Below, piece by piece: positions 1 to 56,845 of a stretch of DNA of 56,845 bases. Source of the stretch: Lachnospiraceae bacterium (GTDB lineage Bacteria; Bacillota; Clostridia; Lachnospirales; Lachnospiraceae); contig JAEELW010000166.1 in NCBI GenBank assembly GCA_016282915.1, positions 1 through 56,845 of the forward strand. Reading direction: 5' to 3'. The notes beneath the pieces are model-generated. The model made no database searches. It saw only the letters and a program-made list of their open reading frames with translations, and was not told the DNA's origin. Position 1 is the first letter of the stretch; each line of letters starts with the position of its first letter. A program made the translations under genes and the position numbers.

Positions 1-83
1 GAAAATGAGATTGGCCCCATGGCCGGATGTTTCTGACCAGATCTGCCTTTCATCTTACATCCTGTTGCCCTTAACGTCAAATA

Positions 84-266
84 TTGTCGATCTGTTCACG
101 TATCGCCAGTATTTTCCTTGTTGTGTTCCCGCCTATTCTTGCAAGTATGATTGCTCCCGGAGAAGTTGTTCACAGTACACTTATTACCACCTACGAACCG
201 GAAATGAATGAATATAGAGGCGTCTTTTCTAAAATCATAACATTGGCTGATCTTTTTGAAGAATGA
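84..266 (+). pseudogene. C-terminal remnant of an unrecognised membrane protein
   Basis: The reading frame ending at the TGA at 264-266 gives a plausible protein tail: one hydrophobic stretch (IFLVVFPPILASMIAPG) followed by a polar, acidic end (SKIITLADLFEE). It is interrupted by stops upstream and has no ribosome site, so it is either a decayed gene or the end of a gene that starts before the window. It is followed directly by a large inverted repeat, as expected of a gene end. I do not recognise the family. It could also be a chance frame. Confidence 0.3.
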
Positions 267-267
267 T

Positions 268-330
268 GGGCTGATTTTATTCAGCGGTAAAGTACTCTTT
301 AATGTTACTTACCGCTGAATAAAAAAGCCC
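268..330. terminator. Large inverted repeat at gene ends
   Basis: The 14-bp arms TTATTCAGCGGTAA (277-290) and TTACCGCTGAATAA (309-322) are perfect complements. They are extended by GGGCT (268-272) and AGCCC (326-330). There is no long U tract on either strand, so it may stop transcription weakly or protect 3' ends. It separates the plus-strand remnant from the minus-strand lipoprotein operon. Confidence 0.55.
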
Positions 331-399
331 GTACCTCTCCGGTTTCCTCTTCAAGGTACAGGCAACAAAAATCCTTTGATTTTTAACCCGGCTATGAAA

Positions 400-708
400 T
401 TATTTCTTCTTCACCTTCACAGTCACGGTCTTCGTCACCCCTCCGGCATAAGTCAATTTCACCTTCACCGTCGCGCTCTTCTTACTGATACCGTAAACAT
501 CAATCTCCGTCATATCCTCATCATTCACTTTCGCCGCAACTCCCTTCGGCGTTCCCACGATTCCAACCTTCACAGGCTTGATAGTCCTGAACTTCCCGGA
601 GCCAACCTTGTTTTTTGTGCCGCATCCTGCCAATACGGCAGCTGCGAAAACAGTCAGTACTAATACGATCAGCTTCTTATAAAACCTGTCCGTAAGCGCT
701 TTTGACAT
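400..708 (-). CDS. Small lipoprotein, unknown function
   Basis: This encodes 102 residues starting MSKALTDRF. A basic N-terminus and a hydrophobic helix lead into the lipobox LAGC (about residues 26-29), so the product should be a lipid-anchored surface protein. The mature part is small and very lysine-rich, with beta-strand-like alternation (KSATVKVKLTYAGG, TKTVTVKVKKK), suggestive of a single Ig-like or FxLD-type domain, which is inference. The start at 708 was chosen over a longer frame because GAGGGGAG lies about 10 bases upstream and the signal peptide then begins at the N-terminus. It follows the zinc-ribbon gene by 25 bases and is probably the last gene of that transcript. Confidence 0.7.
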   Translation of the reverse strand: MSKALTDRFYKKLIVLVLTVFAAAVLAGCGTKNKVGSGKFRTIKPVKVGIVGTPKGVAAKVNDEDMTEIDVYGISKKSATVKVKLTYAGGVTKTVTVKVKKK

Positions 709-733
709 AAACCCTGCACTCCCCTCAACATTT

Positions 734-1225
734 TTATTCCGGATCAGCTGATCCCGGCATAAATTCATCCGGAACTTTTATATTATGCGAAAGCAAAAAC
801 GCAACATACTCCGGATCACGAAGGCGCTGTCTGGATTCCATCATATATCTTTCGTTTTTCTTCCGAACAAATCCGAGTTTGTGCCGCAGATATTGAAGAA
901 ATATTATTAGGCTTAGGATAAAAAACCCACCCAGACAAACATTAACAACAACAGGATCTGCCACTTTATCCATATTGCCCTTCATCCTGAGTCCGACAAG
1001 GCAGGCTGCGATCCCACCCAGTCCGAACCTTTGACACGCCTGCGGCTCCTGTGTCAGCTGTATCGGATCAAATCCCTGTATAGCCACCTCCCGCCAGCGG
1101 TTCTCAAAAAGCTTCCCGCCGCAATTCTTGCATCTCTGAAGCTTGCTCCCATATAGATACGGGTTCAGGATCCCATAACTCTCTATCACATTTTTCCCGC
1201 AATGCGGGCAGACTCGCTTCAACAT
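734..1225 (-). CDS. Zinc-ribbon membrane protein
   Basis: This encodes 163 residues. The N-terminus carries two CxxC pairs, CPHC (6-9) and CKNC (32-35), typical of a zinc ribbon. Two hydrophobic segments follow (about 68-80 and 92-112), then a basic, amphipathic cytoplasmic tail. The architecture is that of small membrane proteins with a cytosolic zinc ribbon, common in Firmicutes and mostly uncharacterised. A GAGGAG ribosome site lies about 11 bases before the ATG. It sits between a small membrane-protein gene and the lipoprotein gene on the same strand. Its function is unknown. Confidence 0.7.
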   Translation of the reverse strand: MLKRVCPHCGKNVIESYGILNPYLYGSKLQRCKNCGGKLFENRWREVAIQGFDPIQLTQEPQACQRFGLGGIAACLVGLRMKGNMDKVADPVVVNVCLGGFFILSLIIFLQYLRHKLGFVRKKNERYMMESRQRLRDPEYVAFLLSHNIKVPDEFMPGSADPE

Positions 1226-1418
1226 CTGTTATCTGCTCCTCATCAAAACTGCCGATGTCATCCCGATATATTCCGAAACCACAGCGACAGCATCTTTTCC
1301 GTATCAAAAAAGGTATACCCGAGAATTGAGTATACCATTTTCCCATCGGATTTACAAATCAGATGATCTGTTTTATCCCCTGCGAACTCCCCGCACATAG
1401 TTACAGCTTTTCCTTTTT

Positions 1419-1841
1419 TCAGCTATGTACCTTTTCTTCACTTCCATGCTTTTTATACTTCTTTATCAAGACCACTATGAAAAAAGACAGTATATCCGCA
1501 ATCCCCAGCACAGGAAACAGGATCAGCAGACTGTTTGAACTTCCGTATATGTCAAGTACCCCTTTAAGGATAGAACCGATCGTCAGCGTCGCCAGACCCG
1601 CATTCCAAAAGCAGGCAGCCATAGCCGGTACGAACTTTCTTCTTATGCCGACCAATCTCCAGAAAAGTCCTCCACCTACTGCAAAGAACCCAAATGCGTA
1701 TATCATGGCATAAGAGAAGACACCGAAACTGAAGCTTTCATAGATCATACCGAATACTGCCGTAACAAGTGCCGCGATCAGACAGCCATCCGCCATTTTT
1801 GACGTATCTGCCATTTTTTCATCTGATGTATACAATATCAC
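1419..1841 (-). CDS. Four-helix membrane protein, unknown function
   Basis: This encodes 140 residues with about four transmembrane helices (near 18-38, 45-60, 72-92 and 100-126) and a short lysine-rich C-terminus. The likely start is GTG at 1841, because AAAGGAG lies 5-6 bases before it; the internal ATG at 1814 has no ribosome site. This start overlaps the end of the phosphodiester glycosidase gene by 23 bases, indicating translational coupling. The N-terminal repeat KMADTSKMADG resembles the short cytosolic leader of DUF4190-like small membrane proteins, but I cannot assign a family. Confidence 0.65.
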   Translation of the reverse strand: MILYTSDEKMADTSKMADGCLIAALVTAVFGMIYESFSFGVFSYAMIYAFGFFAVGGGLFWRLVGIRRKFVPAMAACFWNAGLATLTIGSILKGVLDIYGSSNSLLILFPVLGIADILSFFIVVLIKKYKKHGSEEKVHS

Positions 1842-2865
1842 TCACACTCCTTTCTTCTGTCCCTCTTCCTCCGGTAGTCGGGTGGTTGATGAGTTCCCCC
1901 CGGAATATCATGGTCGATGATCCTCCTCCATCCAGGTTATACGCTGTCTCAGCACCAAGATCCTTCATAAAACCCGCCAGTTCGCGAAGTGTTAGTCCCG
2001 CATTGTCTGTTGTCCTTCCATCCGCTACAACAAAAACATAATGAAGATCATCTATAAGCCCTATAGCCGTTCGGGGATTGCTCTGCATTGCCCTTCCCAC
2101 TTCTTCCTCTTCATCCACGGCGACCTCCCCATCTGTAACAAGTGCCGGTCCGAAAGAGAGTACCTGCCATGCTCCCATATCCAAAAGCTCCTGTGCACTG
2201 ATATCATCCTCGTTTATGATAAGAAACTCTCCGCTCTTTAAAACGACCAGATCCTCATTACCCTTTCCGCACTTATCCCTGTACAGAACGCCTTCACGTA
2301 TTACATAACCTGTTTCCCTGCTTCCGTAAAAATCACCGTTAATTGCAAGAACCGCATTATTATTAGCGGCTGTTACAGAAGTTTCCTCTTTAATATTCCT
2401 TCCGTATGTATCCTCCGCCAAAGCTGTTTTTAATCTGTCTGCGGAATCCAGCTTCACATCTGCCACATATACATTCGTGTCATTTACTCTGTACTGTTTC
2501 AGTGTTATATCTACCCCATTCTCGTGGTATTCGCTCACAGTATCGTACTCAACGCTTCCCGTATCCTGTTCCTGCAGAGCTTCCTCACTGTTCTCACTCT
2601 TATTTCCCCTAAAGGATCTTTTTTTCTTCCAGCCTTTTGGCCCACTCTCAGCATCCCGTTTAGAGGCATCCGCATCACTCCCGGAAGACTGTCCCGATCC
2701 GTCCGTTTCCTCCTGTTCTATGCCTGCACTCCCCTCCGTATACGCCTCCGTAGCAGAGGCGTATCGGTGGGGTATCACAAAGCTGTCCAGTAAAACATAG
2801 ACTGCAAGTCCTGCCAGTAAGACACCATTTGTTACGGAAAATATAGTTGTTGCTCTTTTTTTCAT
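1819..2865 (-). CDS. Phosphodiester glycosidase family protein (NAGPA domain)
   Basis: This encodes about 348 residues. A membrane helix at about 8-28 anchors the protein. A low-complexity Ser/Glu/Lys linker follows, then the NAGPA/DUF2233 fold: NAVLAINGDFYG, a central FGPALV segment, NPRTAIG, and the C-terminal signature NLDGGGSSTM. Relatives remove sugars linked through phosphodiester bonds or act in exopolysaccharide metabolism; the substrate here is unknown. The start at 2865 (MKKRATT) is preferred to the ATG at 2874, because GAGAGG abuts the earlier ATG and is correctly spaced for the later one. Polyphosphate-polymerase-like and beta-helix genes lie upstream in the same direction, a grouping seen in surface-polymer loci of Clostridia. 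Confidence 0.85.
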   Translation of the reverse strand: MKKRATTIFSVTNGVLLAGLAVYVLLDSFVIPHRYASATEAYTEGSAGIEQEETDGSGQSSGSDADASKRDAESGPKGWKKKRSFRGNKSENSEEALQEQDTGSVEYDTVSEYHENGVDITLKQYRVNDTNVYVADVKLDSADRLKTALAEDTYGRNIKEETSVTAANNNAVLAINGDFYGSRETGYVIREGVLYRDKCGKGNEDLVVLKSGEFLIINEDDISAQELLDMGAWQVLSFGPALVTDGEVAVDEEEEVGRAMQSNPRTAIGLIDDLHYVFVVADGRTTDNAGLTLRELAGFMKDLGAETAYNLDGGGSSTMIFRGELINHPTTGGRGTEERSVSDIVYIR

Positions 2866-2916
2866 TACTTTCATCCTCTCTGCATCGTCTCTCCAGGAAC
2901 GGATGCCCCTTAGCGA

Positions 2917-3549
2917 TCAGAACTGATCATTTTCCGGCCGGCGGTCTCCGTGTCCCCGTCTTCCGCCTTCATTATCCTCAGGCATCATTCCATCAAAAGT
3001 TCCCATATCCCGGGGACCACCCTCTCTTTCAAATCCCCCCTGGGGTCCCATGCCGTCTCTTCCGCCCGGTCCGCCAAACGTCTGATTTGTAATGGTATTT
3101 GTCTCCTCTCCGTTCTCTATGATCGTTCCTCCGTTATATTCCGCCTTGCCGTCATAATCGAAGGTGGACTGTCCTGTTATACTGATGGTTCCGCCATTGA
3201 TACGGATATCCCCGTTGGAATCAACGCCATCGGTATCCCCGGCCCCCATTGCTATATTAACATTCCCGCCGTTCAACTCAAACAGGGGACTTATTGATGA
3301 TGACTTTTGGGCTGCGTTTATCCCGTCATCCGATGCTGTGATATCAATCGTCCCGCCATTGATCTCGATCTGCGTTCCTTCTATTCCTTCCGCTGCAGTC
3401 AGTGTGATATCACCGTCATCGATCTTAACGATCGTAGTTGCATGTATACCGTCATAAGCTGCCTGGATATTTATGGTACCGCCGGCTATATAGATGTATC
3501 CTGTGGTATCGTCATCGTTATCTCTCCTTTCATTCTCTGCCGATTCCAT
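2917..3549 (-). pseudogene. Truncated Cthe_2159-like beta-helix carbohydrate-binding protein
   Basis: Repeated GGTINI, GGTIDI, GGNVNI and GGTISI turns with DGI and DGV motifs show a right-handed beta-helix of the Cthe_2159-type surface carbohydrate-binding family. A Gly/Arg/Asp-rich tail follows. Family members normally begin with a lipoprotein signal and several extra coils; here the reading frame enters abruptly in mid-repeat (DNDDDTTGYIYIAGG) with no signal peptide. Its 5' end overlaps the 3' end of the VTC gene by 64 bases in another frame. The simplest explanation is a deletion that fused the two loci. An ATG at 3549 could allow translation, but the product would stay in the cytoplasm. 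Confidence 0.75.
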
Positions 3550-4289
3550 TCACTTACCTGTGATGCAGGATCTGTTCTTGGAATTCTTACCGCTGTTCTC
3601 TTCATCATATCCGCGTATCCTGCTCCGTATTTCGAAAAGGATGTGGGAAAAACTTCCAGTTCGCTGAGCTTATCTGACAGTTTGTGGGGAAAGGCATTGC
3701 TTACCTTGATCTCCATCAGAACCTGTCCTTTCCGTAACAGCGGATTTCCTTTTTTGATCCCGCATAAGTCGCTGCAGCCGTCATCCCACTCGATATTGCT
3801 GTCAAAGGTGACGCGGAAATCTTTGTCCTCCGTTCCTGCCATGGCGATGCGGTCGTAACAGATGCTCATGGCCGGGATCAACTCTCCGTACAGCTTCCGG
3901 AAGGCTTCGATCTCTTTCGCGATCTGTGTCGTCCCTATGTCTCTTGCCTCTCCTGACAGATATCCGTACAAGTCCTTGTATTTTCCGGAAATGCGTCTTT
4001 TATAAACAACCCCTGCGTATTTCTTTTTGATCTCTATGAATGCATTTGTATCATCCTTCGCAGTCCCGTAAGTCCGCAGCCTCAGTTTTTCCTTATACAG
4101 CGGTTTTTCCATCGAGGTGCGTATCAGCCTGTGATCCGGGGTATCGTAGTATATATTGTTGATCCTGGATAAGCCGTATTCGTCTATACGCGCCATACTG
4201 CCCAGAAATGCTGCCAGTTCCTTATACTGCACCTCATCCAGCAGGTACTTAATCTCTTTTCTTTGGAATACTTCTCTGTATGCGCTCAT
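3486..4289 (-). CDS. VTC-domain polyphosphate polymerase-like protein
   Basis: This encodes about 267 residues matching the VTC (CYTH/tunnel-fold) domain. The features are an opening FQRKEIKYLL, the INNIYYDTPD segment, KLRLRTYG, the basic strand EIKKKYAGVVYKRR, CYDRIAM and a late LMEIKV. These charged strands line the tunnel that binds nucleotide and polyphosphate. The start is the ATG at 4289 with AGGAAG about 8 bases upstream; a GTG at 4298 lies too close to that site. In Clostridia this gene is usually followed by a DUF4956 membrane-protein gene, absent here. The last 20 or so residues may not be native, since the 3' end runs into the truncated beta-helix gene. Confidence 0.85.
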   Translation of the reverse strand: MSAYREVFQRKEIKYLLDEVQYKELAAFLGSMARIDEYGLSRINNIYYDTPDHRLIRTSMEKPLYKEKLRLRTYGTAKDDTNAFIEIKKKYAGVVYKRRISGKYKDLYGYLSGEARDIGTTQIAKEIEAFRKLYGELIPAMSICYDRIAMAGTEDKDFRVTFDSNIEWDDGCSDLCGIKKGNPLLRKGQVLMEIKVSNAFPHKLSDKLSELEVFPTSFSKYGAGYADMMKRTAVRIPRTDPASQVSEWNRQRMKGEITMTIPQDTSI

Positions 4290-4359
4290 ATCCGTCACTT
4301 CCTTTCGGTGATATCTCTTTTATGATGCAATAATAGACTGTCAAGATTAAACGAACATT

Positions 4360-4395
4360 AAAAAAACACCAAAAAAGAAAAAACTTTTTCGGTGC
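4360..4395 (-). terminator. Intrinsic terminator after histidine-kinase remnant
   Basis: Read on the minus strand, CACC-GAAAAAG and CTTTTTT-GGTG form a hairpin followed by TTTTTTT. It lies just downstream of the kinase fragment and upstream of the VTC gene. Confidence 0.8.
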
Positions 4396-4416
4396 TCTAA
4401 AACACTCACAAATCAA

Positions 4417-4830
4417 CTATTTACGCAACGTGACCCTGAATACAGTTTCCCCGTTCCTGGAGGATGCCTTTATATCTCCGTTATGGTTCCGGTCTATACG
4501 TCTCGCAATGGCAAGACCCAGGCCATAACGGTTCTCCTCGCGGCTTCTGGATCTGTCCCCCCGGTAGAAACGTTCAAAGATCTTTTCTTCGTCCTCTTTC
4601 GATATCGGATCCCCGGTATTTATCACCTGAATATCTATGATCCCTTTTCCCTTGCCTGCGGATGCCAGGATCTTCACGGTAGTGTCCTTATGACTGTGAC
4701 GTACCGCATTATCCAGTAACGTAGCTGCCATCTGTTCGATCTCTTCTTTATTACACTTACATAGCAGTCCTTCTTCGATATCCGTATAAACCGATACTCC
4801 CTGCTCAAAAGCAACGGCTTCATATGCCAT
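4417..4830 (-). pseudogene. Sensor histidine kinase, C-terminal ATPase domain only
   Basis: The 137 residues contain the HATPase_c motifs in order: N box LLDNAVRHS, G1 box NTGDPI, F box FERFYRGDR and G2 box YGLGLAIA. The sensor, membrane, HAMP and HisKA parts that must precede them are missing. Upstream of 4830 the frame is broken and there is no response-regulator gene, so this is a 5'-deleted kinase gene. It retains its own terminator. The truncation point is close to the left end of the proposed integrative element. Confidence 0.8.
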
Positions 4831-5275
4831 ACATCAAGAAAGAAACCTTTTACTTTTTCGTAAAAGTCCGCGTTCCGTTCCAAGAGATATATGATTGGAT
4901 TCGAAGAATCTGGGCTAATAAAAAAGTCAATAAAGAAAGGGGTTAGAGAGATTTCGTTTTTCCGTTCACGTACTGTTCACGTAAAAAACTGATGAACAGC
5001 CCGTATGAATAATCCACTTTTCAACAATCCGTCGCCCGCATTATTGATGTCTTTGTTCTATTGCTATCAACACTGTTTGTTTCAGCAAATAGGACTTTTT
5101 CCCCGGAGAAAGTCCTATTTTGTTGAAAGTGGAAATTTTGTGTTCTTCCCAGAATACAGTTTTCCTATAAAAATATCGGCATAAATTTTTGCATGATATA
5201 TACTTGCCTTACTCTTCCGTTTTCTTAACCCACCAGCCTGCTCCGTCTCTGTACTGAAATATACCTTCTTAGTCA
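4831..5275. other. Non-coding stretch with possible left element end
   Basis: I see no gene here. It contains TGATTGGATTCGAA (4892-4905), which differs at one position from the T-arm of the tRNA-Pro gene at 8899-8912. It also holds a tandem GTTCACGT repeat (4962-4984) and a perfect 12-bp hairpin with arms AAATAGGACTTT and AAAGTCCTATTT (5087-5098 and 5109-5120) that may terminate leftward transcripts. Confidence 0.5.
4962..4984. repeat. Left copy of tandem GTTCACGT repeat (possible integrase arm site)
   Basis: CCGTTCACGTAC followed by TGTTCACGTAA contains GTTCACGT twice. A near-identical block, same orientation, is at 8826-8847 beside the integrase remnant. Pairs of direct repeats inside both ends are typical of integrase arm-binding sites. 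That role is inferred from arrangement only. Confidence 0.45.
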
Positions 5276-5782
5276 TCACACATCATCTCCGTTCTCAGTT
5301 CCCATTGTTTCCCGCTTCAGGCCATACATATTTTCCATATGGATATCTGCACACCTCAAGAAATCATCATACTTTTCAAAAGTGCAATTCCCATGATTCT
5401 GGTGTGCGCCATCTTTTGTCCATGAACACACAAAAGGATAATCCTCTCCATGCTCATTACCCTTTTCTATACAGAAATAGCTGATCTTCTCAAAATCATC
5501 ATCAAAGAACATATAACTGCAGTAACAAAGAGGTTCTTCCTCTGGTTCAGGGAAAACGATCTTAAACATCTTGACATCATCAGTCACTTTGGATGCTGCA
5601 ATACTGAAATCGTCCTCCGTATACGGATTTATAATCCCTTCATCCTCAAACATCCCGTTTATCACACGATACAAAACATTCTTGTCGTGAAAGAGAAGCC
5701 CTATAAACTGTTCTTTATCTTCAAAGAACCATTGCGGTAATGCCCTGTGCTCAAACGTATATCTAATAGCGTGCCTATCCAT
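5276..5782 (-). CDS. Hypothetical acidic cytoplasmic protein
   Basis: This encodes about 168 residues with no signal peptide or membrane helix, and is rich in Asp, Glu and aromatic residues. An internal patch FPEPEEEPLCYCSYMFFDDDFEKISYFCIE looks like a mixed alpha/beta core, and HGEDYPFVCSWTKDGAHQNHGNC is Cys/His-rich. I do not recognise the family. The start is the ATG at 5782, with AAAGGAG 9 bases upstream, rather than the TTG at 5788. It lies directly downstream of tRNA-His in the same direction and may be co-transcribed with the RNA-repair island. It could equally be an immunity-type or unrelated cargo gene. Confidence 0.6.
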   Translation of the reverse strand: MDRHAIRYTFEHRALPQWFFEDKEQFIGLLFHDKNVLYRVINGMFEDEGIINPYTEDDFSIAASKVTDDVKMFKIVFPEPEEEPLCYCSYMFFDDDFEKISYFCIEKGNEHGEDYPFVCSWTKDGAHQNHGNCTFEKYDDFLRCADIHMENMYGLKRETMGTENGDDV

Positions 5783-5920
5783 ATCCAATATCTCCTTTCC
5801 GATAAGGTTTTTGTGTGTTTCATTTCTTTAGATATCAGTATAATTCTGCATCTGTCCGATAAGAATACCGCCATTTTGAACATGCGTTCGGCCGGTCATA
5901 AGTTGAACTGCAGTGACTTC

Positions 5921-5992
5921 GGTGACTACCGGGAATCGAACCCGGATCATCAGATCCACAATCTGAGGTACTCGCCGTTGTACGATAGCCAC
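5921..5992 (-). tRNA. tRNA-His(GUG) with C73 but no encoded G-1
   Basis: The cloverleaf is complete. The acceptor GTGGCTA pairs with TAGTCAC (one G-U). The D stem is GTAC/GTAC, the anticodon stem TCAGA/TCTGA with loop TTGTGGA (anticodon GTG), and the T stem CCGGG/CCCGG with loop TTCGATT. The discriminator (5921) is C, as in bacterial tRNA-His, but the base at position -1 (5993) is T, not the G that bacteria normally encode and that histidyl-tRNA synthetase reads. CCA is not encoded. The 5' end lies only two bases after the discriminator of the preceding tRNA-Glu. A Thg1-like gene 160 bases upstream could add G-1 opposite C73. Confidence 0.9.
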
Positions 5993-5994
5993 AG

Positions 5995-6120
5995 TGACCC
6001 CTGTGAGACTTGAACTCGACATTTGCAGCTTGAGAGGCTGCACGGTGTCCGGGGGACACCGGCTTTGCACCGACCGAAGCGGAGCGTAGAACGCCGTCCT
6101 GGCCATTAGACGAAGGGGCC
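5995..6120 (-). tRNA. tRNA-Glu(CUC) interrupted by a ~53-nt insert
   Basis: The 5' part (acceptor GGCCCCT, D arm GTCT-AATGGCCA-GGAC; 6096-6120) and the 3' part (anticodon arm GCAGC-CTCTCAA-GCTGC at 6025-6041, T arm, acceptor AGGGGTC, A73) are those of a tRNA-Glu. Between D arm and anticodon arm, where one base is normal, there are 54 bases (6042-6095). They contain a perfect 8-bp hairpin CGGTGTCC/GGACACCG. The T stem GTGAG/CTCAC also carries one bulged C (6018). Position 26 is not a known bacterial tRNA intron site, so this is either an unusual interrupted tRNA or a tRNA gene broken by a small palindromic insertion. Confidence 0.75.
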
Positions 6121-6122
6121 GT

Positions 6123-6145
6123 ATGCGGAGCCGAAGCCTCCGCAT
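6123..6145 (-). other. Hairpin between Thg1-like gene and tRNA-Glu
   Basis: ATGCGGAG (6123-6130) and CTCCGCAT (6138-6145) form a perfect 8-bp stem with a 7-base loop. It lies directly before the 5' end of tRNA-Glu and after the Thg1-like stop codon. It has no U tract, so it is more likely a processing or stability element than a terminator. Confidence 0.6.
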
Positions 6146-6153
6146 TATCTTTA

Positions 6154-6912
6154 TTACATTTTCAGCAGATTCGCTATGAACTCCGAATATTTCTCACGGA
6201 TCGGTATTTCCTCATCCACCTTCAAAGCCCGCCGTTCTGCGATTTCCGTCTTGCTGGTAACCGGATTGAAGCCCTGTTTCTCATAAGTCTCCCAATAGAC
6301 TCCTATACCCCTCTTCTGCCAGCTCGGAAGCTTATCAAAATTGATCCCATTCTGGAAAAGCAGTTCATTCTTAAAGGCTACCGTCTGACCTTCCAGCATC
6401 TTTGTCGCCTCTCCGACACGCTTTCCCTGCTTACGAAGCATCCAGTAACAGTGCGAATTCAGTGAATTTCTGTGCGCATCCTCCTGCCTCCACTGGAAAT
6501 AATCCTGTACCCTCTCCACAGTAGGCAGCGGCACCATACGACAGTCAAATATACCCGCTTGCCCTGATTGCATTGAAAAGGTGGTACTCGCCACACCTGC
6601 CAGAAGGGAATTATACTTCCTTACCTTGCGTCCGAAGGTATCCTCATTCGGGTGAAAGAGCAATGATATCTCATCGCTCTCGGTATATCCGTAGATCACA
6701 CGAAAACCGTAATTCATAAGTGCCTTAACAGTTTCGACCATCATATCCCGAAACCGGATATCAAACGGCGCTTCAAATTTGCAGACTTCTTTCGTCAGTC
6801 TGGTAAACCTGTTTCCGTCCAACCGTGCCACCATATACAGCTCGGGTAACAGCACCTGATCCAGAGACTCCTCATAAACACGCATCTTGCTGTCCAGTTC
6901 ATCAAAGTTCAT
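6154..6912 (-). CDS. Thg1-like protein (tRNA-His guanylyltransferase family)
   Basis: This encodes about 252 residues of the Thg1 family, whose members add nucleotides in the 3'-to-5' direction to tRNA 5' ends. Visible motifs are the metal-binding RLDGNRF (Asp32) and YGYTESDEISLLF (Asp80), the FDCR segment, and YFQWRQEDAHRNSLN (138-152), equivalent to the family's WRQxDxHxNNLY motif. Eukaryotic enzymes add G-1 to tRNA-His; bacterial Thg1-like proteins prefer repair of 5'-truncated tRNAs by Watson-Crick templating. The start at 6912 has GGAGG 7 bases upstream; longer starts are too close to it. The gene overlaps the kinase gene by 11 bases and is followed by tRNA-Glu and tRNA-His. Bacterial members are rare, so transfer is likely. 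Confidence 0.93.
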   Translation of the reverse strand: MNFDELDSKMRVYEESLDQVLLPELYMVARLDGNRFTRLTKEVCKFEAPFDIRFRDMMVETVKALMNYGFRVIYGYTESDEISLLFHPNEDTFGRKVRKYNSLLAGVASTTFSMQSGQAGIFDCRMVPLPTVERVQDYFQWRQEDAHRNSLNSHCYWMLRKQGKRVGEATKMLEGQTVAFKNELLFQNGINFDKLPSWQKRGIGVYWETYEKQGFNPVTSKTEIAERRALKVDEEIPIREKYSEFIANLLKM

Positions 6913-7372
6913 CTTCATCCCTCCATTCGCATATTTCCATATTACCGTCTTCATTTTTCACAAAATACAGCTCATCAAATCCTTCTTCATAAGACGGCAT
7001 CTCCAGTTTCTTCGATGTCATAGCGATAGCACCGTCCGGAACCCGTTCTTTTCCGGTCCGCTGAGCATTTCTTTGTATGCATTCCCGGATCCGTGACTGC
7101 ATAAAGTATCCGATCACAAGATATCCGGCCTCTTTTGCTTTCGGTATATACCTTGCCCTGTCTTCACGGGTCGGATTGGTATTATCCACAGCATAATCAC
7201 AGCCCTTTTCCATACAGTCCGCGATCAGAAGCACTTCCTTATTACGAGTGTGCAAGATATCCAGATTGACCCTCACCGCATCCGTCAGGAACCTTGAACA
7301 AAAGGTTGATTTTCCGCTCCCCTGGATTCCCATCATGACGAACATCTTTTTCTGTTCTTTTCCCATTGACAT
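6902..7372 (-). CDS. P-loop polynucleotide kinase-like protein (AAA_33 type)
   Basis: This encodes 156 residues. The Walker A motif is GIQGSGKST (15-23). The later DNTNPTREDRARYIPKAKEAGY segment with its basic lid matches the T4 polynucleotide 5'-kinase/AAA_33 group, which phosphorylates 5'-OH ends of nucleic acids. There is no phosphatase domain, so it should be a kinase only. Other small-molecule kinases share this fold, so the substrate is inferred. It starts 11 bases after the regulator gene and overlaps the Thg1-like gene, so the three are translated from one message. A 5'-phosphate is what Thg1 enzymes activate, which makes the pairing sensible chemically. Confidence 0.82.
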   Translation of the reverse strand: MSMGKEQKKMFVMMGIQGSGKSTFCSRFLTDAVRVNLDILHTRNKEVLLIADCMEKGCDYAVDNTNPTREDRARYIPKAKEAGYLVIGYFMQSRIRECIQRNAQRTGKERVPDGAIAMTSKKLEMPSYEEGFDELYFVKNEDGNMEICEWRDEDEL

Positions 7373-7383
7373 TCACCGCTCTC

Positions 7384-7656
7384 TTATGCAATCCTTTCTC
7401 CAATATCCGTTTTATCTATCACGATGATATCGTCAATCGCCACACCAAATACCACAGATAATACGACCAGGTTATCAATTGTAGGCATAGCTACGCCCTG
7501 TTGCCACTTATAGATCGCCTGCGGTGTAGAAAATCCAAAGATCATCTGAAGATCCTTTACGGACATCCCCGCCGCTTTTCTTAAGCGCACGATCATCTGA
7601 CCGGTACTGATCATGTCGATGGTAGGTATGTTTCTTTTCATCATAATCTCTTTCAT
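7384..7656 (-). CDS. Xre-family HTH regulator
   Basis: This encodes 90 residues. A Cro/C1-type helix-turn-helix occupies about residues 18-70: IVRLRKAAGMSVKDLQMIFGF, then STPQAIYKWQQGVAMPTIDNLVVLSVVFGV. The start at 7656 has an AAGGAAG ribosome site; the longer in-frame extension upstream lacks one and is low in coding character. It is the first gene of the island and is transcribed with the kinase and Thg1-like genes, so it is probably their autoregulator. The hairpin at 7697-7715 in its leader is a candidate operator or RNA element. Confidence 0.85.
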   Translation of the reverse strand: MKEIMMKRNIPTIDMISTGQMIVRLRKAAGMSVKDLQMIFGFSTPQAIYKWQQGVAMPTIDNLVVLSVVFGVAIDDIIVIDKTDIGERIA

Positions 7657-7786
7657 AGTCTTTTCTTCCTTTCCCAAGTGCATCAGCCAGGGCGCTGGAC
7701 GTCCGGAGGACATCCGTTTGACGCCAACCGGAGAGGAGACATGAACCTGCACTTCCCTTCTGGGGCTGGTATTACGCCACTGATAC
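7657..7786 (-). promoter_or_regulatory. Leader of the RNA-repair operon with shared hairpin
   Basis: The stretch between the terminator and the regulator gene holds GGACGTCC-GGA-GGACATCC (7697-7715). It shares GTCCGG(A/G)GGACA with the hairpin inserted in tRNA-Glu (6043-6061). I could not place a convincing promoter here, although the strong terminator just upstream implies one. Confidence 0.4.
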
Positions 7787-7824
7787 AAAAAAAAACGCTT
7801 ACCCTGATCTTCCCAGGATAAGCG
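7787..7824 (-). terminator. Strong intrinsic terminator upstream of the RNA-repair operon
   Basis: On the minus strand an 11-bp stem (CGCTTATCCTG/CAGGGTAAGCG) is followed by nine T residues. It ends the transcript of the small gene at 7856-8017 and insulates the island. Confidence 0.9.
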
Positions 7825-7855
7825 GTTTCGTTTCTCTGCTTTGTTCAGCGATCTA

Positions 7856-8017
7856 TTATCTCACAGCCATCCGGTTTCCGTCATCCTGTTCAGGGCACAC
7901 ATAAATCAAGCTCTGCTCAAGCTCGAGCAGTGCGTCTACATGTCCCTTTTCAAGATTGGTTCCGAATAATGTAAACATCTTTTCCCTTTCCGGGCAGAGC
8001 CCTTTTTCACTATCCAT
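7856..8017 (-). CDS. Small hypothetical protein, 53 residues
   Basis: The frame starts MDSEKGLCPEREKMF and ends PEQDDGNRMAVR. It is an acidic, helix-prone peptide with two cysteines and the amphipathic segment HVDALLELEQSLIYV. It lies just upstream of a strong terminator, as a real gene end would. No good ribosome site is visible within 15 bases of the ATG (GGAG is about 19 bases away), so expression is uncertain. I do not recognise the family; it may be a remnant of the element. Confidence 0.45.
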   Translation of the reverse strand: MDSEKGLCPEREKMFTLFGTNLEKGHVDALLELEQSLIYVCPEQDDGNRMAVR

Positions 8018-8084
8018 ATCGTACCATAACACATTTCTCCTTAGTTGTCATTATATTAATAATATAATTTCCTACCAAAAATCT

Positions 8085-8489
8085 CTAATTCCTTTTTTTC
8101 TGTTTTAAATACTCATATACTTCCGTCAATGCACATTTGAATGATGTCTTTGTGACCTTTAACCCTCCCGATTTCCTTCTGGCATCCGCTACAAACGGCA
8201 TTCCCTCTGTCTGTTTAAGTTTCAACAAGTAACTTGAATAACAATCCTTGTCCATTGTATTATGCGGTATTGATCCAAATATCACCGCACGATATTTGCC
8301 ATCTCTTCTGATTCGTGCTGTATAATTTTTTGCCTTCTCATAATCAATGAATTCTATATCCTGCTTTTCAAAGCCCATGCTTTTTGCTATCCCGCACATC
8401 ACGTTCGTCCCAAGTTCATGTCCTCCAATGACAAGTATCTTTCCATGAATACCAAGAAGGATATGACCACTCGCATTGAGATCGGTCAA
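8085..8489 (-). pseudogene. 5'-truncated protein of unknown family
   Basis: The frame reads as a Rossmann-like alpha/beta protein: KILVIGGHELGTNVMCGIAKSMGF, then VIFGSIPHNTMD and a C-terminal helix CALTEVYEYL. This resembles DUF2325-type small proteins, with low certainty. The opening residues (TDLNASGH) come from sequence that abuts the oppositely oriented integrase remnant. There is no ATG or ribosome site, so the true start is lost. The junction between the two truncated genes lies near 8450-8490 and marks a deletion or recombination event. Confidence 0.5.
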
Positions 8490-8787
8490 CGGGGATAAGC
8501 ACTATGTATTCCAGACCGACGGAGATTTTCCGCTTAACCCGAACCGTCTGAACGATCATTTGCGGAAGCACTGCGCAGCGCTCGGGATCCGTTACTTTTC
8601 CAGCCATAAATTCCGCTTCTATTGGATCAGCAGCGCCTACTGCCAGGAAATGAACGAAAGGATCATCCAGAAGGTCGCCGGTCATGCCTCACTGGAAATG
8701 ACCCGGCACTATAACCGCTCGACGAGGCTGCAGGAAGATTTTTCGCTGGATGAAATGGACCGGATCTGCGGATTCAAAAAGGCCTGA
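8476..8787 (+). pseudogene. Tyrosine recombinase (integrase), C-terminal remnant
   Basis: About 100 residues of the catalytic end survive. HKFR supplies the family's HxxR box, VAGHASLEMTRHY supplies the GH box and the catalytic tyrosine. The N-terminal arm and core domains and the first catalytic arginine are gone, so it cannot be active. It points toward the 3' end of the tRNA-Pro gene about 100 bases away, the usual place for a tRNA-targeting integrase. It is direct evidence that the island to its left arrived on, or was rearranged with, a mobile element. Confidence 0.85.
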
Positions 8788-8825
8788 AAGCCAGTAAAAT
8801 AGCGGGTTTGCGATGTGCAGGACCC

Positions 8826-8847
8826 CCGTTCACGTACGTTCACGTGA
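8826..8847. repeat. Right copy of tandem GTTCACGT repeat
   Basis: CCGTTCACGTAC and GTTCACGTGA follow each other, matching the block at 4962-4984 apart from one deleted base and one substitution. It sits between the integrase remnant and the tRNA terminator. Confidence 0.45.
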
Positions 8848-8850
8848 CAC

Positions 8851-8881
8851 AAAAAACCCCTCAAACGCAATGTTCAAGGGG
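8851..8881 (-). terminator. Terminator of the tRNA-Thr/tRNA-Pro transcript
   Basis: On the minus strand CCCCTTGAAC pairs with GTTTGAGGGG (two G-U pairs), followed by TTTTTT. It lies 12 bases after the 3' end of tRNA-Pro. Confidence 0.85.
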
Positions 8882-8892
8882 CTTTAAGCCAA

Positions 8893-8967
8893 TCGAGGTG
8901 ACTGGATTCGAACCAGCGGCCCCCGCGTCCCTAACACGGTGCTCTAGCCAAACTGAGCCACACCTCG
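8893..8967 (-). tRNA. tRNA-Pro(AGG)
   Basis: Acceptor CGAGGTG/CACCTCG, D stem GCTC/GAGC, anticodon stem CCGTG/CGCGG with loop TTAGGGA (anticodon AGG), T stem GCTGG/CCAGT with loop TTCGAAT, A73. CCA is not encoded. It is co-transcribed with tRNA-Thr. Its T-arm sequence recurs, with one change, at 4892-4905, so it may be the integration target of the neighbouring element. Confidence 0.93.
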
Positions 8968-9001
8968 AAATTACTATTATACGGCTCATCGCCGTATGCA
9001 G

Positions 9002-9074
9002 AGCTGCCTAGCAGACTTGAACTGCCGACCTCATCCTTACCAAGGATGCGCGCTACCGACTGCGCCAAGGCAGC
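9002..9074 (-). tRNA. tRNA-Thr(GGU)
   Basis: Acceptor GCTGCCT/AGGCAGC, D stem GCGC, anticodon stem CATCC/GGATG with loop TTGGTAA (anticodon GGT), T stem GGCAG/CTGCT with loop TTCAAGT, U73. CCA is not encoded. It follows a near-consensus promoter, and a small hairpin (ATACGGC/GCCGTAT) separates it from tRNA-Pro. Confidence 0.94.
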
Positions 9075-9094
9075 TAACTTACCACCGAAGATTG

Positions 9095-9123
9095 ATTCTA
9101 GCAAAATAATGCTTTTTTGTCAA
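9095..9123 (-). promoter_or_regulatory. Promoter of the tRNA-Thr/tRNA-Pro operon
   Basis: The minus strand reads TTGACA (9118-9123), a 17-base spacer and TAGAAT (9095-9100). This is a strong sigma-A type promoter placed about 20 bases before tRNA-Thr. Confidence 0.9.
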
Positions 9124-9163
9124 GCAGATTTCTTCTATATTTGAAAAGAATCCGATAAAAGCC

Positions 9164-9481
9164 TTAATGCTCTGCGTAAATGTATTTATTTTTGGACTTG
9201 CCGCCCAGCATACGTACTTCCTGATCTGTCAGCTGCAGTTCGTCAAAGACGTCCAATGCGTCATCCAGCTGAGCCGAATTGATACAGAAGACCAGCTTGG
9301 GCCGCTCGCGCAGAAAGACCTTTGCAAAAAAGCCCGGTTCCTGCCAGCGCAGAAAATAGCTGACGCGCGCATACTGAAGCGCCGCCTCGATGCGGTGACG
9401 GATCTCTTCCATCCGCCTGCTCTTGCCGGGCACCACCTCACACAGATCGATCTCATTATTCACTTTTACTCTGGTCATCAT
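9164..9481 (-). CDS. Hypothetical small cytoplasmic protein
   Basis: This encodes 105 residues from the ATG at 9481, or 109 from a TTG at 9493. It is soluble and charged, with a predicted helix (RRMEEIRHRIEAALQYARVSYFLRW) followed by PKLVFCINSAQLDDALDVFDEL and a basic end GGKSKNKYIY. I do not recognise the family. The start is uncertain because neither codon has a well-spaced ribosome site (GGAAG lies two bases before the TTG). A good promoter at 9536-9565 supports expression. It lies between the Sfp-type gene and the tRNA pair. Confidence 0.6.
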   Translation of the reverse strand: MMTRVKVNNEIDLCEVVPGKSRRMEEIRHRIEAALQYARVSYFLRWQEPGFFAKVFLRERPKLVFCINSAQLDDALDVFDELQLTDQEVRMLGGKSKNKYIYAEH

Positions 9482-9535
9482 GTTGTCGATCAATGCTTCC
9501 GCGCCCCCGACGCCGCTATCTTTCTACAAACATTG

Positions 9536-9565
9536 ATTTTATCACGCATGCAGGCCGCAAGTCAA
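9536..9565 (-). promoter_or_regulatory. Promoter of the small hypothetical gene
   Basis: The minus strand reads TTGACT (9560-9565), an 18-base spacer and TAAAAT (9536-9541), about 50 bases before the gene at 9164-9481. Confidence 0.75.
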
Positions 9566-9583
9566 GCCCGATGCACAAACATT

Positions 9584-9621
9584 CGTTACGGTTCAGCGGC
9601 CTGCCGCCACTGAGCGTAACG
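9584..9621. other. Long imperfect hairpin between Sfp-type and hypothetical genes
   Basis: CGTTACG (9584-9590) and CGTAACG (9615-9621) enclose a second stem CAGCGGC/GCCACTG. A smaller ATCGGC-TTT-GCCGAT hairpin lies next to it, just after the Sfp-type stop codon. No U tract follows, so termination is not certain. Confidence 0.5.
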
Positions 9622-9681
9622 TGCTTCCGCCATGCCAAATCGGCTTTGCCGATAGCCGGCAAGTCCGGTATGCGTACCTCT

Positions 9682-10332
9682 TTATCCCTCTGCCGGGATC
9701 GCCTCGATCACCGCTGCGGAATAGCCGTGAGGCGCCTCGAGGATCTCGGCCCGGATCCTGCTGCCGTTCTCCGTAAACTCAAAGACCGCAAAGCCGCCGT
9801 TCAGTGCCGGCGTAAAATCCAGTTCCTCCAGCGTCTGCAGGAGCTTCCCGTCCGCATACTTGGTATAGCTCTCCTTCAGGCACCAGATATTGAAAAACGC
9901 CTTCTCCGATTCCGTAGGCGAAAGATGCTTTAAATACTCGGTCTCCGCCGGATGGAAGAAACGTCCCGCCATATCCGCGCTCAGGCTCCGCCATTCCTGG
10001 ATATCCGCACCGACAGGCACATCGGATATCGCACAAAGCGCCATATTGCCGGAATGCGCAATGGAAAAGTGCACGTCCTTCAGCTCTTTAAAACGTGGCT
10101 GTCCGTTATCGCTCCGCTCCACCTCATAGATCCCGGCCGGTGCCGCATCACCCAGATGTTCTCTGGCCCCATGCTGTAAAAGAAGCCCCGCCGTGATGAT
10201 CTGTGCCCGTTTTTTCGGATCCTTCACCGACTCCAGTTCCTTTTTGCGCAGGGAGTCGATCCCGTCCAGTGCTTCTTTCGCGTTTTTTGCATCCTCAAGA
10301 AGCCGCACTTCAGACATATAGATCTCTGCCAT
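9682..10332 (-). CDS. 4'-phosphopantetheinyl transferase (Sfp type)
   Basis: This encodes 216 residues of the Sfp/AcpT superfamily, which moves the phosphopantetheine arm of CoA to a serine of carrier proteins. The substrate-binding start is visible as PRFKELKDVHFSIAHSG. The Mg-binding part is VGADIQEW, and the second signature is FNIWCLKESYTKYADGKLL. The length fits a compact Sfp-type enzyme rather than the 120-residue AcpS. The ribosome site GAGGAA lies 8 bases before the ATG. It is 113 bases downstream of hisS and probably shares its promoter. No polyketide or peptide synthetase lies in the window, so its carrier protein is unknown. Confidence 0.9.
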   Translation of the reverse strand: MAEIYMSEVRLLEDAKNAKEALDGIDSLRKKELESVKDPKKRAQIITAGLLLQHGAREHLGDAAPAGIYEVERSDNGQPRFKELKDVHFSIAHSGNMALCAISDVPVGADIQEWRSLSADMAGRFFHPAETEYLKHLSPTESEKAFFNIWCLKESYTKYADGKLLQTLEELDFTPALNGGFAVFEFTENGSRIRAEILEAPHGYSAAVIEAIPAEG

Positions 10333-10445
10333 AACTCATTCCTCGCTTTCTTTTGCAGGCCGGGATATCCTGCTGTACCGTTTTCCGACTACCCGGATCG
10401 GAAGTCTGTCCGCCTTTTTTCTCCGGATATACTGCGACCGTTACA

Positions 10446-11699
10446 TCAGCGGAAATACTCTTTGATCTCCGTATATCCCTGTGCCGCCAGCTGCTCCTTC
10501 TGGAACTTCTTATTCTTGGCCATACGCAGGAGCTGTACGCATTTTCCTTCCGCACGCAGCTCTTCGGCACGGCTCATTGCTTCGTTCACCTTCTCTGCCG
10601 GCAGTCCTTTTTCCAGCAGAAACGCCGTTTTCTCCTTTTCATCGGGCAATTGATAGCCCTGCTCCATCAGGATCGTGATGATGCGCTCAAAACCGATGGA
10701 AAAACCGCAGGCCGGCGTCTGCTGCCCCGTAAAGCGGCCGATCATCTCGTCGTAACGTCCGCCGCCGCCGCAGGAAGAATGGAACTCCTTCAGCTCCACT
10801 TCAAAGATCGTACCGGTATAATAGCTCATGCCGCGCACCAGCGTCGGATCGAAGAGCAGCGTCCAGCCGTCCTTCTTTGCGGCGTTCACTGCGGAAAAGA
10901 TCTCTTCCAGATTGCTGCGCCCCTCTGCGGACAGCGCCTCACCCATGCGCTCACTGAGCGCCTTTAATGCCTCTTCGCCCGCTTTTCCCTCAAGCAGCCG
11001 GAAAAGCTCCATATACTTTGAGGCGTTCTCCTTCGGATAGCCCGCCTTTTCCAGTTCTTCGATCACACCCTCCGCGCCGATCTTGTCCATCTTGTCCAGG
11101 ATGATGAATACGGCATCGTAATCCGCCTCGGCAAAGCCCGCCCAGGCCGCCATCGACTTGAGGATCCTACGGTCGTTGATGCGTATATTGAAATTCTTAA
11201 AGGAAAGCCGGGTCAGAACGGTGCTCATGGCCAGGATCAGCTCGATCTCGGCCAGATTGGACGGCTCTCCGAGGATATCGATATCGCACTGCTCAAACTG
11301 CCGGAAGCGCCCCTTCTGCGGCTGGTCCGCACGGAATACATTCCCCATCTGAAGCGCCTTGAAAGGCTGCGGCAGCTCTGCGGCATGATCCGCATAATAA
11401 CGACACAGCGGCACCGTCAGGTCATAACGCAGTCCCGAATCCGCAAGGTCGTTCTCTTCCTTTGCGTTCGCGATATCCAGCTTATTCCCTCTTTTCAGTA
11501 TCTTAAAAATCAGTTTTTCGTTCTCGCCGCCCTGTTTGCTCGAAAGATTCTCGATATGCTCCACACAGGGGGTCTCGATCTGCGTAAAGCCATAGCTTTC
11601 GTAGATCTCCCTTATCACATCGCTGACATGGTTGCGCAGCCGCATCTCTTCCGGCGTCACATCCCGCATGCCTTTTACGGCTTTTTTGATCATCGCCAT
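10446..11699 (-). CDS. hisS: Histidyl-tRNA synthetase
   Basis: This encodes 417 residues of class II histidyl-tRNA synthetase, charging tRNA-His in the cytoplasm. The motifs are GMRDVTPEE at the N-terminus, the motif-2 loop FRADQPQKGRFRQFEQCDIDI, and the His-specific RGMSYYTGTIFE with the GGGGRYDEMI and ACGFSIGFER segments. The motif-2 wording differs from the RYERPQKGRYRQF form of the common bacterial type. The C-terminal anticodon-binding domain is short, ending GYTEIKEYFR without the usual final strand region. Both suggest a divergent subgroup, which I infer rather than know. It has its own promoter and leads the Sfp-type gene. Its tRNA partner with the odd 5' end lies 4.5 kb away. Confidence 0.95.
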   Translation of the reverse strand: MAMIKKAVKGMRDVTPEEMRLRNHVSDVIREIYESYGFTQIETPCVEHIENLSSKQGGENEKLIFKILKRGNKLDIANAKEENDLADSGLRYDLTVPLCRYYADHAAELPQPFKALQMGNVFRADQPQKGRFRQFEQCDIDILGEPSNLAEIELILAMSTVLTRLSFKNFNIRINDRRILKSMAAWAGFAEADYDAVFIILDKMDKIGAEGVIEELEKAGYPKENASKYMELFRLLEGKAGEEALKALSERMGEALSAEGRSNLEEIFSAVNAAKKDGWTLLFDPTLVRGMSYYTGTIFEVELKEFHSSCGGGGRYDEMIGRFTGQQTPACGFSIGFERIITILMEQGYQLPDEKEKTAFLLEKGLPAEKVNEAMSRAEELRAEGKCVQLLRMAKNKKFQKEQLAAQGYTEIKEYFR

Positions 11700-11731
11700 C
11701 TCTCTTCTTTCCTTTCTCTATTATCATAGGA

Positions 11732-11783
11732 AGTATAAACTAAATCCCTTCCATTTGCAAGATGCAGCAAAGCGGGGTATAAT
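11732..11783. promoter_or_regulatory. Divergent promoters sharing one -35 hexamer
   Basis: The palindromic TTGCAA at 11755-11760 serves both directions. Rightward, 17 bases separate it from TATAAT (11778-11783), driving the structured RNA. Leftward, 17 bases separate it from TATACT (11732-11737), driving hisS. Two polymerases cannot bind at once. Confidence 0.8.
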
Positions 11784-11789
11784 ACTAAC

Positions 11790-12008
11790 GTTTTTGTACA
11801 CAGGGGGGAAGAACAGAAAAGAAACAGGCTCCCGCCGCATTGCCGCAGCACTTAGTAAGCGCGAGCGGCCAAGCCTGCCTGAGGTACTGTCTGAGCGAAG
11901 CTCGCGCACGATCGGCGCGAGCAAGCGAGTTGCCGAAGGCAGGTCGGTTTCAGGACGCGACGCGCGAGCTTATGTGCGGAGGCATCAGCAAGGGAGCCGT
12001 TTTTTTTC
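11790..12008 (+). ncRNA. Candidate structured RNA with terminator, before LtaS-like gene
   Basis: A strong promoter starts a roughly 219-base GC-rich region with little coding character. GGCTCCC near 11828 pairs with GGGAGCC near 11994, followed by eight T residues, closing the region as one long-range terminator stem. Inside, CCGCA and TAAGC on the 5' side can pair with TGCGG and GCTTA on the 3' side, giving a rod-like fold. It may be a free small RNA or a terminator-type leader of the LtaS-like gene, whose ATG lies 28 bases later. A rod-like 6S-type RNA is one possibility; I cannot name the family. Confidence 0.55.
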
Positions 12009-12035
12009 TGCTCTCCCGTTTACATATAACAGCTT

Positions 12036-14162
12036 ATGAATAACACGCTTTGCGATGAAAACGATCCCCGCGCGCGGCTCCTGGCTGCTGCCGCCGCGCT
12101 CTTCTTTCCCCTGTCACTGATCTGGCAGGAGCTGGTCTTTCATTGCTTTCTGATCGGGACTCCCGGCACTTCTTTTCTGTATGCGGCGCTCTTTGCCTGC
12201 GTGATCGGGCTCCCCGTCGGGATGGTCTGGATGCTGCTGCGCCGCCCCGTGCTGCGTACGGTCTTTTCCGTGCTCATCCTGCTTTTCTTTCAGGCTTTTT
12301 TCTGGACGCACGTGATCTATTACAAGGTCTTTGTGACCTTCTGGGCACCCTTCTCCACCATGGCCATCGCCGGCCAGGCCTTTGACTACAAGGGCATGAT
12401 CCTGGAGAACGCCGCGCGCAGCGCCCATATCCTCTTTCTGCTCGCGCTCCCGCTGCCGCTCTATCTACTGCTGCTGCGCAGGGTCCGCCCCTCCGGTTTC
12501 CGCGGCTTTTTCCCGCAGTTCGGCGCCGAGCTCGGCTGCCTGCTCCTCTGCCTGCTGATACTGACCAATGGAGAACGCGGATACGGCAGTCCCTACGATC
12601 TGGTGGTGGGCCGTTCCTCCATCAGCGACAGCATGGAGACCCTGGGCGTACTGGCCACCAGCGTCTGTGACAGTCTCGGTCCCGGTACTTCCGCGCCGGT
12701 CCTTATGAGCGCCGGCAGCAGCGGCGGCAGCAAGACCACGACCGGAAGAAAGTCTTCCGTCAGCGTCAACCTTTCCCCTGAAGAACTCTGCGCCGGCTGG
12801 GCCGCCCGGATGGAAGGCGGAGAAGACGACGGCTCTTCCGTCAGCGCCAACGCTGCTCCGGCGGTTGAATATGTCCCCCGGGTCATGGATATCGACTTTG
12901 ATCAGCTCATAGCGGAGACCACGGATCCTTCGCTCCGCTCGCTGCACGAGTACTTTGCCTCCCGGGAACCCTCCTATACCAATGAATATACCGGACTGTT
13001 TAAGGGCAAAAACCTGATCTGGATCACGGTCGAGGGCATGAGCCGTTTCATCATCGACGAGAAACGCACGCCTACCCTCTGGAAGCTGCAGCATGAGGGT
13101 TTTTACTGCGAGCATTACTATACGCCTCTCTGGTACGGCTCCACCTCCGGCGGCGAATGGGCCAACCTGACCGGTATCCCGCCCCAGAACGGCGGCTATG
13201 TTGCGATGCAGCACAGCGGCGAACTCGGGACAGATCTCTACTTTACGCCGCCCCGCCGCTTTAAGGATCTGGGCTACGACTGCGTCGGTTTTCACAACAA
13301 TTTCGCGGATTATTACGGGCGTAACCTCTCCCATCCCAATATGGGACTGCGCTGGATCGCCTACGGCACCGGCTATCAGGGCGAAAGCGTCGGCGGAACG
13401 CTGCTCTGGCCCCAGTCCGATCTGCGCCTCTGGGAGGAAAGCCGCGACTATATCGACTTTGAAAAGCCTTTCATGGCCTATTACATGACCATCAGCGGGC
13501 ACGCCCAGTACAACTGGGGCGGCAACATGATGAGTGCCCGCCATCATGAGGAATTCCGGGATCTCCCCTATTCGGAGGAAGCGAAAGCCTATCTGGCCTG
13601 CCAGTATGAGGTGGAACTGATGCTGTCCCAAATGGTCAAAGACCTCGAGGCGGCCGGTATCCTGGAGCAGACCGTCATCGTCCTCACTACCGATCATGTC
13701 CCGTACAATAACAAGGACATGTGCGATGAGCTCGCCGCTTACGAAATGGATGACCAGACCGAATGGTTTGAAAACGCCCTGATCCTTTACTGCTCCTCCA
13801 TGGAAAAACCCGTCGTTGTGGACAAATACTGCTCCAGCATAGACCTCCTTCCCACGGTTTTAAACCTCTTCGATATCGAATACGATTCCCGCCTTCTCGC
13901 CGGCTGCGATATCCTCTCGGACAGCCCGCAGTTTGTCATGTTCAACGCCAGCCGGAGCTTTATCAGCGATCGATGCCTCTACAACGGCAGGGACGGCAGC
14001 ATAAAGCCCTTTGCGCCCTACAGTGAAGCGGATATCACACAGGAATACATCAATGACGTCGAAAACGAGATCCGCAACCGCGCGGGCTTAAGCGGGCTGA
14101 TCCTTCAATACGATTACTACCATATCCTCTTCGGGCAGAAGGATAACGCCGCTGCGGAATAG
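12036..14162 (+). CDS. LTA synthase-like sulfatase-family membrane protein
   Basis: This encodes 708 residues. Five hydrophobic helices fill the first 190 residues, followed by a Ser/Gly-rich linker and an extracellular alkaline-phosphatase/sulfatase-type domain. LIWITVEGMSRF carries a metal-ligand Glu, YGSTSGGEWANLTG carries the likely catalytic threonine, and LTTDHVPYNN carries the Asp-His metal ligands. Relatives such as LtaS move phosphoglycerol onto lipoteichoic acid or other glycans at the outer face of the membrane; the exact acceptor here is unknown. The ATG at 12036 is fixed by an in-frame stop just before it, yet there is no ribosome site. The gene follows an intrinsic terminator, so expression may depend on readthrough. 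Confidence 0.85.
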   Translation: MNNTLCDENDPRARLLAAAAALFFPLSLIWQELVFHCFLIGTPGTSFLYAALFACVIGLPVGMVWMLLRRPVLRTVFSVLILLFFQAFFWTHVIYYKVFVTFWAPFSTMAIAGQAFDYKGMILENAARSAHILFLLALPLPLYLLLLRRVRPSGFRGFFPQFGAELGCLLLCLLILTNGERGYGSPYDLVVGRSSISDSMETLGVLATSVCDSLGPGTSAPVLMSAGSSGGSKTTTGRKSSVSVNLSPEELCAGWAARMEGGEDDGSSVSANAAPAVEYVPRVMDIDFDQLIAETTDPSLRSLHEYFASREPSYTNEYTGLFKGKNLIWITVEGMSRFIIDEKRTPTLWKLQHEGFYCEHYYTPLWYGSTSGGEWANLTGIPPQNGGYVAMQHSGELGTDLYFTPPRRFKDLGYDCVGFHNNFADYYGRNLSHPNMGLRWIAYGTGYQGESVGGTLLWPQSDLRLWEESRDYIDFEKPFMAYYMTISGHAQYNWGGNMMSARHHEEFRDLPYSEEAKAYLACQYEVELMLSQMVKDLEAAGILEQTVIVLTTDHVPYNNKDMCDELAAYEMDDQTEWFENALILYCSSMEKPVVVDKYCSSIDLLPTVLNLFDIEYDSRLLAGCDILSDSPQFVMFNASRSFISDRCLYNGRDGSIKPFAPYSEADITQEYINDVENEIRNRAGLSGLILQYDYYHILFGQKDNAAAE

Positions 14163-14218
14163 TTTCATGCGTACAGCCGGCGTAAATATGTAAAGACTGT
14201 GAAGCCTGGAATATTTAC

Positions 14219-14247
14219 TGTACATCCCCGCGGAAATCCGATATAAT
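14219..14247 (+). promoter_or_regulatory. Promoter of the DUF624 gene
   Basis: TGTACA (14219-14224), 17 bases and TATAAT (14242-14247) precede the gene, with its start at 14314. Confidence 0.65.
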
Positions 14248-14313
14248 AACAGGGTGTGTCCGGATACGGCGTGAGACGCTTCCGGAAAATAAGCAAAAAG
14301 GAAGGCTGATAAA

Positions 14314-15000
14314 TTGAAGATCTTTAGTATAGACAGCCCTCTGATGAGGGTACTCGGCAAAATATCCGATCTGATGATCCTGAACTTTCTCGTGCTCCTG
14401 ATGTGTATTCCCGTGGTCACCGCAGGGGCCGCCTTTACGGCAATGCATTACTGTGCTCTCAAGCTGGTCCGCGGTCACGAATCCAGCATACCGAAACAGT
14501 TTTTCCACTCCTTCAAGGACAATTTCCGCCAGGCCACGGTGATCTGGCTGATATTCCTCGGTATCGTGGCGATCTTCGTCGTAGACTTCCTCTATCTCGG
14601 TGCCGGCCGCAACGACCTGGGAGGCTTTGTGCTGGGCGGGATCCTGGCATTTTTCGGTATGATCCTTTTCGTCGGCACCATGGTCTATCCGCTGCTGGCC
14701 CGTTTTGTGAATACCGTACGCAACACCATAAAGACCGCCTTCGTGTATTCGTTCCGGCATTTTCTGCGCACACTGCTGATGCTGGCAGCCAATCTGTTCC
14801 CGCTCTCGCTCTTCGTGATCTTTAACGGCTACTTCGGGATCATGCTCTTCCCGCTGATCCTCTGCTTCGGCTTTACGGCGCCGGCCTACATCTGCGCCAA
14901 GCTCTACGACAAGCCGTTCCAGAAAGCCGAGGAAGCCTTCTACGCCGAGCATCCGGAGCTCACCACTCCCCCCGAGGAGCGCGTCTTCAGCGACCACTGA
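14314..15000 (+). CDS. DUF624 (YesL-like) membrane protein
   Basis: This encodes 228 residues with about five transmembrane helices and the DUF624 opening DLMILNFLVLLMCIPVVTAGAAFTAMHYCALKLVRG. Relatives such as YesL are commonly encoded beside sugar ABC transporters and carbohydrate-active enzymes, with no proven role. The start codon is TTG at 14314, supported by AAAGGAAGG 8-9 bases upstream. It has its own promoter and terminator, so it is monocistronic here, far from the sugar operons at 25-50 kb. Confidence 0.88.
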   Translation: MKIFSIDSPLMRVLGKISDLMILNFLVLLMCIPVVTAGAAFTAMHYCALKLVRGHESSIPKQFFHSFKDNFRQATVIWLIFLGIVAIFVVDFLYLGAGRNDLGGFVLGGILAFFGMILFVGTMVYPLLARFVNTVRNTIKTAFVYSFRHFLRTLLMLAANLFPLSLFVIFNGYFGIMLFPLILCFGFTAPAYICAKLYDKPFQKAEEAFYAEHPELTTPPEERVFSDH

Positions 15001-15010
15001 GCATAAAGCA

Positions 15011-15033
15011 AACGCCCCGCGGGGCGTTTTTTT
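15011..15033 (+). terminator. Intrinsic terminator of the DUF624 gene
   Basis: ACGCCCC and GGGGCGT form a tight stem with a GC loop, followed by seven T residues. Confidence 0.9.
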
Positions 15034-15065
15034 ATACGTGCGGAGGCATCCGGCAAGGGGACTGC
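15034..15065 (+). repeat. Second copy of the 3' motif of the candidate RNA
   Basis: GTGCGGAGGCATCCGGCAAG resembles GTGCGGAGGCATCAGCAAG near 11975 at the 3' end of the candidate RNA. Both copies precede a T-rich run. Confidence 0.4.
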
Positions 15066-15113
15066 TTTTTCAGCTGTAAAAGATATTCTCCCCAGTGCTC
15101 TTTTTACAGAAAG

Positions 15114-15142
15114 AAAAAGCGCCCTACCTTCGGGCGCTTTTT
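15114..15142. terminator. Bidirectional terminator over the end of the U32-like gene
   Basis: AAAAAGCGCCC and GGGCGCTTTTT are symmetrical and the loop contains the stop codon of the minus-strand gene. Confidence 0.85.
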
Positions 15143-16038
15143 TTTGCGGCCTTCGCCGCCTCTTCTTCCAGTTTTTTCTGCATCCGTCCTTTGATGAAAT
15201 CACGGCTGTCTTCCTTTACGAGATAGTAGAAATAGGAATCCAGCACAAGCGCCGGCGGCAGCCCCCGTCCCACCAGCTTGAAATTCACAAAGCCGCGGTC
15301 GATATAGCTTTGCAGTTCGGTTTTCGAGATAAATGCGGGACGTTTTTTGCAGTCCTCAAAGCTCTTGCTCTGCTGCCGGTTGGAGCAGGGGAAGGGCGGT
15401 GCAATCTCAAATTCCAGCTGCTTTGCGCCTTCGTCCCTGTAATGCTCCAGACGCTTCGGGCAGTTCGGGAAACAGATCTCGTCCACGAGGATCTCTACCC
15501 GCTCCGCCACGCCTTCCAGCGAGGAAAGCACGGCTTCGTCATGGTTTAAGTCGTAATCCAGCACCACCATGAAATAATCCTTTTCCAGCTCCTTCTGAAG
15601 GACGGCCGGATCCAGGATGCGCTTGGTGGTGGAGGAGATGAATTTATAGGAAGGATAGTTTTTCCTGAGATACTCCTCCAGGACCGGTGCATTGACCAGA
15701 GCCTGGTTCATGCCGTTGTCCCCGAGACGCATGATCAGATTGCAGAGCGTGTCGTTCAGCTCTTTCTCCCCGATCAGCGGATTGGTCCAGGTGAAACGGA
15801 CCGGCACCTTTCTGGAATTGTATTCCTTAAAAGTCCGCTCGATATCGTTTTTCGAGGAAAAACCGAGGACCGTGCGCCCACCGTTCCAGATGGCACCGGG
15901 GAAGGTCCCGTAACAGCTTCCGACGCGGTATCCCTCATAAAAACAGCTGCGGTATTCCTGCATCAGGTCGATCAGCGCCAGATTGTATTTTTTCAGGTAA
16001 CAGAAGCCCGGCAGATGCCAGTATACGTTTCTGTCCAT
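15124..16038 (-). CDS. U32 peptidase-like protein, paralog B
   Basis: This encodes 304 residues, clearly related over its length to the next gene. Shared landmarks are LPGF(C), GSCYGTFP, IWNGGR, RFTWTNP, DNGMN, LDYDLN, and a late VNFKLVGRG that corresponds to the FKIEGR signature of U32-type (UbiU/UbiV/collagenase-like) TIM-barrel proteins. CFPNCPKRLEHY and a later PFPCSNR could supply iron-sulphur cysteines, as in U32 relatives. The C-terminus is a basic Lys/Ala helix. A GGAGGAG ribosome site supports the start. Function and substrate are unknown. Confidence 0.7.
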   Translation of the reverse strand: MDRNVYWHLPGFCYLKKYNLALIDLMQEYRSCFYEGYRVGSCYGTFPGAIWNGGRTVLGFSSKNDIERTFKEYNSRKVPVRFTWTNPLIGEKELNDTLCNLIMRLGDNGMNQALVNAPVLEEYLRKNYPSYKFISSTTKRILDPAVLQKELEKDYFMVVLDYDLNHDEAVLSSLEGVAERVEILVDEICFPNCPKRLEHYRDEGAKQLEFEIAPPFPCSNRQQSKSFEDCKKRPAFISKTELQSYIDRGFVNFKLVGRGLPPALVLDSYFYYLVKEDSRDFIKGRMQKKLEEEAAKAAKKSARR

Positions 16039-16112
16039 GTCTCTCCTCCTGCTCTACGCCCTGCCGGAAGCTGCCCGCGCAGCTGCACAGCAGCGTTTCA
16101 TACGCTTTTCCC

Positions 16113-17069
16113 TCAAGGCCACTTGCCGGGGCGGGGACGGTTCACCGTGATCACGCCCGAATTCTTCAGGTTCCCCAGAAGCCTCTGCCTTGCAAAGCCC
16201 ATCCATTCCGGCTTCAGCATGAAATAGCAATAGGTGTCGATCAGGGAAAAGATGCTTGCGGTACGGCCTTCGATCTTGAAATTGGTGATCCCGTGAGGGA
16301 TGTATTTTTCCCAGATATCATCCACCTTGATAAAGGTCGGATAATCCTGGATCGTATAAAGGTTGTTCTGCATCCCGTACTCGCAGGTCCAGGGAAGCAG
16401 CGGCTTCTGCTTATCCTTCGGAAGCTTGCGGTTGTTGATGGCGATGCGCTCGTTACGGGCTTCATTGATATAGTGGGCGCCGCGTCTGGGGCAGTTGGGG
16501 ATGCAAAGGGTATTGACCAGCACCTCCAGCTTCTCGGGATGCTCCACCTTCTCCAGCAGATCCCAGCGGTTGTTCAGATTGTAATCCAGGACCACGTACT
16601 TATAGTTTTTGGAGATCTCCTCGTTCAATGCGTCGATGTCCTTGATCTCCTTGCAGGTGGAGCTGTTGTAGGCAAAGCGCGGATATTTGTTCCTCAGGTA
16701 TTTCTCCAGCACCGGATTGAAGATCATCACCTCGTTCATTCCGTTGTTGGCGCAGTCCATGCAGAAATTGCAATAGGGATCATCCAGATCCTTATTGGTG
16801 ATCTCGGGATTGGTCCAGGTATAACGGATGGGCACGCCCTTGTCGTTCAGACTCTTGATCACGGCTTTGATAAAGCCGGCGTCGCACTGGTCAAAACCGG
16901 CGAAACGTCCGCCCGTCCATAACGAAAGCGGGAATTCCCCGAAACAGCTGCCGATCTCCACGCCCTCGCGGAACCACTCGGGATACTGTTCCAGCATGGT
17001 GATCCAGAACATGTTCAGGGGGTAATTGTATCTGAGCCCCGGCAGATGAAATCTGGCTTTTACTTCCAT
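16113..17069 (-). CDS. U32 peptidase-like protein, paralog A
   Basis: This encodes 318 residues. HGITNFKIEGRT near residue 265 is a good match to the U32 signature. Earlier segments are GSCFGEFP, LWTGGR, RYTWTNP, NNGMNE, VVLDYNLNN and CIPNCPRRGAHY; with PWTCEYG these give a candidate metal-binding cysteine set. The copy is more typical than its neighbour, which it precedes by 74 bases in the same direction. The ribosome site GAGGAG is well placed. Members of this superfamily act in RNA or ubiquinone hydroxylation and in proteolysis; which of these, if any, applies here is not visible. Confidence 0.72.
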   Translation of the reverse strand: MEVKARFHLPGLRYNYPLNMFWITMLEQYPEWFREGVEIGSCFGEFPLSLWTGGRFAGFDQCDAGFIKAVIKSLNDKGVPIRYTWTNPEITNKDLDDPYCNFCMDCANNGMNEVMIFNPVLEKYLRNKYPRFAYNSSTCKEIKDIDALNEEISKNYKYVVLDYNLNNRWDLLEKVEHPEKLEVLVNTLCIPNCPRRGAHYINEARNERIAINNRKLPKDKQKPLLPWTCEYGMQNNLYTIQDYPTFIKVDDIWEKYIPHGITNFKIEGRTASIFSLIDTYCYFMLKPEWMGFARQRLLGNLKNSGVITVNRPRPGKWP

Positions 17070-17147
17070 GGTCTACTCCTCTATGATCTTCTGTAACACT
17101 TGTTTCCTTTTTACTTACACTGTGCGGATGCCGCCTGCTTCGCGGTC

Positions 17148-18161
17148 TCAAACGGTATCCGTCTCCCTGTCCTTTTCGCTGTCCGCCGTTACCGGCTCTT
17201 TGTCTGCGTTTTCTCCGCCGGAAGCTTCCTCCTCTTCCGGACTCGAGATCACGATCTTTCCGTCCTGGAAGGCCACACGTACCTTGTTGTCTCCCAGCTT
17301 CAGCCCCTCGATCATCTCCTGCGGGAGCTGCAGACGTCCCACGCGGTCCAGCACGGCGTATTCGTCCTGGGTATCCTCGCTCCTCCAGTCGATCTCGGAT
17401 TCCTTCAACCGGTCCTGATATGCTTCCTTCAGCACTCGCTCCGAACTGATCTTGCCGTCCCGGATCGCCACCACGCGTTTCACCTTTTTGGAAAGCGCCA
17501 CATCGTGGGTAACGATGAGGATCGTCTGTCCGTTACGGTTCAGCTCGGAAAACACATCAAAGATATAATTGGCCGTACGGAAATCCACACTGCCCGTAGG
17601 TTCATCCGCAAGAAGGAGCTTCGGTGAATTTGCCAGAGCGATGGCGATGGCCACTCTCTGCTGTTCGCCGCCGGAGAGCATGTTCATGCGGCTGTCCTTT
17701 TTATGGGACATCCCGACCATTTCCAGAAGCTCCATGGCCTTGGCTCTTTTCTTCTTCAGGGAAGAAAGGTACATGGGCATCATGACGTTTTCCAGCGCGG
17801 ACAGAAACGGCAGCATGTTACGGCCGTTGTTCTGCCACACAAAACCCACGGTCTCCCGCTTATAGCGTACCAGCTGCTTCTCCGACATGGTAAAGAGATT
17901 GCTGCCCGCGACAAAAAGAGCTCCCGCACTGGGTTTGTCCAGACCGCCGATCATGTTGAGAAAGGTGGATTTGCCACTGCCGGAATTTCCGATGATGGCC
18001 GTGAGCTCCCCGCGTTCCACGGAAAGATCCAGTCCCTGCAGCGCCAGCACTTCCGTTTCCTTCGTCTTGTAGATCTTGACCAGGTTATCGGCCCGGATCA
18101 TGGTATCACTCCCGATCGCGGCAGTATTCTCTTTTACTTCCGCTTTACTCTTCTCTGCCAT
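17148..18161 (-). CDS. MacB/LolD-type ABC ATPase with C-terminal AbrB-like domain
   Basis: This encodes 337 residues. Walker A is GNSGSGKST (58-66), the signature is [12 protein letters not shown], Walker B is [12 protein letters not shown] and the switch His is in VTHD. After the ATPase, residues about 266-308 ([26 protein letters not shown], then GKIVISSP) look like a SpoVT/AbrB swapped-hairpin DNA-binding fold, followed by an acidic tail. Such a fusion is unusual for a LolD-type ATPase. It overlaps the second ATPase gene by 17 bases. It should power the FtsX-type permease of the same operon. Confidence 0.88.
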
Positions 18162-18834
18162 CGATCCTCTCTCCGTTTTCCAGCTCGATCAGATAATCGG
18201 CTGCTCCCATAAGACCCACATCGTGAGTGGTCATCAGGATGGATATCCCTTCTTTCTTGCAGAGCTCCGCAAACAGAGTCGCCACTCTGGCGGCCATGGC
18301 GCTGTCGAGCTCCGCAGTAGGCTCGTCCGCAAGGATGAGTCTGGGCCTGTGGGCCAGTGCCCTTGCGATCGCAACACGCTGCTGCTCACCGCCGCTCATC
18401 TCCGCCGGCATATGCGTCATGCGGTTTCCGAGACCGATGAGCTTTAAGCATTCCTCCACGCGTCTGTCCCGTTCTTTTCCCGCTTTGATCCCCGCCATGC
18501 GCATGGAAAACTCCACATTCTGAAACGCGTTCAGCGAGGGGATCAGGGACACGGACTGGAAGACAAAGCCCATCTTCGTACGGCGCAGTTTTTCCTTCTG
18601 ATAATTGTTCAGCTCCGCTACATCCTGACCGTCGATACGGACGATCCCCTTTGTGGGTTTGTCCAGCGTACAGATGATATTGAGAAGCGTCGTTTTACCG
18701 GAACCGGAACGTCCCTTCAGGATCACGAAGGAAGACTCGGGGATCACGGCGTTGATATCCTTCAATGCCCAGAATTCCCCGCCCGGTACCGAGAAGCAGC
18801 GCGATATATGTTCAACCTCGATCACATTCCCCAT
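18145..18834 (-). CDS. MacB/LolD-type ABC ATPase
   Basis: This encodes 229 residues with Walker A GRSGSGKTT, signature [12 protein letters not shown], Walker B LILADEPTAELD and the switch His in TTHD. It has the normal length for a LolD/MacB ATPase. It starts one base after the permease stop codon, so the two are probably coupled. Having two ATPases next to one permease suggests either a heterodimer or two alternative partners. Confidence 0.92.
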   Translation of the reverse strand: MGNVIEVEHISRCFSVPGGEFWALKDINAVIPESSFVILKGRSGSGKTTLLNIICTLDKPTKGIVRIDGQDVAELNNYQKEKLRRTKMGFVFQSVSLIPSLNAFQNVEFSMRMAGIKAGKERDRRVEECLKLIGLGNRMTHMPAEMSGGEQQRVAIARALAHRPRLILADEPTAELDSAMAARVATLFAELCKKEGISILMTTHDVGLMGAADYLIELENGERIDGREE

Positions 18835-18835
18835 C

Positions 18836-21637
18836 TTATTCTTCTCCCAGTTTCAGGGCTTTGGCCACATTCATCTTAAAGAGCATCACGGTCAGGACGG
18901 ACAGGCAGACGAGCATCACCAGCGCGATGACGACGATCAGCCGGATCAGGTCCGCCGGATCACTGATCAGCTCCAGAGGCAGCAGCTGTTCCGAAGAAGC
19001 ATAAACCTTCTGCAGTATCGGAACGAATAACACGGAAGTCAGCTTGCCGATGCCGAAACCTGCCAGCACCGACAGGCCTCCGCAGAAGAACTGCTCCAGT
19101 GCCAGCATCGAGAACAGTTCCCTCTTATGAAAACCGGATGCACGCAGCACGCCGAAGACCAGCTCCCTCTCTTTCAGGGCCATGATCCAGTAGATCAGGT
19201 AACCTACGCCGCAGAGCAGCAGCGTCACCACGAAACCAAGCGTCAGTACGCCGTTGGTTCCCTGCAGCAACGGATCCGTCTGGGCTTCCATAAGATCCGC
19301 CTCGCGGTTCACGTATTTCGTCAGGCGCAGATCCCAGGCCTTTGTCCATTCATAGATCTCTTCCTCCGTCGTCCCTTCCTTAAGACCGATGACCAGCTCA
19401 TAAGGAAGCTCGCCGATCTTGTCACGCAGGTATTCAAAATGGCCGATCATGAGGAAATTGCTCTGCGTGTCCACGCTCCCGTCTGGCTGCTGTACGCTCA
19501 CTTCGGAGGCGTAGCCGGGCCAGTAATCAAAGAAATCCACGATCACGCCGTACGCGTTTTTCCCGTTTTCCCTCTTGTAGGAGATGGAATCCCCCGCCTT
19601 AAAACCGAGTTTGTCCCGGAAATTGGAAGAGACCAAAAGCCCGTCTTCCTTAACCGCCAGTTCATTTAAGAGTTCGTAATAATGCTTGCCGTTCAGGCTC
19701 TTATCGACCCAGGTCAGCTGTCCGTATTCCTTTGTGTTGATCCCGAGGAGGCTTACTTCGGTCTTCCCCTCCTTGCCGCCGGACACTTCGATCCCGTTCA
19801 TGTTGTAGACCTTGGTATAGGAATCGATGAAGGGTGCCGTAAGGTACTTTCCCGCATCCGGTTCGATGAACACGCCGGTACGGGCCCCGTTGCGGTCGAT
19901 CACTTCGGTCCAGACTTCCTTGAGCAGCAGGTCGCAGCCGTCGATATAATCCTTATTGCGAACGGCATTCTCCACGATGGTACGGGCCACCGTGGAATGA
20001 AACATTCCCAGGGACACCGTCATGATCAAGAAGAGCATGATCAGCTGCTGCTTGCGGCCGTTCTTTACGTTCTCCATAAAAGCGATGAAGCTGGAAGGCT
20101 TCCACAGACGTTTTCCTACGGTAAACACCAGCTTCAGCAGCAGGGGCTGCAGGCGCAGGAAAAACAGGCCCATGCCCACGATCATCAGCGAAGAGGACAG
20201 ATAGAGCAGCGGATCCATGGCCTTGTTGTTCAGCACACTTTCCGTCATATCCTGAGCGGTCCTGTGGAAACTGTAATAACCGTAGCCGGCGATCCCGATG
20301 CAGATCACATCCAGGAATAAAAGCTCCCAGAGACGTTTTTTGTTCATCGCCTTCTGCTGCTTCAGGTTTACAATGGAGACACGGCTGTGCCGGATCGCCG
20401 GGATCGTGAGGCATAAGAGTGCCGTTCCTGCAGCTGCCAGGACATATGCAGCAGCACGTCCATCAAAACTGACCGTCAGCTTCTCGGACATGTCAAAGAT
20501 CAGGAAGTTGCGCGTAGAACCTAAAAGCCTGGCCAGAAGCATGCCGAGCGGGATACCGAAGGCGGCTCCCGCACCGCTCAACACCAGTCCCTGGTAGAGA
20601 TAGAGCCGGAAGATCTGCAAACGTGATGAACCACGGCTCTTGATGACCGAGATCTCGTTACGCTCCATTTCATACATCTGTCCCGAGATCATCAGAAGGA
20701 AAGCTGCCAGCATGATCAGAACCGGGATCTGCAGTATCGTCAGCGTAGCGCTGATACGCGAGTGCTTGTTCTTGTAGCTTTCGATCACCTCCAGCAGCGG
20801 AGGTTCATCCGTAACATTACGGTATTTACCCACATGCGCGAAATAATCCGTCTTTTCCTCCAGACGGTCCACATCGCTTGCCAGTATATCCTCGTACTCG
20901 AACATGACGGTATAACGGCAGACCAGCGAAAACCTGCCGGCCTTTTCCCCGGTAAAGCTGCTGCGGAAAAGTTCCGGATTCATCAGACACAGATCGTCAA
21001 ACTCCGACTCCTTCTCATTCCAGTAGAGATCCCCGGCCAGCTTCGGCTGGAACACGCCCACGATACAGAAACGTATGGGATCCCCTTCAAAGCTCCGCAG
21101 GCTGTTGTAGGCCATGGTCTCGCCCACGAGGTAGCCCTGTTTCGTCATGCATTTCTGGCTGATCACCACCTCGATGGCACCGTCCTCCGTCAGCCCCGTT
21201 TCGCTGTACATACGGCCGTTTACGATATCGATATGGTCTTCCAGCTTGCTTTTATAGCCCAGACGCGCGGAAAGCTCATTGGCGTCGTTACGTTCATATT
21301 CGGAATGGATCGGATTGCCCGTGATATTGTAAAGATAGATCGTATCCTTCTCCCGCACCCCAAGTTCCGAACAGATCGTCGGGATGAAGTTTTCCATGGC
21401 GATAATGGATTTTCCGCCGGCCTCCTTTTTCGTGGAGATCGAAAGCGTCATCTGCGTCGGCCAGGTTCCGTTGACCGTAAGATAATGATCAAACTCGTCG
21501 GTGAGCATGCGGTTATACGCCGCCGACTGATACAGCGGAAAACTCACCGCCGTGGCAACCAGCATGATGCAGCCGAGCAGCAGGCTTAAGTTCATCCATT
21601 TCTTATGCCACATTTTCTGCAGCATTATTCCCAGCAT
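18836..21637 (-). CDS. FtsX/MacB-type ABC permease
   Basis: This encodes 933 residues. An N-terminal helix (about 15-37) precedes a large extracellular region, then a first FtsX block (about 300-420), further helices, a second extracellular region and a C-terminal FtsX block with three helices ending at about residue 925. The length and the two FtsX blocks match large single-chain MacB-like permeases of Firmicutes that export peptides or lipids, or that act as mechanotransmitters rather than importers. It overlaps the adaptor gene by 13 bases. Confidence 0.9.
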   Translation of the reverse strand: MLGIMLQKMWHKKWMNLSLLLGCIMLVATAVSFPLYQSAAYNRMLTDEFDHYLTVNGTWPTQMTLSISTKKEAGGKSIIAMENFIPTICSELGVREKDTIYLYNITGNPIHSEYERNDANELSARLGYKSKLEDHIDIVNGRMYSETGLTEDGAIEVVISQKCMTKQGYLVGETMAYNSLRSFEGDPIRFCIVGVFQPKLAGDLYWNEKESEFDDLCLMNPELFRSSFTGEKAGRFSLVCRYTVMFEYEDILASDVDRLEEKTDYFAHVGKYRNVTDEPPLLEVIESYKNKHSRISATLTILQIPVLIMLAAFLLMISGQMYEMERNEISVIKSRGSSRLQIFRLYLYQGLVLSGAGAAFGIPLGMLLARLLGSTRNFLIFDMSEKLTVSFDGRAAAYVLAAAGTALLCLTIPAIRHSRVSIVNLKQQKAMNKKRLWELLFLDVICIGIAGYGYYSFHRTAQDMTESVLNNKAMDPLLYLSSSLMIVGMGLFFLRLQPLLLKLVFTVGKRLWKPSSFIAFMENVKNGRKQQLIMLFLIMTVSLGMFHSTVARTIVENAVRNKDYIDGCDLLLKEVWTEVIDRNGARTGVFIEPDAGKYLTAPFIDSYTKVYNMNGIEVSGGKEGKTEVSLLGINTKEYGQLTWVDKSLNGKHYYELLNELAVKEDGLLVSSNFRDKLGFKAGDSISYKRENGKNAYGVIVDFFDYWPGYASEVSVQQPDGSVDTQSNFLMIGHFEYLRDKIGELPYELVIGLKEGTTEEEIYEWTKAWDLRLTKYVNREADLMEAQTDPLLQGTNGVLTLGFVVTLLLCGVGYLIYWIMALKERELVFGVLRASGFHKRELFSMLALEQFFCGGLSVLAGFGIGKLTSVLFVPILQKVYASSEQLLPLELISDPADLIRLIVVIALVMLVCLSVLTVMLFKMNVAKALKLGEE

Positions 21638-23784
21638 ATACGCATCCCCTCTGAAAGCCCGGTGATCACCCAGTAGTTTTCCGAATCGGAACCGCCGGGA
21701 ACAAAAGCCACCGTCCGTCTGGCTCCGTTATCCTCTACGACCGTCACATAAGTAGAACCGCTCACATCCTTTACGGCACGCTTCGGTACCAGCAGGACGT
21801 CGTTCACCACACGCAGTTCCGCTTTTACTCCCACACGGCTGATGCTCCACCAGCCCTGGGTATTCTGCCTGCTCCCGGCGATCTCCGAAGCCACCTCCAG
21901 AGGCAGCTTCACCACCGCATAACCGGACTGCAGGCCCTTATCCAGCATCAGCGGATTCACGGTAGCCACCATGCTCTCCACTGTCTTTTCCTGTCCGGAA
22001 TCATCCTTATAGCTCACCGTCACCTTGGAACCGTATGCGAGCTTGCCGTTCTCATCTTCCACCATGACAAAGCAGGACTGTGCGTCCGCAAGTCTCCCGA
22101 TGACGTAACCCGTGTTTAAGAGCTCTCCGGCTTTTTTCTCGGTGATCTCGGTAATGATGCCGTCAAAGTCGGCCCGGATCTCGGTAAGACCGGAGTCGTT
22201 CAGCATCTTGTCAAGATTCTTCTGCTTCTCCTCGATCTGACTCCTGGTATTCTTGATCAGGTATTTGTTATCCTCTTCACCGTCCGCGATCCAGAATTCA
22301 AGCTGTTCGTTCAGCCTCTGGATCTCTCTGCGGGCACGTTCGATATCCACGCCGTCCGTGACCACATGCACCCTGGCAATGACCTGCCCGGCCTGCACCT
22401 GTTCATAACGGCTGACGCACACCTCGTCCAGATATACGGTCCCGTACTCTACGGGATTCATGATGCGTTTTGCGGAAGGATAATAGAGAAAACCGCTGGC
22501 CGAAAAATCGGAATGTACCTTTCCCTTTGCCAGCACTGCTTCATTGGAGCCTCCGGCGGGTTTGAACTCGGCTTTGATCACATCGCCTTCCTTCAGACCC
22601 GAAAGGATCTCCGTATACTGACCGTCCGAGATCCCGGTAACAACCGGATGCTCGTTAAAGGAATCTCCGTCAAAGAGATAAACGTAAGCTTCGCCGCTTT
22701 CATAGGTGATGGTGCCCTTGGGCACCGCAAGCACGCCTTTTCTATGCTCCTTCTCCATCACGATGGTCGCGAAGGTCCCGTATTCAATCTCGTCCGCACC
22801 GTCCAGGATGTGGAAGCAGCTGTAGACCTTCCCGTTCTTCTCCGAAATGCGTTCGTACTCCTCGGAGCTCATGCTCTCATATTGTACTTCATATCTCTTT
22901 CCGTTGATCAGGGCGTAGACATCCTCAGCCTTGTTCACATCGGAATTGTTCAGGTGATCGCAGCGCAGTTCCTTTACGCTGGTATCACCCAGCGCCATGC
23001 TGACGGTATTTTCGCCGATCCAGTCGCCGGCGTAATAGAAATCGGCACCATAGGAGCCCCGGTTCACAAAGCCCAGGCCAACCACCACCCCGGAACGCTC
23101 CGCAGTGAGCATCTTTACGTTCTTCTGACGGTACAGCTCCTCAAGGACCTGCTGCGCCCTTTCGTGGTCCAGCTCATAAAGCTCCGCACTCTGTCTGGCA
23201 GAAAGCTGGGCGCGTTCCAGCGCAAGCTCCGCGCGTTCGGAGGCATTCCAGTAGGAATTGTACTTTGCTTCCCAGCGGTCGTGAGGCGAAGCATCATTCT
23301 CCCCCGGCTCCTGGCCGATCACCTGGTTCAGTTCATCTACCGTTTTCAGATACGCCTTCTTCGCGTTCTCCACAGCCTCTTTCTGCTGCTCTTCCTCATC
23401 GATCCGGGATTCCTCCATCTCGGAGATATGTTTCAGCTGGGCTTCGATCTGTTTATCCAGATCCCCGGAATCTCCGCTGATCAGGACCTCGCCTTCCTCG
23501 ACTGCTTCGCCCGGCGTCTTTTCGTATGCATTGAAGGTCATGCTGTTTTCCGTCACGCATTCCGAAAGCCCGGGACAGCAGATTGCCGAAACCACCACAT
23601 AGTCGTAAATATCCCTGTATTCCGCCACGGTACTGCTCACCGCCACACTGACCGGATCGATGAGCACGATCTCCTCATCCGGTGCTTCTTCCCTGCCGCA
23701 GGCCGGCGTCAGAAGCAGGCTGCCGAGACACAGCGATACCGGCAGCATACGGAGTATTCTGTTTCCGTATCCTTTCTTTCTCAT
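21625..23784 (-). CDS. Lipoprotein efflux adaptor (HlyD/MacA type) with two adaptor-like halves
   Basis: This encodes 719 residues. A signal peptide ends in the lipobox TPAC (about 27-30). The N-terminal half has a lipoyl-like beta segment, a long coiled coil (about 120-220) and barrel strands. The second half repeats the pattern: VQAGQVIARVHVV, a second coiled coil (ERARREIQRLNEQ to NLDKMLNDSG) and LNTGYVIGRLADA. Ordinary MacA-type adaptors have one such unit, so this looks like a tandem adaptor. It overlaps the next adaptor gene by four bases (ATGA). Confidence 0.85.
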   Translation of the reverse strand: MRKKGYGNRILRMLPVSLCLGSLLLTPACGREEAPDEEIVLIDPVSVAVSSTVAEYRDIYDYVVVSAICCPGLSECVTENSMTFNAYEKTPGEAVEEGEVLISGDSGDLDKQIEAQLKHISEMEESRIDEEEQQKEAVENAKKAYLKTVDELNQVIGQEPGENDASPHDRWEAKYNSYWNASERAELALERAQLSARQSAELYELDHERAQQVLEELYRQKNVKMLTAERSGVVVGLGFVNRGSYGADFYYAGDWIGENTVSMALGDTSVKELRCDHLNNSDVNKAEDVYALINGKRYEVQYESMSSEEYERISEKNGKVYSCFHILDGADEIEYGTFATIVMEKEHRKGVLAVPKGTITYESGEAYVYLFDGDSFNEHPVVTGISDGQYTEILSGLKEGDVIKAEFKPAGGSNEAVLAKGKVHSDFSASGFLYYPSAKRIMNPVEYGTVYLDEVCVSRYEQVQAGQVIARVHVVTDGVDIERARREIQRLNEQLEFWIADGEEDNKYLIKNTRSQIEEKQKNLDKMLNDSGLTEIRADFDGIITEITEKKAGELLNTGYVIGRLADAQSCFVMVEDENGKLAYGSKVTVSYKDDSGQEKTVESMVATVNPLMLDKGLQSGYAVVKLPLEVASEIAGSRQNTQGWWSISRVGVKAELRVVNDVLLVPKRAVKDVSGSTYVTVVEDNGARRTVAFVPGGSDSENYWVITGLSEGMRICWE

Positions 23785-24953
23785 CCTCTCCGGATCACCT
23801 TATCCCCTTCATTCAGGCCGGACAGGATCTCGATCACCCCGTCACCGCGAAGCCCGACTTCTACCCATACAACATTCCGCAGACCATCCTCGCCCACGGT
23901 ATACACATAGTATCTGTCTCCTGCGTTCCTTACGCTCTCTTTCGGCAGATACAGGGTGTTTTCCTTTCGTGCCGTCACGATATTGATCTCACCCTTGTCA
24001 TCCACCTCGAGACCGTCGATATTGTCCCCGCGCTTGATAGCAAAGTACTGCTTCTCTCCCCACTGGTCTTTATCCCTGGGGATCAGCTCGTACTCGCCTC
24101 TTCCGTTTCCGAACATCACCTTCATCGAATAACTCTCCTGCGTGAGGTACGGCATAAGGTCCGCAGCCGTCGTCTCGAAATAACCCTCCTGGTCATCCAC
24201 GATCTTCATCACGCATTTTTCCACATTACTGGTACTGCCCACCAGGCCCCTCTCCACACTGGAGACCTTGCCGTCGAACTTCGCGTAGATCCTGCTCTGC
24301 GCCAGCTGCCCGCGGAGATTGTTCAGTTTTTTCGTATCAAATTCTATGGAATCCCTGAGACTGTTCCGTCTCTGATCATTCTGTGTCTTCAGCTTCTGTA
24401 TGGAATATTCATAATCCTCATAATCCCAGTCCGCCTCCTGCTTTACCCTTGCCTCATAGGCGGCGTCGTCCTCATTCTCATAACGTTCCGGGATCATCTT
24501 CGGTGAAGTCACGTAATTCAGATAAAGGTTAGCGATATCGAGTTTTTCCTGTTCATCGATATAGCCGAGCTGCATATTGCTGCGTTTGATCCGGTATTCC
24601 AGCTCATCGATCTGATCCTGCACATTGCCGACGGAAAGCTCTGCCAGCAGATCCCCCTGTTTCACATGATCTCCCTCGCCCACGCAGATCCGGCGGATCA
24701 GTTTGCCGCTGACGGGAAAATATACCTCCTGCTCCGCATTCTTCCGGTAAATGCAGCTTAATGCGGCCGTCTCCTCGACCGTACCCCGCATGCATTCCGT
24801 AAGACTGTATTCCGCAGCTTCGTCTCCCTCCTCCAGTACAAGCGGCGGTACTTCCTCCTCGGGATTCCCGCACGCAAATAACAACGTTGCAAGAAGCAGC
24901 GTTGTTGTGATCTTCCTTAGCCCTGTTCTTTCCGTTCTGTCTTTTCGTCTCAC
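23781..24953 (-). CDS. Lipoprotein efflux adaptor (MacA-like)
   Basis: This encodes 390 residues. The likely GTG start at 24953 precedes a basic leader, a hydrophobic helix and the lipobox LFAC. The body shows the adaptor pattern: beta segment SGKLIRRICVGEGDHVKQGDLLAEL, coiled coil (about 120-215), RIYAKFDGKVSSVE, and the C-terminal barrel ending ILSGLNEGDKVIRRG. It is the first gene of the five-gene operon, behind a good promoter. It should link the permease to the cell wall or cargo outside the membrane. Confidence 0.88.
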   Translation of the reverse strand: MRRKDRTERTGLRKITTTLLLATLLFACGNPEEEVPPLVLEEGDEAAEYSLTECMRGTVEETAALSCIYRKNAEQEVYFPVSGKLIRRICVGEGDHVKQGDLLAELSVGNVQDQIDELEYRIKRSNMQLGYIDEQEKLDIANLYLNYVTSPKMIPERYENEDDAAYEARVKQEADWDYEDYEYSIQKLKTQNDQRRNSLRDSIEFDTKKLNNLRGQLAQSRIYAKFDGKVSSVERGLVGSTSNVEKCVMKIVDDQEGYFETTAADLMPYLTQESYSMKVMFGNGRGEYELIPRDKDQWGEKQYFAIKRGDNIDGLEVDDKGEINIVTARKENTLYLPKESVRNAGDRYYVYTVGEDGLRNVVWVEVGLRGDGVIEILSGLNEGDKVIRRG

Positions 24954-24976
24954 TTTTTTGAAAACTCCGAGTACCT

Positions 24977-25005
24977 ATTTTACTTCAAGTCTTTCCAAAT
25001 ATCAA
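24977..25005 (-). promoter_or_regulatory. Promoter of the MacAB-like operon
   Basis: The minus strand reads TTGATA (25000-25005), 17 bases and TAAAAT (24977-24982), placing the start about 20 bases before the GTG of the first adaptor gene. Confidence 0.8.
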
Positions 25006-25097
25006 TGCTTCACAGCATAAATTACGTCCCGATTCTTGCTTTTAATTTCAGAAAGATTATCAATAATTGCGTTTCAAAGCCGAAGACAGCACTGTCA

Positions 25098-25134
25098 AAT
25101 AAAAGGGAGCCACACCCTTTCGGATGCAGCCCCC
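25098..25134 (-). terminator. Terminator of the sugar-uptake operon
   Basis: On the minus strand a 10-bp stem (GGGGGCTGCA/TGTGGCTCCC, with G-U pairs) is followed by TTTTATTT. It lies just after the binding-protein gene. Confidence 0.85.
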
Positions 25135-25166
25135 CTCATCAGTTCTGTTGGATTTCTGACCTGCGA

Positions 25167-26693
25167 TCAGTTGTTCGCAGCGTCGATCTTTGCCTGCCAG
25201 CTCTCAACAACAGCGTCTACAGCCTCGGAAACCTTAGCTTCGCCGTTGATGCCCCAGATCAGGTCCTGACCGGTCTGAAGGTCAGGGATCATACCTGCAA
25301 AGGAGATGCAGCCGTGAGCGGGTTCGCTCATCATAGGCAGGGTCTCATCCAGTGCGCGCTGGTCAAAGATACCGGAACGTGCACGGGAAACGATACTGTT
25401 CTCTTCCTCGATCTCGGGCGGAACCTCAAACCATACATCGTATGCGAATGCAACGTTCCAAGCCTTCTCTGCATCGTAGCAGCCGGGGATCAGAGCGGGG
25501 TTGTTGCTCCAACGGTTCACGCACTGCTTGTCAGCCTTGTCGGGACCGTAAGGCATCATAACGAAACCGGCATCAAAGGAGATGTCAGCCAGGAAGTTAC
25601 CCGGAGTACCTGCATACTCCTGCTCAAGCAGGAACACAGCATCACCGTTCTTCCAGGAATCCTTGTAGTAATCCCAAGGAGCATCCTGCATCGTGCCATC
25701 CTCACCCTGAACCTGAGGATCTTTATGACGATATTCCTTGATCATGCGGTTTGCAAACTCAAGAGCGTCCACACAAGGCTGCTCATTCACCTTCAGAGTG
25801 TACTTACCGGAAGCATCCTTACCTACGATCTCACCGCCGTTCGCATAGATAAACGCTTCAACAGCACCACCGGTGTTTGCGGTCCAGCCGGCCACATCAA
25901 CGGTACCATCGTTGTCGGTATCTCTCTGAACGTCCTTACAGATCTGCTCGAAAGCATCCCAGGTCCACTGACCGTTCTTCTGCAGATCATAGATCTCATC
26001 AGCGGTATGTCCGCCGTCTTCCAGAAGCTTCTTGTTGAAGTATACGCCGTCACGAGGCTCAGCAATGCTTCCATAGAAAGCATAGATGCCGCCGTTGTAG
26101 CTGTACTGCTCATGCAGAAGGTTCTGCTGATACTTATGATCGCTGAAATCAAGGCAATCAAGAGTGGACAGATCATACATCTGGCCGTTACGCATTGCAG
26201 CGGTCATTTCGTTACAGTCACGAACGGTGAAGATATAAGCATTGTCATCGCCGCCGGTGGTAACATAATCTACGAACTGCTGAGGAGCATTGCCCCAGTC
26301 GCAGTTATCCACGATCCCCTGGCTCATCTTGAAGTTGTACTTCTCCATAGCCCACTCACGATACTCGCGGATCTCTGCCTCGTAGCTGGACAGGCTGTCG
26401 GGATCTGCCTGCATGATGTCGGTCTCATCGGTGGAGAACCAGTCACGGATGACGATCTCCATACCGCCCAGATCGATAGGGCTTCCGTCAGCCTTGGTAC
26501 GAACCGTATAAGGCTCAACGTCTTCTTCGGGCTCTCCGCCATCGTCGGGCTCAACCGGCTTATCGCTGGTTGCGGGTGTCGGCGTAGCTTCACCGCCCTG
26601 AGTCGGTGCAGCATCTCCGCCGCCGCTCGAGCATGCTGCCATGTTGAATGCCATCACAGCAGCGAGAGCAACAGGTACAAATTTCCTTTTCAT
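25167..26693 (-). CDS. Extracellular sugar-binding lipoprotein
   Basis: This encodes 508 residues. The signal peptide ends in MAACSS (lipobox about 18-21), followed by a Gly/Thr/Pro-rich linker and a family-1-type solute-binding fold. KKLLEDGGHTADEIYDLQKNGQWTWDAFEQI is the typical hinge-region helix. It would hand sugar to the two permeases encoded just upstream, with no ATPase gene in the unit; a shared MsmX-like ATPase is usual in Firmicutes. A strong own promoter with a tandem repeat lies upstream, so the gene is probably expressed above the rest of the operon. Confidence 0.93.
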   Translation of the reverse strand: MKRKFVPVALAAVMAFNMAACSSGGGDAAPTQGGEATPTPATSDKPVEPDDGGEPEEDVEPYTVRTKADGSPIDLGGMEIVIRDWFSTDETDIMQADPDSLSSYEAEIREYREWAMEKYNFKMSQGIVDNCDWGNAPQQFVDYVTTGGDDNAYIFTVRDCNEMTAAMRNGQMYDLSTLDCLDFSDHKYQQNLLHEQYSYNGGIYAFYGSIAEPRDGVYFNKKLLEDGGHTADEIYDLQKNGQWTWDAFEQICKDVQRDTDNDGTVDVAGWTANTGGAVEAFIYANGGEIVGKDASGKYTLKVNEQPCVDALEFANRMIKEYRHKDPQVQGEDGTMQDAPWDYYKDSWKNGDAVFLLEQEYAGTPGNFLADISFDAGFVMMPYGPDKADKQCVNRWSNNPALIPGCYDAEKAWNVAFAYDVWFEVPPEIEEENSIVSRARSGIFDQRALDETLPMMSEPAHGCISFAGMIPDLQTGQDLIWGINGEAKVSEAVDAVVESWQAKIDAANN

Positions 26694-26776
26694 ACTTTTT
26701 TACCCTCCATTTAGAATGTGTGCTATTACCTTATCCGTTCGGAGACTATCCTCCTCCCGGAAGTAACCATGTTATA

Positions 26777-26834
26777 ATAATATACCACTCGGTTTACAAA
26801 ATCAACAGATGATTCAAAATTTGTTCAAAATTTG
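26777..26834 (-). promoter_or_regulatory. Promoter and tandem repeat before the binding-protein gene
   Basis: The minus strand reads TTGATT (26800-26805), 17 bases and TATTAT (26777-26782). Immediately upstream of the -35 lie two perfect head-to-tail copies of TTCAAAATTTG (26813-26823 and 26824-26834), each with a palindromic AAATTT core, a candidate regulator site. Confidence 0.7.
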
Positions 26835-26842
26835 TTCATTTT

Positions 26843-27841
26843 TTACATCTTGATACCGGTGGACGCAATACTCTCAACAAATTTCCGCTGCGCAAAGAGA
26901 TACAGTATGATCAGCGGGCCTACCACCATCAGCGTACCGGTAGACAGGATACAGTTGGAGTATGCGATGGAGACCGCAACTTTCTCGCCGGTCAGACGCT
27001 GGATATACACGCCCAGGGAATCGACCACCGTCGACAGGCTGGTAGCCACCAGACGTTTGCCGCCGAGGAACATGGATGCGTAGAAACCGTCCGTCCACTG
27101 CCATACAAAGGAGAAAAGGAAGCAGGACGTGATGATCGGCGTTGCCTCGGGAAGCATGATCTTCCAGAAGGTCTTGAACATGCCGCAGCCATCCACATAA
27201 GCCGCCTCTTCCATATCCATGGGGATGTTCCGGAAGAACTGACGTATCATGTAGATATACAGACCGTCCTTCAGGCCCATGCAGCCGATGCACATCATAT
27301 AATAAGGAATGATGGAACCGCGCAGGTTTAAGGAATCTCCCGTTATCAGCTTGAAGATCCCGAAAATATCAAAGAAACGGAATCTTAAGAACAGCGAAGT
27401 GGAAATGACCTGGGGAGGGATCACGATGATCAGCATGACAAATGCGAACCACAGCTTCTTGAACGGGAACTTGAAGCGCGCAAAGCCATACCCCACCAGA
27501 GTACACATGGCGATCTGGATGACCGAGGTCGTCAGCGAGATGATAAGGGAGTTGATAAAACTCGTCTTATAAGTCATAACCTCAGCCGCGATCTCATAGT
27601 TTGCCAGCGTAAAATGCTGGGGGATCGAAATGACCACCGGATCAAACAGATCCTCCTCCGTCATAAGGCTGACGGAGATCTTGTTCAATATCGGCTGCAG
27701 GATCATAAAGCACAGACCGAAGAGAAGGATGAACCTGCAGATACTCACAACGATCGAAGTAACCCTCTTTTTCAGCAGGTATCCTCCGGATTTTTTGTTC
27801 CGATCCCAGAAGGTATCCTTCTTGATATCAACATTAATCAT
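26843..27841 (-). CDS. Sugar ABC permease (MalG/AraQ type)
   Basis: This encodes 332 residues with about six transmembrane helices. The EAA loop is EEAAYVDGCGMFKTFWKIMLPEATP. The C-terminus ends KFVESIASTGIKM, as in MalG-type permeases. It overlaps the partner permease gene by eight bases and is followed by the binding-protein gene. Confidence 0.93.
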   Translation of the reverse strand: MINVDIKKDTFWDRNKKSGGYLLKKRVTSIVVSICRFILLFGLCFMILQPILNKISVSLMTEEDLFDPVVISIPQHFTLANYEIAAEVMTYKTSFINSLIISLTTSVIQIAMCTLVGYGFARFKFPFKKLWFAFVMLIIVIPPQVISTSLFLRFRFFDIFGIFKLITGDSLNLRGSIIPYYMMCIGCMGLKDGLYIYMIRQFFRNIPMDMEEAAYVDGCGMFKTFWKIMLPEATPIITSCFLFSFVWQWTDGFYASMFLGGKRLVATSLSTVVDSLGVYIQRLTGEKVAVSIAYSNCILSTGTLMVVGPLIILYLFAQRKFVESIASTGIKM

Positions 27842-28757
27842 TGTAATATACCCCCTTGGAGATAGCTAGCGAAGTAATTCCGACAAACGCGATGACCACC
27901 ACAAAGTAGACCCAGGTCATGGCGGATGCGGTGCCGTAGTCCTGTTTTGCGACCATCGTCGTACGGATCTTTTCGATGACCTCATTATCCGAACGCATAC
28001 AGAAGTCTACTACGGTATAGACCCAGTTTACAAGGAAGAGGGAACTGATCATGGGGAAGGTAACCTTCCAGAGACTCTCCCATGCGGTACAGCCTTCGAT
28101 CTGTGCAGCTTCGTACATGCTACTCGGGATCGTCTGCAGACCGGAAAGGAAGATGATGATCTGGATACCGCTGGCCAGTGCCACGTCGTAAATATTATTG
28201 ATGACTTCGAAGACCTGCTCAAAGGCTCTGGTACCGACGCCGGTGGTACGCAGGATCGTCTGCAGGCCGGCCGTGATGCTGATACCGGAAGTGGTGGTCT
28301 CCACGGTCTGCTGCAGCTGTGCGATCAGCTGGTTATTGGATTCCAGACCAAGCATAACGCCGGAGGAAAGGATGACCGGAAGGAAGAAGACCGCACGGAC
28401 GAGTGCACGTCCCTGGAACTTCTGGTTCAGGATCAGCGATACGAAGAAACTGAAAACGATGATCGCGAAGGAATAAACCACCATTCGCAGCAGCTCTTCC
28501 GTCAGCAGACGGACATATTCTGGATCCACCCGGAATGCGTAATTGTAATTCGCGAGACCGTTATAATGCAGTTCAAATACGCCGGCCCCCAGTTCCACCT
28601 GGGTGAAACTCATATACAGAGACTGCACAAAAGGCCGCAGCATAAAGACCAGGAAACCGAAGATAAACGGAAGGATAAAAAGATACCCTGCTTTGGCTTT
28701 ACGTCTCTCCAGTCCGACCAGCTTTTTTTTCTTTTTCTTCTTCTTTTCCATTTCCAT
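27834..28757 (-). CDS. Sugar ABC permease (MalF/UgpA type)
   Basis: This encodes 307 residues. A run of lysines (residues 5-12) and a basic stretch precede the first helix, as in many LplB/UgpA-type permeases. About six helices follow, with the EAA loop YEAAQIEGCTAWESLWKVTFPMIS. It pairs with the permease encoded after it and lies 38 bases after the DUF5696 gene. Confidence 0.93.
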   Translation of the reverse strand: MEMEKKKKKKKKLVGLERRKAKAGYLFILPFIFGFLVFMLRPFVQSLYMSFTQVELGAGVFELHYNGLANYNYAFRVDPEYVRLLTEELLRMVVYSFAIIVFSFFVSLILNQKFQGRALVRAVFFLPVILSSGVMLGLESNNQLIAQLQQTVETTTSGISITAGLQTILRTTGVGTRAFEQVFEVINNIYDVALASGIQIIIFLSGLQTIPSSMYEAAQIEGCTAWESLWKVTFPMISSLFLVNWVYTVVDFCMRSDNEVIEKIRTTMVAKQDYGTASAMTWVYFVVVIAFVGITSLAISKGVYYND

Positions 28758-28795
28758 GTTTTTATAGCCTCTCTTCTATCCGTTTAGTGTCAGCC

Positions 28796-31534
28796 TCAGC
28801 GTACCACGACATAATCGCGGGTAGGTACCACGGTACCGTCCTCTGCCGTATAATCTTCCGTAAAGCTGTAGTTCACATATACTTTGGTCCCGTCTGCATA
28901 GCTCGTGCAGCGGACATAGCTTGAAAGCACTTCGTGATCCTTGATCTCCTGGTTGAAGCAGTGCCCCATCTCTTCATTATAGCGCTTGCACATACTGATC
29001 ATGCGATCCCGCCATGCCGCATACTCACAGCCGTAATACTCGGAATAGAGCGTTTTCTGCAGTGCGAAGGAGCTTTCGCTCATCAGGGTAAAGTTTAATC
29101 CTGCGCCGTACTCCGCACTCTGCAGCAGCTCTTCCTGCTCGTCGCCGCAGATATTGATCGGATGTCCGGTGTAATCGATATATCCGTGAATGGCGATCTG
29201 ATAAAAAGGTACGTTCGCATCGATTATGGTATACTCCGTGCCTCTCAGATCCATATTGGTGACCATATCCACATAGGGAACCGCATAATCGTTACCCATG
29301 TTGATCATGACCTTCTTGGTATCCATGGATTTCAGGAGCTCTTTATTCTTGTTCTTTGTATCCTCACGGCTGTGCATCTCTTTCCGGTAGAAATCGGAGG
29401 AAATATCCATGCCGATATCCTGGAAGGATACGCCGGTCCCGTAATCGTCACATGCCGCCGACAGATTGTTCGCCATCTCCATGGCCAGATCCGTATGGAG
29501 CAGGTAGTAACTCTTGAAGCCTTCACGCGCGGCATAAGTCACATGGCTGTAATTGAAGAGCTCTGCGCGCTCCTTCGTCAGCATTCTCGCCGCATCACGA
29601 TAGGAAAGGAAACCGTCAAAGATATCGCTTTCATGTTCATACTGCGTGATGCCGTCCAGATAAAGATCCACTCCCAGGTTGGACGCGGTGGTCGCCAGAT
29701 CCCGCAGTTCCTTTTTGGAACCAAGCTGCCAAACCGGTTTGACCTTGGTAAGTATCTGCTGGTTCACGCCGCCGTTACACCAGCCCGTATACTTCACGGA
29801 AAGCTTTCCGATCCCCTCCGCTTCCAGATCTTTGATGATATCTGCCGCATCCGTAAAACTGGTGAGCTTCAAAGGCAGGGATACGGGGAAACCGAGCACC
29901 TGCTGCACCTTGTCCACGGCACCAACGAGTTCCACGCTGACAGGCGCAACCTTATCCGTGTTCAGCGACATGTAATCACCGTAGGTGCTCTCAAGGTAAT
30001 CCCTGTACGCATATGCCATATCCACGTAATCCGTCCCGTCAATGAAGCGGTAACGCTGGGTGATCTTTTCATTCTCGGGAAGATTGGTCTGGAAAGAGTA
30101 TACTGCGGAACTCGACATATTCGAGACCTCAAATTCCTCCTTCGGGCAGATCGTGTACTCGGCGTCAACATAGTTGTAATCATTCAGCTTTCCGCCGACA
30201 GAAGCCTTGACGGCCGCATAGGAACTGCCGTCCTCCATGATGCAGAGGAAGGAACCGTCGCCGCTGGAATGACCGAAAGCATTGAAATACGCACGTGTAT
30301 TATGGATCACGTATCTGCGGCGCTGGCAATAATCCCAGCCGTAGACGTTCGCATAATAACTGCTCTGCGCCGTCTTTCCGTTGTTGTAAGTGATGAGGCC
30401 GCCGCCGCCTTCGGGCACCAGCATGAAGCCTTCTTCATCCTTACCGCCGGCTCCGAAATAGGGAAGCGGCGTAAGAAGCGTGATCGGCGTTTTCTTGTCA
30501 AACTCAAAGGCTGAGAAAGGAACATCAACGACGAGGTCGCTCCCCTCAAGCCGGAGATCCATCTCTACATTGAAAAGCTGCTTGTCCTCATCCGAATTGG
30601 ACTGGTCCAGGAGCTTATCCTGTTCATACTTCTCATAGGTATAACCCGCTTCCGCCAGGGACGCTTCGATCTGCTGTTTGCGGTCTTCACGGGTATTGGC
30701 CTTCAGGATGTACACGGGTTCTTCGGCCAGGATCGGATACTGCTCCAGCAGCGCTTCCTTGTCGTCACCCTTCTTCAGCTTCTTGATATCGTACTTTTTG
30801 TACATATCCTTGACCAGAGAAGCTTTGTTCTTTTCCATATTCTCACGGAGCGCATCCAGCTCGCTGACTCGGATCACGGTAGGGATGATGTATTCTCTCT
30901 CCACCTTACCGAGGGTATACCGGAGTTTGATACCGTTCTCCACCTGCTCGATCTCGTAGATGGAATTGTCCACGCTGAACGCCTTCGTATCATAAATGGT
31001 TTCCAGACCGCTCTTGATACCGAAGCTCAGGAGCAGATTGGACTGCATGCGGTTCTTTTCTTCGGAAAGCGCACGGCTGTCGCTCTCTGCATTCTCGATA
31101 TAGGAAGACCACACTTTGCCGGTGGATTTCTTGGTAATGGTAAAATAGGTGGTAGCCGGATCCATGGTAAGGATCAGATCGTCGTTTTCCACGACGATGG
31201 GCGTCTCGGCATCGCCTTCGAAACCGTAGGGAATGATCTTGGGCGATTCTTCCTCGTTATTAACGAAGCGGATGATCAAAAACACAGCCAGACCGATCAC
31301 CGCAAGGAAACAGACCGGGAAGATCAGGCCCTTAAGGAAATCACGGATCGCATTATTACGCTCCCGCTGATCCTCGATACTCCTCTGTCTTTTGAATTTC
31401 ACCGGCTTGCTCGCCTTCTTCGGCTTTTCGGCTTTATCGGCCTTTTTCGCTTTCTCGGCCTTTACCGGCTTGTCCGCTTTTTTCATTTCCTTATCTGCCG
31501 GCATTTCGGCTTTCTCCTTTTTTTCCTCGCTCAT
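28796..31534 (-). CDS. DUF5696-type membrane-anchored glycosidase-like protein
   Basis: This encodes 912 residues. A highly charged Lys/Ala/Glu-rich cytosolic leader (about 1-62) precedes one transmembrane helix (about 70-90), so the bulk is outside the cell. It has a beta-rich domain (about 100-450) and a TIM-barrel-like region with KLSVKYTGWCNGGVNQQ and LGVDLYLDGITQYEHESD. The proteins of this family sit in sugar-transport operons and have no proven activity. Acidic residues in the barrel suggest a glycosidase, which is inference. It is embedded between the two transporter sets of one operon. Confidence 0.8.
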   Translation of the reverse strand: MSEEKKEKAEMPADKEMKKADKPVKAEKAKKADKAEKPKKASKPVKFKRQRSIEDQRERNNAIRDFLKGLIFPVCFLAVIGLAVFLIIRFVNNEEESPKIIPYGFEGDAETPIVVENDDLILTMDPATTYFTITKKSTGKVWSSYIENAESDSRALSEEKNRMQSNLLLSFGIKSGLETIYDTKAFSVDNSIYEIEQVENGIKLRYTLGKVEREYIIPTVIRVSELDALRENMEKNKASLVKDMYKKYDIKKLKKGDDKEALLEQYPILAEEPVYILKANTREDRKQQIEASLAEAGYTYEKYEQDKLLDQSNSDEDKQLFNVEMDLRLEGSDLVVDVPFSAFEFDKKTPITLLTPLPYFGAGGKDEEGFMLVPEGGGGLITYNNGKTAQSSYYANVYGWDYCQRRRYVIHNTRAYFNAFGHSSGDGSFLCIMEDGSSYAAVKASVGGKLNDYNYVDAEYTICPKEEFEVSNMSSSAVYSFQTNLPENEKITQRYRFIDGTDYVDMAYAYRDYLESTYGDYMSLNTDKVAPVSVELVGAVDKVQQVLGFPVSLPLKLTSFTDAADIIKDLEAEGIGKLSVKYTGWCNGGVNQQILTKVKPVWQLGSKKELRDLATTASNLGVDLYLDGITQYEHESDIFDGFLSYRDAARMLTKERAELFNYSHVTYAAREGFKSYYLLHTDLAMEMANNLSAACDDYGTGVSFQDIGMDISSDFYRKEMHSREDTKNKNKELLKSMDTKKVMINMGNDYAVPYVDMVTNMDLRGTEYTIIDANVPFYQIAIHGYIDYTGHPINICGDEQEELLQSAEYGAGLNFTLMSESSFALQKTLYSEYYGCEYAAWRDRMISMCKRYNEEMGHCFNQEIKDHEVLSSYVRCTSYADGTKVYVNYSFTEDYTAEDGTVVPTRDYVVVR

Positions 31535-31590
31535 GGCAACTCCTGTTCTCTGTCTCGTATATACTCAGCTTGATCAGACCTAAAGTCCCG

Positions 31591-32280
31591 CTACATTCGG
31601 TACATCAGCTCCCGGCCGATGGAAATAAAGTAAGCTACGCCCTGCGTGACCATACTGAAGAAGATCATCAGCAGGAAGATCATTACCAGCACCGCGAAAA
31701 GCGAAGCCACCGTAAACAGCAGTGTTTTTCCGGCCGAATAAGCATGTATCTGGCCCATGCCGCACACGATCAGGATCAGACACCAGACCAATGAGAGCAC
31801 ACTCAGCACCGAATAAAACTGTCCTTCCTCGATCGTAACGAAATTACTCACGATCATCAGAGGCAGCTGGATCAGCGGATAGGGAAGCATCCCGTAGCAG
31901 GTGCCCATGTAGACATCACCCAGACGTCCTTTTCCGTCAAAGAGTGTTGTCAGCGCCCAGTTACCCACAACCCAGAGTGCCAGCGGGAAGAGGATACTCG
32001 CGATATACAGGAGGATATTGATATCTTCCCAGTATACCTGCAGGAAAAGGAAGCTGGTATATTTCAGCTTGATAATACGCGTAAAGATCGCAAGGATCAG
32101 GATCGTATTCGCCGCAGCCATGCTGCCCTTATGCTCATGGGTCAGTTTCCAGAAACCGTCCAGCGGATGTGAGATGCAATAGAAGCCGAATTTCAAAGAC
32201 TTCTTATAGCGGTCAAAATTTACGGCGCGCCTTGCTCTCTTTTCCTCTTTGCTCTCTTTTTTACTGTATTTTTTGCTCAT
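31591..32280 (-). CDS. Yip1-domain membrane protein
   Basis: This encodes 229 residues with a basic N-terminus and five transmembrane helices. FYCISHPLDGFWKLTHEHKGS, a pattern of helix pairs, and YMGTCYGMLPYPLIQLPL match the Yip1 family. Its bacterial role is unknown. It is consistently found beside DUF5696 and NHL genes in such operons. Confidence 0.8.
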   Translation of the reverse strand: MSKKYSKKESKEEKRARRAVNFDRYKKSLKFGFYCISHPLDGFWKLTHEHKGSMAAANTILILAIFTRIIKLKYTSFLFLQVYWEDINILLYIASILFPLALWVVGNWALTTLFDGKGRLGDVYMGTCYGMLPYPLIQLPLMIVSNFVTIEEGQFYSVLSVLSLVWCLILIVCGMGQIHAYSAGKTLLFTVASLFAVLVMIFLLMIFFSMVTQGVAYFISIGRELMYRM

Positions 32281-32296
32281 CAGCGTCCACCTTTAC

Positions 32297-33820
32297 TTAT
32301 TTCGACAGTTTGAATATATCGGCATTGTCTATGTCTTCCTTGATCTTGTAGACCCTTCCGATGCTCAGAGGCACAAGGAACAGGGCAAGGATGACCACAA
32401 CGATACCGATGATATTTTCACGGATCCATTGTTTGCGGTACTGTGCATAAGCACGGGAGTAATTCTCATCATCGTATTTTGCTTCGAAATACTTCATGGC
32501 TTCCTCGTACTCGCCCTTACGGTACAGGGAACGTCCGATGCCGATATAAGCCAGCGAATAGTTTCCGTTCAGCGTCTTCACCTCTTCCCAGGTGGCCTGC
32601 GCTTCATCATATTCGCCGTTGTCGAACTGGTCCATGGCCTGGTAGATCAGGCTTCCGTAATCTGTCGGGATAAAGAGCGTGATCGTGCAGTCCAGCTGGT
32701 CCAGCACCAGGAGATCGTTCCCCATATGCTCAATGGATACGGGATTCCGGAAATATCCGGCCTGGTTTCCGTTTCCGCCGAAGGCGTAGACCATACGTCC
32801 CTGGTCATCATAACCGAAAAGACGTCCGCGCTTCTGATCGAGGCAGATATAGATGTCATTGTCCAATACGGTGACATCTTTGAAATAGGAAGGTCCCGAG
32901 ATACCGCCGGCTCCGCCCCAGTACAGATCGCCGAAGACAGGGTAATCGCCGTTGCGCACCAGGATGTCCGTTCCCATCATGTTGAGCTTACGTACCGCAT
33001 CCACGGTCCCCGCATCCAGGTCTTCTTCTTTCAGACCGCCGGATACCGCATAGATAAAACCTTCTTTATCCATGTATACATTATCATATTCCGTAGGCAC
33101 AAAGGAGATCATCTGTGCACGCTGTTCCTGCGAAGCGAGACGCTTCCAGATATAGTCGATGAAATTATAGGAAACACGGGTTGCTCCCACAAAACCGGAA
33201 AAGGTCCCGTCTTCCTCAAATTTGAGCAGACCTTTGTTGATACCGGCGGATTCGCAATAGATACGGCCTGCGGTATCGCAGACGATCTTATCAGGTTTGA
33301 AAGCCTGCTCGGCTCCGATGGCTTCGTCATCGGGCTTGGTGAACTGCATGATAAAGTTCAGATCGGGATCGGCTTTGACCACACGGTTGTTTTCACGGTC
33401 GGCAATGTAGTAATTCCCGTCGTTATCCACCGCAATGTCCGCAGGGCCCGAAAAAGTCTCGGGTTCCGCGCCCTTGACGGTTTTGATCTCCTGCACAAAG
33501 CTCAGTTCGTCCGATCCGCTCCGTTCAAGAACAAGGATACGGTTATTTCCGGTATCACAGAGATACACCTGATCTCCCTTGACATACAGGGATTCGGGCG
33601 ATTTCAGATTGCCGGATATTCCCAGCGCATTAAAGTCGAATACGCGGGAAACCGTATATGCATCCGGGCTTTCCTGAACGTCCTCCCAGTAATCATAGAC
33701 ATAGGTGTAGTTCTCTTCGCCTGCATAAGCCTTACCGGCGCCGGCAAATACCACTCCCGACACAAGTGTCGCTGTCAGCAGTCTGCACAGGATCTTAGTT
33801 TTCGTCGATTTCTTCTTCAT
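32297..33820 (-). CDS. Secreted NHL-repeat/TPR protein with C-terminal anchor
   Basis: This encodes 507 residues. A cleavable signal peptide (residues 1-31, ending GKAYA) is followed by NHL-type beta-propeller blades such as LYVKGDQVYLCDTGNNRILVL and DIAVDNDGNYYIADRENNRVV. Two TPR-like helix pairs follow near 395-465, then a C-terminal transmembrane helix (about 472-492). It is a membrane-anchored extracellular protein, perhaps a scaffold for the transporter. Function unknown. Confidence 0.85.
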   Translation of the reverse strand: MKKKSTKTKILCRLLTATLVSGVVFAGAGKAYAGEENYTYVYDYWEDVQESPDAYTVSRVFDFNALGISGNLKSPESLYVKGDQVYLCDTGNNRILVLERSGSDELSFVQEIKTVKGAEPETFSGPADIAVDNDGNYYIADRENNRVVKADPDLNFIMQFTKPDDEAIGAEQAFKPDKIVCDTAGRIYCESAGINKGLLKFEEDGTFSGFVGATRVSYNFIDYIWKRLASQEQRAQMISFVPTEYDNVYMDKEGFIYAVSGGLKEEDLDAGTVDAVRKLNMMGTDILVRNGDYPVFGDLYWGGAGGISGPSYFKDVTVLDNDIYICLDQKRGRLFGYDDQGRMVYAFGGNGNQAGYFRNPVSIEHMGNDLLVLDQLDCTITLFIPTDYGSLIYQAMDQFDNGEYDEAQATWEEVKTLNGNYSLAYIGIGRSLYRKGEYEEAMKYFEAKYDDENYSRAYAQYRKQWIRENIIGIVVVILALFLVPLSIGRVYKIKEDIDNADIFKLSK

Positions 33821-33830
33821 CAGTCGCTCC

Positions 33831-34739
33831 TTAATCCTTCAGACCCGAGCTCGCCATGGTCTCAAGGATCTGGCTCTCGGAGAAGACAAAGATCAGTATG
33901 GGTACGATCATGACAACTACCAGCACGGCAGCACCCTGACCGGTTCTTGCGATACCGCCTGCCTGGATCTGCTGCAGTGCAAATACCAGGGTCTTGCGCT
34001 CCTCGGAATAGATAAAGGTTGACGCACGGTTATTCCACAGTCCCTGTACGGAGAAGATGATCAGCGTCATCCACGCCGGCTTAACGTTCGGCATCACGAT
34101 CTTGCTGAAGACCATCCACTCACCGGCGCCGTCGATCCTCGCGGCCTCGATCAGTGCGGTGGGCAGGCCCTCCATGAACTGCTTCATAAGGAAGAGACCC
34201 ATGGGGGATGCAAAAGCGGGTATGATGATCGCCCAGTAGGTATCCACCCAGCCCAGCTTATTGATGATCATATAGTTGGGGATCTGTGTAACATAGCCTG
34301 TAAACATCATGGCCACGGTGACAAGCTTGAAGAAAGCCTGCCCGCCGGGGAAGTCGTACTTCGCCAGCACGAATGCGCCCATGGATGCCACAAACAGATG
34401 TCCGGCCGTACCGGCTGCCGTGATGAACACCGTATTAAACAGATAACGTGAGAACGTTACCCAGGATTTCCCCATCGTAACGAACAGATCCGCAAAGTTG
34501 TTCAGCGTCGGATTCTTCGCAAACACGCGCGGCGGGAACATAAACAGTTCATCCAGCGGCTTTAACGCCGCGTTCACCGCGTAAACGATCGGGAATACCA
34601 TGATCACCGCAACGATCGCCAGGAAGATGAACAGCGCGACATCGCCCGCAATAGAGCGGTTCGGCTTTCTCCGGCGTATCATCGGCTTGTGGTATACTTG
34701 CTCTTTTTCTTCTTTTACTTTTTTAATCTTTTTGCTCAT
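33831..34739 (-). CDS. Sugar ABC permease (MalG type), second set
   Basis: This encodes 302 residues, with six helices and the EAA loop IEAARIDGAGEWMVFSKIVMPNVKP. The end SQILETMASSGLKD is typical of MalG-type permeases. It lies two bases after the partner permease gene. Confidence 0.92.
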   Translation of the reverse strand: MSKKIKKVKEEKEQVYHKPMIRRRKPNRSIAGDVALFIFLAIVAVIMVFPIVYAVNAALKPLDELFMFPPRVFAKNPTLNNFADLFVTMGKSWVTFSRYLFNTVFITAAGTAGHLFVASMGAFVLAKYDFPGGQAFFKLVTVAMMFTGYVTQIPNYMIINKLGWVDTYWAIIIPAFASPMGLFLMKQFMEGLPTALIEAARIDGAGEWMVFSKIVMPNVKPAWMTLIIFSVQGLWNNRASTFIYSEERKTLVFALQQIQAGGIARTGQGAAVLVVVMIVPILIFVFSESQILETMASSGLKD

Positions 34740-34740
34740 G

Positions 34741-35748
34741 TCAGGTTCCCACTCTTCTCAGTAAACTCTGAATTGCTTTGTTACAAAGGATCATCATAAG
34801 GAAAAGTATCGTAGCTATGGCGCAGGCATATCCCATTTCAAAACGGGAGAAACCGTAGTCGAACAGGTGCGTAACGATGGTTCGTGCCGCATAGTCCGTA
34901 CTGGGGTAACCGCAGAGCTGCATGGTCACATCGCAGACGCCGAAGGCCTGGGTGATCGCCATGACCGCACCGAACATCAGCATGGGCTTCATGTTCGGCA
35001 GGGTGATGTACCAGAGCTCCTGCCAGCGGTTCTTAATGCCGTCCATATATCCTGCTTCAAACTGCGAAGCATCTACGCCCTGAAGTCCTGCCACAAAGGA
35101 TAGGAACCCGGTTCCCAGACTCATCCACAGGATGACCAGCATACATATTGGCAGCATCCATCTGGGATCCGTAAAGAAGAAGATCGGGTTATCGGTGAGA
35201 CCCGTATTCATCAGAAATGCATTTACGTAACCGTATGCATCGCCACGGAAGAACACGGAGAAGATCACGTAGCAGTTACCCGCGATGGAAGGCGCATAGA
35301 AGACGACGACAGCGACGCTTCGCACCCAGCGGGGCAGCTCATTGATCAGCCAGGCGAAAAGGAAGGACATGATATAGCCCAGAGGCCCGGTGATAATGGC
35401 GATGATCAGTGTATTCTTGATACCGATCAGGAAGATATCATCTTCCAGAAGCAGGCTCATGTAATTGTTGAGCCCGATGAAACGCGGTGGTTCCAGAATA
35501 TTGTAATAGGTGAAGCTGAAATAAATGGAAGCCACCACCGGAAATACAAAGAACATGGTGAATATGATCGCATAGGGCGCGAGGAAAAGATAACAGTTCT
35601 TGTTGAGCTTCATCTTTTTCCATGCCACGCTCAGGTTATGCCGGCGAAGCACGGTATACTTCTGGAAATAGTTACCGTTCTTCGCAGCTGCGATCTTTGC
35701 GGCCATGATCTCGTCTTTAGTTTTCATTTCTTTTACTGCATCGGCCAT
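34741..35748 (-). CDS. Sugar ABC permease (MalF type), second set
   Basis: This encodes 335 residues with six helices. A degenerate EAA loop FEAGYMDGIKNRWQELWYITLPNMKP marks the ATPase contact. It is placed directly after the 985-residue binding protein. Confidence 0.92.
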   Translation of the reverse strand: MADAVKEMKTKDEIMAAKIAAAKNGNYFQKYTVLRRHNLSVAWKKMKLNKNCYLFLAPYAIIFTMFFVFPVVASIYFSFTYYNILEPPRFIGLNNYMSLLLEDDIFLIGIKNTLIIAIITGPLGYIMSFLFAWLINELPRWVRSVAVVVFYAPSIAGNCYVIFSVFFRGDAYGYVNAFLMNTGLTDNPIFFFTDPRWMLPICMLVILWMSLGTGFLSFVAGLQGVDASQFEAGYMDGIKNRWQELWYITLPNMKPMLMFGAVMAITQAFGVCDVTMQLCGYPSTDYAARTIVTHLFDYGFSRFEMGYACAIATILFLMMILCNKAIQSLLRRVGT

Positions 35749-35766
35749 TGTCTGCTCTCCTGACTT

Positions 35767-38724
35767 TTATTCTCCGTAAACGCTCATACCGAACTCGCGG
35801 CGTTTCTTGGTGATCTCTTCATCGATCTTGATGGAATAGTCGATGATCGTCTCTCTCGTATCGTCCTTGTCGTTGATGCACTTACGTACGGCATTCGCGA
35901 TGTGACGGCCCGTATAGTAACCGCCGGGCACTTCACGGATACCTACGGTCTGATCCCACTGTGCCGCAAGCACTTCGATATCCTGCACACTCCAGGACAG
36001 ACGTGAGAAGGCGTCGCGGTTTGCGGTATTGTATCGTGCGGAAGCACCGAGCAGAGCTTCGATCTCGCGTCCGAAACGGACCTGCGTATCCACTTCTGCC
36101 CACCACTTCATGAATTCCCAGGAATTCTGCTTGATGGTCTCGTTATCCTGTGCCAGCATCATCGTTGCATTACCGGTGATGAAGCAGCTGCGGTCGATAT
36201 AGGTCTCTCCGTTCTCATCAACCTTCTCGGTACCGGGGATCACTGTGAAGTCCCACAGACCGCGGATCTCGGGTGCGGATACCATCAGGGTATTGTAGGT
36301 CGAATATGCTGCGATACCGATGGGCATCTCTCCCGAACGGAAGCGGCTTACGAAATCGTAGTAAACCGGAATGCCGTAATCGTTAAAGTAGCGTACATAA
36401 TCATCGAAAGCTCCGATACCGGCCTCGGTATCTACCGTGGTCTTGTTGCCGGCTTCGTTGTACATATCACCGCCGTACTGGAAGAGCAGCGTGAAGTACA
36501 TGGACAGATCCGGCTGGTTGGAAGCCACAGTCGTGGAGGCCGCCGCACTCGTGGAGCTGCCGCCCGCACTGGGGATACCGATGGACAGGTTGTTACCCTG
36601 GATGGTAGGAAGCATCTCGATCACTTCCTGCCAGGTATTGGGGATCTCCAGTCCAAGCTCCTCCAGGATGTCCTTACGGTAGAACATCACGTTGAAAGTC
36701 TGCTGTTCCGGAACGGCGTAGATATGTCCGTCCAGGCTGTACTGCTCATACGAGCTGGGTGAATAATGGGAAAGCACCTGCTTGTAATCCGGGAACTGCG
36801 TGATATCTTCCGCGGCTTTACGCAGAGCATAGTTGACAGGCTGGTCGGCACCGACCGAAAGCACCACATCCGGTCCGCGTCCCGCAAGCACCGCATTCAG
36901 CAGCGCATCCGCAGCAACGATCTCCACATTGACCTTTACGCCCGACTTCGGTGTGAATTCATCATCGATCATGGACTTGAGGATCGTACCCTGGTCACGG
37001 CCGGTCAGCACCCAGACGGTGATCGCATCGTCCGCTTCGCCGCCTTCGTATACATCACCGACGGAATTGTAATCCACAAAGAAGGATGCAACAAAGGAAC
37101 GCAGCTCATGCCATGCCGCCTTAAAGAAGTTGCTCTTTTCTTTCTCGGGTTCCGCATTGGTACCCGTGATCGTCACATAATCCACATCCAGCTTGGTCTC
37201 GCTCATGTTCAGGGAAGCGGTACCGAGAGCCGTGATGTTATCCTTGAAGGTCGTGAACTCCAGGGTGATCTTCTGGGGCTTCTCCACAAAACGTTCCAGC
37301 TGCTGCGCCATGGTCTGCGCGGTAGCGATATTGTCCGCCTTCTGTCCGCTGTACGCCACCATGTCGTCAACAAGCTTGTACAGACGCTTTGCTTCCAGAT
37401 CCATCGCCTGGATGATCTCGGGATAGACCGTATCGATATTGTAATCACGGTACTGGTCCGGGGTCGCGCCGGTATAGACCAGCAGACGGCGGTAGATCTG
37501 GTTCAGACGGTAGGTCGAGTTTTCCAGATCGGAAAGATAGCCGCCCAGCGCACCCAGGGTCGCCTCCAGACGGATCGTGTGCTTGCCGCCCTTCAGATAG
37601 ATATTGTAAGGCGTTCCGTTTTCATCCGCCAGATCCTTGCATTCCCAGTCGTTGTCATAGGCAAAGGACACACATTCCAGTTCCTTGAACGGTACCTCTC
37701 CGTCGATGAGCACGGTACGGTTCGATACGCTGCCTCGCGCATAGTTCTGGCGCGCTTTGACCATGATATTGTAATAACCGTCTTCAGGTACCTCAAAATC
37801 CCATTCAACCCACATGCCGTTGCTGCGCCATGCTTCGCCGCCGACATAATTCAGCACTACCATCGTCACGCTGCTGGGCGAAGTGGTAGGTGAAGAACGG
37901 TCATATTTTGCATAAAGTGAAGATTCCGATCTGCGGGCAGATTTCTCTCCTTCCAGACGTTCGTTCCAGCTGAGAGCCTCGGAACCGGGATTCACGGAAG
38001 GAAGTTTCGATGTGTATTCGCTGTAGGAGGGGAGCTCGCGGACACCCCTGAGGGACAGTTCACGGATGGCCAGCGGCTCATTCACCGCCACCATGGTAAG
38101 CTTATTGACGCCCTTATCAAAATAGAAGAGATAAGGCTCATCCACATAACCCATATCATCGCGGAAATAGGACGCCTGCCAGTCGTAGATCTCCGTCTGG
38201 GTCGGACGGATCTCATTACCCTGGTTGTCCACCTTCACCTGGCCGCCGTCGGTCCAGATCCTGGAGAACTCGATGCTCGTCGCATCGTCAAAAGGCAGCT
38301 CGTCGTTGATGAGGATGGAGCGCTCCGCTGCCACGCCTCTGGATTCCGCTGCCAGATATTCCATGAACAGATTGTAAAAGCCGGCTTCCGGAACGTTCAC
38401 CTCCCAGGTGACCGTTGAGCCGATCTCGGTAAACAGCGCCTTGCTGCCCTTGTAGTCCTCTTCGACCTTCACATCGCCTTCCGAACTGTAGTCAAACAGA
38501 TCGATCTCCACATCCTTGTCGGGTCTGGAAGCATTATCATGGCTGAGCAGATACTTGTCGTAGGTGCCCTTTCTCTCCATTCCCTGAACGTCTTTGCTCA
38601 GGTCCATGCCCTCATATTTTTCGTGAAAATCGTAGACTTTTTTTCTGGTGATGATAAGGATGGCGATCACCACAACTACGGCGATCAGAACAATGGTGAT
38701 GGTTTTCTTACGCTTGTTTCTCAT
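35767..38724 (-). CDS. Large membrane-anchored sugar-binding protein with carbohydrate-binding domains
   Basis: This encodes 985 residues. A single uncleaved helix (8-27) anchors it, instead of a lipobox. Two jelly-roll-like modules follow, with VTWEVNVPEAGFYNLFMEY (about 100) and VEWDFEVPEDGYYNIMVKA (about 310). The last 430 residues are a family-1 solute-binding fold beginning ITVWVLTGRDQGTILKSM. Such fused proteins bind polysaccharide fragments before import. It is the first gene of the transport part of the operon. Confidence 0.88.
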   Translation of the reverse strand: MRNKRKKTITIVLIAVVVVIAILIITRKKVYDFHEKYEGMDLSKDVQGMERKGTYDKYLLSHDNASRPDKDVEIDLFDYSSEGDVKVEEDYKGSKALFTEIGSTVTWEVNVPEAGFYNLFMEYLAAESRGVAAERSILINDELPFDDATSIEFSRIWTDGGQVKVDNQGNEIRPTQTEIYDWQASYFRDDMGYVDEPYLFYFDKGVNKLTMVAVNEPLAIRELSLRGVRELPSYSEYTSKLPSVNPGSEALSWNERLEGEKSARRSESSLYAKYDRSSPTTSPSSVTMVVLNYVGGEAWRSNGMWVEWDFEVPEDGYYNIMVKARQNYARGSVSNRTVLIDGEVPFKELECVSFAYDNDWECKDLADENGTPYNIYLKGGKHTIRLEATLGALGGYLSDLENSTYRLNQIYRRLLVYTGATPDQYRDYNIDTVYPEIIQAMDLEAKRLYKLVDDMVAYSGQKADNIATAQTMAQQLERFVEKPQKITLEFTTFKDNITALGTASLNMSETKLDVDYVTITGTNAEPEKEKSNFFKAAWHELRSFVASFFVDYNSVGDVYEGGEADDAITVWVLTGRDQGTILKSMIDDEFTPKSGVKVNVEIVAADALLNAVLAGRGPDVVLSVGADQPVNYALRKAAEDITQFPDYKQVLSHYSPSSYEQYSLDGHIYAVPEQQTFNVMFYRKDILEELGLEIPNTWQEVIEMLPTIQGNNLSIGIPSAGGSSTSAAASTTVASNQPDLSMYFTLLFQYGGDMYNEAGNKTTVDTEAGIGAFDDYVRYFNDYGIPVYYDFVSRFRSGEMPIGIAAYSTYNTLMVSAPEIRGLWDFTVIPGTEKVDENGETYIDRSCFITGNATMMLAQDNETIKQNSWEFMKWWAEVDTQVRFGREIEALLGASARYNTANRDAFSRLSWSVQDIEVLAAQWDQTVGIREVPGGYYTGRHIANAVRKCINDKDDTRETIIDYSIKIDEEITKKRREFGMSVYGE

Positions 38725-38814
38725 TTTGTCCTCCGGACCCCGCCTTCAGGCAGGCATCCATTCCTTATTATTGTGTCTCCGTAAACAACGGTCAGCCTCT
38801 GACGTGCTTCCCGC

Positions 38815-40230
38815 TCACTCCGTAAAAACATAAAAACACGGTTTTGGTTCATAATGCTCATCGAAGAGCAGCGGACACTGGGGTAATCCCGTCTTGTTTC
38901 CCCCGCCCACATCCGATCTGGACTGCAGCCAGGAGTAGTGGTCTACCGTCCCCCAGAAAGTAACTCCCGAAAAAAGTCCGCTGTTCTCGCAGATCATTTT
39001 CCAGATCGCCTCATAGCGTTTCGTGAGTTTGGCGTATTCCGCTTCCTTCTGGTCTTCCTGTCCGGTATATCCCTGGCTTGCGCTTATATCCACTTCGGTA
39101 AGCTGAACTTTGCCCACTTCTTTGGAATACAGTATAGCGGCGATCTTGATATCCCCGGCGGACGGCCGGTCCATACCGTAATGCCCCTGCATCCCCATGG
39201 CACTGATCCTCGTACCCTCTCCGGGTGGTCCTTCCTGCGCCTTTACCGCACGCAGCAGTTCCAGGATCCCTTTCTGCTTTTTCAGCTCGCACTCATTGTA
39301 GTCGTTATAATACAGTTCCAGCTCCGCCGGAGCGTATTTGTTTGCGTAGCGGAAAGCGTTGATGATGTATTCGTTGCTCTGATACACATGCCACCAGCTG
39401 GAATTGCTCCCGTGCCGGTCCTCGCTGAGCGCCTCCGCGGGATTCTCGGCATCGCTGCGATAGGTCCCCGTTCCGTCACTGACCGCTTCGTTCACCACAT
39501 CCCAGCCGTAGAAGAGCTCCCTGTATCTGCTGTCCTCTCCGGTAAAATGTGTGAGAACGGTCTTTATGTACCACTCGAGACGCCGGTCCATCGTCGCCGC
39601 GTCTACATAAGCTTTATTTTTGTCATAGTCCTCGTGGAAAAACCACTCCGGGGTCTGCGAATGCCATACCAGCACATGCCCCCGTATCCTGATCTGCCTG
39701 TCAGGGTTTTCGCTGTTCCATTGAAGGAAACGGTCCAGGATGTATTCCGCTCTGGAATAATCCAGTATCGGTACCTCGATATCCTCGCCGTTCAGCTCGA
39801 CCGTTTCGGTCCCCGGACACTTGCCGACACTGTAGCCCACCAGTGCGTCCGGTTTCAGCTCATTTCCCAGCGTGACTGTTTCGAAGTGTGTGGTAACGAT
39901 CCTCCACACCTCGGGATCGTCGATCTCCTGTCCGGTCACCGCGCATCCCGCAAATCCGCCGATCTTTTCTCTCACCGCATCCCGCAGGACCGGGACCGTT
40001 TCGGCTTCCGCATCCTCTTCGGGCGCTTCTGCATCCTCTTCCGGCGCTTCCGCAGCTTCCTCCGGTGTCACGGCCTCGCTGCCGCCTGAAACTTCGGACT
40101 CTCCGGCACTTTCTTCCACCATATCAGCAGCCTGTCCCGACGGATCCTTAAGCGTTTCTCCGCCGCACCCTGTCAGCATGCAAATGGTCATAAACTGGGC
40201 AAAACCGCTAAAAATATACCTTTTTTTCAT
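38815..40230 (-). CDS. Endo-1,4-beta-xylanase, GH10 lipoprotein
   Basis: This encodes about 471 residues. The lipobox LTGC (near 18-21) follows a signal peptide, and a repetitive Glu/Ala/Pro linker (APEEDAEAPEEDAEAE) spaces the enzyme from the membrane. The GH10 catalytic residues are visible: acid/base Glu in GWDVVNEAV and nucleophile Glu in QLTEVDIS, with LVWHSQTPEWFF between conserved strands. It cuts internal beta-1,4-xylosyl bonds of xylan at the cell surface. The ATG at 40230 is chosen because it gives the signal peptide; AAAAGG abuts it, so the ribosome site is poor. It is divergently transcribed from the AraC gene. Confidence 0.95.
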   Translation of the reverse strand: MKKRYIFSGFAQFMTICMLTGCGGETLKDPSGQAADMVEESAGESEVSGGSEAVTPEEAAEAPEEDAEAPEEDAEAETVPVLRDAVREKIGGFAGCAVTGQEIDDPEVWRIVTTHFETVTLGNELKPDALVGYSVGKCPGTETVELNGEDIEVPILDYSRAEYILDRFLQWNSENPDRQIRIRGHVLVWHSQTPEWFFHEDYDKNKAYVDAATMDRRLEWYIKTVLTHFTGEDSRYRELFYGWDVVNEAVSDGTGTYRSDAENPAEALSEDRHGSNSSWWHVYQSNEYIINAFRYANKYAPAELELYYNDYNECELKKQKGILELLRAVKAQEGPPGEGTRISAMGMQGHYGMDRPSAGDIKIAAILYSKEVGKVQLTEVDISASQGYTGQEDQKEAEYAKLTKRYEAIWKMICENSGLFSGVTFWGTVDHYSWLQSRSDVGGGNKTGLPQCPLLFDEHYEPKPCFYVFTE

Positions 40231-40260
40231 CCTTTTCAAGTGCAAAATGGCAGACTCCAA

Positions 40261-40468
40261 GCGAAGTTCTTAGAGTATTATAGTTTTCGCATACTGCCTT
40301 CGCTTATTAAATCGTGCGGTCAAATCTCTCATTTGTTGCGTTTTTTAAAAAATTGCACATTTTTTGCTCTGTTTGTGCGTGATTTTTGTGCAATTCTAAT
40401 CATTTTCGCCATTCGTAAGCCGATTTATTTGTATTTTCCCGTTCTTATATGCTATAATCCCGATAGTT
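40261..40468. promoter_or_regulatory. Divergent promoter region, xylanase / AraC regulator
   Basis: Rightward, TTGTAT (40429-40434) and TATAAT (40453-40458) place the start about four bases before the AraC ATG, so that message is nearly leaderless. Leftward, a TATAAT box lies at 40277-40282, flanked by an inverted repeat AAGCGAAG/CTTCGCTT. Between them lies AATTGCACA (40351-40359) facing TGTGCAATT (40387-40395), with a third TTGTGCG box; these are candidate AraC-regulator sites. Confidence 0.6.
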
Positions 40469-41434
40469 ATGATCGAAGAAACGGAAAAAGCAAATCCGAA
40501 TATCAAGTACTTCTCCGATGAGCAGTACTATTCCGCAAATCTGGACTTCGCCGATTCGCGGATCGTCCATGACGGCCACGAAATGGTGGATTACCAGACC
40601 GGCAGCCAGCACCGCATCTGGATGAACGACCAGGCGGAGAACTATGCCCCTCACTGGCACTCCGCGCTGGAGATCATCGTGCCCATCGAAAACATATACA
40701 CCTGCATCTGCAGCGACACCCGTTATGTTGTGGAACCGGCACAGATCCTTTTCATCCCTCCCGGGCTGGTCCATGAACTGATCGCGCCCCCCACGGGACG
40801 CCGCTTCGTGTTCATGATGAACATCTCGGCTGTATCGCGTCTGCGCAGCTTTGCCCGTATCATGTCCATCTTCTCGCAGCCTCTGTGGCTGAAGGAAGAG
40901 GAAAACACTTCGGTGTACAGCGAGATCTACAATCTCCTTCTGCAGATCCGTAACGAATATTTCGGCGTGAACGAATTCGCCGATCTTTCGATCCTCTCTC
41001 TTCTATTAAAGATGTTTGTATGCATCGGTGAGCATTACGACCAGCAGGAAAACATCTTCGGCGATATCACGCCCTCCAAACGGCGCGAATACATCGATCT
41101 GTTCAATTCAACGCTCAAATACATCGACGAGCATTTCAGCGAGGAGCTGACGCTCGGCACCATCGCCGCAAGGACCGGTTTTTCCAAATTCCATTTCTCG
41201 CGGCTCTTTAAACAATATACGAATTACAATTTCAGCGATTACCTTTGTTTCCGCCGGATCCGTGAAGCAGAGACCCTGCTCATGCGTCCCGGCATCTCCA
41301 TCACGGATGTGGCGATCTCATCCGGTTTTTCCAGTATCTCCACCTTTAACCGTCTGTTCAAGCAGCAAAAAGGCTGCTCGCCCAGCGAGTATCGCCGCCG
41401 CTGCGCTGCTTCTTCCCAGAAAAAACAATCCTGA
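40469..41434 (+). CDS. AraC-family transcriptional regulator
   Basis: This encodes 321 residues. A cupin-like N-terminal sensor (HWHSALEIIVPIE, ILFIPPGLVHELIAPP) is joined to two C-terminal AraC helix-turn-helix motifs: LGTIAARTGFSKFHFSRLFKQYTNYNFSDYLC, and ITDVAISSGFSSISTFNRLFKQQKGCSPSEYRR. Such proteins sense a sugar and activate nearby genes. Divergent orientation from the xylanase gene and proximity to GH43 and esterase genes suggest it controls xylan use. The ATG has almost no leader and no ribosome site. Confidence 0.92.
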   Translation: MIEETEKANPNIKYFSDEQYYSANLDFADSRIVHDGHEMVDYQTGSQHRIWMNDQAENYAPHWHSALEIIVPIENIYTCICSDTRYVVEPAQILFIPPGLVHELIAPPTGRRFVFMMNISAVSRLRSFARIMSIFSQPLWLKEEENTSVYSEIYNLLLQIRNEYFGVNEFADLSILSLLLKMFVCIGEHYDQQENIFGDITPSKRREYIDLFNSTLKYIDEHFSEELTLGTIAARTGFSKFHFSRLFKQYTNYNFSDYLCFRRIREAETLLMRPGISITDVAISSGFSSISTFNRLFKQQKGCSPSEYRRRCAASSQKKQS

Positions 41435-41440
41435 AAACGC

Positions 41441-42976
41441 TCAATCGTTGTAGATGAAGCGGGTAAAGACGGCTTTGCCGCCGACCGTACGCGTAGAATA
41501 ACAGCACAGCCCGAAGCGGTTGCCGGTAAAGTGCGCTAACCTGAACTGCATCCTGTGCGGCGCACCGAAACGCACGAATTTGTTTCCTTTCAGATAATAA
41601 AACTCCAGACGGTCTTTCATATCCTCAAAATTGGCTTTCAGACATACGCATACCTCGGGACCGTCCAGCTTCAGCCTGTCGGTCACCACGCCGGGGAAGA
41701 GATCGATCTTTGCGATATCATCCGTAAGATCTTCACCGCTCCTCACGATCCGCAGCAGATAATAGCTGTCACGCTCTTTCGTGATGCCGATCATCCCGTA
41801 ACAGCATTGCAGCGCGCACAGTCCGGCAGTATCCCCGTCGTGCAGCCCCTCGGCGTTGATCGTCACTTCGGCACTGCAGCGCGGCCAGAGCATGCGCTGT
41901 GTGAGAATATTCCTAGCATGGACCAGATTGATGCAGAGCTTGTCCGTAGTGATCTCCAGTCCGCCTTCCGGAAGAAGCCGCCACAGCCCGTTGTCCGGCT
42001 GGTGGTTCCACTGCCACGGCAGGGCCAGCTGGCCCTCCTTCGGCAGCCCCTCCTTCGGAATAAAGTCATCCGATGTGTACAATGCTTCATAAATATAATT
42101 CGGCCTGCTGCTCACCAGTTCCAGACGGTTCGGAACCTTTCCGTCCTCGCCGAATACCGGGAAATCATCCTTCCACTGCATGGGCACAAGCACGGGTATG
42201 CGCCCCACAGCGCCCATATCCTGGAAGAACACGCCGTACCACTTTCCGCCCAGCGTATCCACGATACCGCCCTGGGCCACGCCCTGTCCGCAGTAATCGC
42301 GGCTGTCTTCCAGCACCACGCCGCCCGTAAACTCCCCTTCCAGGCTTTCGCCGCGGAAGCAGCTCTGTGTACGCATGCCGCCCTTGGGCCAGTCGATCAC
42401 GAAGAGATAATAATACTTTCCGATCTTATAGAAATGCGCGCCCTCATAGCCGAGCACAACGTCGCGCTCATCCTTTATGAGCACACGGTCGAGCCCGCCC
42501 GCCTTCGGCCCGCTCAGCTTTTCATCCAGCTCGGTGATACGGATCTCCGTATTGCCGTAGATCAGGAACGCCCTGTCGTCATCATCGAAAAAGAGCGAGG
42601 CGTCATGATAATGTCCGGCCACGATGCTCCGCTTCCACGGTCCTTCGATACGGTCCGCAGTGAAGAGATAATTCGTATTTCCGCTGTGACTCAGGAAGAA
42701 GATATAAAACTTCCCCTTATGATAACGGAAGGACGGCGCCCACATGCCGCCGCCGTATTCCGTCTTTTCCAGTTCCAGTCGCTCCGCGGGGGTATCATCC
42801 AGCTTATCGTAAACATAGCCGGCGAGCTCCCACTCCGCCAGATCGTATGAGCGCAGGATAGCGCAGCCCGGCATGAAATACATTGTCGTGCTGACCATGT
42901 AGAACGTGTCATTCACCCGGATCACATCAGGATCCGGATAATCCATTTTCAGAATGGGATTGACAAGTTTCTTCAT
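41441..42976 (-). CDS. GH43 beta-xylosidase-like enzyme
   Basis: This encodes 511 residues. The N-terminal five-bladed propeller starts NPILKMDYPDPDVIRV, giving the catalytic Asp in YPDPD. MWAPSFRYHKGKFYIFF and the late YEGAHFYKIGKYYYLF, with the acid Glu, are typical of GH43 subfamilies that act on xylo-oligosaccharides. The C-terminal domain (about 320-511) is a beta-sandwich as in GH43 subgroup-12-type xylosidases. No signal peptide is present, so it acts in the cytoplasm. The gene converges on the AraC gene with only six bases between stops. Confidence 0.9.
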   Translation of the reverse strand: MKKLVNPILKMDYPDPDVIRVNDTFYMVSTTMYFMPGCAILRSYDLAEWELAGYVYDKLDDTPAERLELEKTEYGGGMWAPSFRYHKGKFYIFFLSHSGNTNYLFTADRIEGPWKRSIVAGHYHDASLFFDDDDRAFLIYGNTEIRITELDEKLSGPKAGGLDRVLIKDERDVVLGYEGAHFYKIGKYYYLFVIDWPKGGMRTQSCFRGESLEGEFTGGVVLEDSRDYCGQGVAQGGIVDTLGGKWYGVFFQDMGAVGRIPVLVPMQWKDDFPVFGEDGKVPNRLELVSSRPNYIYEALYTSDDFIPKEGLPKEGQLALPWQWNHQPDNGLWRLLPEGGLEITTDKLCINLVHARNILTQRMLWPRCSAEVTINAEGLHDGDTAGLCALQCCYGMIGITKERDSYYLLRIVRSGEDLTDDIAKIDLFPGVVTDRLKLDGPEVCVCLKANFEDMKDRLEFYYLKGNKFVRFGAPHRMQFRLAHFTGNRFGLCCYSTRTVGGKAVFTRFIYND

Positions 42977-42996
42977 ACGCTCCTTTAGTCTCCTCT

Positions 42997-44742
42997 TCAG
43001 TCCACCACGCCGAAGCCCAGAAGGATAAATTCCTTATCCCTGTCTTTCTCAGGGATGCGGATCTCGACTTCGCGCTCCGCCGCAGGCCCTCCGCGATACG
43101 CGATCAGCGCATTGCAATGCGTCCAGCCGATGATATGCGGATCGATATCCAGTTTCTTCTCCCCATCCACATACACCTCGGCAGTACCGACTCCCGCGGA
43201 TGCCGAATCCATATATACCACAAGCAGGGCGCTGAAACGGATCTTCGCCTTAAAGACTGCTTCGCCGGCTGTCTTTCCGTCGTAGAACCAGTTGGTCGCA
43301 AATTCCGGCGTCCCCTGCAGATCGCGGTCGCGCTCCACATGCTGCACTTCCGTCCCGTATCCGGTAAACGCCCCGCAGTCGTACGAACTCACCGCAGGAC
43401 AGCCGTCAATACTGTCACGGTCAATGAAATATACCTTTTCAAATTCCGAACCCTTCGGAGGCGTGATCCCGCTGATATCAAGATCTTCCTCATCCTCCGA
43501 GCCATCCGCCAGTTCAAACATGCGGATCAGTCCGTCCGCCATGATGCGGTGACCGATATTGGTGGGATGATACATATCATAGAAGAAACGGTTCTTGGAT
43601 ACGACTCCGCCTTCTTCCTCACTGAGATAAAACTGCTCGTATACGGCCGCCTTGGTGCTGACCATGGGCAGCATATAGGCCTTGCCGACACAGTCGAGGC
43701 GCTCCTCCAGATTGTAACCGTCCACAAAAACGGAAAAGAGAAGGATCACGGCCGGCTTCTGCGGGCTGTTGTAGATCTTTCTTACCAGCGAATCGTAGCA
43801 TTCGCCCCTGGTCTCATCGCCTTCATCGTTGACCGCAAATTCCACGACAACCACATCCGGCTGCTTTTTCCCGTTGCCGGTCACGTCCTTGTCATAGCGG
43901 ATCATGCCCAGCTCGGAAGGCGTTCCGCCCACGCCTGCCTTGGTATAGCCCACGTTATCCTCATAGCCCCGGCCCGCCAGGTCACAGAACCCGCGGAAAG
44001 ACTGCCAGGCGTAGCACATCTCATTGATGGGAATGGCGCCCGCGCCCTGGGTGATGGAGCCTCCGATATAGGCGACTTCCACTTTTTCACCGGCTCTTGC
44101 CCGCCCGATCGCTTTTTTCAGGCGATGGATATTGCCCTTCTGGACGATCGAACGGCCGATCATCTTTTTATATGCATCCGAAGCAAAATCCACTTCCCTG
44201 TCGGGTTTCTGCTCCGGTGCCGTATAGCCGTCGTTGAGATAAAAACAGACAGAGACCTTTGCACTCATGCCGGCCTCGGGAAATTCGAAACGGATCTGGC
44301 CGGGTACATTGTCATCCCCGGGCCACTCGCAGCGGGACAGATCCATGACCATTTCCATGCCGTCGGAAAGAAGCTCCATCGACAGCGTGGTCCCGCTCAC
44401 ATAAGGGTCTTTATGACCATACATCTGGAAAGCAAAAGTCACCTTCACAGGCTCTCCGGACTTCTGCACCGAAACGCCGATGCTGTGTACCTGCCTGCGC
44501 AGGCCTTCCACGGTGTCGAGCTCGGCGATCATCGCCTCGTCTTCCAGATTTCCTACCAGCTTTGCGCTGGCCTTCAGCCTTCCGTCGCTCTCATAGATGT
44601 ACTGGATCCCACGCCCGTCCGGCATCGGCGATCCCAGAACATCCTTGTCCCTCATGATAAAATATCCGGGTCTTTTCGCGGTAGGATCTTTCGGGGCTAC
44701 CGGCCCTCTTCTTTCTTCCATGAACAACACGCTCCCGTGCAT
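42997..44742 (-). CDS. SGNH/GDSL-family hydrolase, likely carbohydrate esterase
   Basis: This encodes 581 residues. The nucleophile Ser is in GGSITQG (about residue 228), the Asn block is in VVEFAVNDEGD, and DMYHPTNIGH supplies the catalytic Asp and His. An N-terminal beta-rich domain of about 200 residues and a C-terminal beta-rich domain flank it. Similar proteins in xylan loci remove acetyl groups, which would suit acetylated glucuronoxylan; this is inference. The start is ambiguous between ATG 44742 (AAGGG upstream) and ATG 44721. No signal peptide is visible. It lies 20 bases before the GH43 gene. Confidence 0.85.
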   Translation of the reverse strand: MHGSVLFMEERRGPVAPKDPTAKRPGYFIMRDKDVLGSPMPDGRGIQYIYESDGRLKASAKLVGNLEDEAMIAELDTVEGLRRQVHSIGVSVQKSGEPVKVTFAFQMYGHKDPYVSGTTLSMELLSDGMEMVMDLSRCEWPGDDNVPGQIRFEFPEAGMSAKVSVCFYLNDGYTAPEQKPDREVDFASDAYKKMIGRSIVQKGNIHRLKKAIGRARAGEKVEVAYIGGSITQGAGAIPINEMCYAWQSFRGFCDLAGRGYEDNVGYTKAGVGGTPSELGMIRYDKDVTGNGKKQPDVVVVEFAVNDEGDETRGECYDSLVRKIYNSPQKPAVILLFSVFVDGYNLEERLDCVGKAYMLPMVSTKAAVYEQFYLSEEEGGVVSKNRFFYDMYHPTNIGHRIMADGLIRMFELADGSEDEEDLDISGITPPKGSEFEKVYFIDRDSIDGCPAVSSYDCGAFTGYGTEVQHVERDRDLQGTPEFATNWFYDGKTAGEAVFKAKIRFSALLVVYMDSASAGVGTAEVYVDGEKKLDIDPHIIGWTHCNALIAYRGGPAAEREVEIRIPEKDRDKEFILLGFGVVD

Positions 44743-44836
44743 AGTTTACCCTTATAATCGGATTGTAAAATACGTATAGACGCTTTGCTCACTATGCTTT
44801 GTCCTTTATTTGTCACATTTTGCGGAAAAAGTGCAC

Positions 44837-44866
44837 AAAAAACCCGCCGCCGTTATGGCGACGGGT
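44837..44866 (-). terminator. Terminator after uxuB
   Basis: On the minus strand ACCCGTCGCC and GGCGGCGGGT form a stem with loop ATAAC, followed by TTTTTT. It separates the uxuB transcript from the esterase/GH43 genes. Confidence 0.88.
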
Positions 44867-44887
44867 ACATCCGTCCGTAAGAGTGCG

Positions 44888-46462
44888 TCATGCGCCTACA
44901 GCTTCCTTCAGGCATTTCCGGACCATCTGCGGCCCGCTCTTCATCCTTTCATAATACTGAAGGATCTTTGCATAAAACTCCGGATATGCGCTTAAGTCGG
45001 AACCGAAGATCTCCGCGTTCTTAAGGATCCTTCCGGCACCTTCCGGATCCTTCACTTCCGCCGTCAGCTGATCCAGCATGGGATCGGAGCTCAGCTCCAT
45101 GGCCTTTCCTTCATCGTCGGTACCGTCCAGATAGCGGAGCCATGCAGCCAGCACAAAGGGAATGATCTTCAGTTCCGCCGTTCTCCCCTGTGCGGCATAG
45201 GCACGTATCGTCGCACCGAAACGGATCGGCACCTTCTGGCTGGTATCCGTCGCGATACGCTGGGGCGTATCGGGCAGGCCCGGATTGGGCAGGCGCTCTG
45301 TCAGCACTTCCTTCAGGAAATCCTCGGGGTGGATGATGCCCGGATCGTTCACCACCTGCATACCCTCATCGCCCAGAGCGTAGACCAGATCCTTCAGATC
45401 GCTGTCATCCATCTCATCGCTGATCTTTTTATAGCCCAGCAGACAGCCGCAGACAGCCAGCGCCGTATGCAAAGGATTCAGGCAGCTCATGACCTTCATC
45501 TTTTCGCTCAGATCCACGGTCGCGCGGTCGGTCATGTACACGCCCGCATCCTCCAGGGGCGGCCGTCCGTTCGGGAAACGGTCTTCCACTACCAGATACT
45601 GCGGATTCTCGGCGTTCACAAAAGGCGCGATAAAGGTATTCTTCTGTGTCACCACGGGATCCATATTCACGATCCCCATTTCTGCCAGTTCCTTCGCCAC
45701 CTCCGGATCCGGTCTCGGCGTGATCTTGTCGATCATGGTCCAGGGGAAACTCACGCGGCTCTCATCCTTAATATAATTAAGGAAATCTTCGTCCGCCTTT
45801 CCGTTCTTTACCCACTGCTCCGCGATATAGACGACCGAAGTCTTAAGTCTCTCCCCGTTGGCGCTGCAGTTGTCCATGCTCACCATGGCGATGGGCGCGC
45901 CGCCTGCTTTATAGCGGTAATAGAGCAGCGCCGCGGAATGGCCCATGACCGTTACCGGTCCTTCCGGCCCCGCATCGATCTCCGCTTGTACGGGCTTCGT
46001 GGGATTGCCCTCCGCATCCCGCACCACATAGCCTTTTTCGGTAACGGTATAGGAGACCATCTTCAGCGAATCCGCCGCCGCGATCGAATGCATCTTATCC
46101 TGCTCCACCGCCGCTTTTACGGCATCCGCAATGGAGGCCGTCACTGCCAGCGTCTTTTTCCCGTCGCGTGCCAGTCCTACGGAAAGCGTGAGCATATCGA
46201 AAGGCTCATAGATCCTGTCGATGATCTCCATGTCGTAATCAGCCACCGCAACGATGCCGCTCTTCAGTTCCCCTTTCGCGATCAGGCATTCCGCCAGGGA
46301 TCCGATAAAGCCGCGGAAGATGTTTCCGGGGCCGAAATGCAGCCATTCCGGTGCCGCCTTTGTCTGTGCGCGCAATGCATCGATATCATAGGAAGGCAGT
46401 GTGAAACCGGCTGCTTCCCACGCCGCTTTTTCTTCTCTGATGCTCTTCAGTTTCAGTTCCAT
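44888..46462 (-). CDS. uxuB: Fructuronate reductase (mannonate oxidoreductase)
   Basis: This encodes 524 residues of the long-chain mannitol dehydrogenase family, with the Rossmann start WLHFGPGNIFRGFIGSLAE and later segments such as MVSMDNCSANGERL, PWTMIDKITPRPDP and ALAVCGCLLGYKKI. In glucuronate breakdown it reduces fructuronate to mannonate with NADH. The pathway fits the GH115 enzyme and uxuA nearby. It has its own internal promoter, in addition to readthrough from the transporter genes. Confidence 0.92.
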   Translation of the reverse strand: MELKLKSIREEKAAWEAAGFTLPSYDIDALRAQTKAAPEWLHFGPGNIFRGFIGSLAECLIAKGELKSGIVAVADYDMEIIDRIYEPFDMLTLSVGLARDGKKTLAVTASIADAVKAAVEQDKMHSIAAADSLKMVSYTVTEKGYVVRDAEGNPTKPVQAEIDAGPEGPVTVMGHSAALLYYRYKAGGAPIAMVSMDNCSANGERLKTSVVYIAEQWVKNGKADEDFLNYIKDESRVSFPWTMIDKITPRPDPEVAKELAEMGIVNMDPVVTQKNTFIAPFVNAENPQYLVVEDRFPNGRPPLEDAGVYMTDRATVDLSEKMKVMSCLNPLHTALAVCGCLLGYKKISDEMDDSDLKDLVYALGDEGMQVVNDPGIIHPEDFLKEVLTERLPNPGLPDTPQRIATDTSQKVPIRFGATIRAYAAQGRTAELKIIPFVLAAWLRYLDGTDDEGKAMELSSDPMLDQLTAEVKDPEGAGRILKNAEIFGSDLSAYPEFYAKILQYYERMKSGPQMVRKCLKEAVGA

Positions 46463-46489
46463 TTCCCGATATTTCCTCGCTTTCTTTTT

Positions 46490-46518
46490 GAAGACAGGGG
46501 GACGCTTCTTTTGTCCTC
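46490..46518. repeat. REP-like sequence in the uxuB leader
   Basis: GAAGACAGGGGGACGCTTC followed by TTTTGTCCTC is of the GACA-GGGGAC-TTCTTTTGTC type that is repeated in many Clostridia genomes and linked to REP-associated transposases. A related perfect palindrome is at 51292-51324. Confidence 0.45.
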
Positions 46519-46582
46519 AGCTTCCTGTGATACAATGGCGCCCCGCTTTCGCGGAGCGCCACCCTTATAAATTTCTTTACTT

Positions 46583-46611
46583 ATTATATCATCTTCGGCT
46601 CTGTCACTCAA
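46583..46611 (-). promoter_or_regulatory. Internal promoter for uxuB
   Basis: The minus strand reads TTGAGT (46606-46611), 17 bases and TATAAT (46583-46588). The -35 overlaps the stop codon of the binding-protein gene. A strong leader hairpin (46537-46560) follows. Confidence 0.75.
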
Positions 46612-48325
46612 GAGTTACAGCGTCGCCATACAGAGCTTCCCATGCTTCGGTACGCTCGTCGATGATATCCTGGCCGCCTGCGCTGAGGTAATCTGCCATC
46701 AGCTCATCCCAAAGGGCATCGAACTCTTCCGGCTTGCAGGACATGCACTTGTCATACATCTCGTTTCTCTTTGCACTCAGCTTGTCGCCTACGCCGGCTT
46801 CTGCCTCGATCGTGGTGATCTTGGAGTTCTTTGCAGGTCTCTTGCCGCTGTTTGCCACTTCGTTCGCTTTCTTCACATCTGCGGGATCGCAGGGAGGATA
46901 GTTGTTGTAAGTGGAAGCCAGGGTCAGCTCTTCGGTGGAGAGACGCAGGCCGTTGCAGGTGATGGTCATGTCGATATTCTGACCGGAGTTCATGATGGCG
47001 TCGCCGGTGGTGGTCATGAAGGTGTATGCACCGTCGGGCAGCACGTCGTGGGTCACGCCCTTTTCACCGATCTGCAGATACTCGATGTGCTCAGGATCGG
47101 AGATCCAGTCAAGGTAAAGCAGGGAAGCCAGAGGCTCGTCATTGGTGATCGGGAAGAAGATCTTTCTGTCACCTGCGGTGGAGTCGGTGTACTTGATGTA
47201 TTCGCCGTTGGAAGCTTCGAAGCAGTCAACAGCCACAAACTTGGCATCGTCGCCCACCATTCTCTTCAGGTTGGCATTGATGGAATCCTCGCCGCCGCGG
47301 AAAGGATAATCCCAGTTGTGCATGAAGGCGCCTACATAACCGACCTTCATCATATCATCTTCTGCGGTGTCGCCGTCATGAAGGATGAACTCATCCCACA
47401 TAAGGCCTTCGTTATACCAGCTGTTCAGGATACGGATCGCTTCCTTGGTACCGTTCTGGGTCAGCTTTCTGTCATCAAAACCGTTTACATAGAACTCTTT
47501 GTCGGTGATGTTGGGATCCATCATGGACTCGATCAGAAGGGCTGCTCTCCAGCCTACGTCAACCGAGCAGGAGAAAGGAACCATCTTTGCGGCATCTGCG
47601 CCGAGGAGGGTGTTTGCATTGTCCTTGAACGCAAGCAGCATATCGTGGAACTCTTCCCTGGTGGTCGGCTCCTTCAGTCCCAGCTTATCAAGCCAGTCCT
47701 GACGGACATAGGTAACGATACGGTTATTGTTCGCACGTTTTCCTTCGATCGCCCACAGGGTTCCGTCTTTCACGCTCTTGTCCCAGTACATATTGGTGGT
47801 CCCGAGCCAATCCCACAGATGAGGAAGGTCGTTCTTGTTGTCAACCACCAGGCTCTGCAGATCCATCACGCCGCCCATGTCCGCATAGGTCTGGATCGTC
47901 GGATAGGAATAGGTCAGGCAGATATCCGGAGCATTGTTTGCAGCCAGAAGGTTGTTGATCTCATCAACCTCGGTCCAGCGGGGAACTGCCACGAACTCAA
48001 CTTCTACGTTGTGATCCTCAAGCATTCCCTTTTTGATATAGTCGGTGTACATATTATTTGTGGGATCCGTCCCGCCGTCATTACCACGGTCATAGATCTC
48101 TACCGTGATCTTTCTGGTCTCGGCAAATTTACCGTCCGTGATCTCTTCGCTGCTTCCGCCCTCGATCTCGCTTCCGTCGCCCTCAAATGTGTTCTGGTCC
48201 ACAACGGCCGGGGGGGTCGGTGTGGGAGTCGCGTCCGCGGGCTTTTCTCCGCCGTTGTCGCCGCAGGCTGCCATGGAAAAGACCATAACGCCGGCCAGAG
48301 TCATAGACAAAACTCTTTTCTTCAT
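46604..48325 (-). CDS. Extracellular sugar-binding lipoprotein (LplA type)
   Basis: This encodes 573 residues, with lipobox SMAAC (near 17-21), a Pro/Thr linker and a large solute-binding fold of the LplA type. LLAANNAPDICLTYSY and LWAIEGKRANNNRIVTYVRQDWLDKLGL are typical. It is translated after the two permeases of the operon and probably binds aldouronate oligosaccharides, which is inferred from the GntR/uxu context. Confidence 0.92.
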   Translation of the reverse strand: MKKRVLSMTLAGVMVFSMAACGDNGGEKPADATPTPTPPAVVDQNTFEGDGSEIEGGSSEEITDGKFAETRKITVEIYDRGNDGGTDPTNNMYTDYIKKGMLEDHNVEVEFVAVPRWTEVDEINNLLAANNAPDICLTYSYPTIQTYADMGGVMDLQSLVVDNKNDLPHLWDWLGTTNMYWDKSVKDGTLWAIEGKRANNNRIVTYVRQDWLDKLGLKEPTTREEFHDMLLAFKDNANTLLGADAAKMVPFSCSVDVGWRAALLIESMMDPNITDKEFYVNGFDDRKLTQNGTKEAIRILNSWYNEGLMWDEFILHDGDTAEDDMMKVGYVGAFMHNWDYPFRGGEDSINANLKRMVGDDAKFVAVDCFEASNGEYIKYTDSTAGDRKIFFPITNDEPLASLLYLDWISDPEHIEYLQIGEKGVTHDVLPDGAYTFMTTTGDAIMNSGQNIDMTITCNGLRLSTEELTLASTYNNYPPCDPADVKKANEVANSGKRPAKNSKITTIEAEAGVGDKLSAKRNEMYDKCMSCKPEEFDALWDELMADYLSAGGQDIIDERTEAWEALYGDAVTLE

Positions 48326-48387
48326 TCCTTTTTCCTCCTTAAATGATTTGCATATAAGCTACGGCAACATGCCGTTTCTGCACAGAC

Positions 48388-49479
48388 TTATTCTTTCACG
48401 GCACCCAAGGTAACGCCCTGGATGAAGTATTTCTGCAGGAAAGGATAGATGCAGAGGATCGGGATCGTGGAGAACATTACGATCGCGGCCTTCAGCGACT
48501 CCTGAAGTCCCGGCGTGGAGAAGCCTTCCTGCGTGGTCACCTCCACCTGGTTGATATTGTTCAGGATATTGTAAAGGAGCAGCTGCAGCGGATAGAAATC
48601 CTTATTCTTCATATACATAAGGGCATCGGAATATCCGTTCCATCTGCCTACCGCATAGAACAGAGCCAGGGTCGCAAGCACCGGCTTGGACAGCGGTATG
48701 TAGATCTTTCTCAGGATCGTGAAGAAGCTCGCGCCGTCGATCTCCGCCGATTCTCTTAAGGAATCGGGAATTCCGTAGAAGAAGCTTCTTAAGATGATCA
48801 TGTTGTAAACGCTCAGGCAGCCCGGGATGATGAGCACCAGCGGATTGTCCAGAAGGTTCAGGCGCTGCATCAGCAGGTAGTTGGGAATGGTTCCCGCGTT
48901 GAAGAACATCGTGATCGTGATGAACAGGTTGATCACTCTGCGTCCCTTAAGGGCCGAGAAGATCAGCGGGAAGGCACAGAGCGTGGTCATGACCAGGCTC
49001 AGCAGCGTGCAGATCACGGTGAGCAGTGCGGTCCAGAGGAAGGCCCTCACGTATTTTGCATCCCCGAATACCGTGGTATATGCGTCAAAATTGAATCCCT
49101 TCGGCAGCAGATAGACCTCATTCTTCATCAGATAATCCGTTCCCGAAAGCGACTTGGCAAGCAGGTTGATCATCGGGAGCAGACAGATCAGTGAGATGAT
49201 CACACAGAATACGATGATCAGGATATCTCCGATCTTGCTCTTCAGCGAATGGATCTCCCTGCTGGTCTCGTCCACGTGGATCTTCATGGGGGCCTGTACG
49301 CTCTCTTCCTCATCATGAAATCTCAGCGCAGGCTTTTCCTTCTTCTCTTCATCCGGATCTTCCGAAGTAAAAGCTATTTCCTTCTTTTCCTTTTCGGGAC
49401 TGTTCTCCGCCGCTTCCTTCAGCACGGTACTTTCGCTTATTTCTTCCTTAAGCTCTTTGCTGTTTTCTTCAATCTTCAT
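48388..49479 (-). CDS. Sugar ABC permease (LplC type) with acidic N-terminal extension
   Basis: This encodes 363 residues with six helices. The EAA loop is RESAEIDGASFFTILRKIYIPLSKP and the C-terminus QKYFIQGVTLGAVKE is the LplC hallmark. The first 80 or so residues are a highly acidic, lysine-mixed leader (KELKEEISESTVLKEAAENS and onward), which is absent from typical LplC proteins. Confidence 0.93.
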   Translation of the reverse strand: MKIEENSKELKEEISESTVLKEAAENSPEKEKKEIAFTSEDPDEEKKEKPALRFHDEEESVQAPMKIHVDETSREIHSLKSKIGDILIIVFCVIISLICLLPMINLLAKSLSGTDYLMKNEVYLLPKGFNFDAYTTVFGDAKYVRAFLWTALLTVICTLLSLVMTTLCAFPLIFSALKGRRVINLFITITMFFNAGTIPNYLLMQRLNLLDNPLVLIIPGCLSVYNMIILRSFFYGIPDSLRESAEIDGASFFTILRKIYIPLSKPVLATLALFYAVGRWNGYSDALMYMKNKDFYPLQLLLYNILNNINQVEVTTQEGFSTPGLQESLKAAIVMFSTIPILCIYPFLQKYFIQGVTLGAVKE

Positions 49480-49488
49480 GACACCCTC

Positions 49489-50442
49489 CTAAACGATACC
49501 GCGCTCGCCCATCTTGCGTGAGAACCAGTTTGCAAGCAGCAGGAATATAACGTTCACGATGGACTGGAACAGACCGACCGCCGTGGTAAGCGAAAACTGC
49601 AGTGATTTAATACCGTTTTTATACACGTAGGTGGATATCACCTCCGCATTCTCCATGACCGCGTTATTCTGTAATGCAAAGGGTCGGTCAAAACCGGAAC
49701 CGAGCACGTTACCGAGGGCCAGGATCAGCAGGACGACGATCGTGGGCCGTATTCCCGGCAGGGTGATATGCCACATCTTCTGGAAACGTCCCGCGCCGTC
49801 CACCGAAGCCGCCTCATAAAGCTCGGGCGAAATTCCGGATATGGCCGCCAGATAAATGATCGAGTTCCATCCGAAGGATTGCCATATTCCCAATAGTATG
49901 TAGGTCGCGACCCAGTTTGTTTTATCATCCAGGAACTTGATCGGCTCGCCGCCCAGATTCTGGATCACAAGGTTTACCAGACCGTTCTTGGTGAAAAGCT
50001 GAAGAGCGATACCGTAAATGATGACCCAGGAAAGGAAGTGGGGCATGTAGGCGATGGTCTGCACCGATTTCTTGAAGAACTTCAGCCGCAGCTCATTCAG
50101 AAGCAGGGCGAAAATGATCGGAATGGGGAAACCGATGATGATGTCCAGCATGTTAAGCGTGATCGTATTCCGCAGGGCATAAAGGAAATCCTTGTCCTTG
50201 AACGCCTTGATAAAGTACTCAAAGCCGCCGTTCTTTGCCCAGGGCATATCCACAACGCTCTGTACGATACTGTACTTCTTGAAGGCGATGGTCACGTAAT
50301 ACATCGGGCTGTATTTGAAAATGATCAGATACAGCAGCGGCACGAGCAGCAGCAGGTAAAGCTGCCAATAGCGCTTGAGATAAACTCCCGGATTCTGTTT
50401 CGGCCGAACCATCACTTCGGTGTTTTTAGCTTTCTTCGCCAC
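49489..50442 (-). CDS. Sugar ABC permease (LplB type)
   Basis: This encodes about 317 residues with six helices. GTG at 50442 is the likely start because GGAGG lies 6 bases before it; the longer frame reaches into the regulator gene. The EAA loop is YEAASVDGAGRFQKMWHITLPGIRP. It overlaps the end of the regulator gene by 17 bases. Confidence 0.92.
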   Translation of the reverse strand: MAKKAKNTEVMVRPKQNPGVYLKRYWQLYLLLLVPLLYLIIFKYSPMYYVTIAFKKYSIVQSVVDMPWAKNGGFEYFIKAFKDKDFLYALRNTITLNMLDIIIGFPIPIIFALLLNELRLKFFKKSVQTIAYMPHFLSWVIIYGIALQLFTKNGLVNLVIQNLGGEPIKFLDDKTNWVATYILLGIWQSFGWNSIIYLAAISGISPELYEAASVDGAGRFQKMWHITLPGIRPTIVVLLILALGNVLGSGFDRPFALQNNAVMENAEVISTYVYKNGIKSLQFSLTTAVGLFQSIVNVIFLLLANWFSRKMGERGIV

Positions 50443-51130
50443 GATTGCCTCCCTCTGCCTTGAAATACTCAGGCCTCTGACTCCGTATCTCTTTCTCATC
50501 GATCTGGTAACGGTTCAGGTGCTTGTTGACCAGTTCCACCGCCGTTACCTTATCCCTCGCTTTGATCGCTTCCAGCATCTTGCGGTGATCGCCGACCACC
50601 TTGAAATCCTTCACCGTCTCCACGGAGAGCGTTCGCACCCTGTCAAAATGCAGCATCAGCGTGGAATGGATCTCATAAATGATATCTTTTCCGGCGATAT
50701 CGTAGATCGCTTTGTGAAACTGGTTGTCCAGGTCGAAGATCTTGTCCGTGATGCCCTTGGAAAGGTAAAATTCCTGAAGCGTCACATTCTCTTCCAGCTG
50801 CCGGATCCCTTCTTCGTCTGCCTCGTCACATGCTGTCTCGATCACGGCCGTGTCGGTGATCCTTCTCAGAAACCTCGCTTCTCCGACCATCTTCGGGTCG
50901 ATCAGGGAGATAAAACTCCCTCTCTGCGGGTAGGTCTCGATCAGGTACGCCTTGCTGAGCTCGATGATCGCCTCTCTTACCGGTGTCCGTGAGATCCCAA
51001 GCTGTGCGGCCAGTTCATTTTCCGAAATGGCGCTTCCGGGGACCAGATCCAGTGAGAGGATATTCTCTTTAAGGACCCTGAGTGCGTAATCTCTTGCGCT
51101 CTCCCGGGCATGCTTCGTATTGATCTTCAT
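50426..51130 (-). CDS. GntR-family (FadR subgroup) regulator
   Basis: This encodes 234 residues: a winged helix (about 12-75, GSAISENELAAQLGISRTPVREAI) followed by an FCD ligand-binding domain with the metal/ligand residues in IFDLDNQFHKAIYD and VGDHRKMLEAI. FCD regulators of this type, such as UxuR and ExuR, sense uronate pathway intermediates. It is the first gene of the transporter/uxuB operon and is probably autoregulated through the palindrome at 51161-51178. Confidence 0.93.
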   Translation of the reverse strand: MKINTKHARESARDYALRVLKENILSLDLVPGSAISENELAAQLGISRTPVREAIIELSKAYLIETYPQRGSFISLIDPKMVGEARFLRRITDTAVIETACDEADEEGIRQLEENVTLQEFYLSKGITDKIFDLDNQFHKAIYDIAGKDIIYEIHSTLMLHFDRVRTLSVETVKDFKVVGDHRKMLEAIKARDKVTAVELVNKHLNRYQIDEKEIRSQRPEYFKAEGGNRGEES

Positions 51131-51160
51131 CCTTTCCTCTCAATAGCCCTCTTGTTTAGT

Positions 51161-51178
51161 AGTGTACTTGTATACTAG
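51161..51178. promoter_or_regulatory. Candidate operator of the GntR/FadR regulator
   Basis: TAGTGTACTTGTATACTA is an 18-base palindrome with one G-T pair. It has the GTATAC core of UxuR/FadR-type sites and lies about 30 bases before the regulator gene. Confidence 0.6.
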
Positions 51179-51291
51179 AATATCTTTATTCAAGAGTAAC
51201 AAATAAACAAGTGTTTGTAAAATGTTTTTTGGAAAAAGATTATATAAAATTGCACTATGATTTTTATTAAAACTATATAAAGGAGGTCAAA

Positions 51292-51324
51292 GTGAAGACA
51301 AGGGGACAGTCCCCTTGTCTTCAC
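51292..51324. repeat. Perfect 14-bp palindrome (REP-like)
   Basis: GTGAAGACAAGGGG and CCCCTTGTCTTCAC enclose ACAGT. The sequence is related to the REP-like element at 46490-46518. It lies between the regulator gene and the uxuA terminator. Confidence 0.6.
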
Positions 51325-51355
51325 AAAAAGAACCGCGGAAAAAGCTCCGCGGTTC
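51325..51355 (-). terminator. Terminator after uxuA
   Basis: On the minus strand GAACCGCGGA and TCCGCGGTTC form a 10-bp stem followed by TTTTT. Confidence 0.9.
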
Positions 51356-51393
51356 CTAACATTCCTCTTATCACTTTTTATACGGGATATCTC

Positions 51394-52458
51394 TTACTTC
51401 TTCTCTTTCTCCAGCATATCCCAGGCGCCCAGGATATACATGATGCCCAGGGCACGGTCATAGAGGCCGTAGCCCGGACGGCATTTCTCGTTCCAGATGT
51501 GCCGGCCGTGATCGGGACGGATATAGCCGTCAAAACCGCCGTCATGATAGGCGCGGATGATATCCAGGATCCCCACGTCGCCGTCGCAGTCGCGGTGGGA
51601 GACTTCGCTGAAATCGCCGTTCTCATAGATCTTTACGTTACGGATATGCGCAAAGGCGATACGGTCAACATATTTACGCACGATGGCCGGCACGTCGTTC
51701 GCGGGATTCGAGCCCAGCGAGCCCGAGCAAAGGGTCAGGCAGTTGTACGGATCGTCTACCATGGACAGGAAACGTCCCACGGACGCCTCGTCGACAAGGA
51801 GTCTGGGCAGGCCGAAGATATCCCAGGGGGGATCGTCCGGATGGATGGCCATCTTGATCCCGCACTCATGGCAGACCGGCATCAGCTTCTCCAGGAAATA
51901 CTTCAGGTTCGCCCAGAGCGTTTCCTTATCAACCTTCCGGTACTTTTCAAAAAGCTTTTCCAGATCGGCCAGGCGCTCCGGCTCCCAGCCGGGCATCGTG
52001 TAGCCCTTGCACTCCTTCAGGATATACTCCGCCATCTCCTTTGCGTCTTCCTTGATCTTGGACTTTTCGTAAAAGAGTGCCGTCGAACCGTCCGGAAGGG
52101 GATGGAACAGATCCGTCCTCGTCCAGTCAAAGACCGGCATGAAATTGTAGCAGATCACCTTCACGCCGAACTCCGCAAGGTTGCGTATGGTCTTAATGTA
52201 ATTATCGATATAGAGATCGCGGTCCGGTCCCGCCGTCTTGATGTCGTCATGAACATTGACCGATTCCACAACGCTCATGCCGAAACCGTAAGGCGTAAAT
52301 TCTTCCTGTACCGCGCGGATCTCCTCCTTTTCCCATACTTCCCCGGGCAGCTTTTCATGCAAGGCCCAGACGATCTCTTCCACTCCGGGGATCTGTCTGA
52401 TCTGGGCAAGGCTGACCGAGTCATTATCCTTGCCGTACCAGCGAAACGACATTTTCAT
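51394..52458 (-). CDS. uxuA: Mannonate dehydratase
   Basis: This encodes about 354 residues. It starts MKMSFRWYGKDNDSV at 52458, with GGAGG 9 bases upstream; a longer frame lacks a ribosome site. Family landmarks are the IAIHPDDPPW-like segment (MAIHPDDPPWDIFG), LCSGSLGSNPANDVP, FAHIRNVK, and the end RPDHGRHIW and GYGLYDRALGIMYILGAW. It dehydrates mannonate to 2-keto-3-deoxygluconate in the cytoplasm. It is the last gene after the GH43 and GH115 genes and ends in a terminator. Confidence 0.96.
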   Translation of the reverse strand: MKMSFRWYGKDNDSVSLAQIRQIPGVEEIVWALHEKLPGEVWEKEEIRAVQEEFTPYGFGMSVVESVNVHDDIKTAGPDRDLYIDNYIKTIRNLAEFGVKVICYNFMPVFDWTRTDLFHPLPDGSTALFYEKSKIKEDAKEMAEYILKECKGYTMPGWEPERLADLEKLFEKYRKVDKETLWANLKYFLEKLMPVCHECGIKMAIHPDDPPWDIFGLPRLLVDEASVGRFLSMVDDPYNCLTLCSGSLGSNPANDVPAIVRKYVDRIAFAHIRNVKIYENGDFSEVSHRDCDGDVGILDIIRAYHDGGFDGYIRPDHGRHIWNEKCRPGYGLYDRALGIMYILGAWDMLEKEKK

Positions 52459-52554
52459 TCTGTTAAACCTCCTGCTATAAATATGCGCCGCCTCCAAGCT
52501 TTCTTCGGAGGCCTGTCTCACACTTTGTCCGATCTGCGGCCCGTCACCGCGTCG

Positions 52555-55368
52555 TCAGCCGCCCATGTAGGATCCCGGCAGCGGGATATCCTCCGCGCTC
52601 ACCCATATCCTCTCGAGGACGTTTTCCGCTTCGGTCCCGACAAACGAGACCGTATTCTTCCCTTTCGCAAGCCGCTCCTTCACCCGGACGTATCTTGCAT
52701 GATCGAGTACGCCTCGGCCCCAGTCGCCGCTTTCTCCGGCCACATAGCTTTCGGAGATCACGTAAGCTTCCTTCAGCACGCCGTTCACGCGGTAGGCAAG
52801 CTTTATCCTTTTCCCCTGCCTGTATGGATTACAGGGCTCCAGTTGGAAGCAGATATGATGATCGCCCTCTTCCTTCACGCAGAATTCATACCGCGCCTCC
52901 GGCGCATCTTCCGCCGGCAGGTCGCCGACAGCGGGAAAACGCTTGAGAGCGTTCTCACGGCGCCCCAGTTCCTCCAGCACCGCAAACTCCCCGCCTTTTC
53001 CGGCAGCAAGCTCCGCGTATTCATCCGAAAGCAGCACGATCCTGCGCTTTTCCGCCGGATCCTGCGCAAGCTCCTTAAACACAATATCAACGCTTCCGGT
53101 CGTGAAACGCAGACGGAGCTTCGCTTCCTCCGCAGCTGCCGCCGCTTTTTTATCGATATGCACTTTCACTACATCCAGGGGATTTCCGCTATCCAGCACG
53201 CCCTTTTCGCAGGAAAGCTTCAGGAACTCATCCTTTTCGCAGACCTCGTACTCCAGCTTTTCACCGCCCTTAAGGCCGATGTAAAAGCTGCATTCCGCTT
53301 CCGTCTCGTCATTCGTATAATAGGAATGCACCTCCAGGCGGTGTCCCGTCCATTCGCCGCCGCTCACGGCCTGCGGCTGCCCGACGATCCCCACCAGCGC
53401 TTCCGTCCTTTCCATAGGGAGCACTGTCTCGATCACGGGATTTACACGCTCCTCCTGATTCCAGCGGCGGAAGCCGATGTGCTCCGCAAGCCCGAAGCCG
53501 TACCACTTCCCCCCGGCCGCCGTATGAAGCTCCTCCGAGAGCGCACGGTCTTTTTCCATCGCCCTGCGGATCTCTTCTCCGTAGCGGTTCGCCTCATACA
53601 GGCCTATGGAAGCCATGCAGTGATTATGCGCCCTGAGGATCCAGAGCTTTATCAGGTTCAGGCCGGAAAGTATATTATACGATATCAGCTCGGTAAATGC
53701 ATCCGCATATTCTGCCGGACACTTCTTCTTAAGCTTAAGGCAGCACTCTTCCAGCTCCTCCGCTTCCCGGAATACCCTTTCCGCTTCGTGGTCCTCAAAG
53801 AGACTGTAGGTCGTGTCGTTTAAATGTTCCGGCCTGCGGTTATGGATCAGGCGCATGGCCCTGCTCCACACAGTGCTCAGTTCATCCAGCTCCGATGCGT
53901 CAAATGCAGCGCCGAACTGACGCTTCATCCAATCCCGCAGCCAGCCCTTCGTGGAATTCGGCGCCGTGATCCCCCATTTTTCATAATCATAGGCAAGATC
54001 CAGGAAATAGTTGAGCGGCAGCTCCTGCAGCCCCAGATCCCCGACATTTACGATCCAGAGTTTCTTTATCCCGTGCTCGTAAGCCGTGGTCATCTGCTCC
54101 CACACTTCGGGCAGATGCGTGGAACAGATCCACTCATAGGAAACGGGGCCGCCGTGATAATCAAAGTGATAATACATGCCGAAGCCGCCGGGATGCTTTC
54201 TCATCTTTTCATCCGGCAGGCTGCGCACGTAACCGTGGTTGTCGTCGCAGAGCATCAGGATCACATCCTCAAGCTCCTCGCAGCCCTCTCTTAAGCCCGG
54301 CGTAGTTTCATCCCCGTAGTAGTAGGCTTCCACCTCTTTATAAAGCGCCAGCATACGCGGGACTTTGGAAAGATCCTCATTGACCTCTTCCCGGATCAGC
54401 TGTTCCTGCGTCCTCAGCACATCCCGCAGAAGGTCGATATTATCCTTAAGCGTCGCTTCCTTACCGAGGATAGTAGAATCCCTTTCTCCCCGCATGCCTA
54501 CGGTGATCACATTTTCCAGATGACCGTTACGCTTTAAACCGTCCCGCCAGAAGCGCGTGATGCCTTCTTTATTGCTGCGGAAATTCCATGCGTCGCCGTA
54601 TATGGAATCCTTTCCGCGCACATGGCTGTATTCCTCTCCATGCCGAAGGCAGGGCTCATGATGCGAAAGCCCCATGACCACGCCCAGCTCGTCCGCAAGG
54701 ATCGCGCTCGCCAGTCCCGGTCCGTCTTCCGCAAAACAGGAAGTCCACATGGCCGGCCAGAGGTAATTCCCCTTCAGACGCAGCAGCAGTTCAAACACTC
54801 CTTCATACATTTCGGCGTTAAAACCGCCGAAACGCTTATTGCACCAGTTCCCGAAACAGGGCCATTCATCGTTGATAAAGAAACCGCGGTACTCCACCGA
54901 AGGTTCCTTTGACAGAAACGCACTCTTTTCATCCAGGATGAGGGATGCTTTTTTCGCCGGTACCACCAGGGACCAGTTCACAAAAGGCGATACCCCCAGA
55001 AGCTCCGACAGATGAAAAAGTCCGTAGATCGTCCCTCTTTTGTCGCTGCCGGCGATCACGATCAGCTGCTCTCCGGGCAAAGGGAAAAAGCCGTATACCT
55101 CGCGTTTGCCGCGGAGTGCCGACAGAGCGATCTTATCCTCTTTTTCCAGCTGTGTCAGAAGCGGGCTTTCGCCGGCGATCCCGAAGACCAGACGTATCCC
55201 GTCTCCGCCGGTCTTTCCGCCTTCGGTCTCAGATACTTCCGGTAAAAAGCCCAGTACGGCCTCGACATCCTTCCGAACCTTGTCCGCGATCTTCTTTATC
55301 CCGCTTTTGCATTCCTTTTCATAAAGGAAAGTCAGGGCTTTTCCGCTGCACAGTTCGATCGTGCCCAT
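52555..55368 (-). CDS. GH115 xylan alpha-glucuronidase
   Basis: This encodes 937 residues of family GH115, which removes (4-O-methyl-)glucuronate side chains from xylan or its oligomers. Landmarks are FFINDEWPCFGNWCNKRFGGFNAEMYEGVFELLLRLKGNYLWPAMW, LGVVMGLSHHEPC, YYHFDYHGGPVSYEW and IVNVGDLGLQELPL. The C-terminal 250 residues form the beta-rich GH115 tail. No signal peptide is visible, so imported fragments are probably processed in the cytoplasm. The ribosome site AAGGAGT lies 7-8 bases before the ATG. The gene follows the GH43 gene by 15 bases. Confidence 0.95.
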   Translation of the reverse strand: MGTIELCSGKALTFLYEKECKSGIKKIADKVRKDVEAVLGFLPEVSETEGGKTGGDGIRLVFGIAGESPLLTQLEKEDKIALSALRGKREVYGFFPLPGEQLIVIAGSDKRGTIYGLFHLSELLGVSPFVNWSLVVPAKKASLILDEKSAFLSKEPSVEYRGFFINDEWPCFGNWCNKRFGGFNAEMYEGVFELLLRLKGNYLWPAMWTSCFAEDGPGLASAILADELGVVMGLSHHEPCLRHGEEYSHVRGKDSIYGDAWNFRSNKEGITRFWRDGLKRNGHLENVITVGMRGERDSTILGKEATLKDNIDLLRDVLRTQEQLIREEVNEDLSKVPRMLALYKEVEAYYYGDETTPGLREGCEELEDVILMLCDDNHGYVRSLPDEKMRKHPGGFGMYYHFDYHGGPVSYEWICSTHLPEVWEQMTTAYEHGIKKLWIVNVGDLGLQELPLNYFLDLAYDYEKWGITAPNSTKGWLRDWMKRQFGAAFDASELDELSTVWSRAMRLIHNRRPEHLNDTTYSLFEDHEAERVFREAEELEECCLKLKKKCPAEYADAFTELISYNILSGLNLIKLWILRAHNHCMASIGLYEANRYGEEIRRAMEKDRALSEELHTAAGGKWYGFGLAEHIGFRRWNQEERVNPVIETVLPMERTEALVGIVGQPQAVSGGEWTGHRLEVHSYYTNDETEAECSFYIGLKGGEKLEYEVCEKDEFLKLSCEKGVLDSGNPLDVVKVHIDKKAAAAAEEAKLRLRFTTGSVDIVFKELAQDPAEKRRIVLLSDEYAELAAGKGGEFAVLEELGRRENALKRFPAVGDLPAEDAPEARYEFCVKEEGDHHICFQLEPCNPYRQGKRIKLAYRVNGVLKEAYVISESYVAGESGDWGRGVLDHARYVRVKERLAKGKNTVSFVGTEAENVLERIWVSAEDIPLPGSYMGG

Positions 55369-55383
55369 AAAGGTACTCCTTTT

Positions 55384-56829
55384 TTATGCAAAACACCATT
55401 CGAGGACTTCGTAGCCCTCGCCGCTGAATACAAAGTACACATCCTTTTTGCCGCTGACGGGCACATCCAGAGCCGCCTCCGCAAGGCAGTCTCCTTCCCC
55501 CTCCACCGGCAGATATCCGATAAGCTCGCCGTCCGCGGCGCCGGTACTTACGCGGATCACGCCGCCTTTCCCGCTGATACGGACCTTCGCCGTGATCTTT
55601 GCCGCTCCCTTTTCACCGAAGTCCAGACCCTGCAGTTTTACAAAAGCCCCGTCATGGATCCCGCTCAGCAGCATCGTCCCGCAGCCGCAGGCCCTGCTCG
55701 TCTCATCCGCTGGCGCAGTATCCGCGCCGCCGACCGCCGCAAAGGTTGCCGCGTTGATCGCCTTGAAGGGATCGAGAGAGCCTCTCTGGCGTCTCGCGTT
55801 CTTTGTCTGCACGATATCGCCGATCGTCCCGTCTTCACCCATGGTAAATTCATCGATGCTGGTGGAACGGTAGCCTTTGAGTATTCCTCTCTCCTTCTCC
55901 AGCATACGGGTATGGTAGGTGATATACCACTGATCCTTAAACTGAAAGACGGCGTGATGGTTGTTTCCGCCCACCTTCCAGTAGTACTCGGGATTGCGGA
56001 GGATACGCTCCTTGAAACGGAAAGGCCCCAGCGGGTTTTTACTCTCCATCGTGATGATCTCGCCGTTGACGATGCCGTACTTTTCCGTTCCCGCCTCGTC
56101 CACGCTGAAATTGCTGCAGTAGCTGTAATAATACTTTCCGCCGTATTTATGGATGCCGGAATCTTCAAAAAGGTAAGGCGCGTCGATCACCTTCGGCACA
56201 TCCGTAAGGCTCATCATATCGTCGCCGAGCTGCGCGCATCTCGCCGTCAGCGGATTGGCCGCCTTTCCCTTTGGAACACCGCCGCCGAAATAGATATAGG
56301 CCTTGCCGTCATCATCCATCAGTACCGCCGGATCAAAAAGCCACTCCACATTTCCGCAGTTTTCCATATCCCTGCGGATCAGGCCGTGCCCCAGTTCGTC
56401 GCGGAAAGGTCCCACGGGACTGTCGGCACATACCACGCCGATGCCGCCGCCGTTATCCGCAAAATAAAGGAAGAATTTCGGCTTCCCGTCGATCTCCTTC
56501 CAGGCTGCTGCCGGCGCCCAGGAATTGTGGGCCCATTTCGTCACGCCGCCTTCTCCCGCGATCATGATCTCGCCGTGGTCCGTAAAGTTGACCATATCCT
56601 CCGTGGAGACCACGTAGAGGCTGCGGATCTTTCCGTAGGTATTCTCGTGGATCTCCCCGTTTTCTTCATATTCATAGGCGTCTGCCGTCATATAAAAATA
56701 CGCGCGCCCTCCGTACACCAGTGCAAAGGGATCCGCGCCGTAATGCTGCTCGATGATGGGATTGCAGTTCTCCACACCCTTATCGCTCTTTTCGATCCTG
56801 ATGTTCTCAAAACACTTTGCGTAGTCCAT
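55384..56829 (-). CDS. GH43 arabinoxylan-active enzyme with CBM6-like domain
   Basis: This encodes 481 residues from the ATG at 56829 (482 from 56832, which is closer to the GGAGG site). The propeller starts NPIIEQHYGADPFALVYGGRAYFYMTAD, giving the catalytic Asp. KWAHNSWAPAAAW and later VEWLFDPAVLMDDDGKAYIYFGG and SGIHKYGGKYYYSYCSN match GH43 arabinofuranosidases of the XynD/AXH type. The last 120 residues are a beta-sandwich resembling CBM6 (FVKLQGLDFGEKGAAKITAKV). It probably trims arabinose or xylose side groups. The gene starts almost at the window edge, so upstream genes are unknown. Confidence 0.92.
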   Translation of the reverse strand: MDYAKCFENIRIEKSDKGVENCNPIIEQHYGADPFALVYGGRAYFYMTADAYEYEENGEIHENTYGKIRSLYVVSTEDMVNFTDHGEIMIAGEGGVTKWAHNSWAPAAAWKEIDGKPKFFLYFADNGGGIGVVCADSPVGPFRDELGHGLIRRDMENCGNVEWLFDPAVLMDDDGKAYIYFGGGVPKGKAANPLTARCAQLGDDMMSLTDVPKVIDAPYLFEDSGIHKYGGKYYYSYCSNFSVDEAGTEKYGIVNGEIITMESKNPLGPFRFKERILRNPEYYWKVGGNNHHAVFQFKDQWYITYHTRMLEKERGILKGYRSTSIDEFTMGEDGTIGDIVQTKNARRQRGSLDPFKAINAATFAAVGGADTAPADETSRACGCGTMLLSGIHDGAFVKLQGLDFGEKGAAKITAKVRISGKGGVIRVSTGAADGELIGYLPVEGEGDCLAEAALDVPVSGKKDVYFVFSGEGYEVLEWCFA

Positions 56830-56845
56830 CATATCCCTCCTTTTA

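What the first reader, a model, noticed from the sequence alone, without database searches (positions are those of the whole stretch)
5921..6912. tRNA-His without an encoded G-1, directly downstream of a Thg1-like gene
Bacteria normally encode G-1 in the tRNA-His gene and keep it during RNase P processing. Here position -1 is T while C73 is present, and the neighbouring gene belongs to the Thg1 family, which adds G opposite position 73. The tRNA, the enzyme and tRNA-Glu lie in one leftward unit. This would be a bacterial case where tRNA-His identity is built after transcription, or a self-sufficient tRNA plus maturase cassette. Seen: the cloverleaf, the T at -1 and the Thg1 motifs. Known: Thg1 chemistry and the role of G-1. 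Inferred: that this enzyme acts on this tRNA.
Basis: partly seen in the sequence, partly recalled or inferred. Interest (0 to 1): 0.92.

Follow-up and report, generated by a model that had tools for sequence, protein, structure and literature searches.

The report
RNA-repair cassette carrying spare tRNAs
A gut-type bacterium carries a spare histidine tRNA gene without its usual extra G, next to an RNA end-repair enzyme; it looks like one version of a recurring cassette that joins RNA-repair enzymes with spare tRNAs, and the repair enzyme is probably not there just to finish this tRNA.

Summary
In detail: tRNA-His (5921-5992, minus strand) is an intact cloverleaf with C73 and T at -1, and a Thg1-family gene lies upstream in the same direction. 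The tRNA-Glu between them is split by a 53-nt repeat-like insert. The genome has another tRNA-His that encodes G-1 and one HisRS, so histidine identity does not rest on Thg1. The enzyme is paired with an overlapping polynucleotide-kinase-like gene, a bacterial pairing published in 2010, and its two nearest relatives have no tRNA nearby. A small XRE-type regulator gives the better context. Of 30 relatives of it, 17 lie beside the RNA ligase RtcB, 15 beside tRNAs, 26 beside one or the other. tRNA-His genes in such arrays or Thg1 islands lack G-1 in 4 of 9 cases, against 0 of 29 elsewhere, and equally with and without Thg1 in the genome (2 of 5, 2 of 4). I conclude: an accessory tRNA-repair and spare-tRNA cassette, possibly decaying. 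The Thg1-like protein is probably a general 5'-end repair enzyme that may also complete this tRNA. The searches made found no description of this cassette.

The parts
5921..5992 (-). Accessory tRNA-His (GTG), intact cloverleaf, C73, no encoded CCA
5993..5993 (-). Position -1 of tRNA-His: T instead of G
5995..6120 (-). tRNA-Glu (CTC) gene interrupted by an insert; 5' part 6093-6120, 3' part 5995-6039
   Evidence: read; intact near-identical tRNA-Glu in L092; not called by ARAGORN or Rfam
6040..6092 (-). 53-nt REP-like hairpin insert in tRNA-Glu
   Evidence: 18-nt core CTCCGCTTCGGTCGGTGC has 16 places in the genome with up to 2 mismatches (9 exact), reversed control 0; related inserts in other array tRNAs
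6123..6145 (-). Hairpin ending 2 nt before tRNA-Glu; a like hairpin lies between the HTH stop and the first tRNA in many sister arrays
   Evidence: 11 of 19 gaps have a hairpin ending 2-6 nt before the first called tRNA; no shuffled control was run
6154..6912 (-). Thg1-like protein (TLP), 252 aa, catalytic-type residues D32, D80, E81
   Evidence: residue roles recalled
6902..7372 (-). Polynucleotide-kinase-like P-loop kinase overlapping the Thg1 gene
   Evidence: PF13671 4.4e-13; TIGR01663 PNK-3'Pase 1.4e-15, below its curated cut-off; PDB PNKP kinase domain 1.3e-9
7384..7656 (-). XRE/Cro-type HTH gene of the family found beside RtcB and tRNA arrays in relatives
   Evidence: HTH_3 3.2e-7 on the longer frame
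7691..7736 (-). Second REP-like hairpin, in a possible tRNA remnant upstream of the HTH
   Evidence: read by eye; no program calls a tRNA here
8476..8787 (+). Fragment of a tyrosine recombinase (103 aa), trace of a mobile element
   Evidence: PF00589 2.2e-11; NF040815 2.4e-8, below cut-off

Best explanation
This is one version of an accessory tRNA-repair and spare-tRNA cassette. A small XRE-type protein probably controls one transcript that carries RNA end-repair enzymes and spare tRNAs. When host tRNAs are cut, for example by toxins or anti-phage nucleases, the kinase restores 5' phosphates, the Thg1-like protein rebuilds missing 5' nucleotides, and the spare tRNAs replace what was lost. In more than half of the sister contexts examined the enzyme beside the regulator is the RNA ligase RtcB; here it is the kinase-Thg1 pair. 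The missing G-1 reflects loose constraint at position -1 in these spare tRNA-His genes. The Thg1-like protein could add it here but is not needed for the cell's other tRNA-His. Shown: gene content, order, recurrence and the -1 counts. Inferred: co-transcription, control by the HTH, damage induction, every enzyme activity. The split tRNA-Glu and the recombinase fragment suggest that this copy may be partly decayed.
For: Kinase homologues lie within 600 bp of Thg1 in 23 of 27 genome-contig loci (of the 4 without, L073 is a contig-end fragment). Of 30 HTH contexts (29 taken by HTH score, one, L157, through its tRNA-His) 17 have RtcB within 300 bp, 15 have tRNAs within 600 bp, 26 have one or the other, 4 neither; random places over 3 kb away in the same stretches have a tRNA that near in 23 of 3410 draws. 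RtcB and RlaP names are confirmed by Pfam for the members tested (5 RtcB, 3 RlaP). Two islands join the parts on one contig: G400 C79 (kinase, Thg1, RtcB, RlaP, HTH 67%, tRNA array) and G407 C36 (kinase, Thg1, HTH, tRNA-Glu-Arg-Gln). A gammaproteobacterial locus has RtcB, five tRNAs, kinase, Thg1 (L066/L281). The hairpin before the first tRNA of sister arrays is also here, after Thg1. tRNA-His in arrays or islands lacks G-1 in 4 of 9 against 0 of 29 elsewhere (p = 0.0017). Array tRNA-Glu have A38 in 16 of 18, this genome's two other tRNA-Glu have C38.
Against: No RtcB match in the window (tblastn), and whether one exists elsewhere in this genome was not searched. Nothing shows expression, induction or enzyme activity. 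The tRNA-Glu is split and probably dead, so the copy may be a relic. 4 of 30 HTH contexts have neither RtcB nor tRNA. The A38 comparison is weak: of 10 tRNA-Glu away from the HTH, 6 have A38, 3 C, 1 G, phage genes included. Rows counted are not all independent (G013 and G264 tRNA-His are near-identical), and some genomes give two rows.
Confidence: 0.6

Rival explanations
1. Dedicated pair: RNase P leaves a tRNA-His starting at G1, the Thg1-like protein adds G-1 opposite C73, and only then can HisRS charge it, so the spare tRNA-His works only when the enzyme is made.
For: Same unit and strand; C73 template present; bacterial TLPs add G opposite C73 in vitro (PMC6471195); a second island with Thg1 also has a tRNA-His without G-1 (A at -1); two Thg1-bearing Bacillus phages, CM1 and BM15, have tRNA-His with C at -1, though with C1-G72 and A73.
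Against: tRNA-His without G-1 occurs in genomes with no Thg1 match (G051 with C73; G128 with A73), and Thg1-bearing G194, G408, the gamma locus and phage G encode G-1; no association (p = 1); the two nearest Thg1 relatives (95% and 92%) have no tRNA in 19.0 and 15.7 kb around them.
Confidence: 0.15
2. Relic: the cassette came in with a mobile element and is decaying; the T at -1 and the split tRNA-Glu are damage and the tRNA-His is not used.
For: tRNA-Glu interrupted; recombinase fragment; sister arrays with truncated or decayed tRNA-His (L099, L106).
Against: tRNA-His stems are all intact; kinase, Thg1 and HTH frames are open and match their families; T at -1 also occurs in the intact array of G051.
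Confidence: 0.2
3. The spare tRNA-His is used without G-1 because the host HisRS tolerates its absence.
For: Such tolerance is known in some alphaproteobacteria and eukaryotes (PMC6471195, PMC9976931, passages); genomes without a Thg1 match carry such tRNAs; this HisRS has eukaryotic HisRS among its better PDB matches.
Against: All 29 non-array bacterial tRNA-His examined encode G-1 and C73, so no general loss of the G-1 rule; no charging data.
Confidence: 0.05

Closest known systems
Bacterial Thg1-polynucleotide kinase neighbourhood (Anantharaman et al. 2010, PMC2904730; author name recalled)
   Same: [quoted passage not shown] RNA repair proposed; some neighbourhoods with RNA ligase (passages)
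   Different: The passages seen do not mention the XRE HTH, a tRNA array or a tRNA-His without G-1
Silent trn operon of Anabaena with repressor TrcR (PMC10272220)
   Same: A spare tRNA array under a repressor that also represses rtcB; induced by translational stress (abstract and passages)
   Different: TrcR is ribbon-helix-helix and its targets are scattered; no mention of Thg1 (0 occurrences); here the HTH is beside the enzymes and tRNAs
RNA repair and tRNA provisioning in jumbo phages (PMC7824862)
   Same: tRNAs, RtcB, RlaP, kinases and Thg1 as a joint answer to tRNA cleavage (passages)
   Different: Phage genomes; here compact cassettes on bacterial contigs
Salmonella rsr-yrlBA-rtcBA operon (PMC7790460)
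   Same: RNA repair operon switched on by cut tRNAs (summary and passages)
   Different: RtcR activator and RtcA; no Thg1 (0 occurrences)
Thg1-like proteins with solved structure (PDB 5axk, 4kgk)
   Same: Same family; best PDB match 5axk 2.8e-32; bacterial TLPs repair 5'-truncated tRNAs in vitro (PMC3701042)
   Different: Sequence divergent; substrate here untested

Membership tests
Thg1/TLP superfamily | Thg1 and Thg1C domains over curated cut-offs | tested here: met
   108.1 bits versus 29.2 and 65.1 versus 26.3
Thg1/TLP superfamily | Metal-binding carboxylates of the palm | tested here: met
   DG and SDE motifs align with 5axk; D32, D80, E81; roles recalled
Thg1/TLP superfamily | 3'-5' addition of nucleotides to tRNA | not testable with these tools
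   needs enzyme assay
Bacterial PNK-Thg1 repair operon | PNK-type kinase gene adjacent | tested here: met
   overlapping gene 6902-7372
Bacterial PNK-Thg1 repair operon | RNA ligase nearby (only a subset of the published operons) | tested here: not met
   no RtcB in the window by tblastn; RtcB in 6 of 27 relatives' fetched stretches; other ligase families not searched
XRE-RtcB-tRNA array cassette (described here) | XRE HTH of this family | tested here: met
   7384-7656; relatives 45-76% identical
XRE-RtcB-tRNA array cassette (described here) | RtcB beside the HTH | tested here: not met
   absent here; present in 17 of 30 contexts
XRE-RtcB-tRNA array cassette (described here) | Hairpin just before a tightly packed tRNA array (Glu, His here) | tested here: met
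   hairpin 6123-6145, Glu and His 2 nt apart; but Glu is interrupted and kinase-Thg1 lie between HTH and hairpin
Eukaryote-like post-transcriptional G-1 system | The cell's tRNA-His genes lack G-1 | tested here: not met
   second tRNA-His on contig C158 encodes G-1
Eukaryote-like post-transcriptional G-1 system | Enzyme adds G-1 to this tRNA | not testable with these tools
   needs assay and 5'-end sequencing
Alphaproteobacteria-like G-1-free system | Second or altered HisRS for tRNA-His without G-1 | tested here: inconclusive
   one HisRS (10446-11699, TIGR00442 over cut-off); the other PF13393 match is HisZ beside hisG (TIGR00443 and TIGR00070 over cut-off); tolerance of the HisRS untested

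The most novel reading that the evidence does not exclude
The cassette is a conditional identity switch. Its spare tRNA-His is made without G-1 and cannot be charged until the co-made Thg1-like enzyme adds it, so the replacement tRNA becomes active only when the repair operon is on. The A-1 tRNA-His in the G400 island would be a second instance.
Probability: 0.12. Interest if true: 0.85.

Novelty: new variant of a known kind. Interest (0 to 1): 0.55.

Why it matters
What bacterial Thg1-like proteins do in cells is open (review PMC6471195, passages). Their pairing with a kinase, an RtcB-linked regulator and spare tRNAs ties them to tRNA damage and gives a compact system in which repair, replacement and control can be tested together. 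A set of tRNA-His genes with G, T, A or C at -1, in genomes with and without Thg1, is also a natural test of when G-1 is needed in bacteria.

Tried and rejected
Dedicated HisRS: the HisRS at 10446-11699, 4.5 kb from the tRNA, was considered as a partner of the tRNA without G-1. It is the only HisRS found (the other PF13393 match is HisZ), so it must also serve the G-1 tRNA-His.

Phage or plasmid origin of the tRNA pair: no exact match to a 30-nt tRNA-His stretch in viral contigs; no close Thg1 relative there; distant DNA matches in phages and plasmids cover at most 39% of the query. More distant Thg1 relatives, all under 60% identity, are in 20 plasmid and 121 phage records. The near-identical tRNA-Glu is on MT839421, an unverified record labelled phage, which also holds RtcB and the HTH and may be bacterial.

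Insert as a tRNA intron: related inserts lie in array tRNAs at the anticodon arm or loop and the T-arm. In the window the core runs with the tRNA; in L092 it runs against it. A dispersed core exists at 16 places in the genome. Both orientations speak against removal at RNA level; a repeat-like mobile element is more likely. A viral-contig scan with the core found 4 places, none in a called tRNA.

1-mismatch pattern hits for array tRNA-His proved mostly chance: ARAGORN found a tRNA-His in 3 of the 30 loci fetched, and the reversed-pattern control also gave hits. Of seven genomes with 0-mismatch hits, G109 gave no tRNA in its fetched stretch and G002 only a truncated gene.

Literature: Burroughs and Aravind 2016, which may describe related repair operons, is not held; I know it by recall only. 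Searches of print.

Full report
What is there. The tRNA-His gene at 5921-5992 (minus) has all acceptor and T-stem pairs, G1-C72, C73 and T at -1. Reading leftward, the unit is: an XRE-type HTH gene (7384-7656), a kinase-like gene (6902-7372) that overlaps a Thg1-family gene (6154-6912), a hairpin (6123-6145), a tRNA-Glu split by a 53-nt insert (5995-6120), two bases, and tRNA-His. Thg1 matches PF04446 at 4e-31 and PF14413 at 8.7e-18. Its nearest solved relative is 5axk (2.8e-32, a Thg1-like protein), with the DG and SDE motifs aligned. The kinase resembles the kinase domain of PNKP.

The rest of the genome. The genome (3.85 Mb, 181 contigs, 98% complete) has one Thg1. A second tRNA-His on contig C158 has G at -1 and C73. 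There is one HisRS, 10446-11699; the other PF13393 match is HisZ beside hisG. So histidine identity is canonical, and the tRNA-His without G-1 is an extra copy.

Relatives of the enzyme. A scan of genome contigs gave 27 loci that encode close relatives (51 to 95% identity). The record titles name Lachnospiraceae, Oscillospiraceae, Clostridia/Clostridiales, Solobacterium, Roseivirga, Bacteroidetes, Sphingobacterium, Geobacteraceae/Geobacter, Anaerolineales, Gammaproteobacteria, Hahella, Nostoc, Calothrix and Planctomycetota. The kinase homologue lies within 600 bp in 23 of 27. RtcB is within the fetched stretch in 6 of 27 (Pfam check done on two of these six, L063 and the L066 locus read through L281). 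Among 36 loci scanned for tRNAs (L040-L075; 2.7 to 10.8 kb each) three have any tRNA and only L066 has tRNA-His, upstream and with G-1. The two nearest relatives (95% and 92%) have none in 19.0 and 15.7 kb. In a draw of 397 genomes of the same family, 10 (this one included) match PF04446 and 8 pass the cut-off. Distant relatives, under 60% identity, occur in 20 plasmid and 121 phage records. The kinase-Thg1 neighbourhood was described in 2010 and read as RNA repair (PMC2904730, passages).

Relatives of the regulator. In 200 genomes of the family, 83 (this one included) have a match to the HTH at 1e-8. I fetched 30 HTH contexts outside this genome: 29 were the strongest by HTH score, and one (L157, G264) came in through its tRNA-His. 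RtcB lies within 300 bp in 17, tRNAs within 600 bp in 15, one or the other in 26, neither in 4. Without L157 this is 17, 14 and 25 of 29. Random places more than 3 kb from the HTH in the same stretches have a tRNA within 600 bp in 23 of 3410 draws. A common order is tRNA-Lys, RtcB, HTH, then tRNA-Glu(TTC), Glu(CTC), sometimes His, Tyr, Ser(GCT), a few bases apart; several contexts lack RtcB. Of 19 HTH-to-tRNA gaps examined, 11 have a hairpin that ends 2-6 nt before the first called tRNA, one (L169) a weaker one that ends at it, one (L276) at 8 nt, one (L163) none; in five (L092, L162, L164, L165, L170) there is no hairpin that close to the first called tRNA, and in several of these an interrupted tRNA or another insert lies between (no shuffled control). 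The window has a like hairpin, after Thg1 instead of after the HTH. This is the best sign that kinase and Thg1 sit inside such a unit.

Islands that join the parts. Contig C79 of G400 (the genome of L052) holds kinase, Thg1 (84%), tRNA-Leu and Met, RtcB, tRNA-Ile, RlaP, the HTH (67%), then tRNA-Glu, Met, His with A at -1 and C73, a tRNA interrupted in its D-loop, and Tyr. G407 C36 holds kinase, Thg1 and, 13 kb on, the HTH with tRNA-Glu, Arg, Gln. The gamma locus holds RtcB, Cys, Lys, Gly, Asn, His, kinase, Thg1. RlaP is a family named for RNA repair (PF10127; PMC7824862).

Position -1. I compared -1 and 73 in 41 tRNA-His rows, each gene once (further copies of the same genes in overlapping loci were dropped). 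Arrays or Thg1 islands, nine genes: T/C window, T/A G128, T/C G051, A/C G400, G/A G408, G/C G013, G264, G194 (beside a more distant HTH relative, 46%) and the gamma locus. So 4 of 9 lack G-1 and 5 of 9 depart from G-1:C73. Others in bacteria: 29 of 29 are G/C, one of them with anticodon ATG. Fisher p = 0.0017 and 0.00025, with the caution that rows are not all independent. Thg1-bearing phages, three genes: phage G is G/C; CM1 and BM15 are C/A with C1-G72. Among the nine, lack of G-1 is 2 of 5 with Thg1 in the genome and 2 of 4 without (p = 1); with the phages 4 of 8 and 2 of 4. Two decayed array genes with T at -1 (L099, L106) are left out; both genomes have no Thg1 match. G128 is only 69% complete, G051 96%.

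How it may work. Published work says bacterial TLPs repair 5'-truncated tRNAs and prefer this to G-1 addition, yet can add G opposite C73 (PMC6471195 and PMC3701042, passages). Cut tRNAs induce an RtcB operon in Salmonella (PMC7790460, summary and passages), and a silent tRNA array is induced by translational stress in Anabaena (PMC10272220, abstract and passages). By analogy I propose a damage-answering cassette: repair enzymes plus spare tRNAs under one small regulator. tRNA-Glu near the HTH have A at position 38 in 16 of 18 cases, against C in this genome's two other tRNA-Glu genes; of 10 tRNA-Glu away from the HTH (phages included) 6 have A, 3 C, 1 G. That resembles the anticodon-loop changes reported for phage tRNAs that escape nucleases (PMC10264068, passages), but the bacterial control is small.

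Limits. No expression, processing or activity data exist here. This copy may be failing: tRNA-Glu is split and a recombinase fragment lies nearby. The organism is inferred to be Lachnospiraceae-like from the titles of its relatives' records. Ten literature searches in the held library listed no paper that I recognised as describing the XRE-RtcB-tRNA array cassette; one likely source, Burroughs and Aravind 2016, could not be read.

Noticed in passing
window 6040-6092 and 7691-7736; L092 about 2240-2310; L105 (tRNA-Glu and tRNA-Ser); L110 about 700-770: REP-like hairpin elements of about 45-60 nt interrupt tRNA genes of these arrays at different positions; in L092 the element runs against the tRNA. 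The flanking tRNA halves look well kept.
   Followed up: partly
L222 1579-1771 (G400 contig C79): A tRNA, by its halves probably tRNA-Phe, is interrupted in the D-loop by over 100 nt with two strong hairpins, in an array on the contig that holds RtcB and Thg1.
   Followed up: no
L159 (G128) and L276 (G408): Array tRNA-His genes with A73 instead of C73, one with T and one with G at -1.
   Followed up: partly
L242 (phage CM1) and L245 (phage BM15): Thg1-bearing Bacillus phages carry a tRNA read as His(GTG) with C1-G72, A73 and C at -1.
   Followed up: no
L247 972-1045 (genome of L062): A tRNA-His-like gene with anticodon ATG beside one with GTG.
   Followed up: no
window 8892-8968: tRNA-Pro with anticodon AGG next to tRNA-Thr(GGT).
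   Followed up: no
window 10446-11699: The only HisRS found in this genome has eukaryotic HisRS among its better PDB matches.
   Followed up: partly
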